Shown here: positions 1 to 64,000 of the stretch, piece by piece
Position numbering within the stretch: position 1 is the stretch's first letter
Layout of the letters: each line of letters opens with the position of its first letter
Assembly (NCBI GenBank): GCA_016795505.1
Contig: JAEUHH010000085.1
Coordinates: forward strand, 1 to 64,000
Direction of reading: 5' to 3'
Length of the DNA: 64,000 nucleotides
Source of the DNA: Verrucomicrobiales bacterium
Lineage (GTDB): Bacteria > Verrucomicrobiota > Verrucomicrobiia > Verrucomicrobiales > DEV007
The notes under the pieces: generated by a model
Database searches by the model: none
The model's input: the letters and a program-made list of their open reading frames with translations, nothing else
Told to the model about the DNA's origin: nothing
Made by a program: the position numbers and the translations under genes

Positions 1-1083
1 TCCAAGTTCATCGGCGTCATGGTCAGCTCCAAGTCCGGCATCGAATCCACCGGCGGCGACATCACCATCACCGGCACCGCCGGCAACGGAGGCGCCGGCA
101 ACCACGGCATCTTCATCACCGGCACCTCCGTGGTGAAGACCGCCGGCGCCGGCAGCATCACGATCACCGGCACCGGAGCCAACACCACCAGCTCCGCCGG
201 CGTCGCCATCAAGACCACGTCCCTCATCGAGACCGAGAACGGCGGCATCCTCATCGACGGCACCGCCACCTCCAACGTGGTCGGCCAGGGTGCCAGCAAC
301 CTCGGCATCGACATCAACGGCTCCACCGTGCGCATCATCGGCGTCACTGGCAGCGGCGACCTCATCGTGCTGGGCACCGGCAGCGGCCGCCTCGACAAGA
401 ACCTCGGCGTCAGCGTGGTGAAGAGCACCCTAAGCGTGGCCGGCAGCGGCAAAGTCGGCCTCACCGGCGTGGCCAGCGCCCTGGGCGGCAGCTCCAACAC
501 CGGCGTCAAAGTGCTGGGCGGCTCCATCGTGAGCACCAACACCGGCGACATCGAGTTCACCGGCACCGCCGGCGGCACCGGGAAGAACAACTACGGCGTG
601 TGGGTGTCCGGCACCACCCTGAGCAGCACCGGCGGCAGCTTCCGCGTCACCGGTCAGGGATCGCTCAGCGGCGCCCTGGACGGCAACATCGGCATCACCA
701 TCCAGAAAGTGACCGCCAACATCGGTGGCGACATCGAGTTGACCGGCACCAGCGGCACCGGGACCAAGAACAACCACGGCGTGATCCTCAACGCCGTGAC
801 CCTGAGCGCCGGCGGCCTGCTCGACATCCTGGGCATCTCCAGCAGTGTGCTGCCCCTGGGCCTGAACAACAACGTCGGCGTGTATCTGACCAACGCGACC
901 AGCCTGACGGGCGCGGCCGGCAGCTCCATCGTGGGCACCGGCGGCCAGGGCACCGCGAAGAACCACGGCATCTACGCCTCCGGCAACACCGTGATTGGCG
1001 GCGGCCTGACGGCCGGCGACTTCGTCGGCACCGCCGGCAGCGGCACCGGCTCTCTGCCCGAGGCCGGCACCTTCGCCTTCTGA
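1..1083 (+). CDS. C-terminal part of a giant exported repeat protein (5' end outside the window)
   Basis: The frame is open from base 1, so the gene begins upstream; the first ATG at 19 is internal. The visible 360 residues are glycine-, threonine- and serine-rich repeats of roughly 35-45 residues built around an ITGTG-like strand and a N(H/Y)G(I/V) turn, the pattern of a right-handed beta-helix in surface or autotransporter-like proteins. The last 60 residues (GTAKNHGI, then FVGTAGSGTGSL) match the C-terminus of the 1222-residue LEPR-XLL protein at 43745-47413 (GTGKNHGI, FVGTAGAGTGSL), so the two genes are paralogues. The role is unknown; surface display or adhesion is an inference. A 22-bp-period repeat follows 12 bp after the stop codon. 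Confidence 0.8.
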   Translation, partial: SKFIGVMVSSKSGIESTGGDITITGTAGNGGAGNHGIFITGTSVVKTAGAGSITITGTGANTTSSAGVAIKTTSLIETENGGILIDGTATSNVVGQGASNLGIDINGSTVRIIGVTGSGDLIVLGTGSGRLDKNLGVSVVKSTLSVAGSGKVGLTGVASALGGSSNTGVKVLGGSIVSTNTGDIEFTGTAGGTGKNNYGVWVSGTTLSSTGGSFRVTGQGSLSGALDGNIGITIQKVTANIGGDIELTGTSGTGTKNNHGVILNAVTLSAGGLLDILGISSSVLPLGLNNNVGVYLTNATSLTGAAGSSIVGTGGQGTAKNHGIYASGNTVIGGGLTAGDFVGTAGSGTGSLPEAGTFAF

Positions 1084-1095
1084 TTGGCCGACCAA

Positions 1096-1160
1096 ACCCT
1101 CTTGCTCCGCCGATCCAACCGAGTCTGGTCTCCGGACCAACCCGGTTGGATCGCGGGCCG
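1096..1160 (+). repeat. 22-bp-period dispersed repeat, copy A (three units, intergenic)
   Basis: Units begin at 1096, 1118 and 1140, exactly 22 bp apart. The first starts ACCCTCTT and ends CGATCCA, the second is diverged, and the third carries GGTTGGATCG. The copy lies between the stop of the repeat protein and the kinase gene. It belongs to the family also found at 12736, 25551, 27474, 42635, 49573 and 63254. Confidence 0.75.
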
Positions 1161-1336
1161 AGGCGGGAGAGTCCAATTCCGGTTCGCCCCTCCGCAAATC
1201 GCCGGCTGGCAAGATCACTGCAATCGTCTAGAGTGACCGCATCGCCAGACCATCCGACAGCCCTGATATTCCTGAATTTGAGATCCTCTCCCGCATCGGT
1301 GGAGGCTCTTACGGTGAGGTTTTTCTCGCCCGAAGC

Positions 1337-4018
1337 GTGACCGGGTCCTTCCGCGCCGTGAAGGTGGTGCGACGGGAGGATTTCGAGCGTGAGCGCACTT
1401 TCGAGCGGGAATTCGAGGGCATCCAACGCTACGAGAAAGTCTCCCAGGACCATCCCGGGCTCGTCGATGTGCTCCATGCCGGGCGCAACGATCGGGAGGG
1501 CTACTACTACTATGTGATGGAGTTGGCCGACGACGTCGAGACCGGCAGTGAGATCGATGTCGATCGCTACACTCCCCGGACTTTGTCGAGCGACCTCCGA
1601 CAACACCGCCTGCGTTCGGTACGGGAGTGCATCGAAGTCGGGGCGCTGCTGGCCGAGGCCCTCGGACATCTCCACGCGGCCGGCCTGACGCACCGGGATG
1701 TGAAACCATCCAATGTCATCTTCGTCAAAGGGGTGGCCAAACTCGCCGATGTGGGACTCGTCGCGACCAGCGGCCAGCGCACGTTCGTCGGCACCGAAGG
1801 CTACGTGCCACCGGAAGGACCCGGCACGGCTTTGGCCGATTTGTACAGCCTCGCGATGGTGCTCTACGAGATGGGCACCGGCAAGGATCGCCTCGAGTTT
1901 CCCGAATTGCCCACCAATCTGGAATTGCCCCCCACGGTGAACCGCGACGAGTGGCGCGCCCTGAACGCCGTCATCTGCCGCGCCGGCGCACCCGACCCGC
2001 GGCGTCGTTTCGAAAACGGGGCCGCTCTCGCCGCCGCGCTCCGCCGCATCGTGGAACCCCAGGGCGAGACATCCGCCGGCTGGCGACGCCATTTATCCCG
2101 CGCCGCCGTTGTCCTGGTGGCCGCCCTGGTGGGCGCCGCCGCAGTGGCTATCTATCGCAACCCGAACGGCGAAGAATCCAATCCCACCCTGTCAGGTGTC
2201 TCTCCCGAGCCCCAGCCAGCCCCGGCGAAAGGCAACTCTGTCCCGATCGCTCCCCCGCCCCTCACACCGCCGGATACCGGCACCGAGCCGGCCGGGGATC
2301 TGCTGAGCCTGCCCGATGCCTTTTCCCTTGCCGGCAACTCATCGGCCATGCCTCCGGAGACCGTCGGCGGCTCCGTGAACAGCCGCGCCGAAACCGGAAA
2401 AGGCGTTGTCTTCACCGATCCGGCATCCCAAACCGGCAAAGCCAAGACGGAACCTGCCAGTCCGGCGCCTCCACCGATGCCGGACACCGCCTGGCTGCGC
2501 ATCACCCAGCCGAGTGGTGCCACCGTCTGGCATCAGGGCAAGCAGATCTCGGTCACTCCGACCGACTACCTCGAATTCCCATCCGGAGCGGTCGAACTGG
2601 TGGTCAAGGCCCCTGGATACTACGACTACACGCTGAAACGCGACCTGCCCCGCGGCCGGCGCGAAGTCGAAAGCGAGATCCTCATGATCCCCGACCGCAG
2701 TCCGGCCGAGGGCGAGCCGTGGGTGAGCAGCGTCGGCATGGCTTTCCGTCCACTCGGGCGCTACCACATCTCGGAGGATCCCGTCAGCGTGGAGATCTTC
2801 GACCTGTTCGTCGCCGAACTGGGCCAGAGCCCCTTTTCCTCCGCCGTTCCGGCCAGCGCCCGCACGGAAGCCAACGCCGGCCAGGCCCTGGCCGACCCCT
2901 CGGCCATGTGGGCGTTTTGCGACTGGCTCACCGAGCGGGACCGCGCTGGTGGCCATCTGCGCCCGGATCAATTCCACCATCCCCAGCCCGACAACGACAG
3001 CGACCCCTTCCAGCCATTTTTCAGCCGCGTGGACAGCCGCTTCGGCAGCCTGCAGATCAACAGCGAACCGCCCGGAGCCAGTGTGGTGCTCGGCTCGACC
3101 GAACTGGGCCGCACGCCCCTGGCGGTCGAAAAGCAGCGCATCGGCCAGGTGCGACTGACCGTGAAACTCCCCGGCTACCGTCAGGCGCCGGTGGACCTGG
3201 AAGTCCGGCCATCCGAACTCACCGCCCATGTCGCCACGCTCTCACGTGACGACAGCGTGCTGTTCGGTGAACCCTGGCAGAACAGTCTGGGCATGTCTTT
3301 CGTGCCCGTCGGAGACTTCATGGCTTCGGTCTTCGAGACCCGCCGGTCGGACTACGACGCCTTTCTGGCCAGCCAGCCGGAAGGGATCCTGCCGCCCGCA
3401 CCCGGCTTTCAGCAGGGCCCGGACCACCCGGTGGCCGGAGTCAATCTGGTTGAGGCCAAGGCCTTCTGCGATTGGCTCACCAAAAAAGAGCAGGCGGCGG
3501 GATTGCTCCAGCCCTACCATGCCTATCGCATCCCGACCGACCGCCAGTGGAGCGCCCTGTCCGGTCTCGTCGACGAGGCGGGAGCCACGCCGGACGAACG
3601 CGACCGCCTGAAGATGCCCGGCCAGTATCCCTGGGGCGCCGATTGGCCGCCTCCGGCCGGCAGCGGCAATTTCGGCGACGCCACCGCCGAAGCCCGGGGA
3701 ACCCTCCGCGGCGGGGGCATCCCGGGTTATGACGACGGCTTTGAACTCACCGCCCCGGTCGGCAGTTTCCGGCCCAATCCCTACGAGATCCACGATCTCG
3801 CCGGCAATGTCTGGGAATGGGTGGACGAGCCTTTCAGCGGCCCCGGCAGCGGTCTGGTGCCGGCCCGCGGAGGCAGTTGGTCGTCGTTTCAGGCGAGCAA
3901 TCTCCTCACCGCCTTCCGGAATCCCCTCAGCCCGCAGTTCAAACGCGGTGGAGCCGGCGAATATGGCTTCCGCTGCGTCATCGTGGACACTCGAAAGCCG
4001 GCAGCGGGCGTTCCTTGA
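1337..4018 (+). CDS. Serine/threonine protein kinase with PEGA and FGE-sulfatase-like domains
   Basis: This is probably a membrane-anchored signalling kinase. Numbered from the GTG at 1337, it shows the ATP-binding lysine (AVKVV, about residue 9), the catalytic loop HRDVKPSN (near 119), a DVG in place of DFG, and a PPE corresponding to APE. A transmembrane helix lies near 255-273. A PEGA domain at about 384-440 and a second at about 568-630 follow, each after or within FGE-sulfatase-like (SUMF1) sequence. The last SUMF1 domain, about 642-885, has YPWG, LAGNVWEW, RGGSW and a YGFRC ending. GTG 1337 is the first ordinary start in frame, but kinase homology (the glycine-rich loop GGGSYGEV) is encoded upstream from about 1274, so the true start is unclear. 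Similar fusions are known in Chlamydiae and Verrucomicrobia. Confidence 0.85.
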   Translation: MTGSFRAVKVVRREDFERERTFEREFEGIQRYEKVSQDHPGLVDVLHAGRNDREGYYYYVMELADDVETGSEIDVDRYTPRTLSSDLRQHRLRSVRECIEVGALLAEALGHLHAAGLTHRDVKPSNVIFVKGVAKLADVGLVATSGQRTFVGTEGYVPPEGPGTALADLYSLAMVLYEMGTGKDRLEFPELPTNLELPPTVNRDEWRALNAVICRAGAPDPRRRFENGAALAAALRRIVEPQGETSAGWRRHLSRAAVVLVAALVGAAAVAIYRNPNGEESNPTLSGVSPEPQPAPAKGNSVPIAPPPLTPPDTGTEPAGDLLSLPDAFSLAGNSSAMPPETVGGSVNSRAETGKGVVFTDPASQTGKAKTEPASPAPPPMPDTAWLRITQPSGATVWHQGKQISVTPTDYLEFPSGAVELVVKAPGYYDYTLKRDLPRGRREVESEILMIPDRSPAEGEPWVSSVGMAFRPLGRYHISEDPVSVEIFDLFVAELGQSPFSSAVPASARTEANAGQALADPSAMWAFCDWLTERDRAGGHLRPDQFHHPQPDNDSDPFQPFFSRVDSRFGSLQINSEPPGASVVLGSTELGRTPLAVEKQRIGQVRLTVKLPGYRQAPVDLEVRPSELTAHVATLSRDDSVLFGEPWQNSLGMSFVPVGDFMASVFETRRSDYDAFLASQPEGILPPAPGFQQGPDHPVAGVNLVEAKAFCDWLTKKEQAAGLLQPYHAYRIPTDRQWSALSGLVDEAGATPDERDRLKMPGQYPWGADWPPPAGSGNFGDATAEARGTLRGGGIPGYDDGFELTAPVGSFRPNPYEIHDLAGNVWEWVDEPFSGPGSGLVPARGGSWSSFQASNLLTAFRNPLSPQFKRGGAGEYGFRCVIVDTRKPAAGVP

Positions 4019-4039
4019 TTTCTGCGGGACGCGCCGCTC

Positions 4040-4957
4040 TCAGCGCGCCGCCCCGGTGAAGGTCGTCTCAAATCCGGCCACCGGTCCGCCATCGGCAGCG
4101 GAGCGGAAATGGTAAAACCGCTGCGCCGCCTCGTCCGGCCGCGCCGCGCCGTAGATTCCGATCTCCAGATGGCGCGGCGGCCCGCCGGCTTCGGCTTCGG
4201 CGGGCTTCACTTCGACCTTGATCCGGTTCATCGCTTTCGAAAGGCCCCCAAGGATCAGTTCCCGGCCGCTGTCGTTGGCGATGGCGGTCTGGTGCTGGCC
4301 ATTGACGGTGATTTTGACCTCATAGCCCGAAGCCGTGACCCAGATTTCGCCGACCAATTCCGGCAGACTCACCTCGCCCATCACCGGGGGCGGCACCGGG
4401 GCCGGCTGGAACTCCGGCGCATCGAGGAAAGACCGGTCGCGATTGCTCACCTTGGCCAGGATCTCCGGGTCATCGCCGAATTTCACCACCCGCAGGTTGT
4501 CGAACTTCCAGATGCCGAACTCCTTGATGAAACGCAGCACCACAAAATTGTCCCGCACCGCGGTCGGGTCGCCGAGCCCGAAATCCGCCCGGCCAAAATA
4601 GACCACACTGGCCGTCTCGCCGCGCACCAGCGTGTCCACACAGATGAGGCCCCGCAATTCCGGAGCCGCCACCGACGAGGCGAACAGCGCCTCGGGAAAA
4701 CGCATCCGCTGCGAGATGATCTCATTGCGCACTCGCCGCTGCCGCGATGTCGCCGTCACCTGCTGCCAACCGGCAAAGTCCTTGCGCGTCATCGCATCCC
4801 GCCAGGCCGAGTAGAGCCCCTCAAAGGTCCGCTGCATCGCGGGATCCGACACGGCGGGTGCCGGGGCCGCCGGTGTCTCTTGTCCCTGGGTGACGGATGC
4901 CCATCCGCAGAGGCAGGCGAGTCCGGAGGCGGTCAATAAGGCATGAAAAGTCGACAC
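4040..4957 (-). CDS. Secreted protein of unknown function
   Basis: The 305-residue protein starts at a GTG and has a probable signal peptide (residues 1-25, ending near VTQGQE). The region up to about residue 160 reads like an alpha+beta fold with alternating short strands (VVYFGRADFGL, VVLRFIKEFGIWKFDN), similar in feel to SnoaL/NTF2-type or lipoprotein chaperone folds, but no family is assigned. The second half carries a proline-rich linker and another small strand-rich domain. It is convergent with the kinase gene, with only 21 bp between the stops. Function unknown. Confidence 0.65.
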   Translation of the reverse strand: MSTFHALLTASGLACLCGWASVTQGQETPAAPAPAVSDPAMQRTFEGLYSAWRDAMTRKDFAGWQQVTATSRQRRVRNEIISQRMRFPEALFASSVAAPELRGLICVDTLVRGETASVVYFGRADFGLGDPTAVRDNFVVLRFIKEFGIWKFDNLRVVKFGDDPEILAKVSNRDRSFLDAPEFQPAPVPPPVMGEVSLPELVGEIWVTASGYEVKITVNGQHQTAIANDSGRELILGGLSKAMNRIKVEVKPAEAEAGGPPRHLEIGIYGAARPDEAAQRFYHFRSAADGGPVAGFETTFTGAAR

Positions 4958-5080
4958 GGCCGGGAGGATACCACGCCTTCGGCCGGATCACAGCGCCGAA
5001 ATCGATCCCGCTCCCGTCTTGCCAATCGGAAGCGCGAGCGATAGCCTAGCGGCTTTTCCGCAATTTCCCACCCGACCCCG

Positions 5081-5956
5081 ATGACTCCGGCGCCCAAGAC
5101 CTTCATCGCCCGCGACGAGGAACTCCTCTCGCAGTCCGAAGCCGTCGTTTACAAACAGCCCGCCTCCGGCCCGGATCTCCAGGCCTACCTCTTTCTTCCC
5201 GCCGATGGGCGCGTCGGTCTGGGACGCCCCGCCCTCGTCTTTTTCCACGCCAGCGGCTGGGACAGCGGACGCGTCGCCCAGTTCGCCCCCCAGGCCATGC
5301 GCTTTGCCCAGCGCGGCTGTGTCTCGATCCTGGCAGACTACCGCACCCGCGCGAGCCACGATGCCACGCCTCTTCAGGCCATGCAGGACGCCCGGTCCGC
5401 CTTCCGCTGGGTCAGGCACTACACCGACGAGTTGGGCGTCGATCCCTCCCGGCTCGCCGGCATCGGATCCCTGGCCGGCGCCCACATCGCCGCCGCTGCT
5501 GCCATGAAGGGCGACCTGCCGAACGATGCGACCGATCCCGAGAGCCTCTCCGGCCGCCCCGATGCCCTCATTCTGTTCAATCCCCTCGTCGAAGTGACCA
5601 AAGGCAGCTACGGATCCAAAGCCTTCGCCGAGACCGGCACGCCGATCGGAGCCGCCAACCTGTCCGCCCATGTCGCGAAGGACCTGCCCCCCACCCTGAT
5701 CCTCCACGGCACCGACGACCGCTTTGCCCCCATCGGACCGGTGGTGAAATTCGCCAAGAAGTCCCAGCAAAAAGGGAATGTCTGCGACCTGATCCCCTTC
5801 GAAGGCCGGCAGCACGGCTTTTTCAATCTCAACGTCGATCCCGCCACCCACAGCCAGTGCAACGACCTGATGGATCGCTTCCTCGTCCATCTCGGCTTCC
5901 TCGCGCCCGATGCCACCGCCGGGGACGAGACCGAGTCCGTCCGCGTGCTGGACTGA
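5081..5956 (+). CDS. Alpha/beta hydrolase, acetyl-esterase-like, with altered nucleophile elbow
   Basis: The 291-residue protein resembles the lipase/acetyl-esterase side of the alpha/beta hydrolase superfamily: a VFFHASGW strand-turn (usually HGGGW), LADYRTR, and a C-terminal HGTDDRFAP plus RQHGFF that supply the acid and base of the triad. The usual nucleophile motif GxSAGGH is replaced: residues 128-135 read IGSLAGAH, so leucine 131 stands where the serine is expected and serine 130 is displaced by one. The enzyme may be inactive or use a shifted residue. There is no signal peptide, so it is probably cytoplasmic. Its start is supported by the spacing from the preceding divergent gene. Confidence 0.8.
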   Translation: MTPAPKTFIARDEELLSQSEAVVYKQPASGPDLQAYLFLPADGRVGLGRPALVFFHASGWDSGRVAQFAPQAMRFAQRGCVSILADYRTRASHDATPLQAMQDARSAFRWVRHYTDELGVDPSRLAGIGSLAGAHIAAAAAMKGDLPNDATDPESLSGRPDALILFNPLVEVTKGSYGSKAFAETGTPIGAANLSAHVAKDLPPTLILHGTDDRFAPIGPVVKFAKKSQQKGNVCDLIPFEGRQHGFFNLNVDPATHSQCNDLMDRFLVHLGFLAPDATAGDETESVRVLD

Positions 5957-6103
5957 AGGATTCTGGACGAAAAAGGCCCGGATTCAGCGCGCCATCCTCG
6001 ATTGGCAGCCGCTTCGCCTCCCAATCGGCGCTTGCCTGCCGGGACAGGCGGCGGGACCTTGCCGGAGGTCGTCCCATCTTCCCCTTTTTGATTCCAACGC
6101 CCC

Positions 6104-7003
6104 ATGTCCACACCCCGCATCCACACCATCGACCTGCAGTTCCAGTCCGTGCCGGGCATCGTCGCGGCGTTTTTGGTGGAAGGACCGGAGGGACTCGTGC
6201 TGATCGAGTCGGGTCCGGGCTCGACGCTGCCCGCCTTGCTCGCAGGGATCGCGGCCACGGGACACGATCCGGCGGCGGTGCGCGACGTGTTGGTCACCCA
6301 CATCCACCTCGACCACGCCGGGGCGGCGGGCTGGTGGGCACAGCAGGGAGCCACGATCCATGTCCATCCCCTGGGGGCGCGGCATCTCGTCGATCCCTCG
6401 CGGCTCATGGACAGCGCCCGACAGGTCTATGGCGACGCCCTCGATGCCCTCTGGGGCGACATGCTGCCGGCACCGGCGGATCGGGTGCGCGAGGTCAGCG
6501 ATGGCGAAGTCATCACCGCCGGCGGCCTGGCCTTCACCGCCCTCGACACGCCGGGGCATGCGCGGCACCACCACTGCTACGCCCTGGGCGGCACCGTCTT
6601 CACCGGCGACGTGGCGGGCGTGCGCCTGCAGGGCTGTGACTACCTCTCGGTGACGAGCGCGCCGCCGCAGTTCGATCCCGTCGCCTACGAGGCGTCCATC
6701 GACCGGCTGCTGGCTCTGGCGCCGGAGCGGCTGTTTCTCACGCATTTTGGCGAAGTCGACGATCCGCGCCCGCATCTGGAGGAATACCGCCGGACGGTGG
6801 ATCTGGCCTCGCGCTTCGTCCAGGACCGGCTGCGCGAGGGCTTCGACGGCGACTCGTTGCGGATCGCCTATCAGGCCTTTCAGATGGAACTCGCCTTCCA
6901 GTCGAACCTGCCGCCCGAGGATTGGCAGCGCTACCAGCGGGCCAATTCCACCGACATGGGCGCCGATGGCATCCGGCTTTACTGGGAAAAGCAGGGCCGG
7001 TAG
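6104..7003 (+). CDS. Metallo-beta-lactamase-fold hydrolase
   Basis: A 299-residue cytoplasmic protein with the metallo-beta-lactamase superfamily signature THIHLDH at about residues 65-71, which binds the di-zinc centre. A further ligand aspartate sits in FTGDVAG and a C-terminal histidine in LTHFGEVDD. The fold is of the glyoxalase II/RNase Z-like hydrolase type; the substrate cannot be told from sequence. It starts 147 bp after the esterase-like gene and may be cotranscribed with it. Confidence 0.87.
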   Translation: MSTPRIHTIDLQFQSVPGIVAAFLVEGPEGLVLIESGPGSTLPALLAGIAATGHDPAAVRDVLVTHIHLDHAGAAGWWAQQGATIHVHPLGARHLVDPSRLMDSARQVYGDALDALWGDMLPAPADRVREVSDGEVITAGGLAFTALDTPGHARHHHCYALGGTVFTGDVAGVRLQGCDYLSVTSAPPQFDPVAYEASIDRLLALAPERLFLTHFGEVDDPRPHLEEYRRTVDLASRFVQDRLREGFDGDSLRIAYQAFQMELAFQSNLPPEDWQRYQRANSTDMGADGIRLYWEKQGR

Positions 7004-7061
7004 GCGACCACGTATCGGAATCTGCTCGACGGGCGGGGCAGAAAGCCGCATTTTTCCCGAC

Positions 7062-7952
7062 ATGATGAAGGCCCGCCCGATCATCCTCCTGCCGCTCGTC
7101 CTCTCCGCCTCTCTCGGTTGGAGCCGACTCGCCACGGCCCAGACGCCGATCCAGACCGGCCCCTCGGCTCCGGCTCCCTCGCCCGCCCCGGGCGCGCCGT
7201 TGTTTGGGCCCGTCGGTGGCGGCTCACCCGTCCCGGCTCCGCCCGCCCCCGCTCCGGTCGCACCGACCGCTGCCGCGCCCAAGGCTGCGCCGGCTGCCCC
7301 GGCCACGGTGGACATCGACGATATCGCCAAGATCCCCTACGAGGCCCTGCTCAAGATCGCCCAAAGCGACGCCTCGCAGCCGAAGGACGCCGAGATCTAC
7401 ACCCTGCGCATCTCCAGCAAGATCGGCGTGCCCGTCACCCAGATCGAGCTGTTCCTCGACCGCCCCGCCGCGCCGGAAAAGCTCTCCATCGATCCCAACG
7501 GCTACTTCCTGGTCCCGCACAATCCCACCCTGGTCCAGGAAAACCCCGATCTGGTCTCCAATCAGCCCAAAGGCTCGCTGAACCTGGAGGTGAAGCTCAG
7601 CCTGCCCAAACCCGAACTGCCGAAAATCGTCGAGGGCAAAGTCAAATACCAGGATCTCTTCAAGCCCGTCCAATTGCTCAACGAATCCATGCGCCAGGTC
7701 GATCCCCTGTTCGGCATGCCCGGCCAGCAGCAGTTTGCCATCGAGTTCACCACCGGCGCCCAGGGCGGCCTGAAGTTGCAGCGCCAGTTCGGCTCCCGCA
7801 CCCTGCAGCCGGATGAGAAAGGCTGCGTGTGGATCCTCTTCGACAAAGTGTTGTTCGACGAAAATCCCGACGTCCTGGTGGCCCCGCCCCAGTCGCCCGT
7901 CTCCGTGCGGCCCGTCAGCGCCGAGCAGGCGGCCGCGATCCGGGCGAAGTGA
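7062..7952 (+). CDS. Secreted proline/alanine-rich protein, unknown function
   Basis: ATG 7062 (with a second ATG directly after) was chosen because it opens a typical signal peptide, MMKARPIILLPLVLSASLG, with cleavage probable near ATAQ. A linker of about 60 residues rich in Pro and Ala follows, then a conserved-looking globular part of about 200 residues with regular strands (YTLRISSKIGVPVTQIELFL, IDPNGYFLVPHNP). It is probably periplasmic or exported, possibly tethered through the linker. No family is recognised. It lies 58 bp after the metallo-hydrolase gene on the same strand. Confidence 0.7.
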   Translation: MMKARPIILLPLVLSASLGWSRLATAQTPIQTGPSAPAPSPAPGAPLFGPVGGGSPVPAPPAPAPVAPTAAAPKAAPAAPATVDIDDIAKIPYEALLKIAQSDASQPKDAEIYTLRISSKIGVPVTQIELFLDRPAAPEKLSIDPNGYFLVPHNPTLVQENPDLVSNQPKGSLNLEVKLSLPKPELPKIVEGKVKYQDLFKPVQLLNESMRQVDPLFGMPGQQQFAIEFTTGAQGGLKLQRQFGSRTLQPDEKGCVWILFDKVLFDENPDVLVAPPQSPVSVRPVSAEQAAAIRAK

Positions 7953-7983
7953 GAGCGGAGCGATCCTCCGGCCACGAGAGGGC

Positions 7984-8583
7984 TCAAAAGACCGGCACCG
8001 GGCCGATCGATGGCACCGGCTCGAAGTCGGCGGGCACCCCGGGGAAATTTTCCTCCACGAAGCGATCCCAACTGCGTCGGGTCTGCTCCGAGAGGCATTC
8101 GCTCATCGCCTCCATGCACTCCCCGCAGATCAGATTGCTTTCCGCCAGCCCCGCGCCCAGGCAGATGCCGACCAGACCGTATTCCTTGACCGCCATCGTG
8201 GCCGCCTGGTTGTCGCACAGCGCGCACTCGTCGAAGCCGTGGACGTGGCGGAAGCGCGACATCTGGAATTCCATCAGCCGCTGTTTCGACTCCTCCGACG
8301 CCTCATTCATCAGCCCCTGCAGACAGGGCACACAGAGCGCGTATTCGAAGATCACCTCGCCCTCGCGGATCACCTTCGACACCCGATAGCCCTCCGGCAG
8401 ATCGACCAGACCCTCGCCGCAGCGCGTGCAGGTCTTGAAGGGGCGCTCCTCGTAGAAAGACCACAACACCTCGGGGATCGGCCCGCGGATGGGCGGCACC
8501 GGCCACGCGGCTCCCTCCCCGTGGGGTTCCTCGTCGTCGTGGGGGTGGCTCCTCAGGTCGTGATCGTCTCCGGGCGGTTGCAT
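7984..8583 (-). CDS. Zinc-ribbon-like cysteine-rich protein, unknown function
   Basis: A 199-residue cytoplasmic protein from the ATG at 8583 (an upstream in-frame ATG at 8640 would add 19 residues without homologous character). It has four paired cysteine motifs, CTRCGEG, CVPC, CALC and CGEC, which could form two zinc ribbons. The N-terminus is rich in His and Asp. It is transcribed divergently from the TIR-NTPase-TPR gene with about 180 bp between the starts, so the two promoters share the gap. Function unknown; a DNA/RNA-binding or adaptor role would be a guess. Confidence 0.7.
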   Translation of the reverse strand: MQPPGDDHDLRSHPHDDEEPHGEGAAWPVPPIRGPIPEVLWSFYEERPFKTCTRCGEGLVDLPEGYRVSKVIREGEVIFEYALCVPCLQGLMNEASEESKQRLMEFQMSRFRHVHGFDECALCDNQAATMAVKEYGLVGICLGAGLAESNLICGECMEAMSECLSEQTRRSWDRFVEENFPGVPADFEPVPSIGPVPVF

Positions 8584-8762
8584 GGCAGTCGTTGCGCAGG
8601 TGTCGGCGGAGAAGTTTCCCCGCCCCACCGGGAAGTGCAAAAGAAACCCTCGCCCCGACTGATTTCACGGACCGCCGCCATCCCTGCCGGCGGATCGGGA
8701 GTGGCTGGCTGGTGATGGCGCCTTCCCGTCCGTGCTGGACAAAGGACGGGCGCGGGCGCATC

Positions 8763-11700
8763 ATGCTGGGCAACGCCATGGAAAACTCCGCCCCACTGCA
8801 CGATCCCGGTCTCTACGACCTCTTTGTTTCCTACTCCACCAAGGACAACGTGCCGCCGCCGGGAGAATCCATCGGCTGGGTCTATGCCTTCATCCACCGC
8901 CTCCGGGAGTTGGCCCCTCCCTTCACCGACGCCCAACTCCATACCACCGGTGACTCCGATCTGTTTCCCGACTGGGATACCTTCTATGCACCGGATGAAA
9001 TCCAGCCCGGCCACTTGTGGGAGACCCGGCTCCGCACCGCCGTCGCCCAAAGCCGCGTCCTCATCGCTTGTCTCTCGCCGAACTACTGGCAAAGCAAATG
9101 GTGCCGCATCGAGTGGGAGACTTATCTGGAAAACGAAAGTGCCCGCGGCCTCGCCAATCAGGTTGGCGGCATCACTCCTATCTACTTCGTCACCGCTCCC
9201 GGCGTCCGCAGCGCCGATATTGTCGCCGCAGCGCCCGATTGGGCCTCAGACCTGTTGGAAAGCCGCCAGGTGCGCCTGCTGGAACTGACGGAACACGGCG
9301 ACGACCTCGGGCGCCAGCTTGCCGCCCTGCGGGACGATCCCGCCATGGCCGAGCGGGTCGGCCGGATCGCCCAGCGCGTCGCCCAGCAGATCAGCCACGC
9401 CCGCCGCGCCGAACGCATCGTCATGGGCAATATCGCCCTCGGCACCGAGACCTTCGTCGGCCGCGAGACGGAGCTGGCTGACCTCGAAAAAAAGCTCTTC
9501 GGTACCGGCGCCCTCAGCGTCATCACCGCCCTCCATGGCATTGGAGGCCAGGGAAAAACCGCCCTCGCCCTCAGGTATGGTCAGAATCTCCGCACTCGCT
9601 ATTCTGGCGGTTGCTGGCAGGCTGGGGCAGAGGGTGCCCGCGAATTGATCCCATTGGTTGCTTCCCTGCGCGACGCGCTGGAGTTGCCGCCCATCGCCAC
9701 CGAAGACGACACCGACACCGCTCTGCGCGTGTTGCAGGACCTCTACCGCCGCGCTCATGATCCCGACTTTGACCGCGCTCCGGGCGATCCTGCCGCCGCC
9801 CTGCTGTTGCTGGATAACGTCGAACACGCCGACCTGCTGGGCCGGCACCAGCGGGAGCACCTGTACCGCGCCATGCGCGAGGCCACCGGCGATCCCGGCT
9901 TTGGCTGGCTACACCTCCTCGCCACCACCCGGCTGGAGAGCCACGAACTGGCCTCCCTCGACCCCGCCCAGATCGTGGCGGTCGATGCCCTCTCAGCCGA
10001 GAAAGCCCTCGAACTCTGGCGGCGCATCAGTGGCCCGCTTTCCGATTCGGAACTCGAAGCCGCCCGCGAGATCATCCGCCTGCTGGAGCGCCACACGCTC
10101 AGTGTCGAAGTCGCCGTGCGCCACATCCGCCGCACGCTGGGCGAGACCGCTGTCACCTACCTGGCCCGGCTCCGCCATGCCTTGTCTGCCGCGCCCGACC
10201 GCTTGGCCCGGTTGTTGGGCGGCCAGCAGGCTGGACAAGGCGGCGACCTGCCCAGCTACGCCCATCCCCTCGCCGCCACCCTAGGGTTTACGTTCACTCA
10301 TCTCGCGGAGGAGGACCCCGCCGCCGCCGCCGTGCTCCATTTCGCCGCCCACTTTCCTGCCGAGGCCGTGCCGTTGCCGTGGCTGCGGATCCTCGCCGGG
10401 CAGGCCCACCCGGCGCTGCTCGACGACCCCGAGGCCGTGCCCGGCCTTCCGGATGCCTGGGACCGGGTCCTGCTCCGGCTCGGTGAGAGCCTCGCCCTGC
10501 TCACCCCGGCCGATGCCGCCCAGCCCGAGATCGGCCGTCTCCACCGCCTCGCCGCTGCCTGTTTGCGGTTTCATGCCCAAGAAGAGGGAGGGGATGCCCC
10601 ACGTCTTGCTGCTGTGGAGCAGTTCATCGAGTTCCGCTGCACTCTGGCGGAACACAATCCCCAAGGCGGCCTGCTGGCTTGGGAACGGACGGTGCTGCTC
10701 GCGGATTTGCCTCTGCGGATGGGTCAGAAGAACTGCTCCGCAGAAATGGCCCAAAACGGTTTGCTTTTGGGCCAGATTCTTGCCTCCTACGCCGACCTCG
10801 CCACGGCCCGGCGCCTGACGGAGCAGGCCCACGGCGTGTTAACCCGCCTTGCCGCCAGCGACCCCGCCAACGCCGCGTGGCAGCGCGATCTGTCGGTGTC
10901 GCTGGAAAAGCTCGGCGATCTCGCCGTCGCCCAGGGCGATGGGGCCAGCGCGGCGCGGCGCTTCTCCGAGAGCCTCGCCATCCGCGAGCGCCTCGCCGCC
11001 AGCGACCCCGCCAACGCCGCGTGGCAGCGCGATCTGGCGGTCTCGCTCAACAAACTCGGCGACCTCGCCGTCGCCCAGGGCGATCTGACCGGCGCAGCGC
11101 GGTATTTCGCCCAGGACCTTGCCATCGCCGAGCGCCTCGCCGCCAGCGACCCCGCCAACGCCGCGTGGCAGCGCGATCTGTATGTGTCGCTGATCAAGCT
11201 CGGCGATCTCGCCGTCGCCCAGGGCGATGGGGCCGGCGCGGCGCGGCGCTTCACCGAGAGCCTCGCCATCGCCGAGCGCCTCGCCGCCAGCGACCCCGCC
11301 AACGACGGGTGGCAGCGCGATCTGTCGGTGTCGCTGGACCGGCTCGGCGATCTCGCCGTCGCCCAGGGCGATGGGGCCGGCGCGGCGCGGCGCTTCACCG
11401 AGAGCCTCGCCATCCGCGAGCGCCTCGCCGCCAGCGACCCCGCCAACGCCGCGTGGCAGCGCGATCTGTCGGTGTCGCTCAACAAGCTCGGCGAACTCGC
11501 CGTCGCCCAGGGCGATGGGGCCGGCGCGGCACAGCGCTTCACCGAGAGCCACGCCATCTTCGAGCGCATCGCCGCCATCGACCCCGCCAACGCCGCGTGG
11601 CAGCGCGATCTGTCGGTGTCGCTGAACAAGCTCGGCGATCTCGCCGTCGCCCAGGGCGATGGGGCCGGCGCGGCGAAGTATTTCGCCAAAGACCTCGCTA

Positions 11701-11945
11701 TCGCCGAGCGTCTCGCCGCCAGCGACCCCGCCAACGCCGAGTGGCAGCGCGATCTGGCGGTGTCGCACTTCAAGCTCTACTCCGTCGCCCAGGAAAACGG
11801 CGACGACGCGGCGGCTGTCGCCGCCCTGCGCGCCTGTTTCGCCGTGCTGGAGGGCATGAAACAGCGCGGGATGCATCTGGACCCGCCGATGGCCCAATTG
11901 CATGAGCAATTGGCAGGGATGTTCGCCGGTGGGGACGAGGAGTGA
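8763..11945 (+). CDS. TIR domain - STAND-type NTPase - TPR repeat protein (candidate immune receptor)
   Basis: Numbered from ATG 8763 (ATG 8778 is an alternative; the frame is open further upstream but without TIR homology), the 1060-residue protein has three parts. A TIR domain (YDLFVSY at 18-24; SKWCRIEW near 111-118, with Glu117 in the place of the catalytic NADase glutamate) is followed by a P-loop NTPase with Walker A GIGGQGKT at 259-266 and Walker B LLLLDNV near 350. From about residue 694 come seven 48-residue TPR-like repeats. This is the effector/switch/sensor layout of STAND immune receptors, where ligand binding by the repeats triggers the TIR enzyme to deplete NAD. No accessory defence genes are next to it. 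A defence role is inferred. Confidence 0.85.
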   Translation: MLGNAMENSAPLHDPGLYDLFVSYSTKDNVPPPGESIGWVYAFIHRLRELAPPFTDAQLHTTGDSDLFPDWDTFYAPDEIQPGHLWETRLRTAVAQSRVLIACLSPNYWQSKWCRIEWETYLENESARGLANQVGGITPIYFVTAPGVRSADIVAAAPDWASDLLESRQVRLLELTEHGDDLGRQLAALRDDPAMAERVGRIAQRVAQQISHARRAERIVMGNIALGTETFVGRETELADLEKKLFGTGALSVITALHGIGGQGKTALALRYGQNLRTRYSGGCWQAGAEGARELIPLVASLRDALELPPIATEDDTDTALRVLQDLYRRAHDPDFDRAPGDPAAALLLLDNVEHADLLGRHQREHLYRAMREATGDPGFGWLHLLATTRLESHELASLDPAQIVAVDALSAEKALELWRRISGPLSDSELEAAREIIRLLERHTLSVEVAVRHIRRTLGETAVTYLARLRHALSAAPDRLARLLGGQQAGQGGDLPSYAHPLAATLGFTFTHLAEEDPAAAAVLHFAAHFPAEAVPLPWLRILAGQAHPALLDDPEAVPGLPDAWDRVLLRLGESLALLTPADAAQPEIGRLHRLAAACLRFHAQEEGGDAPRLAAVEQFIEFRCTLAEHNPQGGLLAWERTVLLADLPLRMGQKNCSAEMAQNGLLLGQILASYADLATARRLTEQAHGVLTRLAASDPANAAWQRDLSVSLEKLGDLAVAQGDGASAARRFSESLAIRERLAASDPANAAWQRDLAVSLNKLGDLAVAQGDLTGAARYFAQDLAIAERLAASDPANAAWQRDLYVSLIKLGDLAVAQGDGAGAARRFTESLAIAERLAASDPANDGWQRDLSVSLDRLGDLAVAQGDGAGAARRFTESLAIRERLAASDPANAAWQRDLSVSLNKLGELAVAQGDGAGAAQRFTESHAIFERIAAIDPANAAWQRDLSVSLNKLGDLAVAQGDGAGAAKYFAKDLAIAERLAASDPANAEWQRDLAVSHFKLYSVAQENGDDAAAVAALRACFAVLEGMKQRGMHLDPPMAQLHEQLAGMFAGGDEE
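10843..11850 (+). repeat. Seven 144-bp tandem repeats inside the TIR-NTPase-TPR gene
   Basis: Units begin at 10843, 10987, 11131, 11275, 11419, 11563 and 11707. Each encodes 48 residues starting (E/T)RLAASDPAN and containing WQRDL and KLGDLAVAQGD. Six units are nearly identical at the DNA level, while the seventh diverges after WQRDLAVS and caps the array. The near identity indicates recent duplication or gene conversion. Confidence 0.9.
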
Positions 11946-12020
11946 GGATTGATTTCACCACGGAGGCGCGGAGGACACGGAGGATTTCCCGGATCGCCGC
12001 CTCCGGGTCGAGCCTCCGCG

Positions 12021-12128
12021 GTCTCTGAAACGTTCGCCGCGTCCGATCCCAGCAACGTCACGTGGCAAAACGACGCCGCGTCGGACCGCCGCCTCGTCGG
12101 CGAGATCCGCGCGAAGCTGGGACGGTGA
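12021..12128 (+). pseudogene. Decayed fragment of a second TPR-repeat gene
   Basis: Reading frame 12021-12128 encodes FAASDPSNVTWQNDAASD, followed by RRLVGEIRAKLGR and a TGA stop. This matches the AASDPANAAWQRD core of the repeats in the upstream TIR-NTPase-TPR protein, with lower identity and no start codon or earlier repeats. It is best read as the 3' remnant of a related gene or of a longer former version of the same gene, 76 bp after the present stop. Confidence 0.65.
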
Positions 12129-12164
12129 GGTCAGTCTCGGGATGCCGGAGGCATCGCAGCCGGT

Positions 12165-12365
12165 AGCCGGTGGTCGAGCGAGGCACGAGCGACACCACCG
12201 GATGGGTATGATGCGCCGATCGGGCACCCCGGCCGGGGTGCCAGCCTCCAGTGGCCCCGGTGAGGGCGTCGGCGGACCGTGGACTCGGCTGCGATCCCTC
12301 CGGGATCGGGCGGATCGGAGGGACGGCGTTCCGGGGGTTTCGCTCGTGCCTCGCTCAACCCCCGG
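12165..12365. repeat. Inverted pair of a ~36-bp REP-like element, with a 20-bp palindrome between
   Basis: The segment 12165-12201 has CCGGTGGT/ACCACCGG arms around GCGAGGCACGAGCG. The segment 12331-12365 is its near reverse complement, with CCGGGGG/CCCCCGG arms around CGCTCGTGCCTCGC. A perfect 20-bp palindrome (GGCACCCCGG and its mirror) lies at 12223-12242 between them. The layout resembles bacterial REP/BIME elements. Confidence 0.7.
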
Positions 12366-12465
12366 CTCATGGCTTGGTTCCCTGCCGGGAACCCCCGTCC
12401 AGGATCGGTGTAGTGTGGATAGCACCGGATCAGATGGCCCGGCTAGAGCGTTGAAACAAAAAAAC

Positions 12466-12641
12466 GTAGCCGACTTCGCCAGAAGTTGGCCCGATGCTCT
12501 GGTCCACGCTCTGGCGAGCGCGGCTACCGGTGGAAATCAGCCGTCTCTCGGAACCATCCCGTAGCCGCCGTCGCCAGACGGTGGTGCGTCGGAGCAGTAG
12601 AAGGGCCGGACCGACTTCCACGCTCTGGCGAGCGCGGCTAC
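12466..12641. repeat. Second REP-like family, two inverted pairs
   Basis: Four copies of a 24-bp motif alternate in orientation: GTAGCCG...TCGCCAGA at 12466 and 12561, and the opposite strand form CTCTGGCGAGCGCGGCTAC at 12509-12527 and 12623-12641. The two reverse copies (12504-12527 and 12618-12641) are identical. Each forward/reverse pair could fold into a long hairpin. Confidence 0.75.
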
Positions 12642-12735
12642 GGATCAATTTCATTTGCTCTCATGACTTCGTTCCCTGCCGGGAACCCGCACGGCCCAAG
12701 ATTCCGGCCTCCGTGCTCTCCGTGCCTCCGTGGTG

Positions 12736-12806
12736 ACCCTCTTCCCTCTCCGATCCAACCCTCTTTGATCGGAGACCAGACCCTCTTTGATCGGAAATCA
12801 GACCCC
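12736..12806 (+). repeat. 22-bp-period dispersed repeat, copy B (best-preserved, three full units)
   Basis: Units begin at 12736, 12758 and 12780, and a partial fourth begins at 12802. Units two and three differ only near position 17 onward and read ACCCTCTTTGATCGGA then GACCAG or AATCAG. This intergenic array is the clearest copy of the family and defines its register. Confidence 0.85.
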
Positions 12807-12848
12807 ATGCGGCACCGTTTTAGATGACGGCGAAGCGGTGCCTCTACC

Positions 12849-12924
12849 AAGGAGCGGGGCCGCCCCCGGCCCCGTCGCAGGCGCTCGGGACGGTCGTTCG
12901 GGGCCGGGGGCGGCCCCGCTCCTT
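12849..12924. repeat. Perfect 25-bp inverted repeat
   Basis: Arms at 12849-12873 and 12900-12924 are exact reverse complements, beginning AAGGAGCGGGGCCG and ending CGGCCCCGCTCCTT, around a 26-bp loop. The arms are almost entirely G+C. No T-run follows, so it is not a standard terminator. It may be a mobile palindromic element. Confidence 0.9.
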
Positions 12925-13115
12925 GAGGTTCCGACGCGACGGGAAACACTCCCCCATCGGCAGTCCGCCCCGAACTATTTTTCCTTACCCGGAAAAATAA
13001 GGCTGGCTTCCTCCGGCGCTTCCCGTCAGCAACTCCACCAGGCTCGCTTTCCGGCCGTGCCCCATGCTATGAGCGGAGCGCGGACACTCCTGTCCGCACT
13101 TTCAGGCAAACAGGC

Positions 13116-13425
13116 CCGTTTTTTAGGCCTCCTCCGGCCGGCGGAGGGCCGGAAAAAGATTTTTTAGGGCTCCTCCCGCCGTCGGAGGGCTGGAAAATGA
13201 TTTTCTAGGCCTCCTCCCGCCGGCGGAAGGCCGGAAAAAGATTTTCTAGGCCTCCTCCCGTCGGCGGAAGGCCGGAAAAAGATTTTTTAGGCCTCCTCCC
13301 GCCGGCGGAAGGCTGGAAAAAGATTTTTTAGGCCTCCTCCCGCCGGCGGAAGGCCGGAAAAAGATTTTTTAGGCCTCCTCCGGCCGGCGGAGGGCTGGAA
13401 AATGTTTTTTTAGGGTTCCTCCGTG
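13116..13425. repeat. 41-bp tandem repeat array, about seven units
   Basis: The AGGCCTCC or AGGGCTCC/AGGGTTCC landmark occurs at 13125, 13166, 13207, 13248, 13289, 13330, 13371 and 13412, exactly 41 bp apart. Each unit has a GC-rich palindromic core (CCGCCGGCGG, flanked by GGCCT and AAGGCC) between an A-run and a T-run, so each can form a terminator-like hairpin on either strand. Units differ by point changes only. There are no spacers. Confidence 0.92.
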
Positions 13426-13685
13426 CGGACCTCCATCCCCCCCAATCTGCCGATGCCCCAGGCAATGCTTTTGGTGTGAACACGAATGGAAAGGAATGAA
13501 TGGAATGACGCGAATCGAAATGAAATGGGAACGGGTCCCGGTGACGAATTTTTTCCACGAAAGGCTTGACGTTTTTTGGGAAAACTGGGCATTCTCTCCC
13601 CCGTCGCCGGCTGGCGGGTGCCAGCGGGCGGCGGGACGGCTCGCCGTCCTGTTTGCTCAATCCAATCCTACTGAATAACCATCCT

Positions 13686-14054
13686 ATGATCCGCAAGCTA
13701 TCCCTGCTCACCTGCGCCGCCATGGCGGTCTTCTCGCTCTCCACCGCCCAGGCGGAGGACGTGATCTCCGACTTCATGAAGGCCCACCACAAAGCGCCCG
13801 AAGGCACCGACCCGACCTGTAAGAAGGCCGCCAACGGGGCCGCATCCGACGCGGAACTGGCCGAACTGCTGAAAGGCTACCAGGCCATCTGCGCGGCGAC
13901 GCCGCCGAAGGGTGAAAAAGACGCCTGGGTGAAAAAATGCCAGGAACTGGTCGCCGCCGTGAAGGGGCTCCAGGAAAAGAAGGAGGGCGCCGCCGACGCC
14001 TACAAGAAGGCGGTGAACTGCAAGGGCTGTCACTCGGAATTCAAAGCCGACTGA
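13686..14054 (+). CDS. Monohaem c-type cytochrome (cytochrome c556-like)
   Basis: The 122-residue protein has a signal peptide (residues 1-22, cleavage near AQA) and a single CKGCH haem-binding motif at 112-116, eight residues from the C-terminus. A C-terminal CxxCH after a helical, lysine-rich body is the pattern of the four-helix cytochrome c'/c556 group; the haem is attached in the periplasm and the protein probably carries electrons. ATG 13686 was chosen because it opens the signal peptide. It stands alone between the repeat-rich region and the glycosyltransferase genes. Confidence 0.78.
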   Translation: MIRKLSLLTCAAMAVFSLSTAQAEDVISDFMKAHHKAPEGTDPTCKKAANGAASDAELAELLKGYQAICAATPPKGEKDAWVKKCQELVAAVKGLQEKKEGAADAYKKAVNCKGCHSEFKAD

Positions 14055-14250
14055 CACAGCCTCCCCCTCCGGACATCGGATCCAGCCTTGTTTTTTTTTG
14101 CGCAGCGGCGCCGGTCTCGACCGGCGCCGCTGTCGTGTTTCCGGGACGCGCGGTGCGTCAGGGGCTTGAGTCGGGGGGAATCCGGGCCTAGGGTCGCGGC
14201 TCGCCGGGCTGGCCGGCGGTTTTTCCCCCGGCATTCTCTCGCAAGGCCTG

Positions 14251-15846
14251 ATGGCAGAACTCCTTTCCTCATCCCCCCACCCGCCGGAGCGCTGGGACCG
14301 CCTGTCCTGGCGGCTCCTGGTGGTGGGCTGCCTGTGCCGGGTGCTGTATGCGGCGCTCTACCCGATGAATCTGGCGGGCGACGAGGCCTACTACTGGGAG
14401 TGGAGCCGGCGGCTGGACTGGGGCTATTTCTCGAAGCCGCCGGGCATCGCGTGGCTGATGGCGCTGGTGACGGGGCTGGGCGGGTCGCACACGGTGGTGT
14501 TCCGCCTGGCGGCGGCGGTGATCGGGGCGGGGTCGCTGGTGTTGTTCCGCGAGCTGGCGCGGTCGCTGTTTGGCCCGAAAGCCGGGTGGTTCGCGGTCTG
14601 TCTGGCGCTGGCGACGCCGGCGAATGTGCTGCTGAACCTGATGCTGACGATCGACGCGCCGCTGGTCTTTTGCTGGAGTCTGGCGCTGTGGAGCGGGTGG
14701 AACTGGCTCCAGGGCCGGCGGCCGGGGCTGTGGCTGTCGGTCTGGACGGTGGCGCTGGGGCTGGGCTACCTGAGCAAGCAAATGATGCTGGTCTTTCCGC
14801 TCCTGATGATCGTCCACCTGGCCCTGTCGCCGGAGCTGCGGCCGCGGCTGCGCTCGGCGGGGCTGTGGATCGCGATCGGGCTGTCGCTGATCTGCCTGCT
14901 GCCGCCGGTGTGGTGGAATGCGGGGCACGACTGGGTGACGTTCCATCACACGGGTGGGCAGATCGCCGGGGACACGGACGACCGGGCGCCGGGGGTCTCG
15001 TTCGTGGAATTTGTCCTCACCCAGGCCGGGGTGCTGTCGCCGCTGCTCTGGTGGCTGACGATGGCGGTGGCGCTGACGGGGCTGCGGCGCTACCGCGATC
15101 TGGACGCGGCGGGCCGCTATCTGACGATTTTTTCCGCGCCGGCGCTGCTGGTGATGCTGCTGATGGCGCTGCGCCAGACGATGCTGCCCAACTGGGCGGC
15201 GGTCTACTACGTGGGGGCGACGCTGCTGGCGGCCGGCTGGCTGGCGGGCGGCGCACCGGGGCTGCGCCTGCCGGAGTGGTGGCGCGGCTGGCGCCGGCTG
15301 GCGCTGGGAATGGGCTTTGCCATGGTGGCGGCGGGCTATGTCTGGCCGCCGCTCATCGCGGCACTCGGACACGCGGGTCACGAAAGTCTCGACCCGATGC
15401 GCCGGCTGCGGGGTCATGAACAAGCGGCGGAGGCGGTGGCGGGCTTTCTGAAAACGGTGCCGCGGCCGGACCAGACCTTTGTCGTGACACACGGGCATCG
15501 CTACCATGCGAGCCACCTGGCCTTTTACCTGCCGGGTCAGCCTCGGGTCTATCGGTGGGAGAGCCGGGATCAGATCGCCTCGCAGTACGAGCTGTGGCCC
15601 GACCCGGTCGAAGACGGCAAAACCGGCTGGGACGCGCTGATCGTGGTGCCGGACCGGGGCCGGACGCTGCCCAACCGGTTCATCGGCGGATTTGACGCGG
15701 TGGAGCCGCTCGCAGAAATTGACGTGGCCGTCAGCCCTGACTATATCCGCCACTACCGCCTGTTTCTCGGACGTTCCCTGAAGAACTGGCCTACCGGCAG
15801 GCCCGTCGAGGACGACGACTCGACTGATACCGACTCTGCTCCGTGA
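14251..15846 (+). CDS. Integral membrane glycosyltransferase, GT39/ArnT-like family
   Basis: The 531-residue polytopic protein has the DEAYYWEWSRR motif in the first periplasmic loop (acidic pair after the first helix) and the YFSKPPGIAW motif typical of the PMT_2/ArnT family, which transfers a sugar from a polyprenyl-phosphate donor to lipid A, protein or another acceptor outside the membrane. About ten to twelve hydrophobic segments precede a soluble C-terminal domain from about residue 390. It overlaps by 4 bp (GTGA) with the next gene, a GT2 enzyme that could make the lipid-linked donor. Confidence 0.88.
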   Translation: MAELLSSSPHPPERWDRLSWRLLVVGCLCRVLYAALYPMNLAGDEAYYWEWSRRLDWGYFSKPPGIAWLMALVTGLGGSHTVVFRLAAAVIGAGSLVLFRELARSLFGPKAGWFAVCLALATPANVLLNLMLTIDAPLVFCWSLALWSGWNWLQGRRPGLWLSVWTVALGLGYLSKQMMLVFPLLMIVHLALSPELRPRLRSAGLWIAIGLSLICLLPPVWWNAGHDWVTFHHTGGQIAGDTDDRAPGVSFVEFVLTQAGVLSPLLWWLTMAVALTGLRRYRDLDAAGRYLTIFSAPALLVMLLMALRQTMLPNWAAVYYVGATLLAAGWLAGGAPGLRLPEWWRGWRRLALGMGFAMVAAGYVWPPLIAALGHAGHESLDPMRRLRGHEQAAEAVAGFLKTVPRPDQTFVVTHGHRYHASHLAFYLPGQPRVYRWESRDQIASQYELWPDPVEDGKTGWDALIVVPDRGRTLPNRFIGGFDAVEPLAEIDVAVSPDYIRHYRLFLGRSLKNWPTGRPVEDDDSTDTDSAP

Positions 15847-16637
15847 ACGCCTCCCCATCCGACTCCGCCTCCGGCCCGTTCCGGTCCCCTTTTCCGCTGA
15901 CCCGGGGCATTCGCCGCGCCGGGGAGCCCGATGCCGCGTCGGCGGTGAGCATCGTGGTGCCTTTTTTCAACGAGGCCGACTGTGTCGAGTCGGTGCTGCG
16001 GGAGATCCAGGCCTGCCAGCCCGCGGCGGAGCTGATCGCGGTCGATGACGGCAGCTCTGACGGGACCTGGGACATCATCCGCGGCCTGCCGGGCATCACC
16101 CCGCTGCGTCTGAGCCGGAATCGGGGCCAAAGCGCCGCCATCTACGCCGGTCTGCGAGCGGCGGGTGGCTCCATCTGCGTGCTGCTCGATGGGGACGGCC
16201 AGAATGACCCCGCCGACATCGCGCGGCTGGTGGAGGCCGTGGCCCGCGGCGAGTGCGACGTGGCCTGCGGTCGCCGGGCGAAGCGACGCGACACCTGGAG
16301 CCGGCGGGCGGCCTCGCGCATCGCCAACCGGGTGCGCCGGGCTTTCATCCACGACGGCATCAGCGACACGGGCTGCTCGCTGAAGGTATTCCGCAAGGAT
16401 TGTGTCGATCTGCTGGTGCCTTTCAACGGGCTGCACCGCTTTTTGCCCGCCATCTTCACCCATGCGGGCCTGCGGCTCGGCGAATACGACGTGAACCACC
16501 GCCCGCGGCATGCCGGCACGAGCAAATACACCAACTGGGAACGGGCCCTGCGCGGCCTCTACGACCTGGTCGGGGTGTGCTGGCTGCTGCGTCGCAAGAT
16601 CGTCTATCCGCCGATTCACTCGGGCGACGATTCCTGA
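15843..16637 (+). CDS. Family 2 glycosyltransferase (polyprenyl-phosphate sugar synthase-like)
   Basis: The 264-residue GT-A enzyme starts at a GTG inside the stop of the preceding gene, a sign of translational coupling. It has SIVVPFFNEAD at the N-terminus, VDDGSSDGTWD (nucleotide binding), LLDGDGQNDP (DxD-like metal site) and RHAGTSKYT near the C-terminus. These are the landmarks of dolichol/undecaprenyl-phosphate mannose or aminosugar synthases. It lacks the C-terminal membrane helices of ArnC/GtrB. It probably supplies the lipid-linked sugar to the GT39 enzyme. Confidence 0.88.
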   Translation: MNASPSDSASGPFRSPFPLTRGIRRAGEPDAASAVSIVVPFFNEADCVESVLREIQACQPAAELIAVDDGSSDGTWDIIRGLPGITPLRLSRNRGQSAAIYAGLRAAGGSICVLLDGDGQNDPADIARLVEAVARGECDVACGRRAKRRDTWSRRAASRIANRVRRAFIHDGISDTGCSLKVFRKDCVDLLVPFNGLHRFLPAIFTHAGLRLGEYDVNHRPRHAGTSKYTNWERALRGLYDLVGVCWLLRRKIVYPPIHSGDDS

Positions 16638-17590
16638 CTCGCCGCCGCGATGAGTCCGCCCCGGTCGCCGGCGGCAAGGGCCGCGACGGCATCGCCGGTC
16701 GCCTCGATGCTCAGCAGCACGTCGCCGGGATTCACCGGGTGACCGATGGCCTCGATGTCATCGAGATGGAGCACCCGGCCATCCACCGGCGCGCGCAGCA
16801 CCACGGGATAGCTCTCCATTTCCCACTGGCTCAGCAGTCCGGCCAGACGGGCGAGATTTTTGCTTTCGTTCAGATAGCCGACGAGATCGCCCGAGCGATA
16901 GCACGCATCGCGTCGCATCCGGCATTCGCCCAACTGGCTGCGCAGGTCATCGCGGGTGGCCTCGGCCATCGGATCGGCGACGCGGGCGAGGATGTCTCCC
17001 GAGCGAACCAGATCGCCCTCGCGGACCAGGAAGGCGGTCACCACGCCGCGGCACCAGACCCGCACCGGCACGGTCGCGCTGGAATCGCGCTCGGAACCGG
17101 CTGCGGCCATCAATTCGCGGTCGCCCGCGGCCACCCAACCGGGAAAATGCGAGGCGCCCCACGCGGCCACGACGAGGGTCATGGACAGCGCGCTCAAGCC
17201 CCCGCCGACCCAGGCCAGCGTCTGACGGCGGCGCCGATCGGCCCACGCGGACAACCGGGCAGCGGCAGCGGCGGCCGCCTTGCGCTCCGGCTTTTCGGCG
17301 ATCAACAGGCGGTGGTGCAGCAATCCGCGCATCATCCGGCGCAGGTCTTCACGCCCGATCCGGTCGCAGCAGTCGCGCAGCACCGCGGCGACGGCGGCGG
17401 AGAAGGTTTCCCCGCCATCCAGCTGGCGGAGCAGGCGCCATTGCCAATCCTCCAAGGCAAAAATCCGGCCCGAGGCCAGTTCGTGCAGGCAGGGGCCGCA
17501 GCGGCCGTCATAACGCAAGCCCACGCCGCTGCCCAGTCGGTAGCGCGACTGGAGCATGCGATCCCATTCGATGGCGGACAGGTGGGCCAT
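16616..17590 (-). CDS. HlyD-like membrane-anchored protein with N-terminal winged-helix-like domain
   Basis: The first 100 residues form a helical, possibly PqqD-like domain with a CGPC motif near residues 31-34. One transmembrane helix lies near 125-145. The rest resembles half of a HlyD/biotinyl-lipoyl hairpin (VVTAFLVREGDLVRSGDILA, then a short helical hairpin and APVDGRVLHLDDIEAIGHPV). Such proteins usually partner peptidase or ABC exporters, but none is next door. It overlaps the GT2 gene by 22 bp in convergent orientation. An AT-rich stretch at 17593-17655 precedes it and probably holds its promoter. Confidence 0.65.
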   Translation of the reverse strand: MAHLSAIEWDRMLQSRYRLGSGVGLRYDGRCGPCLHELASGRIFALEDWQWRLLRQLDGGETFSAAVAAVLRDCCDRIGREDLRRMMRGLLHHRLLIAEKPERKAAAAAAARLSAWADRRRRQTLAWVGGGLSALSMTLVVAAWGASHFPGWVAAGDRELMAAAGSERDSSATVPVRVWCRGVVTAFLVREGDLVRSGDILARVADPMAEATRDDLRSQLGECRMRRDACYRSGDLVGYLNESKNLARLAGLLSQWEMESYPVVLRAPVDGRVLHLDDIEAIGHPVNPGDVLLSIEATGDAVAALAAGDRGGLIAAASQESSPE

Positions 17591-17659
17591 GGAGGGGAAA
17601 ATAATGCGAAATAATCATGAAATCAATAATTTTTATAATTTTCAGCTAATTTTCCGGGT

Positions 17660-19498
17660 TCACCCCGCCCCGCCCTCGTCCTGCCGTTTATTCGGATCGT
17701 AGTAGATCCGGATGTCGGCTTCGGTGGTGCCGAGGATCTCCTGGGCTCGCTTCAGGGCGTTGCGGGTAGAGAGATTGGGGTTTCGCGGGGAATTCAGGAA
17801 GATGTTTTCCCGCCCGATCACCTCGACCATGCCGGCGTTTCGCAACACCCGATAGACTTCCTTCGACGCCCCGCTGATGAGCAGGTCGCGCCCGGCGAGC
17901 CGGACGAAGCGCACCAGTTCCTCCAGCGCCATCACGCTGGTGGCATCGAGGTGGCGGGCGTTTTTCAGCCGCAGGATGACGACCCGCAAGTCGGAGTCGA
18001 GGCAGATTTTCTGAATCTGGGTGCGGAACAACTCCGCCGCGCCGAAGAACAGTTCGCCCTCCACGTGGACGATCGAAATCGACGGGATGGGACGCTGCCG
18101 CTTCTCCCCGGCTTCGCGGAGTTCCCCGGCCTCGGAGAATTCGTACTCGGTGAGGTAGGGCTTGCTGGCCTTCCGCAGGTAGAGCATGATCGACACGCCC
18201 ACTCCGAGGAAGATGGCCATGTTCAGCGGCACCAGCAGGGCGCCGACAAAAGTCGTGAGGAGCACCGCCGCATCGGAGGGCGTCGCGTAGAGGGCGATGC
18301 GGATCTGCCGGCGGTTGATCAGCGATCCCGCGATGCAGATGACCAGCACGGACAGCACCGACTTCGGCACCCAATCCATGTAGCCGCCCAACAGGACCGC
18401 GCCGACCGCGCACAGCAGGCCGCTGACGATGCTGCTGAGGCGGCTGACTGCGCCGCTGGCAAAGTTCAGCGCCGAACGCGTCAGCGATCCCGACGCCGGC
18501 ATGCCCCCGGCGAAGGCCGAGGCGATGTTCGCCATGCCGACGCTCAGCATGTCCTGATTCAGGTCCGGCCGGTCGCCGCTCTGGCTGGCCAGCGTCTTGG
18601 ACATGACGGAATTTTCCAGCGCCGCCAAGAAAGCCACCGAAAACGCGACGCCGAACAGCCGGCTCAGTTCGAGAAACAAGCCGCCCCGATCCACCGACGG
18701 CCACTGGGGGTGCAGGTCGGACAAGCGGAAGGTCTCAAAGGTCGGCACCACCCACCCCAGCCGGGCGTGCAGCAGCGCATACACCCCGGACATCAGGACC
18801 AGGGTGGTGGCAAAGACCGGCAGCATTCTCAGCCGCTTCGTCAACATCCACCAGACGACGAAGGTCGCGCCCCCCAGGACCGCTGCCTGCCACTGGATGG
18901 TGGAGACGGCTCCGACGGTCGATTGCAGGATCGTGAAAAAAGTCCGCGCCCCGCCGTGGCCATCGTCGGGGACATCCATGCCGAGCACGTGGCGCAACTG
19001 ATTCGCCATGATCAGGACCGCCGCGCCGGTGATGTAGCCGACCACCACGCTGCGGCTCACGTACTGGATCAGATCGGCCACCCGGAGCAGGGCGCCGAGC
19101 ACCAGCAGCATCCCGACGAACAGCAGCAGCAGCGGCATGAGGCGCTCGCGGTCGGCCGCGGCGAAGAGCCCCAGGGAACTGTAGATCATGAAGGCCGTCG
19201 CGTTCGTGGGACCGAGGATGGTGTGCCGCGATCCGGCAAACAAGGGCGCCACGATGGCCGCCACGGCTCCCGACACGATGCCATACTGAATCGGCAATTC
19301 CGCGATGGCCGCATAGGCCATTCCCTGGGGAAATGCGAGCAGCGCCACATTGGTGCCAGCGCGCAGATCCGCCCGCAGGTCAGTCGGCTGGTAACCGGAA
19401 AACCCGCCCAGAATGGGCATCGCCTTGAGGCCGTTTTGCGTCAGAAAATTGGCAAATCGCCCGATCGTTTTGCGGATCAGCAATCGGGATCTCCTCAT
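17660..19498 (-). CDS. SulP family anion transporter with STAS domain
   Basis: The 612-residue protein has about eleven membrane segments with SulP landmarks (FPQGMAYA near the first helices, MANIASAFAGGMPASGSLTRSA) followed by a cytoplasmic STAS domain (LRLKNARHLDATSVMALEEL). SulP proteins import sulfate, bicarbonate or dicarboxylates. ATG 19498 was preferred; the frame is open to 19618, but that would overlap the RND gene and add a non-homologous leader. It is the last gene of the minus-strand efflux cluster, 88 bp after the RND pump. After the STAS domain a further ~90 residues (RNAGMVEVIGRENIFLNSP onward) remain. Confidence 0.87.
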   Translation of the reverse strand: MRRSRLLIRKTIGRFANFLTQNGLKAMPILGGFSGYQPTDLRADLRAGTNVALLAFPQGMAYAAIAELPIQYGIVSGAVAAIVAPLFAGSRHTILGPTNATAFMIYSSLGLFAAADRERLMPLLLLFVGMLLVLGALLRVADLIQYVSRSVVVGYITGAAVLIMANQLRHVLGMDVPDDGHGGARTFFTILQSTVGAVSTIQWQAAVLGGATFVVWWMLTKRLRMLPVFATTLVLMSGVYALLHARLGWVVPTFETFRLSDLHPQWPSVDRGGLFLELSRLFGVAFSVAFLAALENSVMSKTLASQSGDRPDLNQDMLSVGMANIASAFAGGMPASGSLTRSALNFASGAVSRLSSIVSGLLCAVGAVLLGGYMDWVPKSVLSVLVICIAGSLINRRQIRIALYATPSDAAVLLTTFVGALLVPLNMAIFLGVGVSIMLYLRKASKPYLTEYEFSEAGELREAGEKRQRPIPSISIVHVEGELFFGAAELFRTQIQKICLDSDLRVVILRLKNARHLDATSVMALEELVRFVRLAGRDLLISGASKEVYRVLRNAGMVEVIGRENIFLNSPRNPNLSTRNALKRAQEILGTTEADIRIYYDPNKRQDEGGAG

Positions 19499-19586
19499 GG
19501 CACGGGCTGAAAAACAGAAAGATGCGGCTCCCGCGACCGCCTGACAAACGGAAATCGCCGACCGCGGCCGATTCCAGCCGCCGGGT

Positions 19587-22913
<3,327 letters not shown>

Positions 22914-22952
22914 GGTTGTTCGGTCAGGGAAGGAAGTTCAGCCGGGGCCGTC

Positions 22953-24143
22953 TCAGGATTGCGGCGGCGACAGGGTCCAGCCCTGCTCCGTCTCGGTCTC
23001 AGCCGGCGGCTCCACCTCGCGAGGATCCACCACCATGCCTTCGATCAGGTCGGACAGCTGCGTCAGGCAGACACGTTCGCCCGCCTCGATGCCCGACAGC
23101 ACGAGCACCTCCTCGCCCGCGCGACGCAGCACCTTCACCGGGCGGATGCGAATGCGGTTCTCCCCATCCACCAGCACCACCCGCTCCAGATCGACAAAGG
23201 CTCGGAACGGCACCCGGGCCGCCTTCGGGACTTCACGCCCCGAGAGGCGGGCCTGGAGAAAAAGGCCCGGCTGCAGGATCGAATCATCCGCTCCCGCCTC
23301 GATCTCGGCCACGACATAGAGGGAACGGCTGTCGCGCTCGATTTCACCCTCCTGCCGGACTACTCTTCCCCGCCAGAGATGCGTGTCGATGCCCGCCTCG
23401 GCCCGGAATACCACCTCGCCGGAGACCTGACCTGTCTTCCCATCCCGGTTCAGCAATGACCAGTCGTCCAGAGACAACGGCAGCCGGATCTCATGCGGAG
23501 GCGCGCTGTAAAACTCCGCCACCGCGCCACCCGGAGCCACAAAGCCGCCCAGTTCCACCGAAACGGCCGCCACCTGCCCGGCATATGGCGCCCGTACCTG
23601 GGTCCGCTCCAGATCGCGCCGCGCCTTGGCCAAGGCGGATTCCGCCGCCTTCACTGCCGCCTCCGCGCGGGCCAGTTGCGGCCGGCGCAGGGTCAGGTCG
23701 CTCGCCTCGCCCTTCATCTTGAGCGCATCCCAGTCCCGACGGGCCTGCTCGGCGCGGGCCTGCTCGTCAGCCAAAGCCAATTTCGCCTCTGCGACCGTCG
23801 CCTCGGCCTGGGCCACCGCCGCCTCGTAGTCCGCGGCATCGATCCACAGCAGCGGCTCGCCTTCGGCAAAACGACCGCCGACCTCGAACTGCGGCGCCAC
23901 CTTCACCACCCGACCACCCACCTCCGCCGCCAGCCGGGTGCGCTGGCGCGCCTCCACCAGCCCCTGCGTGGGCAGTTTCACCGACACTGACTCAAAGCGT
24001 ACCGGCATGACCTGCACCACCGGAGACGGCCTCGACTCGCTCTCCTTCCGCGCCTCCGGCTTGGTCTTCACCAACAGGACAGACAACCCGGCGCCAAACG
24101 CCAGCAGCCCCAAACCCATCATCCATTTGATCCACCGTTTCAT
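22953..24143 (-). CDS. RND efflux adaptor (periplasmic membrane fusion protein)
   Basis: The 396-residue protein starts at ATG 24143 with one N-terminal helix (WIKWMMGLGLLAFGAG), then a beta-barrel/lipoyl (QVMPVRFESV, VKVAPQFEVGGRFAEGEPL) and a coiled-coil hairpin (AVAQAEATVAEAKLALADEQARAE is inside it). The C-terminal part resembles HlyD_D23 (VRAPYAGQVAAV, LQPGLFLQARLSG). It links the inner membrane pump to the outer membrane factor. Gap to the pump gene is 39 bp; gap from the upstream fusion gene is 58 bp. Confidence 0.9.
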   Translation of the reverse strand: MKRWIKWMMGLGLLAFGAGLSVLLVKTKPEARKESESRPSPVVQVMPVRFESVSVKLPTQGLVEARQRTRLAAEVGGRVVKVAPQFEVGGRFAEGEPLLWIDAADYEAAVAQAEATVAEAKLALADEQARAEQARRDWDALKMKGEASDLTLRRPQLARAEAAVKAAESALAKARRDLERTQVRAPYAGQVAAVSVELGGFVAPGGAVAEFYSAPPHEIRLPLSLDDWSLLNRDGKTGQVSGEVVFRAEAGIDTHLWRGRVVRQEGEIERDSRSLYVVAEIEAGADDSILQPGLFLQARLSGREVPKAARVPFRAFVDLERVVLVDGENRIRIRPVKVLRRAGEEVLVLSGIEAGERVCLTQLSDLIEGMVVDPREVEPPAETETEQGWTLSPPQS

Positions 24144-24201
24144 ATGCCCCGTATCCTGTGCCTCATTTGACAAAAGCGAAATCACCTACCCAAAACTACG
24201 A

Positions 24202-26427
24202 TTACGGCGCCTCCGCCGCCGCGGACGCCTTCCGTTCTGCCGAAAAACCTCCGCCAAGCGCGAGATGCAGATCCACCCGATTGTCCAGGCGCTCCCTGCG
24301 CAGCGCGATCAGCCGCGACCGTTGCAGGAATTGGCGATCCTGCGCCGTCAGCAGCGTCAGGATGTCGCCGGTCCCAGCCACGAACTCCGCCACCGCACTG
24401 TCGTAGGCTTCGCCGGCCAGGTCCGCCGCCTTCCGCAGCGACTCCTCGCGCGCCGCCAGCGACGTCTCGGCCGTCAAGGCATTCTCGACCTCGCCAAACG
24501 CGGTCAGCGCCGCCTTTTCAAATTCCGCCGCCGCCTGCTGGATGCCCGCTTTCCTGAGCACCACGCCCTCGCGCAGCCGGCCGCCCGTCAGCAGGGGCTG
24601 CGCGGCATTCCCCGCCAGACTCCAGATGCTGAAGTTGCTGTCCAGCAAGTCCTCGATCTGCTCTGACGACGTGCCCGTGCTGCCGCTCAGCGAGATCGCC
24701 GGCAGCATGGCCCGTTTTGCCTCGACCAGCCGGCGATCCGCCGCTGCCAGCCGACGCTCGGCCGCGTGCAAGTCCGGCCGACGATCCAGCAGATCGCCCG
24801 GCATCCCGGCCGGCGGGCGACCCGGCATCTTTGGCAGACTGCCCCGCCCCTCGACCGCGCCTGACGGATACCGCCCCAGCAACAGCTCGATCTGCCGCGC
24901 AGCCCGAGTCACCGCCTCACGCCGGGCTTCCAGATTCGCCCGGGCCGTTTCAATGTCCACCATCGAGAGCCGCAGTTGCGCCGCCTGATTCCGCGCCGCG
25001 TCCGCGATGCCCGCCTCGAACCGGTCGCGCACCGCCTTCTCCGTCTGTTGGAAAACCGTCACCGTCCGCTCCGCCAGAGCGAGTTGCTCCCGCGCCTCCT
25101 GCAGAGCGAACCACGACTTCGCCACCTGCCCCGCGATCGACAGCTCCGCCCCCGCCCGATCCGCCTCGCTGGCTTGATACTCCGAGAGCAAGGCCCCCTG
25201 CCCCGCCCGAATCCGGCCCCACAGGTCGATCTCCCAGCTCAGGTCGATGGACAGGCCGAACTCGTTGTTCAGATTCGTGAACACCCCGCCGCCATCGCCA
25301 CCACCGGTATCGGGACCGATCGGAAAGCCAATGAAATTCCGCTTCTGCCGGCTGCCCCGGGCCAGACCGTTCGCCTGCGGATACAGATCCGCCCCCGCGA
25401 TGCGGGCATTGGCCCCGGCCGCCTCCAGCCGGGCCGCCGCCACCTTCAGATCCTTGTTTCCTGACAGGGCCTCGCTCACCAGCGCCGTCAGCCGCTCGTC
25501 GCCAAAGCCACGCACCCACTCGTGATCCGCCAGCAGCACCGCAGCGGGGGCTGATTTCCGATCAGACAGGGTATCATCTCCGATCGAACCCTGTTTCATC
25601 GCAAATCCCTCCGGCACCTCGCCGAGATCCGCCAGCCCCGCGGCATCCGGCGGCGGCGTGGCCGCACATCCCACCGCTCCCAAAGCCAGCAACAAGCCCG
25701 CCAGCGCCGGCATCACCGGGGAACGGCCTTTCTTCCGGGCGACCGCCGGCGCTTTCAGACCACCCGCGGCATAGGCGATGAGCTGGGACATCGTCTCAGC
25801 CGGATCGGACACCCGGCAGCGCCCCGCCGAGAGCCACTCCAGACGGTCGCCCTGGGTCAGCGCCTGGAGCAGCACACCGACAGTGAAATGCAGCCGCCAA
25901 AAGACATCGGCTTCGTTCAAATGAGGCAGCGCCCGCCCCAGCGCCGCGACGAACCGCTCCGTCACCTCGCGGAATACCCGGCGCATCATTTCGGGCGAAT
26001 GATCCTGCTTTTCGCTTAAACAGGCCCCCGCCAATCGCAAAAATCGCGGTGCCGTCTCACTCGAGCCCGGCAGATCGATCATCACAGGTCGGAATGCCGC
26101 GTCGAGCACGCCCTCCACCGTGACCGGCGTGCCGGCCCGCTCCGCCGAGGCCTCCAGGGCGTCCAGCAGGCGCAGCCGCTGCTCATTGATCGGCCCCAGC
26201 ACCCGGCTGTAGACCTCCATCACCAGCGCCTCCCGCGAACCGAAGTGGTAATTCACCGCCGCCAGATTCACCCCCGCCATGCCTGTGATCTGCCGCAGCG
26301 AGACGCCCTGAAAACCATGCTCGGCGAAAAGGTCCTCCGCCGCGTCGAGGATGCGTTCCCGCGTCTCCGAAGCACTCGGAGCAGCAGCGGACGGCGCGGG
26401 CGCCGGATGATGGGAGGCGGGAGTCAT
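24202..26427 (-). CDS. TetR-family regulator in frame with NodT-type outer membrane lipoprotein
   Basis: One open frame encodes two proteins that belong in different compartments. Residues 1-230 are a TetR/AcrR regulator (ILDAAEDLFAEHGFQGVSL helix-turn-helix, AAVNYHFGSREAL). After a 20-residue link comes a lipoprotein signal (MPALAGLLLALGAVGC, cysteine of the lipobox at about residue 254) and a NodT/TolC-like outer membrane factor to the end. An ATG at 25713 directly precedes the lipoprotein signal, with a purine-rich GAAGAAAGG upstream, and would give a 503-residue outer membrane protein of normal size. So two products may be made, or the TetR stop was lost. ATG 26427 was preferred over the TTG at 26451. 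Confidence 0.8.
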   Translation of the reverse strand: MTPASHHPAPAPSAAAPSASETRERILDAAEDLFAEHGFQGVSLRQITGMAGVNLAAVNYHFGSREALVMEVYSRVLGPINEQRLRLLDALEASAERAGTPVTVEGVLDAAFRPVMIDLPGSSETAPRFLRLAGACLSEKQDHSPEMMRRVFREVTERFVAALGRALPHLNEADVFWRLHFTVGVLLQALTQGDRLEWLSAGRCRVSDPAETMSQLIAYAAGGLKAPAVARKKGRSPVMPALAGLLLALGAVGCAATPPPDAAGLADLGEVPEGFAMKQGSIGDDTLSDRKSAPAAVLLADHEWVRGFGDERLTALVSEALSGNKDLKVAAARLEAAGANARIAGADLYPQANGLARGSRQKRNFIGFPIGPDTGGGDGGGVFTNLNNEFGLSIDLSWEIDLWGRIRAGQGALLSEYQASEADRAGAELSIAGQVAKSWFALQEAREQLALAERTVTVFQQTEKAVRDRFEAGIADAARNQAAQLRLSMVDIETARANLEARREAVTRAARQIELLLGRYPSGAVEGRGSLPKMPGRPPAGMPGDLLDRRPDLHAAERRLAAADRRLVEAKRAMLPAISLSGSTGTSSEQIEDLLDSNFSIWSLAGNAAQPLLTGGRLREGVVLRKAGIQQAAAEFEKAALTAFGEVENALTAETSLAAREESLRKAADLAGEAYDSAVAEFVAGTGDILTLLTAQDRQFLQRSRLIALRRERLDNRVDLHLALGGGFSAERKASAAAEAP
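25551..25608. repeat. 22-bp-period dispersed repeat, copy C (inside the outer membrane factor)
   Basis: On the minus strand this reads GATCGGAGATGAT followed by ACCCTGTCTGATCGGA and AATCAG, the same unit as copy B with a few changes. It encodes KQGSIGDDTLSDRKS, lying between the lipobox and the first helix of the outer membrane factor, in a linker. Confidence 0.8.
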
Positions 26428-26449
26428 GCAGGAGGAGGAAGATGGATTC

Positions 26450-26461
26450 AAACGACCGTTT
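26450..26461. promoter_or_regulatory. Palindromic site in front of the TetR gene, possible operator
   Basis: AAACG-AC-CGTTT is a palindrome with 5-bp arms, 23 bp upstream of the preferred TetR start at 26427 and overlapping the TTG alternative. TetR regulators usually bind palindromes in their own promoter, which fits autoregulation of the efflux operon. The binding itself is inferred. Confidence 0.4.
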
Positions 26462-26620
26462 AAAACAAGCGTTACAACTCCGCAAGTGAAAATTGTGAAG
26501 CCCGCCGTTTCAAAAAGCCCTTACGCCAGTGATCCCCCGTTCCGACGCGTCGCATCGGGAATGATGGACCGCCTGCCAAATTCCCCGGCAAACCGGTGGC
26601 CCTGCGGCAGTGTATCCCTA

Positions 26621-27154
26621 GTGACCGAGTCCGATCCATCCGCCCACGCGCCGTTTTTGCGGCTCTATGTCGAGCATGAGCCTGCCTTGCGCGGGTTCGT
26701 GCGATCGCTGGTGCCGACCTTGCAGGACGCGCAGGATGTGATGCAGGAGGTCGCGCTGGCGCTGTGGAAACGCTTCCACACCCTCAGTGCTCCGGAGGAC
26801 TTCCGGCGCTGGGCTTTCGGGGTGGCCAGGCTGGAGTCGTTGGAGTTCCTGCGGAAACGCCGGCGCGACCGGCATGTCTTCGGTGATGAGTTGTTCGACC
26901 TGCTCGCGGCGGAGGCGGAGTCGGCGGCGGACGATCTGGCGGAGGAACGGCGCGCGCTGGACCTCTGCCTGCAAAAGCTGCCGGAGGAGCAACGCGACCT
27001 GGTGCAGGGCTGCTACGCGCCGGGAACGCGCATCGACGAATGGGCGGCCCGCATGGGACGCACGGCGATGGCGGTCTACAAATCGCTGCATCGCATCCGC
27101 ACGGTGCTGATCGACTGTGCAAAAAAACAACTCGTCCGGGAGGGCTTTTCATGA
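26621..27154 (+). CDS. ECF RNA polymerase sigma factor (Rhodopirellula/Verrucomicrobium type)
   Basis: A 177-residue sigma-70 factor with region 2 (RLYVEHEPALRGFVRSL, DAQDVMQEVALALWKRF) and region 4 (LQKLPEEQRDLVQGCYAPG, WAARMGRTAMAVYKSLHRIR). GTG 26621 gives the usual length for this family; an upstream ATG near 26562 would add a non-homologous leader. Its stop overlaps the start of the FecR-like gene by 4 bp (ATGA). In this phylum such sigma/FecR pairs control nearby exported and polysaccharide-degradation genes. Confidence 0.88.
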   Translation: MTESDPSAHAPFLRLYVEHEPALRGFVRSLVPTLQDAQDVMQEVALALWKRFHTLSAPEDFRRWAFGVARLESLEFLRKRRRDRHVFGDELFDLLAAEAESAADDLAEERRALDLCLQKLPEEQRDLVQGCYAPGTRIDEWAARMGRTAMAVYKSLHRIRTVLIDCAKKQLVREGFS

Positions 27155-28473
27155 ACACGGAGAACGGCGACGACGAAGACAGGGACCTGATGGCCCGCTA
27201 TCTCGCGGGGATGGCGGATGCGGACGCGGTGGCACGGCTGGAGTCGCGCCTCACGGCGGATCCCTCGCTGCGGCGGACGTTTTTGAGTCATGCGAACGTG
27301 GACGCGGCGCTGGCGGCTTCGGTGCGTCCGGCACCGGCGATCCTGACAAAACCGAAAAACAGCGGCGTTACGAGACGCTGGATGCCGGCTCTGGCCGCGG
27401 CGGCGGCGGTGGTGATCTCGGCGGGCTGGCTGTGGCAGGCGCGATCGGGGGTGGAGGTGCGGATTCTGGAGCAACCCTCTTTGATCGCCGATGCGACCCT
27501 GTTGGATCGGACGACGGCAGCGGGCTGGGCGGTGGGTTCGGTGAAACGACTGCGGGAAATCGAGCTGGGCGAGGGATCGCTGCGGGTCGGCCTGCCGAGC
27601 GGGGTGGTGCTGGATCTCGTCGCGCCGGTGAAGGTGCATTTGATCGACGCGATGCGGGTGCGGGTGGCGGCGGGCGCGGTGACGGCGGATGCGGGTCCGG
27701 CCGGGGCGGGTTTCACCCTCGACACGCCGGACACGCAGGTGGTCGATCTGGGCACGCGCTTCGGTGTGAATGTGCTCGGGGGCGGGGAGACGGATGTGGC
27801 GGTCTTTGATGGAAAAGTGGAACTGCGGGAATCAGGCCGCGCCCCGGCGGTGCTCGACGCGGGTGACTCGGTGCGGGTGGGCGGGCTGGCCCGGATCCGT
27901 CGTCAAGCGCTGATCTCGACGCGGGGCGAGTCGGCCTTCATTCTGGAACCCGCGCCATCCGACGCGCTGGTGACGGGGATCGAGGACAACATCGCGGAAA
28001 GCGGATTCCACAGTTTCTACACGATCCAGCGCGGGGCGATGCGGCCCGGGGTGCGGCCATATTCGACGCTGGGCAAGCCGCGCTGGCAGGCGGCGGAGGG
28101 CGGGACCTTCCCGGAGGAGTTGCTCGGGGCGGACGTGATCGGCACCTTCTCGGCGGATCGTCATGAGCCGTCTCTGGAACTGACGCTGACGGTCTCGCGG
28201 CCTTGTGCGGTGTATGTGATGCTCGATGCGCGGGGCGAGGTGCCGGATTGGGTGCGGCAGGATTTTTCGGACACGGGCTGGCGATTGCGGGGCGGGCCGT
28301 GGGCGGACAATCCGGTGGTGCGCGGCATGACGGCGGATGAGAAAGGCGAGATCCACTTGGACTACGCGGTGTGGAAGAAGGAGGTCGATGCCGCGGGTCC
28401 GGTGGTGCTGGGTCCGCCTTTCCCCGAGGGCAACGCGACGCGCCGGGCCATGTACGGGGTGGCGGTGAAGTGA
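27151..28473 (+). CDS. FecR-like membrane protein, partner of the ECF sigma factor
   Basis: The 440-residue protein has an N-terminal cytoplasmic segment resembling anti-sigma domains (LMARYLAGMADADAVARLESRLTADPSLRRTFL), a transmembrane helix near residues 74-92 (WMPALAAAAAVVISAGWLW), and a periplasmic FecR domain (GFTLDTPDTQVVDLGTRFGV, VAVFDGKVELRES). GGGAGGG lies 6 bp before the ATG and the start overlaps the sigma stop. The segment SLIADATLLDRTT just outside the membrane is encoded by a 22-bp-period repeat. The C-terminal ~150 residues are a separate unidentified domain. Confidence 0.85.
   Translation: MNTENGDDEDRDLMARYLAGMADADAVARLESRLTADPSLRRTFLSHANVDAALAASVRPAPAILTKPKNSGVTRRWMPALAAAAAVVISAGWLWQARSGVEVRILEQPSLIADATLLDRTTAAGWAVGSVKRLREIELGEGSLRVGLPSGVVLDLVAPVKVHLIDAMRVRVAAGAVTADAGPAGAGFTLDTPDTQVVDLGTRFGVNVLGGGETDVAVFDGKVELRESGRAPAVLDAGDSVRVGGLARIRRQALISTRGESAFILEPAPSDALVTGIEDNIAESGFHSFYTIQRGAMRPGVRPYSTLGKPRWQAAEGGTFPEELLGADVIGTFSADRHEPSLELTLTVSRPCAVYVMLDARGEVPDWVRQDFSDTGWRLRGGPWADNPVVRGMTADEKGEIHLDYAVWKKEVDAAGPVVLGPPFPEGNATRRAMYGVAVK
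27474..27517 (+). repeat. 22-bp-period dispersed repeat, copy D (inside the FecR-like gene)
   Basis: ACCCTCTTTGATCGCCGATG starts at 27474 and ACCCTGTTGGATCGGA at 27496, 22 bp apart. It encodes PSLIADATLLDR. The first unit is almost identical to that of copy F in the ferredoxin gene. Confidence 0.82.
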
Positions 28474-28533
28474 AACGGTTTTCGCGATTTTTTCCGGCAA
28501 ACGCGGCTGTGGCCGGCAGTGCTCCCGGAAGAA

Positions 28534-30747
28534 ATGATGAGAATGCGTTGTGTTTCCGTGCTGTTGATGTTGGCGGTGATGGGATCGGCTCGTGGTGAAA
28601 CCACGGTCGATGTCTCACCGGAAGTGGTGATCTGCGAGGTCGATCTCCCGCGTCTGCTCGGGACGAACGCGGGGCTGTGGTACACGCCGAGGCAATTGGA
28701 GGCTCTGCGCACGGGCGAGCGGCTGCGGGTGTGGCGTCCGGGGCTGATCCGCATCCCCGGCGGTTCGTGGGGGGATGAACTGGTCTGGAATGGCCACGGG
28801 GTCCGCCAGGGAAATTCGATCGACGTTTCGAAGTATGTGGACGGGCGGTGGCAGGTCGACTTTTCGGGCTATGCACCGGGTTTCCGAGCGGATGCGCGGG
28901 GCCGGCTTTCGGACTTTCACGGCCATGTCGATGTGAAGGCGATGCACGAGTTCATCCGCGACCTGGGGGGCTCGGCGATCGTGACGGTAAATGCGGGCAC
29001 GGGCACGCCGGAAATGGCGGCGGAGTGGGTGCGCTGGGCGAAGGCCAACGCCTATCCGGTGGCCTATTGGGAGATCGGCAATGAACTCGAGGGCGAATGG
29101 GAGCAGGGTCACCGACGTCCCGATGGCCGGGAAATGACGGGCGAGATCTACGCGGAAATCTATCTGGCTTTCGCGAAGGCGATGAAGGCGGTCGATCCCT
29201 CGATCAAGGTGGGTGGTCCGGCGGCGTCGAACGACGGCGTCGTGCTCGCGCCCGCATTGCTCAAGAAGGCGGCGGAGTGGGTCGATTTCATTTCCTACCA
29301 CACTTACCCGGCGAATTCGCACGAGGGCCCGGCGAAGCTGTTCGCGGAAGCGGACAGCGTGCGGCATGGCATGCAGAAGGTCCGCGAGTTGATCCGCGAG
29401 CATGCTCCGGCGCGGGCGGACGAGATCGAGATCGGCATCACCGAGTGGCATGTCGGCATTCACGAGGGCGCCCGCACGGTGAATGAGATCAGCGGTCCGT
29501 GGTGCGCGAAGTGGATCGGGCGGATGGCGGAATCGGGGGTGGATTTCGCGAATGTCTGGGACCTTTTCAGCGCGACGGCACAGGGTGGACACGGCGTGCT
29601 CGGCAAGGATGAATCGTTGACCCCGCGGGGCCCCTACTGGGCGCTGGCTCTGTGGCAGCAGGAGATGGGCGGCAGGCTGCTGCGCTGCGAGACGAGAGGA
29701 GCCGAGGGCGTGGTGGCTTTTGCAACGGCGACGGAGGGGGGCATGGCTTTGCTCTTGATCAACGAAAGCGAGGAATCGCCGGCCCCGGTCCGCGTGCAGA
29801 TCTCGGGTTCGCCGGTGGTGGGCACGTTGGAAGCACACGAGCTATCGACTTCGAGCTATCTCTGGAATTCCCGCACCAACGCGCCGGTGTGGAGCCGTCC
29901 GCCGGTGATGCGGTCGCACACGCTGGACAGGATGGGTGGGCTGATCCTGCCGGCACTGAGTGCGACCGTTCTGCATCTGAATCGCGCCGCGCCACCGATG
30001 GCGTCCGGGAGAACGGCACGGCTCGGCATTTTCGCTCCCGAGAGGCTGGCTGCCGACTTGCCCGGCGATGCTTGGATCACATTGCTTGATGCCTCCGGCA
30101 ATCCGGTCTTTGGCGGCGAGCACGGGGTGATGATCGAGACGACCGGTCCGATCGAGGTGGATAGGGCAATGCAGACGCTGCATCGCGCCGCGACGCGGGT
30201 GAGAGTGCGCCCCACCGGCGTCGGACGGGGCGAAATCATCGTGCGAGGCGCGGGGCTCGAGGCGAGGCACGGCATTGAACTGAAGAGGGTCTCGTGGCGA
30301 ACGGAGGTGCTCTGGAATTTCGCCCAAGCCGATTCCGTGAAGAAGCTGCAGTCGCCGCACACCCTTTCCCATCGCGAGGGCGCTCTGCATGTCGCGCTAA
30401 CGCCCGTGGAAGGAAATCGGCTGGTCGTTTTCAACGAACTGCCGGCTTGTGACAAGTCGAAGATCGGAGGCTTCACCGTGAAACTCCGCGCGGAGGGGCT
30501 GGAGGCGCCCGCGGAAGGAAAGATCGGCGTCGTGCTGCAAAGCAAGGCCCGCCAGTGGATGCCACTCGGCGAAATCCCGCTCGCGGACCTCACGGACGGC
30601 TGGAGCACCCGCGAATTGAAAGTGCCCGATCCCGACTACCTCGATGCGATGCCGGACGTGTATGCGGTGATCCTGCTGCTCCAGGGCGCAGGTGATGCCG
30701 GCGGCGCACTCGCGATCGACGACGCCGGATTCCTGATGCGGGATTGA
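28534..30747 (+). CDS. Secreted clan GH-A glycoside hydrolase (arabinofuranosidase/xylosidase-like)
   Basis: A 737-residue protein with a signal peptide from ATG 28534 (preceded by GGAAGAA; a second ATG follows). The first 430 residues are a TIM barrel with the acid/base motif YWEIGNELEG and a nucleophile region IGITEWHVG, the hallmarks of clan GH-A families such as GH39 and GH51. The rest has a beta-sandwich and a C-terminal carbohydrate-binding-like region (LAIDDAGFLMR). It heads a run of three sulfatases and likely cleaves a sulfated or branched polysaccharide. The family number cannot be given without a search. Confidence 0.8.
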   Translation: MMRMRCVSVLLMLAVMGSARGETTVDVSPEVVICEVDLPRLLGTNAGLWYTPRQLEALRTGERLRVWRPGLIRIPGGSWGDELVWNGHGVRQGNSIDVSKYVDGRWQVDFSGYAPGFRADARGRLSDFHGHVDVKAMHEFIRDLGGSAIVTVNAGTGTPEMAAEWVRWAKANAYPVAYWEIGNELEGEWEQGHRRPDGREMTGEIYAEIYLAFAKAMKAVDPSIKVGGPAASNDGVVLAPALLKKAAEWVDFISYHTYPANSHEGPAKLFAEADSVRHGMQKVRELIREHAPARADEIEIGITEWHVGIHEGARTVNEISGPWCAKWIGRMAESGVDFANVWDLFSATAQGGHGVLGKDESLTPRGPYWALALWQQEMGGRLLRCETRGAEGVVAFATATEGGMALLLINESEESPAPVRVQISGSPVVGTLEAHELSTSSYLWNSRTNAPVWSRPPVMRSHTLDRMGGLILPALSATVLHLNRAAPPMASGRTARLGIFAPERLAADLPGDAWITLLDASGNPVFGGEHGVMIETTGPIEVDRAMQTLHRAATRVRVRPTGVGRGEIIVRGAGLEARHGIELKRVSWRTEVLWNFAQADSVKKLQSPHTLSHREGALHVALTPVEGNRLVVFNELPACDKSKIGGFTVKLRAEGLEAPAEGKIGVVLQSKARQWMPLGEIPLADLTDGWSTRELKVPDPDYLDAMPDVYAVILLLQGAGDAGGALAIDDAGFLMRD

Positions 30748-30806
30748 ATGACGGACCCTCGAAATCTTTTCAGGCAAATGATGCGGGGGCCGGCAGTGAT
30801 TCCCAG

Positions 30807-32234
30807 ATGCCCATGAGACTGCTCCAAATCATTTTCTTCCTGATCATCTGCGGCTCTCTGAACGCGCAGACGAAACCGAACGTCCTCTTCATCCTCGTGG
30901 ATGACTTCGGCTCGCGCGATCTGGGCTGCTACGGCTCGTCGCTGTATGAAACGCCGAACATGGATCGACTGGCCGCGAGCGGGGCACGACTCACCCAGGC
31001 CTACGTCGCCTATCCGCGCTGCGTGCCGTCGCGCTTCGGGATCTTCACCGGCAAACACCCCGCACGGGTGCAGGGCGAGAAAGACAGTCCGCATGTCGAG
31101 CCCGGTCGCGATGCCACGATCGGCGAAGCCTTCGCGGCGGCCGGATACCAGACCTTTTACTGTGGCAAGTGGCACCTCGGCGAAGGCGCCTCCCATCCCG
31201 ATCAGGTCGGATTCACCACCTCGGTGGCGGCGGGTGCGGCCGGTGCGGCCCGCTCGCATTTTGCGCCCTACAATGTGTCCAAAGGAAAAGGCGGGCACGA
31301 GGAAAAAGACGCCATCACCGGCCTCGATGACGCGCCCGAAGGCGAATACCTGACCGACCGCCTCACCGAGGAGACGATGAAATTCATCGAGGCGAACAGG
31401 GATCAACCGTTCTGCGCGGTGCTCGCCCACTACGCCGTCCACACGCCGATCGAGGGCAAGAAGCACCTGACGAAACGCTACGAGGAAAAGCTCGCCACCC
31501 TGCCCAAGGCGGCGATCGAGTGGGAAAAGGAAAGTGCCGGGGAGAACCTGCTGGTGCAGAACAACGCCACCTACGCCGCGATGATCGAGAGCGTGGACAA
31601 CGGCGTCGGGCGCCTTCTCAACCAGCTCCAGAAACTCGGCATCGCGGACCACACCATCGTCATCCTCGCGAGCGACCATGGCGGGCTCAGCGCGCGCGGC
31701 AACAACCGTGGCGTCGCCACCTCGAACCGTCCGCTCCGGGCCGGCAAAGGGCACCTCTACGAGGGCGGCCTGCGCATCCCGATGCTGTTGCGCTGGCCCG
31801 GTGCCGTGAAAGCGGGTACGACGATCGACACGCCCGTCAGCACGCTCGACCTGATGCCCACGCTCGCCGCGATGGCCGGCATCGCTCTGCCGGAAAAGGC
31901 GGGCACCGACGGGCGGAATCTCGTGCCTCTGCTCCAGGGAGGCGCGGCTCCGGCGCGTGACGCCTTTTTCTGGCACAATCCGTCGCCGCGCCCCGGCAGC
32001 ACCGGCGATCTCTTTTCCTCCGCGATCCGCGAGGGCGACCTGAAGCTGATCGATTTCCCCGCCGAGAAACGGATCGAACTCTACGACCTCGCCGCCGATC
32101 CCGGCGAAGCCAATAACCTCGCCGACTCAAAGCCGGAAGATCGCGACCGGCTCCTCGCCAAACTCAACGCCTGGCGTCGCGAGGTCGGCGCCTCCATCGA
32201 GCCCAAAGCCGTGAAGCCGAAAGCGAACCGCTGA
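30807..32234 (+). CDS. Sulfatase (formylglycine-dependent), first of three
   Basis: A 475-residue alkaline-phosphatase-superfamily sulfatase with a signal peptide from ATG 30807. The metal-binding DDFGSRDLGCYG near the N-terminus and the modification motif CVPSR (Cys72 is converted to formylglycine) are intact, and KWHLG and SDHGG supply further active-site residues. CxPSR sulfatases are matured by formylglycine-generating enzyme. It follows the glycosidase by 59 bp and probably removes sulfate esters from the same polysaccharide; the exact position attacked is unknown. Confidence 0.92.
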   Translation: MPMRLLQIIFFLIICGSLNAQTKPNVLFILVDDFGSRDLGCYGSSLYETPNMDRLAASGARLTQAYVAYPRCVPSRFGIFTGKHPARVQGEKDSPHVEPGRDATIGEAFAAAGYQTFYCGKWHLGEGASHPDQVGFTTSVAAGAAGAARSHFAPYNVSKGKGGHEEKDAITGLDDAPEGEYLTDRLTEETMKFIEANRDQPFCAVLAHYAVHTPIEGKKHLTKRYEEKLATLPKAAIEWEKESAGENLLVQNNATYAAMIESVDNGVGRLLNQLQKLGIADHTIVILASDHGGLSARGNNRGVATSNRPLRAGKGHLYEGGLRIPMLLRWPGAVKAGTTIDTPVSTLDLMPTLAAMAGIALPEKAGTDGRNLVPLLQGGAAPARDAFFWHNPSPRPGSTGDLFSSAIREGDLKLIDFPAEKRIELYDLAADPGEANNLADSKPEDRDRLLAKLNAWRREVGASIEPKAVKPKANR

Positions 32235-32288
32235 TGATGGCGCTCTGTGAGTCCCTCATTTCTGTCCAAAGCTCCCAACCATCTGATC

Positions 32289-33932
32289 ATGCGCCTGATT
32301 CTCTCCGCTCTCTCTCTTGCCATCGTCGCTCCCCTGTCCGCGGCCGACCGACCCAACATCCTCTTCATCGCCGTCGATGACTTGAAGCCGATGATGGGTT
32401 GTTACGGCGACAAAACCATCCTCACCCCGAATCTCGACCGCCTCGCCGCGCGCGGCACCGTCTTTCTCAACGCCCACACCCAGCAGGCGGTGTGCGGTCC
32501 CTCGCGGGCCAGTCTGCTCACCGGCCTGAGACCCGACACCACCAAGGTCTACGACCTGAAGACGCGCATCCGCTCCGTCCTGCCCGATGTGGTCACCCTG
32601 CCGCAGCATTTCCGTCAGGCGGGATACGAGACCATCGGCATGGGCAAGATTTTCGACCCGCGCAGTGTCGATGGGCGCAAGGAAGACGACCCCGCCTCGT
32701 GGAGCCGCCCCTACATCCACACCGACGGCAAGGGCGGCGTGGCCGGCTTCCTCAATCCCGATTTCGTCGCCCGTGCCACCAACATCATGAAGGAAAAGGG
32801 CATCCGACCCGGCGACACCGACGCCCTGAAAGAGGCGCTCGGCGGTTTCCCGCCCACCGAGGGCGAAGATGTGCCCGACGCGGCCTATGAAGACGGCGAA
32901 CTGGCCGACGCAGCCGTCGCCCAGGTGCGGGAACTCGCCTCGCGGGACGAGCCCTTCTTTCTGGCCGTCGGCTTTCACAAACCACACCTGCCTTTCGTCG
33001 CGCCCAAGAAATACTGGGACCTCTACGACCGTGATCAGATCGATCTCGCCGAGTTCACCACCTTGCCGACCGGCGCTCCAGGGATCGCTTTTCAGGATTC
33101 CAACGAATTGAAGAACGGCAGCTACCAGCGCGACCTCATTCCCAAAGGTCCCGGGCTCTTGCCCGAGCCCGTGCAGAGGCAGCTCATCCACGGCTACATG
33201 GCCTGCGTCTCCTACGTGGACGCCCAGGTCGGCAAGTTGCTCGACGCGCTCGATGCCAGCCCCGCCGCGCAGGACACCATCATCGTCCTCTGGGGCGATC
33301 ACGGTTTCCACCTCGGCGATCACGGCATGTGGTGCAAACACACCAATTACGAGCAGGCCACCCGCGTGCCGCTCCTCTTCGCCCGTCCCGGCCAAGCGGG
33401 CGCCGGCGGCCGCAGCCAGTCCCCGGTCGAATTTCTCGACATTTATCCCACCCTCTGCGACCTCGCCGGACTGCCCATCCCCGCCGTGTTGCAAGGCACC
33501 AGCCTCGTGCCCATCCTCGATGATCCCAAAGCCAGTGTGAAACCCGCGGCCCGGTCCCAATACCCGCGCGGCTCGGAGAAATCCCCCGTCATGGGCTACG
33601 CTTGGCGCGACGAGCGATACCGCTACGTCCAGTGGATCGACAGCCGCCAGCCCGGATCCGCACCCGTCGCGGCGGAACTCTATGACTACGAGACCGACCC
33701 CGGCGAGACCCGCAACCTCGTCTCCGATCCCGCCCATGCCGACACCCTCGCGCGCTTCGAGAAACTGGCCGCCGCCACCGAAAAAGATCCGACGCCTCCG
33801 GCCAAATCGGCTCCGCCTGCCAAGAAGGCTCAGACCGCGAAACCGAAAGCCGCCTACGATCCCAACGAACCCCGCGACCAGCGCTACGACCGGCTGTTTC
33901 CGGGAAAAGCGAAGGTCTCCTACGAGGAATAG
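32289..33932 (+). CDS. Sulfatase, iduronate-2-sulfatase-like, second of three
   Basis: 547 residues with signal peptide. N-terminal DDLKPMMGCYG, modification motif CGPSR (Cys69), KIFDPRSVDG, HKPHLPF and WGDHGFHLGDHG match the iduronate-2-sulfatase type. The frame ends at a TAG at 33930-33932. The same frame then continues for 36 sense codons into a complete EF-hand to a TGA at 34041-34043, so the tail has been cut off by one codon. Gap to the previous sulfatase is 54 bp. Confidence 0.9.
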   Translation: MRLILSALSLAIVAPLSAADRPNILFIAVDDLKPMMGCYGDKTILTPNLDRLAARGTVFLNAHTQQAVCGPSRASLLTGLRPDTTKVYDLKTRIRSVLPDVVTLPQHFRQAGYETIGMGKIFDPRSVDGRKEDDPASWSRPYIHTDGKGGVAGFLNPDFVARATNIMKEKGIRPGDTDALKEALGGFPPTEGEDVPDAAYEDGELADAAVAQVRELASRDEPFFLAVGFHKPHLPFVAPKKYWDLYDRDQIDLAEFTTLPTGAPGIAFQDSNELKNGSYQRDLIPKGPGLLPEPVQRQLIHGYMACVSYVDAQVGKLLDALDASPAAQDTIIVLWGDHGFHLGDHGMWCKHTNYEQATRVPLLFARPGQAGAGGRSQSPVEFLDIYPTLCDLAGLPIPAVLQGTSLVPILDDPKASVKPAARSQYPRGSEKSPVMGYAWRDERYRYVQWIDSRQPGSAPVAAELYDYETDPGETRNLVSDPAHADTLARFEKLAAATEKDPTPPAKSAPPAKKAQTAKPKAAYDPNEPRDQRYDRLFPGKAKVSYEE

Positions 33933-34043
33933 GCCGCTTCACAGAGCGGCGATCCGGCCGCCATCCGGGAACGCTTCGCGAAACAGGACAAAAACAGCGA
34001 CGGCTTCGTGACCCGCGAGGAATTCATCGGGAAAGCGAAGTGA
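33933..34043 (+). pseudogene. EF-hand tail of the second sulfatase, separated by an in-frame amber codon
   Basis: The 36 codons after TAG 33930-33932, without any frame change, encode RERFAKQDKNSDGFVTREEF and GKAK before TGA. DKNSDGFVTREE is a canonical calcium-binding EF loop (DxNxDGxxxxxE). EF-hand tails are common on sulfatases of this phylum, so the tail was probably once part of the protein. Either readthrough, a recent nonsense mutation or a sequencing error explains the TAG. Confidence 0.75.
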
Positions 34044-34089
34044 AAGGCCGCGACTTCCCCGTCATCCTTGCATTCTTCCGTCACACCCC

Positions 34090-35676
34090 ATGCGACCTGC
34101 CATCCTCTTCGCCCTCTGCCTCGCCGCGCCGATCCTCCGCGCCGCCGAGCGACCGAATGTCGTGTTTCTCGTCACCGACGATCAGTTCAAGTCGATGATG
34201 AACTTCTATCCCGAAGGCAACGGCAAGAACCTCACGCCCAACACCGATGCCCTCGCCGCCGAGGCGACGGTGATGGACCGGCTGTATGTCACCTCGCCCG
34301 TCTGCACCCCGAGCCGCTACGCCGCCCTCACCGGACTGTATCCGAGCCGGTCGCAGTCCAAAAAATTCACCCAGTCCACCCGTCAGGCCGGCGGCCAGAC
34401 CGTCGTGCAATGGAACACCTTCATCACCGGTGAGGTCAGCGCCCTGCCCCGGAAATTCCGCGAAGCCGGTTACTTCACCGGCATGGTCGGGAAGAACCAC
34501 GCCTTCGAGGCCGACGGCTGGGAGATGCCTAGGTGGGAGTCCGATCCCAAACACGCCGAGGTGCGGGCCCTGCTCGAGCGCAACCGGCTCGCCCAAGTCG
34601 CCGCCGCGCGTGCCATCGGCTTCGATTTCGCCGCCAGCCTCTACTACAACAACCCGGTCGAGAACGGCGTGAAAGCCCTCGCCGCGCACAACCTCGACTG
34701 GATCGCGAAAGGCGCGATCGACTTCATCGATGCCGCCGGCGACCGGCCCTTTTTCCTCTACCTCGCCACCACCGTGCCGCATGGTCCACAGGAGGCCGGG
34801 CGCAGTTGGGATGCCGATCGCCGCATCACCGCCGACGGCCTGCTGGACGAGCCCTTGACCGTCCTGCCAGGCCGGGAGACTTACGCCCCGCGACTGCAAG
34901 CCGCCCGCATCCGGTCGCCGCAGAAAGAAAATCTCCTCTGGCTCGACGACATGATCGGAGCCCTCGTGGACAAGCTCCGTAGCGCCGGCAAACTCGAGAA
35001 TACCGTCCTGCTCTACTTCAACGACCACGGTCAGAAATCCAAGGGCACCCTCTACGAAGGCGGCGTGCACGGCGAGAGTTTCATCTGGAGGAAAGGCGGC
35101 TTTCCCGCCGGCAAGCGCAGCTCCGTGCCCGTGTCGAACGTCGATTTCGCCCCCACCCTGCTAGACCTCGCCGGGATCGCCTACGACGCCGAGGAATTCG
35201 ACGGCAGGAGCTTCGCGCCCGTGCTCCTCGGCACGTCAGCGCAACGCACCGAGCCGCTCTTCTTCGAACTCGGCTACGTCCGCGGCGTGATCCACGAGGG
35301 CTGGAAATACCTTGCCCTGCGTTATCCCGAAAAGGCGAAATCCATGACCCGCGAGGAGCGCCAGCGCATCCTCGACGAATTCAACGCCGAACAGCGGCGC
35401 AAGGGTCGGCCCGTTCACAACACCGATCCCATGGCCGGATTCAGCCACGTCCTCCTCATCCCCGGCGGTGGCGACGCCGAGCAGGCGAGCATGGGAGCCT
35501 ACCCGGCCTTTTATGACGCCGATCAGCTCTATGATCTGGAGACGGATCCATCCGAGCAATCGAATCTCGCGAAACTCCCCGAGCACGCCGGAAAACTCGC
35601 GGCACTGAAGCGCCTGCTACAAGACCATCTGGCCAAGATGCCGGGGACCTTCGCGGAGTTGAAGGCGGCGAAGTGA
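34090..35676 (+). CDS. Sulfatase, third of three
   Basis: A 528-residue protein with signal peptide (MRPAILFALCLAAPILRAAE). It has TDDQFKSMMNFY metal ligands, CTPSR (Cys72) for formylglycine formation, MVGKNH and NDHGQKSK. DHG is kept but the context differs from the first two sulfatases, so a different linkage specificity is likely. 46 bp separate it from the interrupted EF-hand segment, and all genes from 26621 to 36298 run in the same direction. Confidence 0.92.
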   Translation: MRPAILFALCLAAPILRAAERPNVVFLVTDDQFKSMMNFYPEGNGKNLTPNTDALAAEATVMDRLYVTSPVCTPSRYAALTGLYPSRSQSKKFTQSTRQAGGQTVVQWNTFITGEVSALPRKFREAGYFTGMVGKNHAFEADGWEMPRWESDPKHAEVRALLERNRLAQVAAARAIGFDFAASLYYNNPVENGVKALAAHNLDWIAKGAIDFIDAAGDRPFFLYLATTVPHGPQEAGRSWDADRRITADGLLDEPLTVLPGRETYAPRLQAARIRSPQKENLLWLDDMIGALVDKLRSAGKLENTVLLYFNDHGQKSKGTLYEGGVHGESFIWRKGGFPAGKRSSVPVSNVDFAPTLLDLAGIAYDAEEFDGRSFAPVLLGTSAQRTEPLFFELGYVRGVIHEGWKYLALRYPEKAKSMTREERQRILDEFNAEQRRKGRPVHNTDPMAGFSHVLLIPGGGDAEQASMGAYPAFYDADQLYDLETDPSEQSNLAKLPEHAGKLAALKRLLQDHLAKMPGTFAELKAAK

Positions 35677-35743
35677 ATCAGATGCCAGGGCGACCGTCGC
35701 GAACCCTTTACCAAACGCCGGATTGGCGCGACTGGTTGCCGCC

Positions 35744-36298
35744 ATGCACCGCACGCCCCTGCTCGACGCCATTGCCGCCTACGCCGATTCCCACCCGGAG
35801 GAGTCGGCACTCTGCGGGCGCTTTGCCGACTTCGTTCGCGGACATGCCGACTGTTTTCACCGCTCCCTCGCCATCGGCCACGTCACCGGCTCGGCCTGGA
35901 TCATCAATGCCACCGGCGATGCCGTGCTCCTCACCCATCATCGCAAGCTGAACCGCTGGCTCCAACCCGGCGGCCACGCCGATGGCGATCCCGACGTCCT
36001 CGCCGTCGCCTGCCGCGAAGCCGATGAGGAGACCGGTCTGTCGCCCCTGGTCGCGGTGGAGAATGCCATTTTCGATCTCGACATCCACACCATCCCCGCC
36101 CGAGGTGCCGAGCCTGCCCACGAACACTACGACGTGCGCTACGCCCTCCGCCATCCCGGCGACGGTCGCTTCGCCGTCAGTGCGGAGTCCCATGATCTCG
36201 CCTGGGTGCCCATCGACCGCCTGGAGGACTATACCGACGAGGAGTCGATGCACCGCATGGCGCGCAAATGGCTCGGACGGCTGGCTCGACTGGGGTAA
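35744..36298 (+). CDS. NUDIX hydrolase
   Basis: A 184-residue protein from ATG 35744. It contains the Nudix box READEETG preceded by GGHADGDPD, where the first conserved glutamate of the classical box (Gx5E) is replaced by proline. NUDIX enzymes cleave nucleoside diphosphates linked to other groups; the substrate is not evident. It is last in the plus-strand cluster and convergent with the WD40 gene (37 bp between stops). Confidence 0.85.
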   Translation: MHRTPLLDAIAAYADSHPEESALCGRFADFVRGHADCFHRSLAIGHVTGSAWIINATGDAVLLTHHRKLNRWLQPGGHADGDPDVLAVACREADEETGLSPLVAVENAIFDLDIHTIPARGAEPAHEHYDVRYALRHPGDGRFAVSAESHDLAWVPIDRLEDYTDEESMHRMARKWLGRLARLG

Positions 36299-36335
36299 AA
36301 ATGGGCTGGCGCGGGAGATGCGCAGTGCCGACCTC

Positions 36336-37397
36336 TCAAGCCGGGAGGGCGAAAAAGTGAATCGGCGAGCGGTTGTCGGGGTATTTGCCGTCCTTGTCGA
36401 GCCGGCGGCCGTTGCCGTTCGAGCCCGTGTTGGTGGCGGATACGGCGAAATGGCGACCGTCGGGCGCCAGAGCAAGACCGTGGCAGTTCACCGTGCCCTT
36501 GCTGGTCTCATAACGCGGCTTTTCCTCTCCGGGCATGACCAGCAGGAGCTTGCCCTGGCCGGGCTGGCCCGTGGTCACGACGAGCAGCGAACCATCGTCC
36601 AACAACGCGACCTGATGGGCGAAAATGTCTTTGTCCGCCTCGCCCATGGGCAAATCGTGCCGGATCGATCCGCTGGCGAAGTCGAACAGCCGCACCCGGG
36701 CGTGGCCGCGCACGTTGCCACCGCCGCCGGGCACGCAACCGGCGGCCAGGAGGGTACGTCCCTCACGGTCGAAGGCCAACTGGCGCAGCCCTCCGATATC
36801 CTGAAGCCGGTCGAGCAGGTGAAAGGTTTTGCCGTCGAATTCCCGCACCACTTTCCCGCTCGCGACCTCCCATTGGAAAATCCGGCCATGCAAGTCGGCG
36901 GCCACGATCCATTGGCCCGACGGATGCGCCGCGACGGCGAACCACTCCTCCACTCCGGCGCCGCGATACTCGGCCAGCCGACCGCCATCGGTCGAGGAAT
37001 GCAGCCGCACCACGCCATCACGGCCGGCAGTGACGACCCAGTCACCCTCGCCGCCGACTGCGAGCGACCGGATCCAGCCATCGTGAGCGGCATCGAGGGT
37101 CCAAAGCGGCTCCGGCGATGTCGCCAAGTAAGGCCACGCGCGAATCTGGCCCCAGGAATCGGCCGAAAAGGCCACCAACCGGGCCGGATGACACTCGGCG
37201 GCGGTGGCAAAGCCGCGGTGTCCGGTCACGGGCGACAGTTCCACCGGGGAAAAGGCCCCGTCTTCTCCGCGCCACAGCCAGCGCCGCACCTGGCCATCGA
37301 AACCGGGCGCGAGCAGCACCCGACTGCAGGGACTGAAGCGGATCCCAGTCACCTGGGTCGCCGGCTCGATGGTTCCGATGGATGACGGCTCGGTCAT
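36336..37397 (-). CDS. WD40-repeat protein
   Basis: The 353-residue protein has no obvious signal peptide and consists of about six or seven WD40 blades (for example HDGWIRSLAVGGEGDWVVTA, VVRLHSSTDG, WFAVAAHPSGQWIVAADLHG). Blades form a beta-propeller used for protein contacts. It ends the minus-strand DUF1549/DUF1501/WD40 set, 12 bp after the DUF1501 gene. In Planctomycetes and Verrucomicrobia such sets occur many times per genome and are thought to act together at the cell surface, but the biochemical role is unknown. Confidence 0.82.
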   Translation of the reverse strand: MTEPSSIGTIEPATQVTGIRFSPCSRVLLAPGFDGQVRRWLWRGEDGAFSPVELSPVTGHRGFATAAECHPARLVAFSADSWGQIRAWPYLATSPEPLWTLDAAHDGWIRSLAVGGEGDWVVTAGRDGVVRLHSSTDGGRLAEYRGAGVEEWFAVAAHPSGQWIVAADLHGRIFQWEVASGKVVREFDGKTFHLLDRLQDIGGLRQLAFDREGRTLLAAGCVPGGGGNVRGHARVRLFDFASGSIRHDLPMGEADKDIFAHQVALLDDGSLLVVTTGQPGQGKLLLVMPGEEKPRYETSKGTVNCHGLALAPDGRHFAVSATNTGSNGNGRRLDKDGKYPDNRSPIHFFALPA

Positions 37398-37409
37398 GGT
37401 CAGGGTGGG

Positions 37410-38708
37410 TCAGGCCAGCGCCTCGCGAATGGGCTCCATTTCGTGATGGGCAATGGGCAGCGGCTGGTCGGCATTGTGAAACTCGACCTTCTTCGAATCG
37501 ATCCCCAGAGCGTGATACCAGGTGTGGAAAACGCTGCCAATGTCGTAGCTGCGCGGCGCATCGACAAAGACGCCCTCGGCATCGGTGGCGCCGATGGTGG
37601 CTCCGGGCACGAGACCGGGGCCGGCCATGGCCAGCGACCAGGCCTCAGGATAGTGGTCGCGACCGTGGTGGCCGTTGATCCGGGGCGTGCGGCCGAATTC
37701 ACTCATCGCCACCACCAGCACGCGATCGAGCATCCCCCGGTCGCGGAGATCCTCAACGATGGAGGCGAAGGCGCGGTCGAATTTGGGAATCAGCGAAGCG
37801 GAGCCGTTGAAATGGTCACCGTGGGTGTCCCAGCCGTAGCTGGTGACCTGGACGAAGCGCACCCCGGCCTCCAGCATGTTCCTTGCAACGAGCAGATGGG
37901 TGCCCAACTCGGTGCGCCCGTAGCGATCCAGATCCCGCTCGGACAACCGGGTGGTGTCGAACAATTCGGCCCGGGCCATCAGCTTGCGGGCCATGTCATA
38001 GACGTGGCTCTGGGCCTCGTTGGCCCGCCCCGGTCGGCCCTTGACGAAGCGGGCATTGAAGCGATCCAAAAGGGCCTGACGCGCGGCGTCCTCCTCGGCG
38101 CTCAGGCCCTCGGGACGCACGAAATTTTCCGGCGGTTTGCCATCGCCGAAGGCCACGGCGCCGTATTTCGGCCCGAGGAAACCGGCATTCTCGGTCTTGA
38201 AGCCGCCGCTGCCGGGCTTGATCCACACGTAGGGCGGCAGTCCGCTGTCACCGGGTCCCAGCAACTTCGCCACCGCCGAACCGAAGTAGGGATAGGTCAC
38301 GCCGCGATTCGCCGGGTCGCCCCGCAGGATGCGCGGCACGCCGGCGCTGTGGCTGTTGTCCTGAGTCTGGAGGTTTCTCACCACCGTGAGCAGATGGGCC
38401 AGCTTGGCGGTGCGGGGCATCAGTTCGCTGTAGTGGATGCCGGGCACGGAAGTCGGGATGGAGCGGAAGGGACCGCCAAAGCGGGAAGCCGGCTTCGGAT
38501 CCCAACTCTCAAACTGAGAAATGCCACCATCGAGCCAGATGAAGAGAATCTGCCGGTCGTTCCGCGCCACCTCCTCGGCCACAGCGGGATGCAGCAGGCC
38601 GCCCAAGCCACCCGCCCCGATCCCGGCAGCGCCCGCCCGCGCCAGCCGACCCAGCACGCGGCGGCGCGACCAGAGATGCTCGTCGGGAGTGCAGAGGCGG
38701 TCGGTCAT
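37410..38708 (-). CDS. DUF1501 domain protein
   Basis: A 432-residue protein with a twin-arginine-like N-terminus (SRRRVLGRLARAGAAGIGAGG), so it is probably exported folded. The DUF1501 family is related to the alkaline phosphatase/sulfatase superfamily, and motifs QILFIWLDGGISQFESWDPK, EFGRTPRINGHHGRDHYP and WDTHGDHF are recognisable. It follows the DUF1549/DUF1553 gene by 10 bp and is certainly cotranscribed with it. Confidence 0.88.
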   Translation of the reverse strand: MTDRLCTPDEHLWSRRRVLGRLARAGAAGIGAGGLGGLLHPAVAEEVARNDRQILFIWLDGGISQFESWDPKPASRFGGPFRSIPTSVPGIHYSELMPRTAKLAHLLTVVRNLQTQDNSHSAGVPRILRGDPANRGVTYPYFGSAVAKLLGPGDSGLPPYVWIKPGSGGFKTENAGFLGPKYGAVAFGDGKPPENFVRPEGLSAEEDAARQALLDRFNARFVKGRPGRANEAQSHVYDMARKLMARAELFDTTRLSERDLDRYGRTELGTHLLVARNMLEAGVRFVQVTSYGWDTHGDHFNGSASLIPKFDRAFASIVEDLRDRGMLDRVLVVAMSEFGRTPRINGHHGRDHYPEAWSLAMAGPGLVPGATIGATDAEGVFVDAPRSYDIGSVFHTWYHALGIDSKKVEFHNADQPLPIAHHEMEPIREALA

Positions 38709-38718
38709 GGCGCGTCGT

Positions 38719-40305
38719 TCAGTGGTTCACCGCGAATTCGGTCGAGGCCAGCAGCGCCCAAGCAATCTCCCGCAGCGCCCGCGTCCGGTCGCTCGACTGG
38801 CCTTTCAGATAAGCTACCACCTCGTCGGTCTCCTCTGTCGTTGGCGGGCGGCTGAGGATGGCGCCATACAGATCCCCCGCCACCCGCGCCGCGTCGGGCT
38901 CGGCGACGAGACGCGACACGATGGCCCCCGGGCCCGCCTCGAGCAGTCGCCCGACCTCGGGATCGTTCATCACGAAGAGGGCACTCTTCAAACTGGGGGC
39001 GAACTCGTACTCCGGCTCCTTCGGCTCGTTGGCGAAGGCTTTCAGGAAACGTTTCTCCAGTTCCTCACGCGCCGCGGCATCGAGTTCGGCTCCCGTGGCG
39101 CGCAGGGCGCTGGCGAGCAACTGCTCCGCCGAGAGCCGGCGCTGCTTCGCAACCAGGAAGGCTTCCTCCGGCAGCGACTCCACGCCTTCCGGCAGTCGGC
39201 TCGACCGCTGATACACCCGGGTCAAAGCCAGTTCCCGCACCAGCCAGCGGATGTCATGTCCGCGGGCCACGAACTCCCTTGCCAGAAGGTCCAGCACCTC
39301 CGGATGACTCGCCGGATTCTCGCTGTGGAACTGATCCAGTGGCTCCACCAGCCCCCGCCCCATCATCAGGAACCACAGGCGGTTCACGAAGTTCGGCGAA
39401 AAGGTCGGGCTGTGGGGGATCTCGGTGGCAAAAGCCTCGAGGGCACTGAATTTCGGCACGCCCGGCTGCTTCGCTTTTTTGTCTGGCGTCACCTCGTATT
39501 CCTGGCCTTTCTCGAATACGGCAATGGCGATCTCGTCACGCCCCGGCACGCGGGGACCGGTGAGGCGTTCCTTCTGGGTGAAGACCGAGGCATATTTGAG
39601 CTTCTCCGAGATCACCCCCTCCTCCACCGCCGGATAGTCACCGGGCAGCAGAGTCAGGTTTTTGAAAGCCGCAAACAGTCCCTGAAAATCCGCCTGATCG
39701 TAGTCGTCGATGAGCCGGTGGTTGTGGCATTCCGCACACTGAAGGTCCATCCCGAGGAACAGGCGTCCCACATCGCGCGTCAGACCAGGGTAGTCGGTGG
39801 TGTTCTGCCCGTATTTCTCCAGCCGGTTCGACAGGAAAAAGGTGGCTCCCCGGTTGGCCTCGTCACGGAAGTCGCCCCGGATGATCTGCGCCGCCATCTG
39901 GTCCCAAGGGCGGTTCTCCGCGAAAGCCCGCTCCAGCCAGGACAGCCAAAGATCGTGATCTGCCCGCCGCTCCATCAGGTGGACATGGAACCAATCGGCC
40001 ATCCGCTTCGCGTAGTCCGGACCGTTCAGCAAGCTGTCGATCATCCGGGTGCGCTTGTCCGGCGCCGGATCGGCCACAAAGGCCCGCATTTCCTCCACCG
40101 TCGGGATCACACCTGCGAAATCGAGATGGACCCGGCGAAAGAATTCCGCTTCCTCCGCAGGCCCGGCCACTGGCTTGCCCGACGCCGCCTGTTCGATTAA
40201 GGCATCGACCCGTTCATGCAGCGCCGGTTCTGCGGCAGTCGCGACGACGACACCTGCCACCATCAAGGCAGCCAGCCAGACCAAATTCGGCAGACGCGGG
40301 AGCAT
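38719..40305 (-). CDS. DUF1549/DUF1553 domain protein
   Basis: A 528-residue exported protein from ATG 40305 (hydrophobic leader LPNLVWLAALMVAGVVVATA). The DUF1549 part carries FFRRVHLDFAGVIPT and CAECHNHRL, and the DUF1553 part has NFVNRLWFLMMGRG, FVARGHDIRWLVRELALTRVYQ and RATGAELD. The haem-type PSCyt1 domain often fused at the N-terminus in larger homologues is absent. With the DUF1501 and WD40 genes it forms a three-gene operon. The ~590 bp upstream are filled by a duplicated repeat. Confidence 0.85.
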   Translation of the reverse strand: MLPRLPNLVWLAALMVAGVVVATAAEPALHERVDALIEQAASGKPVAGPAEEAEFFRRVHLDFAGVIPTVEEMRAFVADPAPDKRTRMIDSLLNGPDYAKRMADWFHVHLMERRADHDLWLSWLERAFAENRPWDQMAAQIIRGDFRDEANRGATFFLSNRLEKYGQNTTDYPGLTRDVGRLFLGMDLQCAECHNHRLIDDYDQADFQGLFAAFKNLTLLPGDYPAVEEGVISEKLKYASVFTQKERLTGPRVPGRDEIAIAVFEKGQEYEVTPDKKAKQPGVPKFSALEAFATEIPHSPTFSPNFVNRLWFLMMGRGLVEPLDQFHSENPASHPEVLDLLAREFVARGHDIRWLVRELALTRVYQRSSRLPEGVESLPEEAFLVAKQRRLSAEQLLASALRATGAELDAAAREELEKRFLKAFANEPKEPEYEFAPSLKSALFVMNDPEVGRLLEAGPGAIVSRLVAEPDAARVAGDLYGAILSRPPTTEETDEVVAYLKGQSSDRTRALREIAWALLASTEFAVNH

Positions 40306-40373
40306 GGAGAAAACGATGCCTCCGATGGTAGCCCCTCGCCCATGCCGTCCAACAGTCCGCATCCGCGCCAAGA

Positions 40374-40875
40374 CACCGGGGCCGCCTGCGGCGGAAATCC
40401 GAAATCCGAAGCTCTAAATCCGAAACAAATTCAAATCTTCGAATCTCCCAGTTTTCAAACCTCGGTTCGCCCATCGCCTACTTCCCCTCAACTCTGCGCC
40501 TCTGCGCCTCTGCGCCTCTGCGCCTCTGCGCCTCTGCGTGAGAAATCCCTTCGCCGGACCCGAAACAGGAGCCGTTTCCCAATCCAATCATCAGATCCCG
40601 CAGTCCTCTTTTCCCCGCCGCCCAGTCAAGCACCAGGGCCGCCTGCGGCGGAAATCCGAAATCCGAAGCTCTGAATCCGAAACAAATTCAAATCTTCGAA
40701 TCTCCCAATTTTCAAACCTCGGTTCGCCCATCGCCCATCGCCAACTTCCCCTCACCTCTGCGCCTCTGCGCCTCTGCGCGAGAAATCCCTTCGCCGGACC
40801 CGAAACAAGAGCCGTTTCCCAATCCAATCTTCCTATCCCGCAATCCTCCATGTCCGCGCCGTCCAGTCAAGCCCT
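40374..40875. repeat. Duplicated ~250-bp direct repeat with an 8-bp minisatellite
   Basis: Copy 1 (from 40374) and copy 2 (from 40631) are nearly identical and 257 bp apart; both begin with a GCCGCCTGCGGC palindrome and pass through CCTCGGTTCGCCCATCGCC to AGGAGCC/AAGAGCC and GTCAAGC. Within each lies an 8-bp repeat (TCTGCGCC): six units at 40493-40540 in copy 1 and three in copy 2. The block has no gene and lies between two minus-strand genes. Confidence 0.88.
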
Positions 40876-40895
40876 CCGCCGTCCGGCAGCCCTAT

Positions 40896-42623
40896 TTATT
40901 CTCCCAATTTCAGATAAGCCTCCGCAAACCAGCGACCCACATCGAGCGTGCCTTTGGTGTCGTAGTGGGCGGCATTGATCACCGGCGCGGCCGCGGTGTC
41001 GACGTAAACCGCCAGCGGATCGGCGGCATCGACCTGGCGCTGCGCCTCGACGATGGCCGGCATGTGGGCATTTTTTCCGAGGCCAAACTGGGTGTTTACC
41101 GCAATGAGCGCCTTCAGGTCAGGCGCACCGAGATCCTCCCGCAGCGAGGCGATCAGTTTCGTCAGTCGCTCCGCATATTTCGGCGCGTCGTTGGCATTGG
41201 CATCGCTCTCGCCCTGGACCCAGAGCAGCGCCCGCGGCCGCAAGGTCACCCCGGCGGCTTTGGCCTGCTCCGTCGCGAGCCGGAACTCCTCCAGCAGCGC
41301 CCGATAGCACGATCCCGACGGCCCCTCTGCCTCCGGGTCCCAATCCTGCGCGATCCCCGTGCCGCTGAAGGCCGCTTTCACGATGGCCAGCCGTGTCTCT
41401 GGCCGCTTCGCCAGCAGAGTCCGGGCGAAGCCGATCTCCGGCCCGAAACCTCCCTCCTTTTGGGCAAAATTCCCATACTGTCGCGGCGGCCCGCCCTTCA
41501 CCTTTTCCATCGGCTGCCCAAGCGGCTGCGGGCGCAGCGTGGTCCAGACTCCGCCACTGATCGTGTCGTGGCGGTCCGGTGGCGGATCACCGGCGCGAAA
41601 CCAGAAATAGACGCCGGCATCGGCCGGATCGGCCGGCAACTCCGTCGGCTTGGCATCGAAACCGACCGCGTTCGATTGGCCGGCCACGATGACCAGGTCA
41701 ACCTCGCCCGGCCGCAGCGCCGCCGCCTCGCTCTCGCGCCAGCGCCGCCACTCCAGTCCCGGGCGATCCACCCGGAAACTCGCGATGCCCGTGTAGTCCA
41801 CCTCCGTCACATACACAGTGCGTCCGTCGGGACCGCCGAAGCACAGGTTGGTGGGATGCTTGCCCAGCAACTCGATCTCGCGCAGGATCTCGCCCTTCGG
41901 CGACAGTTTCACCACCGTGCCCTTGCCGTGGCGGGTGATGTAGAGATTCCCGTCGACGTCGCAACGCATCCCGTCGAATCCATGGTCGGGGAACTCCTTC
42001 ACCAGCCACTTGTCCGACAGGGTGCCATCGGCGTTGAGGTTGAAGCCCCAGACCTTCCGCTGGACACTCTCATTGACGTAGAGCGTCTTACCATCCGGGC
42101 TCACCTCGATGCCATTGGTCGTGCCGAGTCCCTCGGCGAGCAGGGTGACCTTGCCGTCGGTGCCGATGCGCCAGATTCGGCCCGTGCCGGCTTTCCAATC
42201 CGGATCGCTGGCGTAGAGCGTGCCGTCGGGGCCGATGGCGAGATCGTTCGGCTGGCTCATCGCCGGCTCGTGGGCAAAGACCGTGACCGTCTTTGTCGCC
42301 GGATCGATCCTCAGCACGTTGTGCCCGGTGTAGTCCGCCACATACATCAGGCCGGCGCGATCAAAGCGGATGCCGTTGCCTGTGCTGCCCTCGGGCAGGG
42401 TCACGAACAGGGAGGTCTCCCCGTCCGGCTTCACCTGTCCGATGGTGCCCTGCCGGCCGAAATTCACCGCATAGATGTTCCCCTCCCGATCCGTCGCCGG
42501 ACCTTCTACGCCTTTCGTAAATTCTTCCGGCTCAGTCAGCGGCACCGCCTCCCAGAGCTTCTCATCCTGTGCCCAGGCTGGAACGACGAGGAGGAACAAC
42601 AGCGCGACGGTGGACGGTTTCAT
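40896..42623 (-). CDS. SMP-30/gluconolactonase-like propeller fused to a GQSN-type carbohydrate esterase
   Basis: A 575-residue secreted protein (signal peptide MKPSTVALLFLLVVPAWAQ). Residues ~20-310 form a six-bladed SMP-30/gluconolactonase propeller (NGIRFDRAGLMYVADYTGHNV, NDLAIGPDGTLYASDPDW, GTTNGIEVSPDGKTLYV). After a short linker, residues ~330-575 are a SGNH-like domain of the sialate O-acetylesterase/DUF303 class: VIVAGQSNAVG holds the nucleophilic serine, and WVQGESDAN and HYDTKGTL supply later blocks. The pair suggests successive action on an esterified sugar acid, but this is inferred. The frame is open to 42713, but ATG 42623 opens the signal peptide. Confidence 0.83.
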   Translation of the reverse strand: MKPSTVALLFLLVVPAWAQDEKLWEAVPLTEPEEFTKGVEGPATDREGNIYAVNFGRQGTIGQVKPDGETSLFVTLPEGSTGNGIRFDRAGLMYVADYTGHNVLRIDPATKTVTVFAHEPAMSQPNDLAIGPDGTLYASDPDWKAGTGRIWRIGTDGKVTLLAEGLGTTNGIEVSPDGKTLYVNESVQRKVWGFNLNADGTLSDKWLVKEFPDHGFDGMRCDVDGNLYITRHGKGTVVKLSPKGEILREIELLGKHPTNLCFGGPDGRTVYVTEVDYTGIASFRVDRPGLEWRRWRESEAAALRPGEVDLVIVAGQSNAVGFDAKPTELPADPADAGVYFWFRAGDPPPDRHDTISGGVWTTLRPQPLGQPMEKVKGGPPRQYGNFAQKEGGFGPEIGFARTLLAKRPETRLAIVKAAFSGTGIAQDWDPEAEGPSGSCYRALLEEFRLATEQAKAAGVTLRPRALLWVQGESDANANDAPKYAERLTKLIASLREDLGAPDLKALIAVNTQFGLGKNAHMPAIVEAQRQVDAADPLAVYVDTAAAPVINAAHYDTKGTLDVGRWFAEAYLKLGE

Positions 42624-42634
42624 GGGCGAGTTTT

Positions 42635-42685
42635 CGATGAGACAGGGTTGGATCGGAAAAGCAACAGGGTTGGATCGGAAAAGCC
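42635..42685. repeat. 22-bp-period dispersed repeat, copy E (intergenic)
   Basis: CAGGGTTGGATCGGAAAAG occurs twice, with CAGGGT at 42643 and 42665, 22 bp apart. It fills the space between the SDR stop (42691) and the SMP-30/esterase start (42623). Confidence 0.85.
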
Positions 42686-42690
42686 GGAGT

Positions 42691-43473
42691 TTACCACAGG
42701 GTATAACCGCCATCGATGACCAAAGACGCGCCGGTCATGTAGCGCGAGGCGTCGCTGGCGAGATACACCGCCAGAGGACCGATGTCCCCGGGATCGCCGA
42801 ATTTCCCCATCGGGATGGCTTTCAGGAATTCGTCGATTACCTGGGGATGCTCGCGCGACCAACGCTGGTTCGGCTCGGTGAAAAAGCCGCCGGGGCAGAT
42901 GGCATTCACCGTCACACCGTGCGGCGCCCAGTCGGCAGCCGTGGCTCGGGTAAACTGGATCACCGCGGCCTTCGCCGTCTCGTAGCTGCGCCCGCCGATG
43001 CCACGATTGGCGACCAGACCGGAGATCGAGGCAATGTTGATCACCCGCCCGCCGCTCCCCCGCCGCACCATCTCGCCGCCGATCAACTTGGTGCAGAGAA
43101 AGGTGCTGGTGAGATTGAGGTCGAGGATGCGCTGCCAGTCGGCCAGCGTTTGGTCCGGCACCGGCACATTGACCAGCCGGCCGCCGACGTTGTTGATCAG
43201 GATGTCGATTGGTCCATGCCGGTCGAGCGCCTCGCGGCAGGCGGCCTCGCACTGCTCGGGATCTCCGACGTCGGCGTTGATGGTCACGGCTTCCCGGCCC
43301 AGCGCCCGGATCTCGCCGGCGGTGCGGTCGAGGCTTTCGGCGTCGCGGCCGGCGAGAATCACATCGGCTCCGGCCTCCGCGATCGCCAGCGCCATCTCGC
43401 GACCGAGCCCCCGGCTGCCGCCAGTGATGAACAGACGGCGGCCGGCGAGAGAAAATCGGTCGAAAAGGCTCAT
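42691..43473 (-). CDS. Short-chain dehydrogenase/reductase
   Basis: A 260-residue classical SDR from ATG 43473. It has the cofactor loop TGGSRGLG, NNVGG, the catalytic serine in INIASISG, and YETAK (YxxxK). RDAES near the end of the second strand indicates NADP preference. The sequence resembles gluconate 5-dehydrogenase and related sugar/polyol dehydrogenases. It is upstream of the SMP-30/esterase gene on the same strand, which supports a role in sugar acid metabolism. Confidence 0.88.
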   Translation of the reverse strand: MSLFDRFSLAGRRLFITGGSRGLGREMALAIAEAGADVILAGRDAESLDRTAGEIRALGREAVTINADVGDPEQCEAACREALDRHGPIDILINNVGGRLVNVPVPDQTLADWQRILDLNLTSTFLCTKLIGGEMVRRGSGGRVINIASISGLVANRGIGGRSYETAKAAVIQFTRATAADWAPHGVTVNAICPGGFFTEPNQRWSREHPQVIDEFLKAIPMGKFGDPGDIGPLAVYLASDASRYMTGASLVIDGGYTLW

Positions 43474-43632
43474 GGGCTCGGAAAGGGCCCCCCATTTCAG
43501 CCCATTCACCCGCTCCTGGCAAGCCCGCGCCCGCTCCCGCATCGCGGGACCCGCCTACCCCACCGCCTTTGAAATCGCACCGACCAAGGTGGCGCAATCG
43601 CGGCTTTCCTTCGAACTTCCGTAATTTTCAGA

Positions 43633-43647
43633 AGTAATAATATTACT
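43633..43647. promoter_or_regulatory. 15-bp palindrome upstream of the LEPR-XLL gene
   Basis: AGTAATA-A-TATTACT is a perfect palindrome with 7-bp arms, about 98 bp before the start codon, inside a conspicuously AT-rich stretch (43620-43730) of otherwise GC-rich DNA. It may be a regulator site or part of the promoter. Confidence 0.4.
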
Positions 43648-43744
43648 GGGCAATAAGCATTAGTTTTGCGAAATATTTCTTTTCCCATGACAAAAAAGTT
43701 ATTATCATCCCCGTCTGTCAGCGAGCCATCCCCTGAATGAACCG

Positions 43745-46700
43745 ATGAAAATGATCGACCTATACCGGAAACCCGAATCACTGGACTGCGAAGCACTCGA
43801 GCCGCGCGTGCTTTTCTCTGGCGCCCCGGTGGAGCCCGCTGAAGCAGAAGCCGCCGATACTCAGGCGCCCGCGCAGGACGCCGCCGAATCGACCGAGGCC
43901 ACCAGCGCCGAGGCTCCCGCTGAGGCCAGCGTATCCGGTGAGGCAGCCGCGACTCTCGTCAACACGGGCTCGGCTACGCTGAATGAGGAAACCCTCGCCG
44001 CCATCGCCGAAGCAGCCAAACAGCGCTGGATCGACTCGGGTATCTCGGCCGAGCAGTTGGATGCGTTGAACTCGGTGACCTACCAGATTTCCGACTTGAA
44101 CAGCAATGCCTTGGGCAAGGCCGAAGGTTTCACCATCACGATCGATGACAATGCCGCGGGTCAGGGCTGGTTCATCGACGCCACGCCAGATCTGGACGAA
44201 GAGTTTTCGCTGACGGGCGGCCGGCTTTTGGGCATTTCGTCGGGCGCCGACACCGGGATCGACCTCCTCACCCTCGTCATGCACGAGCAGGGACACATCC
44301 TTGGCCTCGCCGATTCGGTGTCTGGCACCACCAATGTCATGTCAGGCATCCTGAATGTGGCCGAGCGCCGCGCCGCCGCCGAAGGGCAGGCTCTGGGCCT
44401 GACTCCGGCGACCCTCAGCGGGGAAAACTTTGCTCTGACCACCGCCGCCATCGTGGGGAACACCCTGAGCATCGTGGGCGACGCCGCTACCGACAATCTC
44501 GTGCTGCGCATCAACGCGGGGAACTTCGAATACGACCTCAACAGCGGCGGCTTCATCATCATCGGCGCAGTGGCCGGCGTGAACACCATCGACATCGACA
44601 TGGGTGGCGGCTCGGACAGCGTCACCCTGCAGGCCATGACGGTGAATGCCGATCTGATCGTGAGCACCACCTCCCTCACCATCGCTGGTGCGGTCGACAT
44701 CAGCGGCGCAACCACGCCGTCTGCGGAGATCACCGCCGACCGTCTGCTGATCAGCGCCGCCCTCAACACGGGCGCAACCGGCTCGGTGACGTTTGTCCCG
44801 CTCACAGGTGGCAATGTGAAGGATTTCCACCTCGGCTCGGCCGGCGATGCCTTCGACAACGCCATCAGGCTTTCCAATGCTGAAATCGCCAACATCACCG
44901 CCGGCTCGATCGTCATCGGTGACACAAACACCCGTCAGGTGGATGTGCTGGGCGACATCACGCTGGTGGCCAACACGGAATTTGTGACGTGGTCCAGCGG
45001 ATTGGTGAACCTGAACCGCCGCATCAACGGCGCCTTCGATCTGGAGATCACCAGCGGTGGCACCACGGTGGCGCGGCCTCCCGGCTTGGGTGGGATCGGC
45101 ACGATCACTCCCCTCGATACGATCGTGACTGACGCGGGCGGCTCCACTCGCCTCCAGGACGATGCGGTCATCATCACCACCGGCGACCAGACTTACAATG
45201 ACTTTGTCCGCGTGGGCGATTCAACGAACTCCGTCGGTCAGGCCAACCTGACGGCCAACAGCGTCAATTTCTCGGCCACCACCACTTTCCGGGTCGATAT
45301 CGATGGTGACGCCGGCGTCGGCGTGGCGGGCGGTCATGATCAACTCGTCGTCAATGGCGATGTGGATCTCGGCGGCGCGACTCTGGAGGTCGATTTTGGC
45401 TCGTTCGTGCCCGTGGTCGGCCAAACCTACGTGATCATCGACAATACGGGCCCGAATGCCGTCACCGGCACCTTCGACGGGCTGCCGGAAGGCACCGTCT
45501 CCAGTTCTCCCTTCGGTTCGACGGCGATGCTTTACTCGATCAGCTACATCGGCGGTGATGGCAACGATGTGGAGATCACCCTGCTCGGCGAGCCGGAGAC
45601 TCTGATCACCCAGAATTCCATCACCGACATGATCACCGTCGAGGATATCAACGGTGGAATCACGAACGACGAACTTTCCGTCTATGTGGACGGCACTGAT
45701 CTGGTCATCGAAGACGCCAACGAGACGGTCTCCTCGAACATCGTCGGAGCCGTGCAGGACGGCGCCAACCGCATCCGCATCCCGCTGGCCCTCGTGACCG
45801 GTGGACTCACCATCAATACCCTCGCCGGCGACGACACCGTCAATATCGGCAATATCGCCACCCTCAGCGGCGGCAATCTCATCGTGAATGGCGGGGCGGA
45901 CGAGGACCGGATCAACCAGACCGGCGATGTCGTGATGAGCGGCAGCCGCTCGGTGACTTACACGGCCGAGGCCATCAAGCTCTCGGTCGGCGCCAGCATC
46001 ACGACGGCGACGGGTGGCATCACGCTGACCGGCTCGGGCGCCACCAGCCTCGTCGGCAATGTACCCGGCGTGTGGTTGCAGGGAGCGTCGCTGAGCAGCA
46101 CCTCGGGCAACATTCTCCTCACCGGTCAGGGCGGCGACACCGACCATTACAACGACGGCGTCCGCCTCAACCGCGCCGACACGCCGCTGACCGACAGTTC
46201 CATCACGACGGGCGGCACGATCACACTGAACGGCACGGCGGGCGCCGGCATCAGCAGCTCCGGAGTCCACATCGCCCACGCCACCATCTCGGCCACGGGC
46301 GGCAGCGGCAGCACGCTCACCATCAACGGCACCGGCAGCGATGACGGCAACAATGGAAACGGCGTCTATCTCTTCGGAGCGACCCTGTCCACCAGCAATG
46401 GCGCGGCCACGCTCCGGGGCACGGGCGGCTCGACCAACTCCTACAACTACGGGGTGGTGTTCTTCAGCGGATCGTCGGTAGCGACCGGCGGCTCCGGCGC
46501 CCTGACCATCGAGGGCACCGGCGGCGGCAGCATCGGCCTGAGCCCGGGTGTCGCCCTCATCAACGGCTCCAGCGCCACCGTGGTCAATGGAGCCATGAAT
46601 ATTCGCGGCACCGGCGGAAACGGCACCGGCAACCAGAATCGCGGGGTCGCCCTCCACAGCCTCGTTAATGTCTCGGCCTCCGGCACTGGCACCATCACCA

Positions 46701-47413
46701 TCAACGGTACCGGCCGCGGCAGCGGCAGCGACAACGGCGGCGTGCTCCTCGACGGCGCCACGGTCAGTTCCACCAACGCGCTGACCATTTCCGGCACCGG
46801 CTCCACCACTGGAACGCATTACAGCGAAGGAATCGATGCCATCAACTCGTCCAGCATCAGCACCGGCACCGGTCTCCTCACCCTGACTGGCACGGCCAAT
46901 GGCAGCGGCCGTTACAACCGGGGCATCAATCTGAACAAGTCCACTGTGCAGAGCACCAGTGGCGACATTGCGATCACTGGAGTGGGCTCGGCGTCATCCA
47001 CGCTGAACTACAACCAGGGCATCTTCTCGCAGGGTTCCTCCATCACGACCGGCGGCAAGATCACGCTGTCAGGCACCGGCGGAGCCGGCACGTCGAACAA
47101 TCACGGCATCCATCTGCACTCCACCACGGCGGCCTCCACGGGCGCCCTGAAGATCACTGGCAGAGCCCTCGCCGGCACCACCGGCACGCTGAACTGTGGC
47201 GTTTATCTGACCAACCTCGCCAGCCTCACCGGGGCGGGCGGCGGTCTCAGCACCGTCACCGGCACCGGCGGTGGTGGCACGGGCAAGAATCATGGCATCC
47301 TCATGAACAAGGACGTCAGTGTGAGCGGCCTCGTCACCGGCAACTTCGTCGGCACTGCCGGCGCGGGCACCGGCAGCCTCGCCCGCGCGGGCACGCATCC
47401 GTTCTTCAACTGA
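43745..47413 (+). CDS. LEPR-XLL exported repeat protein with metzincin-like zinc motif
   Basis: The 1222-residue protein opens with LDCEALEPRVLFSGAP, the LEPR-XLL signature found at the N-terminus of large exported proteins in Planctomycetes and Verrucomicrobia. A globular region at about 80-240 holds HEQGHILGLAD at 180-190, matching the HExxHxxGxx(H/D) metzincin motif with aspartate as third ligand, so a zinc peptidase may be present. From about 300 the chain becomes glycine/threonine-rich, and from about 640 it consists of ITGTG...NHGI repeats like those of the gene at 1-1083. It is secreted or surface-bound; a protease plus adhesin role is inferred. Confidence 0.85.
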   Translation: MKMIDLYRKPESLDCEALEPRVLFSGAPVEPAEAEAADTQAPAQDAAESTEATSAEAPAEASVSGEAAATLVNTGSATLNEETLAAIAEAAKQRWIDSGISAEQLDALNSVTYQISDLNSNALGKAEGFTITIDDNAAGQGWFIDATPDLDEEFSLTGGRLLGISSGADTGIDLLTLVMHEQGHILGLADSVSGTTNVMSGILNVAERRAAAEGQALGLTPATLSGENFALTTAAIVGNTLSIVGDAATDNLVLRINAGNFEYDLNSGGFIIIGAVAGVNTIDIDMGGGSDSVTLQAMTVNADLIVSTTSLTIAGAVDISGATTPSAEITADRLLISAALNTGATGSVTFVPLTGGNVKDFHLGSAGDAFDNAIRLSNAEIANITAGSIVIGDTNTRQVDVLGDITLVANTEFVTWSSGLVNLNRRINGAFDLEITSGGTTVARPPGLGGIGTITPLDTIVTDAGGSTRLQDDAVIITTGDQTYNDFVRVGDSTNSVGQANLTANSVNFSATTTFRVDIDGDAGVGVAGGHDQLVVNGDVDLGGATLEVDFGSFVPVVGQTYVIIDNTGPNAVTGTFDGLPEGTVSSSPFGSTAMLYSISYIGGDGNDVEITLLGEPETLITQNSITDMITVEDINGGITNDELSVYVDGTDLVIEDANETVSSNIVGAVQDGANRIRIPLALVTGGLTINTLAGDDTVNIGNIATLSGGNLIVNGGADEDRINQTGDVVMSGSRSVTYTAEAIKLSVGASITTATGGITLTGSGATSLVGNVPGVWLQGASLSSTSGNILLTGQGGDTDHYNDGVRLNRADTPLTDSSITTGGTITLNGTAGAGISSSGVHIAHATISATGGSGSTLTINGTGSDDGNNGNGVYLFGATLSTSNGAATLRGTGGSTNSYNYGVVFFSGSSVATGGSGALTIEGTGGGSIGLSPGVALINGSSATVVNGAMNIRGTGGNGTGNQNRGVALHSLVNVSASGTGTITINGTGRGSGSDNGGVLLDGATVSSTNALTISGTGSTTGTHYSEGIDAINSSSISTGTGLLTLTGTANGSGRYNRGINLNKSTVQSTSGDIAITGVGSASSTLNYNQGIFSQGSSITTGGKITLSGTGGAGTSNNHGIHLHSTTAASTGALKITGRALAGTTGTLNCGVYLTNLASLTGAGGGLSTVTGTGGGGTGKNHGILMNKDVSVSGLVTGNFVGTAGAGTGSLARAGTHPFFN

Positions 47414-47478
47414 GAAGTGGGGAATTGACCGCGCTTTCCACGATCTGGAAAAGCCCGCGTCGTTTCACCGTCTCATTT

Positions 47479-47517
47479 CGAAAGCCCCTCCGGCTATCCA
47501 GCCGCGGGGGCTTTTCG
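47479..47517 (+). terminator. Intrinsic terminator after the LEPR-XLL gene
   Basis: AAAGCCCC (47481) pairs with GGGGCTTT (47507), with inner pairing around CGGCT...AGCCG, and the stem ends in TTTT. It lies 66 bp after the stop codon. Confidence 0.7.
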
Positions 47518-47633
47518 CTGTCTGCCCGCCTGCGCAGAAACCCGCCGCCGGGCGCTTTCCGGCGTGCTTCGGGGATTGATTCCCCGCCGTTTCCGGTTTC
47601 AGTGCCACGTCCCGCCGACCGCCAACCCACCCC

Positions 47634-48902
47634 ATGATCGTTCCCAGCCTGCAGTTCGCCGCCCGCACTCTCCGCAGCGCGGACAAACGCCACCTCGCCA
47701 AGTTCGTCTGGAATTTCGGCGTCAAAGGTGTCCGCTCGGTGAACCTCTTCAAAAAGCGCCTCCGCCAGGGCATCCATTTCCCCCCCTTCCTCTACCTCTC
47801 CATCCTCAACAGTTGCAACCTGCGCTGCCAGGGCTGCTGGGTGGATGTCGACAAGCCCCAGGTGAAGATCGACCTGGAGCAGCTCAACACCCTGGTCAAC
47901 GATGCCAAGGCCCACGGGAACAGCTTCTTCGGCATCCTCGGCGGCGAGCCCTTCATGCACCCGGAATTGCTGGACTTCCTCGCCCAGCATCCCGATTGCT
48001 TCTTTCAGGTCTTCACGAATGGCCAGCTCATCACCGAGAAAAAGGCGGAACAGCTCCGCCAGATCGGCAACGCCACTCCGCTCGTGTCCATCGAGGGCAC
48101 CGAACTGGTCGCCAACGAGCGCCGGGGCGGCAAGGATGTGCTCAACCGCACCCTGCGCGGACTCGACAACTGCCTGCGGGCCCGTCTCCTCACCGGCGTG
48201 GCCACCAGCCTGTGCCAGACGAACATCGACGACCTGCTCACCGAGAAATGGCTGCGCTCACTGATCGATCGCGGCGTCCACTACGCGTGGTACCACACCT
48301 ACCGGCCCGTCGGCCCCCAGATCCATGAGGAACTCGCCCTCACCCCCGAGCAGGCGCGCCGGGTGCGGCAATTCGTCGTCGACATGCGGGTGAAACTGCC
48401 GCTCGGCATCATCGACGCCTATTATGACGGCGAAGGCCGGGCCCTCTGCCCCATGGCCACCGGCATATCTCATCACATTTCGCCAACCGGCGCCGTGGAG
48501 CCCTGTCCCATTCTCCAGTTTGCCACCGAAAACATCCGCGACCGGGGTATCTACGAGACGCTGACGCAGTCACAGTTCCTCAAGGATTTCCGCGAGACGG
48601 CCGCCCGCCACACCCGCGGCTGCATAGTTCTGGAGCGGCCCGACCTGGTCAAGGAACTGGCCGAAAAGCATGGCGCCCGCGATACCACCCTGCGCCAGAC
48701 GGCGATGACCGAGATCGAGTCGATGACGCCCCGCAACAGCCAGTGGCTGCCCACCGGCGAGGAGATTCCGGAAAAGCATCCCGTTTACCGCTGGGCGAAG
48801 CGGATCTGGTTCAACGATTTCGGCGTTTACCAGAATCTCGACGCCTCCGCCGCTCCCAGAGCCCATTCCCGGCCCACCGAACCCGCCGGAGCCCCCCGCT
48901 GA
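47634..48902 (+). CDS. Radical SAM protein
   Basis: A 422-residue enzyme with the S-adenosylmethionine radical cluster motif CNLRCQGC (Cys61, 65, 68), GGEPFMHPE and a TIM-barrel-like body. Near the end PCPILQFA and RGCIVLERPDL hold further cysteines that could bind a second cluster, shorter than a full SPASM domain. It is followed by a HdrA-like small protein (34 bp gap) and a double [4Fe-4S] protein (8 bp gap), so electrons for the radical reaction may come from them. Substrate unknown. Confidence 0.87.
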   Translation: MIVPSLQFAARTLRSADKRHLAKFVWNFGVKGVRSVNLFKKRLRQGIHFPPFLYLSILNSCNLRCQGCWVDVDKPQVKIDLEQLNTLVNDAKAHGNSFFGILGGEPFMHPELLDFLAQHPDCFFQVFTNGQLITEKKAEQLRQIGNATPLVSIEGTELVANERRGGKDVLNRTLRGLDNCLRARLLTGVATSLCQTNIDDLLTEKWLRSLIDRGVHYAWYHTYRPVGPQIHEELALTPEQARRVRQFVVDMRVKLPLGIIDAYYDGEGRALCPMATGISHHISPTGAVEPCPILQFATENIRDRGIYETLTQSQFLKDFRETAARHTRGCIVLERPDLVKELAEKHGARDTTLRQTAMTEIESMTPRNSQWLPTGEEIPEKHPVYRWAKRIWFNDFGVYQNLDASAAPRAHSRPTEPAGAPR

Positions 48903-48936
48903 CACCCCCGCCCCACCGATTGCCCCTACTCCCAGG

Positions 48937-49272
48937 ATGCCCAAGATCCTCTACTGCCGCTGCGCCTTTGCCCAAGTCGTGCCCCAGGCCACCAAGGACG
49001 CCGTCCTCGAGCGCCTCTGCGCCTCTGGCACCAGCTTTGAGACCGTCGCTGACCTCTGCGAGATGGCCGCGCGCCGGGACGAACGCCTGACCGGTCTGCT
49101 GGACAGCGACGAACCCGTCAAAATCGCCGCCTGCTACCCCCGCGCCGTGAAATGGCTGTTCCACAATGCCGGCGTCCCCTTTCCCGCCGATGATCCCGAC
49201 CGGATCGAGGTGCTCAACATGCGCGAGCAGACCGCCGACGCCATCGCCGACGCCCTGATCGACCAACCCTGA
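48937..49272 (+). CDS. Small HdrA-like protein
   Basis: A 111-residue protein with CRC near the N-terminus, a C in LERLCASG and CEMAAR, and AACYPRAVKWLF followed by VLNMREQTAD. The last two blocks resemble the AACSPR...NIREQ segment of heterodisulfide reductase subunit A, which contacts an iron-sulfur or flavin site. It is far shorter than HdrA and lacks a flavin domain. As the middle gene of the radical SAM/ferredoxin trio it may relay electrons; this is inferred. Confidence 0.65.
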   Translation: MPKILYCRCAFAQVVPQATKDAVLERLCASGTSFETVADLCEMAARRDERLTGLLDSDEPVKIAACYPRAVKWLFHNAGVPFPADDPDRIEVLNMREQTADAIADALIDQP

Positions 49273-49280
49273 TTCCACCG

Positions 49281-50177
49281 ATGAAGACCGAGACCCTGCC
49301 CTTCCAAGTCGTCCTCTACGAAGGTGACGGCGCCCAACCCCTCGCCCCCGGAGATCGCTTTGCCGTATTGAGCCTGCTCCTCGACAAAGGCTATGCCGTG
49401 CGGCGAGTCGCCGGCCCCGGACAGACGACTGCCCCGGACCTCCCCTCGCCCGCCATCCCGCTCATCGTCATCGGCGATTTCGGCGGAGCCGCCCCCGTGC
49501 TCGAGGATGCCGCCGGCCGGGTCTCCATCGCCACCCACGACATCGGCGGTCTGGCTCCCGATGCGGTGCTCGATCTGATCGAACAGGGTCGGATCGGCGA
49601 TCAAAGAGGGTTGAATCAGCCCGGCGCCCCCGGCATGTGGAAGCCATGGTTCCCGGTGATCGATTACGACCGCTGCACGAACTGCATGCAGTGCCTCAGC
49701 TTTTGCCTGTTCGATGTTTACGGCGTGGATGAGAAACAGAAAATCCAGGTCAAGAATCAGGACAACTGCAAGACCAACTGCCCCGCCTGCTCCCGGGTCT
49801 GCCCCGAGGTGGCCATCATGTTCCCGAAGTATGCCGCCGGCCCGATCAATGGCGACGTGGTCAACCAGGCCGACGTGCAGCGTGAGAAGATGAAGGTGGA
49901 CATCAGTTCCCTGCTCGGCGGCGACATTTACTCCCGGCTGCGCGACCGCAGTGATGCGGCCAAGTCGCGTTTTTCCAAAGAACGCAGCCCCGACAAAGCC
50001 CTGGAGGAGCGGAAAAAGTGCCTGGTGAAACTCCAGCAGAGCGGCATCATACCGGCCGAGGTGCTCGCCGAGTTGGACTTGTCGTCACTGCCATCGCCCG
50101 AGGAAATCCAACGCCGGGCTGCCGAAGCCAACGCCCGGGCCCAGGCCGCCCGCGAGGCAGCCGCGGGAATGGCTTGA
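49281..50177 (+). CDS. Double [4Fe-4S] ferredoxin protein with N-terminal domain
   Basis: The 298-residue protein has an N-terminal domain of about 95 residues (VIGDFGGAAPVLED, VSIATHDIGG), then a linker encoded by a 22-bp-period repeat, then ferredoxin motifs CTNCMQCLSFC (Cys132, 135, 138, 142) and CKTNCPACSRVC (163, 167, 170, 174). The C-terminal ~90 residues are helical and charged, with SPDKALEERKKCLVKLQQ. It is coupled to the small HdrA-like gene by 8 bp. An electron-transfer role for the radical SAM enzyme is likely. Confidence 0.85.
   Translation: MKTETLPFQVVLYEGDGAQPLAPGDRFAVLSLLLDKGYAVRRVAGPGQTTAPDLPSPAIPLIVIGDFGGAAPVLEDAAGRVSIATHDIGGLAPDAVLDLIEQGRIGDQRGLNQPGAPGMWKPWFPVIDYDRCTNCMQCLSFCLFDVYGVDEKQKIQVKNQDNCKTNCPACSRVCPEVAIMFPKYAAGPINGDVVNQADVQREKMKVDISSLLGGDIYSRLRDRSDAAKSRFSKERSPDKALEERKKCLVKLQQSGIIPAEVLAELDLSSLPSPEEIQRRAAEANARAQAAREAAAGMA
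49573..49620. repeat. 22-bp-period dispersed repeat, copy F (inside the ferredoxin gene)
   Basis: On the minus strand ACCCTCTTTGATCGCCGATC is followed 22 bp later by ACCCTGTTCGATCAG. It encodes LIEQGRIGDQRGLNQPG, in the linker between the N-terminal domain and the iron-sulfur domain. Confidence 0.82.
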
Positions 50178-50208
50178 TTCTCCGGCGCGGATCGGATACA
50201 ACCGCGCC

Positions 50209-50913
50209 ATGAGATTCACCTTTCCCGCTCTAGCCCTTCTACTCTGCCTGCCGGCCGCCGTGGCCGCCGATCCGGCTGCCCCCGCACCGAAAGCCGCAGC
50301 ACTCCACCTGACGTTCGAGTTCGTCGAGGTCCCGCTGGCCGACTGGGGCGCTTGGATTTCAGAAAACCCGCTCCGGGTCGATGCCTCGCCCCTCTACCAG
50401 ACCGTCGGGGAGTGGAAAAAGGCGGGCAAAGCCAGCCTCATCGAGATCGTGAGCGTCCAGGGACGCAGCGGCCAACGGTGCAAGGCCGAATCGATCACCG
50501 AAATCACCTACCCGACGGATTTTCAACCCGCGAAGATTCCGGAGACCCTTTCCCAGATCCATAATCTGGTCGAAAGCCCCTCCACCACGATCCACCCGGA
50601 AGGCTTCGAGACCCGCAACGTCGGTGTGACCGTCGAAGTCGACCCGGTCATCTCCGGCGATGGGAAAACGGTCGATTTGAACCTGTCTCCCGAGATCGTG
50701 CGCGAACTCGGCACCGATGCCTGGCCCAATGACGAGGTCGAAGCCCGTCACCGCGCCGAGACACCGCGTTTTTACACCGCCAAGATCACCTCGCAGATCG
50801 TGGCCGAACCCGGCAAACCCACTCTGGTCGGCACGGTGCGCCTGCCCGGAGCGAATGAGGGCGCTCCGGGACAAACGGTGGTCCTGGTCTTCGCCAAGGT
50901 CGATCTCGGCTGA
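50209..50913 (+). CDS. Secreted protein with secretin-like strand motif
   Basis: A 234-residue protein with a signal peptide (MRFTFPALALLLCLPAAVAA). The segment FETRNVGVTVEVDPVISGDG resembles the RxVGxxLxVxP strand pair of the secretin (type II/III secretion, type IV pilus) gate domain, and PRFYTAKITSQIVAEPG with TVRLPG the following strands. It lacks the rest of a secretin and cannot itself form a pore, so it may be a periplasmic partner or a decayed relative. Gap to the ferredoxin gene is 31 bp. Confidence 0.65.
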   Translation: MRFTFPALALLLCLPAAVAADPAAPAPKAAALHLTFEFVEVPLADWGAWISENPLRVDASPLYQTVGEWKKAGKASLIEIVSVQGRSGQRCKAESITEITYPTDFQPAKIPETLSQIHNLVESPSTTIHPEGFETRNVGVTVEVDPVISGDGKTVDLNLSPEIVRELGTDAWPNDEVEARHRAETPRFYTAKITSQIVAEPGKPTLVGTVRLPGANEGAPGQTVVLVFAKVDLG

Positions 50914-50933
50914 TCCGAGGGCGGTTCCCCCCC

Positions 50934-51446
50934 TCACACGGGCAGAGCGACAGCAGCGGCCGCGTGCAATGGGCGTTCCTCGCCCTCATAGACGGCCAGA
51001 GCGGCACGGAGACGATCGATTTCGCTGTAGGCGTATTCGATTTCGTCCTGAGCCCGCTTGATCTCGACTGCGTTGCGGACCCGGAGCAGCAAATCTTCCG
51101 GCTGCCAGGGCTTCGTCAAGTAGTCGGTCGCCCCGCAGGCGATGCCGCGCTGCCGCGCGTCGAGATCGAGCAGGCCCGTCACGATGATGACGCTGATCCG
51201 CATCATCCGGGGGTTCACCCGAATCAGCCGGCACAGTTCAAAGCCATCGCGTCCCGGCATCATCAGGTCGAGCAGCACCACATCGGGTTCAAATTCCTCG
51301 ATCTTCGGCAGCGCCTGTCGCCCATCGAACGAGGCATCGACCAGAAACCCGGCAGTGGACAACACTGCCGTGGCCAGCCGGGCATTCACAGGATCGTCAT
51401 CCACAATCAGGACGCGTCCAGAGGCTCTGGTTTCCACTGCGCTCAA
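50934..51446 (-). CDS. Response regulator receiver-domain protein
   Basis: A 170-residue single-domain regulator: acidic pair VDDD, phospho-acceptor in VVLLDLMMPGRDG, and lysine in TKPWQPEDL. A helical tail of about 45 residues (DEIEYAYSEIDRLRAA) could dimerise; there is no DNA-binding or enzymatic output domain. The start is a TTG at 51446, with a GTG at 51437 as alternative. Nothing nearby encodes a histidine kinase. Confidence 0.85.
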   Translation of the reverse strand: MSAVETRASGRVLIVDDDPVNARLATAVLSTAGFLVDASFDGRQALPKIEEFEPDVVLLDLMMPGRDGFELCRLIRVNPRMMRISVIIVTGLLDLDARQRGIACGATDYLTKPWQPEDLLLRVRNAVEIKRAQDEIEYAYSEIDRLRAALAVYEGEERPLHAAAAVALPV

Positions 51447-51584
51447 AAGAAAAACAAAAGCGTAATTTTTTTGAAATTACAATAATTACAAAAACTGTCA
51501 AGGAAAGGCGGTTATCCTGACACCTGCCGGTTTGCGCCGGCGGAGCCTATGCCCCCATCACACGGCAGAGTCCCCCCTGAGGAC

Positions 51585-51604
51585 GTCGGGTTTTTAGACC
51601 CGAC
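51585..51604. other. Hairpin in the gap before the ilvD stop
   Basis: GTCGGGT (51585-51591) and ACCCGAC (51598-51604) form a 7-bp stem around TTTTAG. It is just downstream of ilvD on the minus strand but has no T-run, so termination is uncertain. The rest of 51447-51616 holds AT-rich sequence near the response regulator start. Confidence 0.5.
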
Positions 51605-51616
51605 AGCCCGTGACGA

Positions 51617-53356
51617 TCAGAGATTCGCGTCTGTCACAGCCCCTTCAGAGGCGGAATTGACGAGTTTGGCGAACTTGGCGAGGACGCCGCGCGTGTAATT
51701 CGGCTTGGGCTGTTTCCAGGCTTTCTGGCGGTCGGCCAGCTCTTTCTTGGAGATGTCCAGGGCCATTTCGCGCTTCTCGGCATCGATGGAAATGGTGTCA
51801 CCTTCCTTGACGAGCGCCAGCGGGCCGCCGACGAAGGCCTCAGGGGTGATGTGGCCGATGACGAAGCCGTGGCTGCCGCCGGAGAAGCGTCCATCGGTGA
51901 TGAGGGCCACATCTTTGCCGAGCCCCTGCCCCATGATGGCGCTGGTGGGCCCGAGCATCTCGCGCATGCCGGGACCGCCCTTGGGGCCCTCGCCGCGGAT
52001 CACGATGACGTCGCCCTTTTTGATTTTCCGCGCGAGAATCGCTTTCATGGCCTTTTCCTCGCCTTCGAAGACGCGGGCGCGACCGGTGAACTGGAGCCCC
52101 TCCTTGCCGGAGATCTTTGCCACGGCCCCACCGGGGGCGAGATTGCCGTAGAGGATGACGAGGTGGCCGTCTTTTTTGATGGGATTGTCGAAACCGCGGA
52201 TGACGGTCTGGCCCTTCGGGTAAACGGGCTTCACACGCTTCAGATTCTCGGCGACGGTCTGGCCGGTGACGGTGAGGCAGTCACCGTGGAGCAGCCCTTT
52301 GTCGAGGAGCATGCGCATGAGCGGCAGGGTGCCGCCGATCTCGACCAGTTTCATCATGACGTGCTGGCCGCTGGGCTTCAGGTCGGCGAGCACGGGCGTT
52401 TTTTTCCCGATGCGGGTGAAATCGTCGATCGAAAGGGACACCCCGGCGGCATGGGCCATGGCGATGAGGTGCAGCACGGCATTGGTGGAACCACCGAGGG
52501 CGGTGACGACGGTGATGGCATTCTCGAAGGCCTTCCGGGTCATGATGTCCCGGGGACGGATGTTTTTTTGGATCAGATTGACGACGGCGGCGCCCGCATC
52601 GAAGCAATCCATGAGTTTTTCGTCGCTGACGGCGGCCTGGGCGGAGCTGTTCGGCAGGCTCATGCCGAGGGCCTCGATGGCACTGGCCATGGTGTTGGCA
52701 GTGTACATGCCGCCGCAGGAGCCGGGCCCGGGAATGGCGGTGGCGGTGACGCCGTCGAGTTCGCTGTCAGAGATCTGTCCGGCGGAATGCTGGCCGATGG
52801 CCTCGAAGACGGACACGATGTCGACGTCGCGCCCGTCGTGACAGCCGGGTCGGATGGTGCCGCCATAGACGAAGACGCCGGGTCGGTTCAGCCGGGCGAT
52901 GGCCATGACGCAGCCGGGCATGTTCTTGTCGCAACCGCCGATGGCGACGATGCCGTCCATGCCTTCGCAGCCGACCACGGTCTCGATGGAGTCGGCGATG
53001 ACTTCGCGGCTGACGAGGGAGTACTTCATGCCCTCGGTGCCCATGGAGATGCCATCGGAGATGGTGATGGTATTGAATTCGATGGCTTTGCCCCCGGCGG
53101 CGTTGACGCCCTTGACGGACTCTTTGGCCAAACCGTCGATGTGCATGTTGCACGGGGTCACCATGCTCCAGGTGGAGGCGACACCGACGATGGACTTGGC
53201 GAAGTCCTCTTTTTCAAAGCCGACTGGATAGAGCATGGCCCGGCTGGCAGCGCGATCGGGCCCGTCGAGCATGGGACCGGAGAACTGGCGATGGGCGGTG
53301 GCTCCGGCTTTGGATCGCGGGGTGGAAGAGGTCTTTTTCGAGGATTTTTTGGCCAT
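51617..53356 (-). CDS. ilvD: Dihydroxy-acid dehydratase (isoleucine/valine and pantothenate pathway)
   Basis: The 579-residue enzyme has the iron-sulfur cluster motif CDKNMPGC and [10 protein letters not shown], plus [14 protein letters not shown] near the C-terminus. It converts 2,3-dihydroxy-3-methyl acids to 2-oxo acids. ATG 53356 gives a short basic leader ([16 protein letters not shown]) that is not found in most homologues. It runs on the minus strand after the aldolase gene, with a terminator in between, so it probably has its own promoter at 53360-53455. Confidence 0.95.
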
Positions 53357-53457
53357 GGGAAGGGATGTGCGGGGGCGGTCTCTGAACGAGGGCTTACGAT
53401 TCGCCACAGGGCTCGGAGCGTCAAGGCAGGAAAGCCCCGGAGCCGGGCGCCGCATAC

Positions 53458-53500
53458 GGAAAAACCCGCCGTCCGGAGCGGATCCGGAGGGCGGGCTTTG
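53458..53500 (-). terminator. Intrinsic terminator of the aldolase gene
   Basis: On the minus strand AGCCCGCC pairs with GGCGGGTT around CTCCGGATCCGCTCCGGA, and the stem ends in TTTT. It is 33 bp after the aldolase stop. Confidence 0.78.
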
Positions 53501-53532
53501 CGGAAAAAGGAGCTGACCCCCGGTCGATCGAA

Positions 53533-54573
53533 TCAGACCTGCCCGAAGAGGGTCTTGCCGCTGGCCAGGAGGTCGTCGCAGGCTTCGGCAATGCGCTTGG
53601 CCATGCCTTCCTCACCCTTCTTCAGGTAGGCACGGGGATCGTAGGCTTTCTTGTTGCCCAGCTCTCCGTCGACCATGAGGACGCCGTCGTAATTCTGGAA
53701 CATATGGGCCACGATCGGCCGGGTGAAGGCATACTGGGTGTCGGTGTCGACGTTCATCTTGATGACACCGTAGCCGAGCGTCTCGCGGATCTGGTCCAGC
53801 GGGCTGCCCGATCCCCCGTGGAACACGAGGTCGAACTCGGCTTCCGCGCCGTACTTGGCAATCACCGCCTCCTGTCCCAACTTCAAAATATCGGGGCGCA
53901 GTTTGACGGCGCCCGGCTTGTAGTGGCCGTGGACGTTGCCGAATGTGGCAGCGAAGGTGAATCGGCCACCAGGAATGGCGTGAAGCGCCTCATAAACGGC
54001 AACCATGTCCTCGGGGGTGGTGTAAAGCTTGTCGTCGGGCATGCCTTCGTGGCCAGCCGCGCCGTCTTCTTCGCCGCCAACGACGCCGGCTTCGACTTCG
54101 AGGACGATCTCCAGTTCGGCGCAACGAGCCAGGTATTGCTTCGAGAGAGCCATGTTCTCATCCAGCGGGAGGATGGAGGCGTCCAGCATGTGGTTCTGGA
54201 ACAGGTTGTTCTCGCCCTTGGCGCGGCGCTTGGCGGTGGCGTCGAGGAGCGGATCGAGGAACTTGGCAGCGGCCTCGGGCTGGCAGTGGTCCGTGTTCAG
54301 CGCCACGATCACGTTGTATTGCTCAGCGAGGCGATGCGCGGCCTCGGCCAGAACGATCGTGCCAAAGGCGGCATCCTTGTTGTTGATCCCCGAGGCAAAT
54401 TGACCGGCCCCGGTGGAGAATTGGATGATGCCGTCGGACTTCTGGTCGGCGAAGGCCTTGAGAGCGGCGTTGATGGTGATGATGCTGGTGCAGTTGATGG
54501 CCGGGTAGGCGTAGCCGCCCTGCTGAGCGGCATCCAACATCTGGGCGAATTGTTTCGGCGTGGCGATAGGCAT
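53533..54573 (-). CDS. fba: Class II fructose-bisphosphate aldolase
   Basis: The 346-residue zinc enzyme cleaves fructose 1,6-bisphosphate in glycolysis. Recognisable parts are [19 protein letters not shown] (substrate/zinc region), [13 protein letters not shown], and HGGSGS plus [15 protein letters not shown]. The length suits the class IIA type. It is a stand-alone minus-strand gene followed by a terminator. Confidence 0.95.
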
Positions 54574-54644
54574 GACGCGGGACGATTACGGCCTGATCGC
54601 GTCTTTGCAAGCCCCGAAATGCCCGGTTTTTCGGGCTGATCCGG

Positions 54645-55406
54645 TCAAAAAGTGCGGCCGACGCCCACACTCGTTCGCCCTGTTGGCTTTAGGTTCCGCT
54701 CGACCACCATGCCGGGGACCAGCTTGAGCGCCTCCTCGAGTGCGGCCGGCTTTTTGAGCGTCTCGGTCTCGACCGGGCCAATGTTGGATTTGGCATCAAT
54801 GATCTTGCCGGCGGCATCCTGAATGATCAACACATAGCCGTCGTACTCCCAACCGCCGATGTTGCTGCTGTCGAAATCGGAATCGAAGGAGGTGGTGACC
54901 GGCTTGCATTCGTATTCGATGAATTTGCCCGCCGGAACCGCCTGATCGAACGACTCTTTGGCCAGCACATTGTCGAAATCTTGCTCCCGATCCCGGAATC
55001 GCAGCGTGCTGCGCCCGAGGAGAATGACGGTGAACTTCGACTTGGCCAGATCGATGTCTCGGGATCCGTTGGTGATCTTGAGGGACACGGTGATGTCCTG
55101 CGACTTCATGTAGGTGCTGTCCCCTTCCCGGGCGCGTCGCTTGCCGACCGAAACGTCGACCCGCAACTCGGGCATCATCGCGGGCGCGGCGGCGATGATG
55201 GCCTTCTGGGAGGCGTCGTCGAATACATTGATCTTGGTATTGAAGATCTGCCCGTCGCTGGTCCGCTTGATGCGGACGTTTCCACTCGATTGAGTGTAAC
55301 CGAGCACTTCGACTTCCATCGCCTGGCCACCAGTGCTACGCACTTCGATCGCCCACGCATCCAAGGCAATCCATCCGAACAAACTCATGAGGAGAGGTAA
55401 TTTCAT
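54645..55406 (-). CDS. Secreted protein of unknown function
   Basis: A 253-residue protein with a signal peptide from ATG 55406 (KLPLLMSLFGWIALDAWA). The N-terminal part (TGGQAMEVEVLGYTQ, VRIKRTSDGQIF) resembles the SHD1/SLA1-like strand pattern of exported Verrucomicrobia proteins, followed by a beta-sandwich with YLKIT-like SLKITNGSRDIDLAKSKFTVI. No family is assigned. ATG 55406 was chosen because the frame extends to 55595 without homologous features. Confidence 0.65.
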   Translation of the reverse strand: MKLPLLMSLFGWIALDAWAIEVRSTGGQAMEVEVLGYTQSSGNVRIKRTSDGQIFNTKINVFDDASQKAIIAAAPAMMPELRVDVSVGKRRAREGDSTYMKSQDITVSLKITNGSRDIDLAKSKFTVILLGRSTLRFRDREQDFDNVLAKESFDQAVPAGKFIEYECKPVTTSFDSDFDSSNIGGWEYDGYVLIIQDAAGKIIDAKSNIGPVETETLKKPAALEEALKLVPGMVVERNLKPTGRTSVGVGRTF

Positions 55407-56028
55407 GGAATTTTCGTCAGCCGGGTTCTCGACCGAACGGCTGACTGTGACAGAACGCCATGCAAAACACCAACAAAAAAGTTCGGCCCCGCCCTGCTGA
55501 CCGGCAACGAAATGGTCACAGACAGCTATCGCATCGATCTTGAATTCCCCACTCCATCCCAAGTCTGCCTGCCTAGCCTGAATCCCGACATCCAAGCCGC
55601 CTCAGCAGCACCCTTTTCACATTACCTGTCCCACTGAAAGACAACGCTTTGCAAAGATCAATCCAAAGACACCGAAGTCACCACCAAGCCATCCCCACCT
55701 TTAGTTCCGACTGCTGAATCCACCCAAGCAAAAAGAACGAAGAGACTAACGCCATCGACCGCGTTTTCGCCTTTGGTATATGCCAAATAGCACCGCTCGC
55801 CACCCGTCTTCCCCGGCGAGCTTTGAGTCTTCTGCCACAGGTTAGAATAGAAAGGAATTTCCATACTTCCCTCCCGTTGCCGCGCCCATTTCCCGAGAGT
55901 CCACCCCCTCTGGATTTTGACGACAGCACCCGCCCCGAGCCTCGTGTGGGCTCGCTGGCCGATTGCCTGCTTGCCAAACTGCCGGCTTTCTCCTATCGAA
56001 TCGGCATTCGGCTTCCGGCCGACTCCCC
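55407..56028. other. Intergenic region, no gene seen
   Basis: These ~620 bp between a minus-strand and a plus-strand gene hold only short overlapping open frames with ordinary composition. GC content is lower than in the flanking genes. It should contain both divergent promoters, but no strong -35/-10 pair or operator was seen. Confidence 0.6.
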
Positions 56029-57723
56029 GTGTCCCGACACACCGCCAAAATCATCTTTGCCGCCACGGTCCTTTTCTTCGCGGCTTTCTTCCTGTTCCCG
56101 ATCTGGAAGACGGTCCAGTCCGCCTTTGTGGGGCCTGACGGGCGGTTCACGCTGGACTTCGTAGCCGCCGTTTTCCGGAATCCGATCTATCTGGAGGGAC
56201 TGGTCAATGCCTTCAAAATGGGCCTTTTCAGCACGCTGGCGAGCCTGCTCATCGCCCTGCCGCTGGCTTTGCTGGCGAATCGCTACCGCTTCCCCGGCAA
56301 GGATGCCCTCACCTCGCTGCTGCTGGTGCCAATGATCCTGCCACCCTTCGTTGGCGCTCTCGGAGTGCGGCAGTTCCTCGGCCAGGCTGGCGTGCTGAAC
56401 ACGCTGCTGATTCAATGCGGCCTGATGGACCCAGCCCACCCGGTCGACTGGATGGGCGAAGGCCAGCTCCTCGGCGTGGTGGCCATGAATGCCCTGCACC
56501 TTTACCCCATCGCCTACCTGAATCTCTCGGCCGCACTCGCCAATCTCGATCCGGCCATGGAAGAGGCGGCGGAAAACCTTGGCTGCCACGGGCTGCGGCG
56601 GCTGCGACGGGTCACCCTGCCGCTGATCATGCCGGGCTTGTTCGCGGGGGCCACGATCATTTTCATCTGGTCATTCACGGAACTGGGCGTGCCGCTGATT
56701 TTCGACTACGGCCGGGTCACATCGGTCCAGATTTTCGACGGCCTCAAAGACCTGAGCGGCAATCCCTTTCCCTATGCGCTCGTCGTGGTGATGCTGGTCA
56801 CCACGGTGCTGCTCTACATCGTCGGAAAAGCACTGTTCGGCCGGGGCGGTTACGCCACATCGGGCCGGGCCTCCACGGGACGCAGCCTGACCCAGGCGCC
56901 GCCGCTGACCGGCTGGCTTTGCACCGGCTTGTTCACCGGGGTCACCGTCCTCGCCATCCTCCCGCACGCAGGAGTGATCTTGCTGTCCATCTCCGAGGAC
57001 TGGTATGCCTCCCTGCTGCCCCACGGCTATACCGCCCAGCACTACGTCGATTCCTTGGGACACCCGCTCACGGTCCACTCCATCGGCAATTCGCTGAAAT
57101 ACGCCTCGCTCTCGACGCTGCTGGACGTGATCCTCGGCATCGCCATCGCCTACGTCGTGGTCCGCACCCGGTTGCCCGGCCGTCATCTCCTCGACGCCCT
57201 CTCCATGCTGCCGCTGGCGGTTCCGGGGCTGGTGCTGGCTTTCGGCTTTCTGGCTTTGACGCGGGAGGGGCAGCCCTTCCATGGCCTGATGCTCGGGGAA
57301 GATCCCGTCCTTTTGCTCGTCATCGCCTACGCGGTGCGCCGCCTGCCCTACGTGGTGCGCTCCGCCGTGGCCGGTTTTGAACAGACCAGCGTGAGCCTGG
57401 AGGAGGCAGCGCAAAACCTCGGCTGCTCCCCCCTGCGCACCCTGCGACGGGTGACCCTCCCCCTGATCGGAGCCAATCTCATCGCCGGCGGCCTGCTGGC
57501 CTTCTCCTTTGCCATGCTCGAGGTGTCCGACTCCCTGATCCTGGCCGAGCAGCAGCAGCATTTCCCCATCACCAAAGCCATCTACGCGCTCGTCTCCGCG
57601 CTGGGCAATGGCCACTACCTGGCCTCGGCCCTGGGCGTGTGGGCGATGGCTTTCCTCGCCGTGACCATCGTCGGCGCCGGACTCATCCTCGGGCAAAAGC
57701 TCGGCGCCCTGTTTCGGGTCTGA
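56029..57723 (+). CDS. Two-module ABC transporter permease (iron(III)/polyamine type)
   Basis: The 564-residue protein (from GTG 56029; a TTG at 55963 is an alternative) contains two copies of the BPD_transp_1 module, each with the EAA loop contacting the ATPase: EEAAENLGCHGLRRLRRVTLP near 180 and EEAAQNLGCSPLRTLRRVTLP near 460. Such fused permeases are typical of FbpB/SfuB iron(III) importers and some thiamine/spermidine systems. About twelve membrane helices are present. No binding protein or ATPase gene is adjacent, so the partners must be elsewhere. Confidence 0.88.
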   Translation: MSRHTAKIIFAATVLFFAAFFLFPIWKTVQSAFVGPDGRFTLDFVAAVFRNPIYLEGLVNAFKMGLFSTLASLLIALPLALLANRYRFPGKDALTSLLLVPMILPPFVGALGVRQFLGQAGVLNTLLIQCGLMDPAHPVDWMGEGQLLGVVAMNALHLYPIAYLNLSAALANLDPAMEEAAENLGCHGLRRLRRVTLPLIMPGLFAGATIIFIWSFTELGVPLIFDYGRVTSVQIFDGLKDLSGNPFPYALVVVMLVTTVLLYIVGKALFGRGGYATSGRASTGRSLTQAPPLTGWLCTGLFTGVTVLAILPHAGVILLSISEDWYASLLPHGYTAQHYVDSLGHPLTVHSIGNSLKYASLSTLLDVILGIAIAYVVVRTRLPGRHLLDALSMLPLAVPGLVLAFGFLALTREGQPFHGLMLGEDPVLLLVIAYAVRRLPYVVRSAVAGFEQTSVSLEEAAQNLGCSPLRTLRRVTLPLIGANLIAGGLLAFSFAMLEVSDSLILAEQQQHFPITKAIYALVSALGNGHYLASALGVWAMAFLAVTIVGAGLILGQKLGALFRV

Positions 57724-57824
57724 GTGGCCCCCGGATTCGCCGTCGAGCGACCGCCGGGGCATCGTTCCTCCCGCGTTGAATGGCAGGGAATGGAGAAAAT
57801 CGGCGCCCACCGAACAATCTTCGC

Positions 57825-57850
57825 TTGATAATTTCTGTAAAAATTATAAT
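57825..57850 (+). promoter_or_regulatory. AT-rich promoter-like stretch before the small secreted protein
   Basis: TTGATA at 57825 and TATAAT at 57845 lie 14 bp apart, shorter than the usual 17, in a conspicuously AT-rich block (57820-57860). Similar AT-rich blocks with TAATTTTCA precede the genes at 17590 (minus) and 43745. Confidence 0.4.
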
Positions 57851-57919
57851 TTTCAACATCCCGAAACACAATTCCACCGCTCCTTCCAAACAGAACAGTC
57901 CCAGAAACCTCCATCTCCG

Positions 57920-58258
57920 ATGAACCTTTCTCTCCGTCCGCGGTTCGCCCTCTGGGCCTGCTGCGTCCTGATGACGATGCCAGCCGCGCAATCGGCCGAC
58001 ACCTCGCCCTCGTCCTTTGAGCTGGCTCCGAAGCCCTCGCCGGGTCAGGGCCGCCCCGCCGATCCTGCCCTGATCCGCGCCGTGCCGATTCAGGATTACT
58101 GGAATGCCCACGCTTGGGATCCCATCGGGGGCTCCATCTTTTGGCACGATCTTTCCGAAAAACGCCGGGCCGAAATGTCCGCCCGCCACGCGAAATCCCG
58201 CGGTCAGGCCCCTGCCAGCCCCAAGGCCCGTCCCGCAGCCGCCCCGGAAAGCCGCTGA
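57920..58258 (+). CDS. Small secreted protein, unknown function
   Basis: A 112-residue protein with signal peptide from ATG 57920 (RFALWACCVLMTMPAAQSA). The mature part has YWNAHAWDPIGGSIFWHD and a Pro/Ala-rich basic tail. No family is recognised. It stands alone 196 bp after the ABC permease gene, with its own promoter-like stretch and a terminator-like hairpin behind it. An in-frame ATG at 57776 would add a leader without homology. Confidence 0.6.
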   Translation: MNLSLRPRFALWACCVLMTMPAAQSADTSPSSFELAPKPSPGQGRPADPALIRAVPIQDYWNAHAWDPIGGSIFWHDLSEKRRAEMSARHAKSRGQAPASPKARPAAAPESR

Positions 58259-58340
58259 AGTCCGCTGATTCCCTTTCTCCCGCGCCTGGTTGTCGCCGCG
58301 GTCGGGAGCACCTGCCAGAAATGCCAGCTTCGGCTGGACA

Positions 58341-58374
58341 GAAAGCCGCCGGCTCAGTCCCGGCGGCTTTCTCG
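58341..58374 (+). terminator. Terminator-like hairpin before rpoA
   Basis: GAAAGCCGCCGG (58341-58352) pairs perfectly with CCGGCGGCTTTC (58360-58371) around CTCAGTC. It lies 82 bp after the small secreted protein; the T-run is short. The rest of 58259-58560 should contain the rpoA promoter. Confidence 0.65.
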
Positions 58375-58560
58375 CGTCCGCGCCAGGACCGGAAACTCGA
58401 TGGAAACCCGGCGAACGTTTGACATTTCCGAAAAGCCCCCGATATTCCGCGCCCACGAGCCAAAACCAACCGCCGTCGGTCCTCTGGGTTCTTACGAGCG
58501 CTCCCCGCGAGCCTCCGGAATCAGCTCGGCAGAGGGAAACCCGGCTACCCCAATACTGAT

Positions 58561-59637
58561 ATGCCCGTCAAACTCGCTCCCTTCGAGATTCCCGATCGTC
58601 TGGTCAAAGACGACAAAACCGCGACTGAAACTTACGCCAAGTTCATCGCTGAACCCTTCGAAGCCGGCTTCGGCCACACCATCGGCAACTCCCTGCGCCG
58701 CGTGCTGCTTTCCTCGCTGGAAGGCGCCGCCATCACCTCGGTCCGCATTGCCGGTGCGCCGCACGAGTTCACCTCCCTGCCCGGCGTGGTCGAGGATGTC
58801 ACCGAGATCGTGCTGAATCTGAAGCAGATCCGCTTCCGTCACTTCGACAACAAGGAACCCGCCACCCTGTCGATCAATCTCGACCGCACCGGCGTCGTCA
58901 CCGCCGCTGACATCCAGGAAATTTCCCAGTACGAGATCGTCAACAAGGACCAGCACATCTGCACGCTGGACAAGAAGACCAAGCTTTCCATCGACATGGA
59001 AGTCCGCGTCGGCCGCGGCTTCAACACCGGTGAGGAAAACAAGCACCCCGACATGCCCATCGGCGTGATCCCGATCGACTCGATCTTCTCGCCCGTCCGC
59101 CGGGTGAAATACGCGGTGGAAAACACCCGCGTCGGCCAGCGCACCGACTACGACAAGCTGATCCTCGAAGTCTGGACCGACGGCCGCATCGAGCCGCACG
59201 ACGCCCTGCTTCAGTCCTCGGCCATCCTACGCCACCACCTCGACGTGTTCGTCAACTACGACGACAACCAGATCGAGATCGAATCCGCGCCCGAGGCTCA
59301 GAGCGAGGAAAACGCGGAACTCAAGAAGCTGCTCAACATGAGCGTGAACGAGATCGAGCTGTCCGTCCGCGCCGCCAACTGCCTCAACAACGCGAACATC
59401 AGCACCGTCGGCCAGCTCGCCATGAAGTCCGAGGCCGAAATGCTGAAATACCGCAACTTCGGTAAAAAGTCGCTCAACGAGATCAAGGACAAGCTCTCCG
59501 AACTCGGCCTGTCCCTCGGCATGCAGCTGGATCCCGGCCTGCTCGAGCAGTCCTACGGCGGACCGCTCCTTGGAGCCGACCGTCTGTCGGAAGGCCCCGG
59601 CCTCGCCTCCCTCATTGCCCAGAATCTCGACGATTGA
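58561..59637 (+). CDS. rpoA: DNA-directed RNA polymerase subunit alpha
   Basis: The 358-residue subunit has GHTIGNSLRRVLLSSLEGAAIT in the N-terminal assembly domain and, in the C-terminal domain, ELSVRAANCLNNANI and KSLNEIKDKLSELGLSLG, the HhH-containing part that contacts DNA and regulators. Usually rpsK-rpsD lie upstream in the alpha operon; here a small secreted protein gene and a terminator-like hairpin do, so only rpoA-rplQ remain together. Confidence 0.97.
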   Translation: MPVKLAPFEIPDRLVKDDKTATETYAKFIAEPFEAGFGHTIGNSLRRVLLSSLEGAAITSVRIAGAPHEFTSLPGVVEDVTEIVLNLKQIRFRHFDNKEPATLSINLDRTGVVTAADIQEISQYEIVNKDQHICTLDKKTKLSIDMEVRVGRGFNTGEENKHPDMPIGVIPIDSIFSPVRRVKYAVENTRVGQRTDYDKLILEVWTDGRIEPHDALLQSSAILRHHLDVFVNYDDNQIEIESAPEAQSEENAELKKLLNMSVNEIELSVRAANCLNNANISTVGQLAMKSEAEMLKYRNFGKKSLNEIKDKLSELGLSLGMQLDPGLLEQSYGGPLLGADRLSEGPGLASLIAQNLDD

Positions 59638-59735
59638 TTTGCGCTCCGCGCCGGGCCGCTGCATGCTCCCGCCTGGAGCGGCCCGGACGAGACCCTCGCT
59701 CCACAGACCCCAACGATTCCCCGTCGCCTTTTCCC

Positions 59736-60167
59736 ATGAGACATCGACAGAAAACCGTCAAATTTTTCCGCACCGCTTCGCACCGCGACGCCATGCTGCG
59801 GAACATGGCCTGCTCCCTCATCGAGCACCGCCGCATTCGCACCACTCTGGCCAAGGCCAAGGCCCTCCGCCCCTTCGCGGAGCGCCTCGTCACCATTGGC
59901 AAGAATGACTCGCTGCACAGCCGCCGCCGGGCCATCGCCCTGCTCGGCAGCAACGAACTGGCGCAGAAAGTGACCCAGACCCTCTTCTCCGAGATTGCTC
60001 CGGCCCACTCCGCCCGTCAGGGCGGCTACTGCCGCATCACCAAGCTCGGCCAGCGCCGCTCGGACTCTGCTCCGATGGCCTTCATCGAGTGGGTGGACGC
60101 CTACGTGCCCAAGGGCGCGGAAGACGCCGCCGCCGAGGCCCCCGCGGAAACCAAGGCCGACGCCTGA
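59736..60167 (+). CDS. rplQ: 50S ribosomal protein L17
   Basis: 143 residues starting MRHRQKTVKFFRTASHRDAM, the signature N-terminus of L17, then NMACSLIEHRRIRTTLAKAK and GGYCRITKLGQRRSDSAPMA. A lysine-poor, alanine/glutamate-rich tail of 20 residues follows. It starts 98 bp after rpoA and ends before a strong terminator. Confidence 0.97.
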   Translation: MRHRQKTVKFFRTASHRDAMLRNMACSLIEHRRIRTTLAKAKALRPFAERLVTIGKNDSLHSRRRAIALLGSNELAQKVTQTLFSEIAPAHSARQGGYCRITKLGQRRSDSAPMAFIEWVDAYVPKGAEDAAAEAPAETKADA

Positions 60168-60207
60168 TGCCGCGAGTGGACTCGCCTTCCACCCTTTGAC
60201 CCGCAAG

Positions 60208-60237
60208 ACGCCGCCCCGGAAACGAGGCGGCGTTTTT
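60208..60237 (+). terminator. Intrinsic terminator after rplQ
   Basis: ACGCCGCC (60208) pairs with GGCGGCGT (60226) around CCGGAAACGA, followed by TTTTT at 60233-60237. Confidence 0.85.
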
Positions 60238-60302
60238 CTTTGGCACCGCCCCTTGCATCGTCACGACTCCTCCCGAACACTGACCGCCTGTCTTCCGCCG
60301 CC

Positions 60303-61274
60303 ATGTCCCCCAAACCTTCCTTCCCCTCTCTGATCGCCTGGTTTCTTAAAGGCGTCGCCATGGGGGCCGCCAATGTCATCCCCGGGGTCTCGGGCGGAAC
60401 GGTCGCCTTCATCACCGGCATCTATGAGCGCCTCATCAACGGCATCAAAAGCCTGAATTTCACTGCGGCAAAGCTGCTTTTTACGGGAAAAATTAAAGAA
60501 TTCGTTTCCGCCACCGACTTCACCTTTCTCGCCGTCCTCGGCGTCGGCGTGATCGCCAGCATTCTCAGTCTGGCCCGCGTTTTCAAATATCTCTTCGCCC
60601 ATCACCCGGTTCATCTGTGGGCTTTCTTCTTCGGGCTGATCCTCGCGTCGATCTGGTATGTGGGCGTGAAAGTAAAACGCTGGGGCCCCGTTCCTGTGCT
60701 CGCCTTCGCCCTCGGCACCGCCACCGCCGTCGGCATCGCCCTCATGAAACCCGCCTCACAGAACGACGGCACCGTCTATCTCATGCTCTGCGGCGTCGTC
60801 GCCATGGCCAGCATGATCATGCCCGGCATTTCCGGCTCCTTCGTGCTGCTGCTCATGGGCAACTACCAGCTGATCATGATCGATTCCGTCGCCCAGTTGA
60901 GCGCCCTCGATTTCTCCGCCCTCCGCATTCTGGCCCCCGTCGGCATCGGCGCCATCATCGGGCTGGCCTCCCTGAGCCACTTTCTGTCCTGGGTGTTCCG
61001 GCGACACCACGACTTTGCCGTCGCCCTGCTGACTGGCTTTGTGGCCGGCTCCCTGCTGGTCATCTGGCCGTGGAAACGCGAGATCGTCCAGACGTTTGGC
61101 TCCGGCGAAGCCCTCAAGACCAAAGTCGTCGGCTACGAGTGGCTCGCCCCCTCGGCCAGCACGGAGACCTACATCGCCTTTGGCATCATGATCGCCGGAA
61201 TGCTGCTGGTGTGGATCATGGAGCGCCTCGGCGGCGTATCCAAACCCGCCGACGCGGCCTCCGAGCCCGTGTGA
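60303..61274 (+). CDS. DUF368 membrane protein (polyprenyl-phosphate transporter family)
   Basis: The 323-residue polytopic protein has the DUF368 signature GAANVIPGVSGGTVAFITGIYERL and a repeated PGISGSFVLLLMGNY. Members of DUF368 (PopT) have been shown to flip undecaprenyl phosphate back across the membrane, recycling the cell-wall lipid carrier. Eight or nine helices are visible. ATG 60303 was preferred. The amino acid ABC genes begin 38 bp after it. Confidence 0.9.
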   Translation: MSPKPSFPSLIAWFLKGVAMGAANVIPGVSGGTVAFITGIYERLINGIKSLNFTAAKLLFTGKIKEFVSATDFTFLAVLGVGVIASILSLARVFKYLFAHHPVHLWAFFFGLILASIWYVGVKVKRWGPVPVLAFALGTATAVGIALMKPASQNDGTVYLMLCGVVAMASMIMPGISGSFVLLLMGNYQLIMIDSVAQLSALDFSALRILAPVGIGAIIGLASLSHFLSWVFRRHHDFAVALLTGFVAGSLLVIWPWKREIVQTFGSGEALKTKVVGYEWLAPSASTETYIAFGIMIAGMLLVWIMERLGGVSKPADAASEPV

Positions 61275-61311
61275 CACCTTCCTCCCTTTCATCCCTACCG
61301 CCCCAACCGCC

Positions 61312-62130
61312 ATGCTCCCGTCCCTCCGCCGCGTGATTGCCCGGCTCTGGCTTCCCCTGTTTCCAGCCGTCGCCGCCCTGCTGGCCGCGGGTTGCTCGCC
61401 CTACTCCGCTGAAGACCAAGAACTCGTCGTCGGGATGGAAATGCAATATCCCCCGTTCGAGATGCGGAACACCCGGAATCAGCCCGACGGCATCAGCGTC
61501 CGCATGGCCGAGGATCTCGCCGCCCACCTCGGCCGGCCCCTGCGGCTGGAGGATGTCGCCTGGGACGGCATCATTCCCTCCCTCCAGTCAGGAAAGATCG
61601 ACCTCATCATCTCCTCACTCACGCGCACCGAGGAACGCGCCCGCGCCATCGATTTTTCGGACGACTACGTCACCAACGGCCTTTGCATGCTTGTCGGCAA
61701 GGAGTCGACCATCCGCACCGCCGATGACTTGACCGAGAGCGGCGCCCGCATCGCCGTAAAGCTCGGCACCACCGGCCACACCTGGGCCATGCAGGCTCTG
61801 GAGGGCGTCGAACTCGTCGTGCTCGATGAAGCCGGCACCTGCGCCCTCGAGGTCACCCAAGGGAAAGCCGACGCCTTCATCTACGACCAGATTTCCATCT
61901 ACCAACTCTGGAAACGCCACGAGGACAAGACCCGCGCCATCCTCCAGCCGATCCGCTCCGAGGCCTGGGCCATCGGCATCCGGAAAGGAGACGACACCCT
62001 CCGCCAGCAAGTCAACGACTGGCTCAAAGCCTATCGCGAGGCCGGCCAATTCGACGCCCTCGCGGAGCGCTACATGGCTGAAGAAAAGAAGACCTTCGAA
62101 GCGATGGGCGTGCCCTTCATCTTCCATTGA
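61312..62130 (+). CDS. Amino acid ABC transporter substrate-binding lipoprotein
   Basis: 272 residues with a lipoprotein signal (ALLAAGC, lipid-anchored cysteine near 26), then the SBP_bac_3 fold: MEMQYPPFEMRN, VAWDGIIPSLQSGKIDLIISSLTRTEERA, and KLGTTGHTWAMQAL. These bind polar amino acids in the periplasm. Together with the permease and ATPase it makes an amino acid importer. Confidence 0.92.
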   Translation: MLPSLRRVIARLWLPLFPAVAALLAAGCSPYSAEDQELVVGMEMQYPPFEMRNTRNQPDGISVRMAEDLAAHLGRPLRLEDVAWDGIIPSLQSGKIDLIISSLTRTEERARAIDFSDDYVTNGLCMLVGKESTIRTADDLTESGARIAVKLGTTGHTWAMQALEGVELVVLDEAGTCALEVTQGKADAFIYDQISIYQLWKRHEDKTRAILQPIRSEAWAIGIRKGDDTLRQQVNDWLKAYREAGQFDALAERYMAEEKKTFEAMGVPFIFH

Positions 62131-62166
62131 TCGCCAATACCGGAAGACACAGTCGGATATTTTTCA

Positions 62167-62179
62167 CCTGATAATCAGG
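62167..62179. promoter_or_regulatory. Palindrome upstream of the permease gene
   Basis: CCTGAT-A-ATCAGG is a perfect palindrome in the 149-bp gap between the binding-protein and permease genes. It may be a regulator site or a weak processing hairpin. Confidence 0.35.
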
Positions 62180-62279
62180 ATCTTGGCTCAATCGGTCGGA
62201 TAAATTGTCCGCCGTGCCGTTCCGACCACAACAGGTCAACTGACCGGTTGCCAGTCGAGCCGACGCCGTCCCGGCCGCG

Positions 62280-63080
62280 GTGAATCCCGCATCACCGCAA
62301 AACTCCGCCTTGCCATCGGGGCGGACCCTTCGTTTACTCAGACCGGTGCGGACCTTGTTGACCAGCCTCGTCATTGCCATCCTCGGCGCGACGTTTTGCT
62401 TCTTTTTCTACATCCTGATCGCCCACGATTACCGCTGGGAGGCGGTGGTGCCGTATGCGGGCAATCTGTTTTCCGGCTGGGCGATGACTCTGGCTGTCTC
62501 GGCCGTCGCCCTGATTCTCAGCGTCCTCATCGGCGCCGGGCTCACCGTGGGGCAGCTCTCTCCCTCGCGTGTCGCCCGCTGGCTCGCCCGCGCCTACGTC
62601 GAACTGGTTCGCGGCACGCCCCTGCTCACTCAGATCCTCATCGGCTACTACCTCGTCGCCCCGGTCCTGCATTGGGAAAACAAATTCGGCGTCGGTGTGG
62701 TGATCCTGGCAGCCTTCGCCGGCGCCTATCTCAGCGAAATTTTTCGCGCCGGCATTCTGTCCATTCCCCGATCGCAATGGGAATCGGCCCGCGCCATCGG
62801 CCTCACCGGAGCCCAGACCTACCGCCACGTCGTGATCCCCCAGGCCATCCGCCGCGTCCTCCCGGCCACGGCCGGGCAATTTGCCAATCTGGTGAAAGAC
62901 TCCTCGCTGCTCTACGTCATCGGTCTGGGCGAGTTCACCATGCAGGCCCGCGAGGCCAATGCCCAGACCTACGCCACCTTCGAGAGCTACCTGCCGCTCG
63001 CGCTCGGCTACCTGGCCCTGACCCTGCCAATTTCCCTGATCAGCCGCTGGCTGGAGCACCGCACCCGCTATGAACATTGA
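62280..63080 (+). CDS. Amino acid ABC transporter permease
   Basis: The 266-residue HisM/GlnP-type permease has about five helices and VRGTPLLTQILIGYY plus the EAA-loop ESARAIGLTGAQTYRHVVIPQAIRRVLP. It starts at a GTG and overlaps the ATPase gene by 11 bp. Another GTG at 62346 could be the true start. Confidence 0.9.
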   Translation: MNPASPQNSALPSGRTLRLLRPVRTLLTSLVIAILGATFCFFFYILIAHDYRWEAVVPYAGNLFSGWAMTLAVSAVALILSVLIGAGLTVGQLSPSRVARWLARAYVELVRGTPLLTQILIGYYLVAPVLHWENKFGVGVVILAAFAGAYLSEIFRAGILSIPRSQWESARAIGLTGAQTYRHVVIPQAIRRVLPATAGQFANLVKDSSLLYVIGLGEFTMQAREANAQTYATFESYLPLALGYLALTLPISLISRWLEHRTRYEH

Positions 63081-63804
63081 ACTCCGCGGCCTCTCCCGGC
63101 GCTACGGCGCCACCCAGGCCCTGCGCGATGTCTCGCTGCGGGTCGGGAATGGCGTGCGCGTCCTCGCGCTGATTGGACCGTCGGGAGGGGGAAAATCGAC
63201 CCTGCTCCGCCTCATCGGCGGCCTGGAGGTGCCCGATGCCGGGGAGATCGAAATCGATCAGACCCTGTTGGATCGGAGAGAAGACCCTCTTCGATCGCAC
63301 CGCCGCCGGCTCGGCTTTCTGTTCCAGTCGTTCAATCTCTTCCCTCACCTCACGGCGCTGGAAAACATCGCCCTACCACTGGTCCACGTGCATGGCAAAT
63401 CCGCCGCCGAAGCTGACGAGACCGCGCGGGCCTGCCTGTCCCGCTTCCGCCTCGCCGACCATGCCGAGAAACACCCCGCCCAACTCTCCGGCGGCCAGCA
63501 GCAGCGGGTCGCCCTCGCCCGGGCACTCGCCCATCGTCCCCGGCTGCTGCTGCTCGACGAGCCGACCTCGGCCCTCGACCCGGAAATGACGGCCGAAGTG
63601 CTCGAAGTGATCGAAGAACTGTGCCGCGAGGGCCAGGAGATCATTCTTTCCACCCACGAGATGGGTTTTGCCCGCGCCGTGGCGGATGAAGTCGTCTTCC
63701 TGTCCGGCGGCCGGATTCTGGAAGCCGGCACCGCAGCCAAATTGTTCGACACCCCGCAAACAACGGAGGTGAAAGCATTCCTCAGCCGCGTGATGCGCTA
63801 CTGA
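63070..63804 (+). CDS. Amino acid ABC transporter ATP-binding protein
   Basis: 244 residues: Walker A GPSGGGKST, Q-loop FLFQSFNLFPHLTALENI, signature LSGGQQQRVALARALAH, Walker B LLLLDEPTSALDP, and H-loop STHEMGFA. The segment between Walker A and the Q-loop (IDQTLLDRREDPLRSHRR) is encoded by a 22-bp-period repeat but keeps the usual length. It completes the polar amino acid importer. Confidence 0.93.
   Translation: MNIELRGLSRRYGATQALRDVSLRVGNGVRVLALIGPSGGGKSTLLRLIGGLEVPDAGEIEIDQTLLDRREDPLRSHRRRLGFLFQSFNLFPHLTALENIALPLVHVHGKSAAEADETARACLSRFRLADHAEKHPAQLSGGQQQRVALARALAHRPRLLLLDEPTSALDPEMTAEVLEVIEELCREGQEIILSTHEMGFARAVADEVVFLSGGRILEAGTAAKLFDTPQTTEVKAFLSRVMRY
63254..63299 (+). repeat. 22-bp-period dispersed repeat, copy G (inside the ABC ATPase)
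   Basis: ACCCTGTTGGATCGGAGAG at 63262 and ACCCTCTTCGATCGCACC at 63284 are 22 bp apart. It encodes DQTLLDRREDPLRS in the variable surface region between Walker A and the Q-loop. Confidence 0.82.
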
Positions 63805-63816
63805 GAGCCGCTCCGC

Positions 63817-64000
63817 TCAGGAAGCCAGCCCGTCGGTCGAGCCGGTGACAGCGCGCGTCAACACATCGAGATGCGATCGGGTCGCCGCCAAGGCCGACAC
63901 GAGATCGTCGATGGAATGCTGGACGGTGGACTGCTGTTGATTGGCTTCCACCCGATCCACCGCCGCCGTGACTGACTGGGCGAGCTGGATGATGTTCGTC
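63817..64000 (-). CDS. C-terminal fragment of a coiled-coil protein (start outside the window)
   Basis: Sixty C-terminal residues are visible before the TGA at 63817-63819, reading TNIIQLAQSVTAAVDRVE onward with heptad-like hydrophobics and QQQSTVQHSIDDLV. The gene continues beyond 64000. It is convergent with the ABC ATPase gene. The fragment could be the end of a methyl-accepting or structural coiled-coil protein; this cannot be decided. Confidence 0.6.
   Translation of the reverse strand, partial: TNIIQLAQSVTAAVDRVEANQQQSTVQHSIDDLVSALAATRSHLDVLTRAVTGSTDGLAS

Follow-up and report, generated by a model that had tools for sequence, protein, structure and literature searches.

What are the short repeats that recur, in units of 22 bp, in both the intergenic and the coding DNA of a Verrucomicrobiales bacterium? 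The question was raised by a stretch of 64,000 nucleotides (the window), which belongs to contig C56 of a genome (G000) assembled into 120 contigs with 6.55 Mb in all, and for which a preliminary description had claimed seven copies. All seven were found at the places given, and no strand is assigned to any of them. The array at 1088..1154 (three degenerate units, with a stop codon 3 bp before it) is intergenic, that at 12728..12794 (a weak unit followed by two strong units at 12750-12794) lies in a large intergenic region, and that at 42634..42678 (two units) fills the space separating gene 40896-42623 from gene 42691-43542. The remaining arrays, each of two units, are located within genes: at 25558..25602, with the cores in opposite orientation, in the TetR/OEP linker of gene 24202-26427; at 27466..27510 in a FecR-domain gene (27151-28473); at 49575..49619 in a gene for a 4Fe-4S (iron-sulfur) protein (49281-50177); and at 63254..63298 in an ABC transporter ATPase gene (63070-63804).

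Anatomy of the unit and its 22-bp lattice

The family extends over the whole genome. A strict two-unit pattern gave 124 matches against 0 for its reversed control, the core pair ACCCTSTT-N14-ACCCTSTT with at most one mismatch gave 427 against 1, and a 26-position profile at a threshold of at least 10 bits matched 399 times on the two strands together and never in its reversed form. Arrays were present on all six contigs sampled, at a density of approximately one per 8 to 10 kb. Within 864 kb of this genome, 199 units were assigned to 96 arrays, of which 70 were pairs, 15 consisted of three units, one of four and 10 of a single unit. Every internal step between neighbouring units in these arrays (103 of 103) was 22 bp, and the distances between same-strand units were solely 22 or 44 bp, in agreement with the exact step first described. 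When spacings from 10 to 44 were scanned, 98 arrays were detected at 22, 23 at 44 and between 0 and 4 at each other spacing. The preliminary description had allowed that the unit might prove no more frequent than in control sequence, or that the spacing might disappear with more copies; the genome-wide counts, the controls and the spacing scan gave the opposite result on both points.

In its general form, GAYYnn-AC(CCT)GT-nnRRTC, the unit represents an odd palindrome with an asymmetric core. Its form in this genome is TCCGATSNRAC-MSK-GTYNSATCGGA (199 units), with CCCTG or the complement CAGGG at the centre of 157 units. The two unit starts initially distinguished, ACCCT and its complement, were both found, but they represent one core (ACCCT / AGGGT) in two orientations. 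The core may face either direction inside one 22-bp lattice, opposite-strand offsets falling on the same lattice, and the orientations, of 70, were ++ in 26, -+ in 14, +- in 9 and -- in 8. Elements frequently start with TTTCC and finish with GGAAA. The palindromic units adjoin one another, two to four per array, without spacers, as expected if the array is not a CRISPR; the claim that it is not an insertion sequence likewise fits all data found.

Pairing across the palindrome was less than that predicted from independence. Symmetric variable positions were complementary less often than expected (11% against 49% for the core pair), the shortage of complementary pairs being observed at three variable arm positions as well as at the core, and the strongest associations across the element included no covarying arm pair. 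Hairpins are therefore not selected, and this lack of compensation indicates that the symmetry suits a dimer reading double-stranded DNA and not a folded strand. A hairpin or RNA element was rejected on the same absence of covariation and on the absence of any Rfam match.

The arrays are very probably DNA-binding sites. One 22-bp unit would form the site of one dimer, with symmetric arms flanking the asymmetric AC-CCT-GT core. With two or three units set two helical turns apart, neighbouring dimers would be located on the same face of the helix and could bind cooperatively. The same-face protein-binding array suggested in the preliminary description fits everything found, while the binding itself, together with its cooperativity and the role of the arrays, is what we infer from the sequence.

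Placement and mutual exclusion

Genes were called with a purpose-made hexamer-based gene caller (692 genes, about 90% coding). Of 88 arrays, 69 (78%) were intergenic or mostly so, compared with about 10% of the DNA, and 19 were fully within genes. Co-directional, divergent and convergent gaps were occupied roughly in proportion to their number, and within co-directional gaps the arrays were closer to the upstream stop codon than to the downstream start. On these gene calls, the arrays prefer intergenic DNA near gene ends, without preference for gene orientation.

This placement bears on the possibility that the arrays are operators of a global transcription regulator. Regulators typically have dimeric, palindromic operators that follow one another on a single face of the helix, and the paired palindromic units of the arrays resemble them. 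The arrays, however, avoid promoters in favour of the upstream stop codon and fill convergent gaps as often as these occur, and a regulon leaves unexplained both the sites deep in genes and the exclusion within 5 kb described below. Operators of this kind are thus considered improbable.

The spacing statistics cover 884 kb (13%) of the genome, in six contig stretches, and 400 kb of G096, a genome with a different dialect of the unit. In the former, 98 intervals had a mean of 8.2 kb and a CV of 0.52, against 0.96 at random and below all of 2000 random trials; 17 intervals were shorter than 5 kb, against 44.6 expected. Under stricter nulls, in which arrays of at least two units were used and the numbers of intergenic and coding sites were preserved (3000 trials), the CV was 0.59, whereas the two nulls never fell below 0.66 and 0.75; intervals shorter than 5 kb numbered 9, with 33 to 35 expected. 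The pair correlation rose from 0.10 below 2.5 kb to 0.34 between 2.5 and 5 kb and was near 1 at greater distances, indicating an exclusion without a period. Arrays repel one another below about 5 kb.

In G096, 21 arrays were detected in 400 kb, of which one or two of the weakest may be due to chance as judged from control spacings. The mean interval was 19.6 kb, no interval was shorter than 4 kb, and a CV as low as the observed 0.47 was never obtained in 5000 trials (P<1/5000). Even spacing was also observed, with weaker support from less data, in G001 (P 0.007) and G080 (P 0.035). The even spacing, as well as the codon conservation within genes and the lineage dialects described below, was beyond what the preliminary description could see.

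Conservation, dialects and mobility

The repeats had initially been taken as a dispersed element tolerating coding and intergenic positions alike; that such an element was inserted into both kinds of DNA does not fit the in-gene copies. The copies at 49575 and 63254 recur in G001, G002 and G003, where both cores are found at orthologous codons with the 22-bp distance kept and the codons align essentially gap-free. These two alignable copies are thus ungapped and ancestral, a third in-gene copy sits in a variable linker, and no recently duplicated copies were found. The conserved copies include the rare-looking codons AGA (in three of four species) and TTG. For five genes, the codons of unchanged residues were identical in 124 of 166 cases (75%) within arrays and in 1886 of 3482 (54%) outside, a difference taken as supporting evidence only, because the pairs are non-independent and three of the gene sets were found via arrays in both species; for the two genes found through the window alone, the corresponding values between this genome and its sisters were 42/60 and 649/1169.

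Turnover was observed as well. The array at 42634 is absent from the corresponding gap in G002 and G003, and in gene 24202-26427, where the window copy is located in a variable linker, G003 carries an array at a different position of the same gene. This mixture of conservation and turnover fits selection for a site in the neighbourhood rather than at one base.

Between lineages the core and the 22-bp step are fixed and the arms drift, the unit being GAYYCAAC-CCT-GTTGRRTC in the sister species of the same genus, GACTGTAC-CCT-GTACAGTC in G080 and GACTYAAC-CCT-GTTRAGTC in G096. Within the family, the core pair was detected in all four genomes of this genus, in both of g11 and in most of g2, where G080 showed the highest strict pair count (up to 597) and G021, G058, G063 and G071 showed zero. 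G000, G001, G003, G013, G080 and G096 are array-rich. Arrays occur in 3 of the 18 genera of one family, with practically none in the other genera, and among 384 genomes of the class stray matches alone were left outside the array-bearing genera. All the motif matches listed from a contig database belonged to uncultured Verrucomicrobiales/Verrucomicrobiia MAGs.

Where the flanks of stray core-pair matches could be read, in array-poor genera and in other families of the order, the matches proved to be integron attC-like repeats. At L191, L200, L201, L204, L205, L207 and L209 of array-poor Verrucomicrobiales, these repeats share the conserved loop ACCCTCTT-N14-ACCCTGTT; its mimicry of the core pair at 22 bp may reflect coincidence or common origin. 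For the arrays themselves an attC identity was rejected, since they are without the long imperfect palindrome ending in RYYYAAC/GTTRRRY. A viral or plasmid origin was also rejected, as no match was found in IMG/VR viral contigs or PLSDB plasmids.

Elements of the REP/BIME or REPIN type, miniature mobile elements spread by a Y1 (RAYT) transposase, have much in common with the arrays, both being short, near-palindromic, mostly extragenic, frequently near gene ends and present in hundreds of copies, with tandem groups of alternating orientation; in addition, 17 Y1_Tnp matches are present in this genome. Nevertheless, when 15 windows of roughly 3 kb at Y1 genes were read, about 4 contained arrays, which equals the background expectation. 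The terminal GTAG or CGTC tag is a feature of the class (PMC3733652), and neither tag was present in the profile of 70 elements with flanks. In further contrast to these elements, the arrays show no covariation, that is, no compensatory changes of a stem-loop, and they have an exact 22-bp lattice, an asymmetric core and mutual exclusion within about 5 kb. No sign of copying was detected among 86 arrays, for which the nearest-neighbour identity was 39.9/46 against 39.3 +- 0.25 for a shuffled-segment null, the maximum pairwise identity was equal to the null, and no pair was closer than shuffled segments allow. With recent copies absent and the in-gene orthologues ungapped, a mobile element of this type is very improbable.

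Target immunity produces short-range exclusion, and a mobile element with transposition immunity would also space its copies in the manner observed. The evidence against the REPIN type applies equally to such an element; moreover, these ends were not seen on any autonomous partner, and the in-gene copies are not insertions. We consider this explanation extremely unlikely. As a separate observation, several Y1-transposase matches are located at contig ends of this genome, for instance at C2:12-203, C33:6-161, C33:42935-43126 and C100:10-168, indicating that a multi-copy element probably breaks the assembly.

Chromosome organisation, DNA uptake and neighbouring features

With confidence evenly balanced, we propose that the repeats are chromosome-wide recognition sites of a putative dimeric, sequence-specific, double-strand DNA-binding protein, most likely architectural. 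The architectural role taken by itself, suggested by the pattern of sites, is put forward at slightly less than even confidence; it is preferred because the site is paired, palindromic, sparse, off promoters and indifferent to the direction of transcription. The arrays would act as spaced anchors or boundaries for chromosome segments of about 8 to 20 kb. If the sites divide the chromosome into segments, two nearby sites would be redundant and one would not be kept. Against the proposal as a whole, DNA uptake sequences are evenly spaced too, some array positions turn over between sister species, and no binder emerged from the genes adjoining arrays.

The binding sites of known chromosome organisers, MatP (matS), SlmA and Noc, resemble the arrays in being palindromic, with kilobase-scale spacing and a dimeric organiser, which for the arrays is putative. 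The 13-bp matS site is present in 23 repeats within one domain of 800 kb (PMC3330122). In contrast to matS, the arrays are located on all six contigs sampled and form tandem pairs, for which a MatP-like binder is not known. An autoregulated binder was sought by clustering the genes adjoining arrays in about 20 genomes, and no recurring DNA-binding family was obtained. An Lrp/AsnC gene beside a four-unit array was rejected as a candidate, being present in array-free genomes too and array-adjacent in two species only. More tentatively, the arrays may represent an undescribed chromosome-partitioning code, in which a lineage-specific putative protein would recognise paired 22-bp sites, selection would hold these at least about 5 kb apart along the entire chromosome and so partition it into segments of about 8-20 kb, and the binder and the dialect would co-evolve between genera.

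The strongest rival to the architectural role is self-recognition like that of DNA uptake sequences, in which a surface receptor would recognise the paired units in natural transformation, and biased uptake with recombination would enrich and disperse them. The uptake sequences known so far are short motifs that occur singly, about once per 1-2 kb, and most of them are not palindromes. Like the arrays, the DUS/USS of Neisseriaceae and Pasteurellaceae are found in hundreds of copies, both intergenic and coding, with bias to gene ends and with lineage dialects around a fixed core. Their even spacing is known (cited in PMC1939737), and PMC1939737, PMC2346458 and PMC3630211 describe it together with the hundreds of copies, the coding and intergenic copies, the gene-end bias and the dialects. 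Over-representation combined with even spacing, by which uptake sequences are recognised, was found for the arrays as well, and ComEC is encoded by most genomes of the family, including the present one. ComEC is, however, found just as well in relatives without arrays, for example G021 and G058, and the paired near-palindromic 22-bp units, one array per 8-20 kb, differ from DUS/USS, whose short motifs stand singly, roughly once per kb. On balance an uptake role appears unlikely, although less so than that of operators or mobile elements.

To our knowledge, chromosome-wide, evenly spaced sites under selection are rare in bacteria, those known being uptake sequences and a few nucleoid sites. The arrays would allow either chromosome domains or self-DNA recognition to be tested in a phylum for which there is as yet no understanding of either. 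Given the precise anatomy, the measurable exclusion distance, the dialects and the sister species with loss, the binder and its function should be findable by direct experiment.

Several other features were noted in the window. Gene 24202-26427 (minus strand) encodes a TetR-type regulator (TetR_N, TetR_C_30) fused to an outer-membrane efflux protein with two OEP stretches; this odd combination of a regulator and a TolC-like channel is retained in G001 and G003. A second dispersed repeat family, at 40390-40830, has two long copies made up of heptamers (GAAATCC) and octamers (CTCTGCGC), with many matches of 80-98% elsewhere in the genome. Gene 8763-11945 (plus strand) encodes a TIR-domain protein with TPR repeats, in which 6.4 near-identical coding repeats of 144 bp (10845-11766) could possibly form a variable recognition region. 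In the intergenic segment at 13119-13422 a 41-bp unit is present seven times; every copy forms an inverted repeat rich in G+C (CCGCCGGCGG) and has runs of T and of A.

Follow-up and report, generated by a model that had tools for sequence, protein, structure and literature searches.

The locus studied here raises the question of what a radical SAM enzyme, a small protein with HdrA-like cysteines and a two-cluster ferredoxin do together, and with which other genes they work. The three genes lie in a 64,000-nucleotide stretch of DNA from a Verrucomicrobiales bacterium, analysed as a whole and called the window below. A sequence-only reading of this DNA had singled them out as tightly spaced, and the open reading frames were found as claimed: all three are on the + strand, with gaps of 34 bp between the radical SAM gene and the small gene, and 8 bp between the small gene and the ferredoxin gene (Table 1).

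Table 1. Trio genes with their positions in the window, partner genes of the larger conserved set, and other features mentioned in the text.
Feature	Position	Strand	Description
Radical SAM enzyme (rSAM)	47634..48902	+	422 aa; CNLRCQGC at 61-68; invariant C272, C291, C330
HdrA-N-like protein	48937..49272	+	111 aa; four invariant cysteines: CxC at 7/9, C41, C66
Ferredoxin (Fd)	49281..50177	+	298 aa; cysteine-free alpha/beta N-terminal domain ~1-115, dicluster [4Fe-4S] domain ~120-185, conserved C-terminal tail
GcvH-like carrier			larger set; GcvH domain (Pfam)
CobW-type GTPase			larger set; typed by Pfam
DUF116PPS			larger set; DUF116 + polyprenyl synthetase fusion (Pfam)
PT			larger set; 291 aa, half-size, prenyltransferase-fold (Pfam)
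SHC			larger set; squalene-cyclase-like with DXDDT motif (Pfam)
Cysteine desulfurase-like			larger set, often present; class V aminotransferase (Pfam); S-T/S-G-x-A-C motif in 15/16
ORF past the ferredoxin	window 50209-50913
Repeat-rich protein	window 43745-47413
Three neighbouring ORFs	window 30744-35676
p70	L177:4632-4844; L049:13547-13759; L173:6773-6985
Gene string beside the operon	L234:8328-11898; L238:4182-7958

Products of the three genes

The first gene product belongs to the radical SAM superfamily, as had been read from the sequence: it scores 51.2 bits against Pfam PF04055 (cut-off 29.5), and the CxxxCxxC cysteines of the cluster motif are kept among 53 aligned homologues (C61 in 52, C65 and C68 in all 53). 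C272, C291 and C330, which are likewise invariant in 53/53, are possible ligands of an auxiliary Fe-S cluster; the SPASM domain PF13186 scores 15.3 bits, under its cut-off of 21.5. The best NCBIfam match is the haloarchaeal pseudo-SAM protein, followed by NirJ/AhbC-type models, all far under their cut-offs. Indeed, the AhbC/NirJ models score the enzyme at 48-62 bits against cut-offs of 500-650, and, in a further difference from those systems, no tetrapyrrole genes were noticed in the conserved set.

The third product is the two-cluster ferredoxin that had been proposed, with 4Fe-4S Pfam families above cut-off and eight invariant cysteines in the dicluster domain. Its predicted model shows an alpha/beta N-terminal domain without cysteines, at a mean pLDDT of 63 overall and with the ferredoxin part poorly modelled. 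We considered whether this N-terminal domain repeats the HdrA-like domain without its cysteines, and rejected the idea: profile comparison gave only 1.6% probability, and the structural matches of the model were to generic folds of the alpha/beta receiver type, with HdrA absent among the matches listed.

The nature of the small protein is less straightforward. The cysteines of its CxC, C, C pattern are invariant in 23 close and 22 wider homologues, and its predicted model is confident (pLDDT 93). The N-terminal Fe-S domain of methanogen HdrA carries the same cysteine pattern, and is like the small protein in size, apparently in fold, and in its pairing with ferredoxin domains. With 111 residues and no family found in a Pfam search, however, the small protein lacks the flavin-binding thioredoxin-reductase domain of a complete HdrA, and stands alone without a flavin domain. 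In addition, its four invariant cysteines lie within its own chain, whereas the HdrA cluster also draws one cysteine from the other subunit (PMC9012536). When the model was compared with HdrA N-domain chains, 103-104 of the 111 residues aligned with Z of 5.8-7.0, values equalled by PurE and other unrelated Rossmann-type folds. The NCBIfam HdrA model matched 4 of the 23 members of the small-protein family, weakly (best E 0.001), and profile searches of the PDB with profiles A1 and A6 did not find HdrA. The label "HdrA-like" from the sequence-only reading thus holds for the cysteine motif and the fold, with weak sequence similarity and unrelated folds at equal Z on the other side; judging by the model, HdrA is the likeliest, though not a proven, relative.

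The window holds other genes around the trio. An ORF that starts 31 bp past the ferredoxin gene weakly resembles secretins and in part matches the Amuc_1098 pilus protein family; it was left out of the set, a homologue having turned up at just one of 36 loci. A repeat-rich 1222-aa protein has an LEPRVL segment near its start and a weak matrixin match, and three neighbouring ORFs elsewhere in the window look sulfatase-like by eye.

Co-conservation of the trio and a larger gene set

Co-conservation of the three genes in other genomes, the check proposed along with the sequence-only reading, was borne out. The related genomes number 57, counting that of the window; 39 of them carry the ferredoxin, 38 the radical SAM enzyme and 37 the small protein. 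This last count, in which the homologues outside the window's genome share 54-77% identity with the window's protein, indicates that the observation is not due to chance. Of the 37 small-gene loci (36 in relatives plus the window), 29 have the ferredoxin gene directly after the small gene and 20 have the radical SAM gene directly before it, counts in which some of the misses are contig ends. A scan of named genomes yielded 304 relatives, of which the best 80 were examined. Nearly all of these 80 are titled Verrucomicrobiota or a subgroup, with Chthoniobacter flavus, Brevifollis gellanilyticus, Verrucomicrobium sp. and Prosthecobacter sp. among the carriers, and a ferredoxin gene was found at 72 and a radical SAM gene at 27 of the 80 loci. 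One locus is titled Phycisphaera (L113) and one Acidobacteria (L126), titles that do not establish kinship.

While the trio is thus a real, co-conserved unit, the reading that had treated it as such missed a larger conserved set with terpenoid-type genes (Table 1). These partners were found by gene calling and clustering around trio loci and were typed by Pfam; the neighbour clustering drew on 15 of the 80 named loci, and overlapping shadow-ORF clusters were dropped by eye. At locus L049, the genes follow one another in the order GcvH-CobW-rSAM-small-Fd-DUF116PPS-PT-SHC, with p70 and the desulfurase gene then on the other strand, all in about 10 kb. Complete or near-complete operons were also found at L126, L113 and L227, and the desulfurase-type cluster spans 18 genomes, mostly adjoining the GcvH-like or the cyclase gene. 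In the window's genome, the set is scattered over contigs C21 (DUF116PPS), C66 (SHC), C24 (GcvH-like), C17 (PT) and C56 (trio), so that linkage there rests on co-occurrence.

We scored seven genes (the trio with the GcvH-like, DUF116PPS, PT and SHC genes) over the 57 related genomes, dropping as weak both matches to the prenyl synthetase part only (37 of 43 genomes kept) and matches that were ordinary GcvH (34 of 53 genomes kept). All seven genes were present in 29 genomes and at least five in 36, with none in 14 and one to four in 7. Pairwise Fisher P values ranged from 4.6e-7 to 6e-13, ignoring the relatedness of the genomes. More telling than these values are three genera (g2, g4 and g18) in which set-carrying members stand alongside congeners (G021, G022, G029 and G027; 88-96% complete) that have none of the seven genes, or only SHC. 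Counting against a joint pathway, G005 (80% complete) and G008 (62%) carry PT and SHC without the other set genes, and G027 has the cyclase alone, without the trio.

The association extends deep into the phylum. In a phylum sample, a profile of the small protein found matches in 45/387 genomes, and 20 stretches were fetched from 19 of these 45. Beside the small-protein match lay the ferredoxin part in all 20, DUF116PPS in 17, the radical SAM gene in 15, PT in 13 and SHC in 9, several stretches ending at contig edges. In these distant Verrucomicrobiota, the genes mostly follow the order small/Fd-rSAM-DUF116PPS-PT-SHC, with identities of about 29-60%, and at 17/20 loci gene calling gave a single ORF for the small and ferredoxin parts. 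All twelve cysteines (4 + 8) are invariant in the fused proteins (16/16 aligned, the alignment having taken in 16 of the 20 fetched stretches), which would be enough for three [4Fe-4S] clusters. Of all the evidence for the small protein and the ferredoxin working as one relay beside the radical SAM enzyme, this fusion is the best. That the trio may feed low-potential electrons into a radical reaction, as suggested earlier, agrees with this anatomy and is supported by the fusion.

Further genes recur near the operon. The p70 gene, which adjoins that of the cyclase, encodes a conserved 70-aa protein without a Pfam family, and members of its cluster occur in 12 genomes. PQQ/BamB-type beta-propeller genes, which are common in Verrucomicrobiota, often adjoin the operon in distant members of the phylum (L228, L236, L237, L238, L241, L245, L246 and others): a loose motif scan flagged 11/20 loci, and two genes were confirmed by Pfam. 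At L234 and L238, a gene string that includes ferredoxin-type genes (Fer4 and Fer4_5 in L238) runs directly into the operon, to which it may supply electrons.

A candidate terpenoid-type pathway and its alternatives

Only ORFs within set length limits entered the alignments of the GcvH-like, CobW, radical SAM, SHC, PT, DUF116PPS and desulfurase proteins. SHC scores as a class II terpene cyclase (PF13243 127.5 bits, PF13249 76.5 bits), with DXDDT in 33/35, and the prenyl synthetase as a polyprenyl diphosphate synthase (PF00348 148 bits), with HDDxxD in 54/56 and the second DDxxD in 51/56; since these catalytic motifs are kept, both enzymes look active. To our knowledge, DUF116 has no known function; among 14 control genomes, it also occurs in Methanocaldococcus jannaschii and Methanosarcina acetivorans. 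The GcvH-like protein keeps its lysine motif FKAxSD in 37/38, and scores 66 bits against the glycine-cleavage GcvH model TIGR00527 (cut-off 115.85). Most set-carrying genomes have a second, more distant GcvH match (~27-39% identity), their ordinary GcvH being distinct from the GcvH-like protein.

We consider it slightly better than an even chance (roughly 0.55) that the trio provides the radical step, and the electrons for it, in a so far undescribed pathway to a cyclised polyprenoid, that is, a terpenoid-type pathway, common to many Verrucomicrobiota. From the gene set, the motifs, the co-occurrence, the gene order and the fusion, which are directly established, we infer the electron route, the terpenoid substrate and all of the chemistry. 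The ferredoxin would accept low-potential electrons and hand them on to the small protein, whose HdrA-N-type cluster would in turn reduce the [4Fe-4S] cluster of the radical SAM enzyme. SAM would then be cleaved, and the 5'-deoxyadenosyl radical would attack a terpenoid or carrier-bound precursor that the DUF116-polyprenyl synthetase, the half-size PT and the squalene-cyclase-like enzyme would supply. The GcvH-like protein could offer a lipoyl-type arm or carry an acylated intermediate, and the CobW GTPase and the cysteine desulfurase may serve metal or sulfur supply; that these three genes have no obvious role in a terpenoid route counts against the proposal. More tentatively, and more probably wrong than right, the set may form a conserved phylum-level pathway to a new cyclised polyprenoid lipid or cofactor, in which a dedicated three-cluster relay of HdrA-N domain and ferredoxin feeds the radical SAM enzyme, the intermediate sits on the lipoyl-type GcvH-like carrier and DUF116, fused to the prenyl synthetase, is a further Fe-S enzyme.

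The known system nearest to this proposal is that of HpnH (adenosylhopane synthase) and squalene-hopene cyclase, which likewise joins a radical SAM enzyme to a class II triterpene-cyclase-type enzyme in one pathway. The cyclase-like enzyme could accordingly cyclise squalene, and the radical SAM enzyme add a 5'-deoxyadenosyl group to the product, acting in the manner of HpnH without being HpnH. The retained DXDDT motif of the cyclase fits such a hopanoid elongation, as does the fact that the substrate of HpnH is a cyclised triterpene (PMC12583986). Squalene may indeed be the cyclase substrate, considering that a gene of the squalene/phytoene synthase family (SQS_PSY) lies no more than about 10 kb from a GcvH-like or cyclase gene in four genomes (G004, G005, G013 and G025, the last copy confirmed by Pfam); the family is found in 57/57 relatives, but these include genomes without the set. 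The radical SAM enzyme, however, reaches only 32.8 bits against HpnH (TIGR03470; cut-off 225), canonical HpnH is above cut-off in 0/57 related genomes, and SHC scores 115.7 bits against squalene-hopene cyclase (TIGR01507; cut-off 431.1), so that we rejected the trio as part of the HpnH route itself. Moreover, hopanoid elongation leaves the DUF116-polyprenyl synthetase, PT and GcvH-like genes unexplained, the set adding these, CobW and dedicated Fe-S proteins to the two enzymes of the known system. By analogy, the set may work like hopanoid elongation though it is not classed there; as an account of the locus, we regard this as unlikely.

A still less probable account places sulfur at the center: the GcvH-like protein, the desulfurase, the HdrA-like protein and the ferredoxin would handle sulfur as in Hdr-like sulfur oxidation, the radical SAM enzyme would insert it, and the terpenoid part would only anchor the product. 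Sulfur oxidisers do pair HdrA-like proteins with lipoate-binding GcvH-like proteins (LbpA; PMC6067878), and the lysine motif and separate identity of our GcvH-like protein, together with the position of the desulfurase genes, agree with this. The same paper gives LbpA two strictly conserved cysteines near the termini, some archaeal LbpAs excepted; no cysteine is conserved at 90% among our 38 aligned GcvH-like proteins. The set also differs from Hdr-like sulfur oxidation in having terpenoid genes and in that no HdrB, HdrC or lipoate-protein ligase was noticed by eye among its conserved neighbours. The radical SAM enzyme, with the pseudo-SAM and NirJ/AhbC-type models as its nearest matches at scores far under every cut-off, counts against this account as well.

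It is improbable that the product of the set is a modified isoprenoid quinone or another redox carrier of the membrane: the ferredoxin-type genes adjoining the operon in L234 and L238, and the apparent menaquinone genes (named by eye) near the operon in L128, would suit this, but such neighbours occur in few loci and are not prominent in the neighbour clustering. Least probable of all is a trio that acts as an independent radical SAM maturase of a peptide or metabolite in incidental terpenoid company, a view in keeping with the weak SPASM-type maturase matches and with the separation of trio and terpenoid genes in many Verrucomicrobiales, the window included, but at odds with an operon order kept across families and with the joint presence and absence of the set; nor was a precursor-peptide gene noticed, short of a dedicated search.

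Meaning for the Verrucomicrobiota

We found no description of this gene set in the open-access literature searched (DUF116; Verrucomicrobia terpenoid, hopanoid, triterpene and GcvH/CobW/desulfurase topics), nor in the accessible part of PMC8692599. If the terpenoid-type pathway proposed here is real, DUF116 and a stand-alone HdrA-type Fe-S domain would each gain a function, and a widely conserved lipid or cofactor of the Verrucomicrobiota, unnamed in the literature searched, would come to light. Considering that cultured strains (Chthoniobacter flavus, Brevifollis gellanilyticus and Verrucomicrobium sp.) carry genes of the set, the pathway would be open to experiment.
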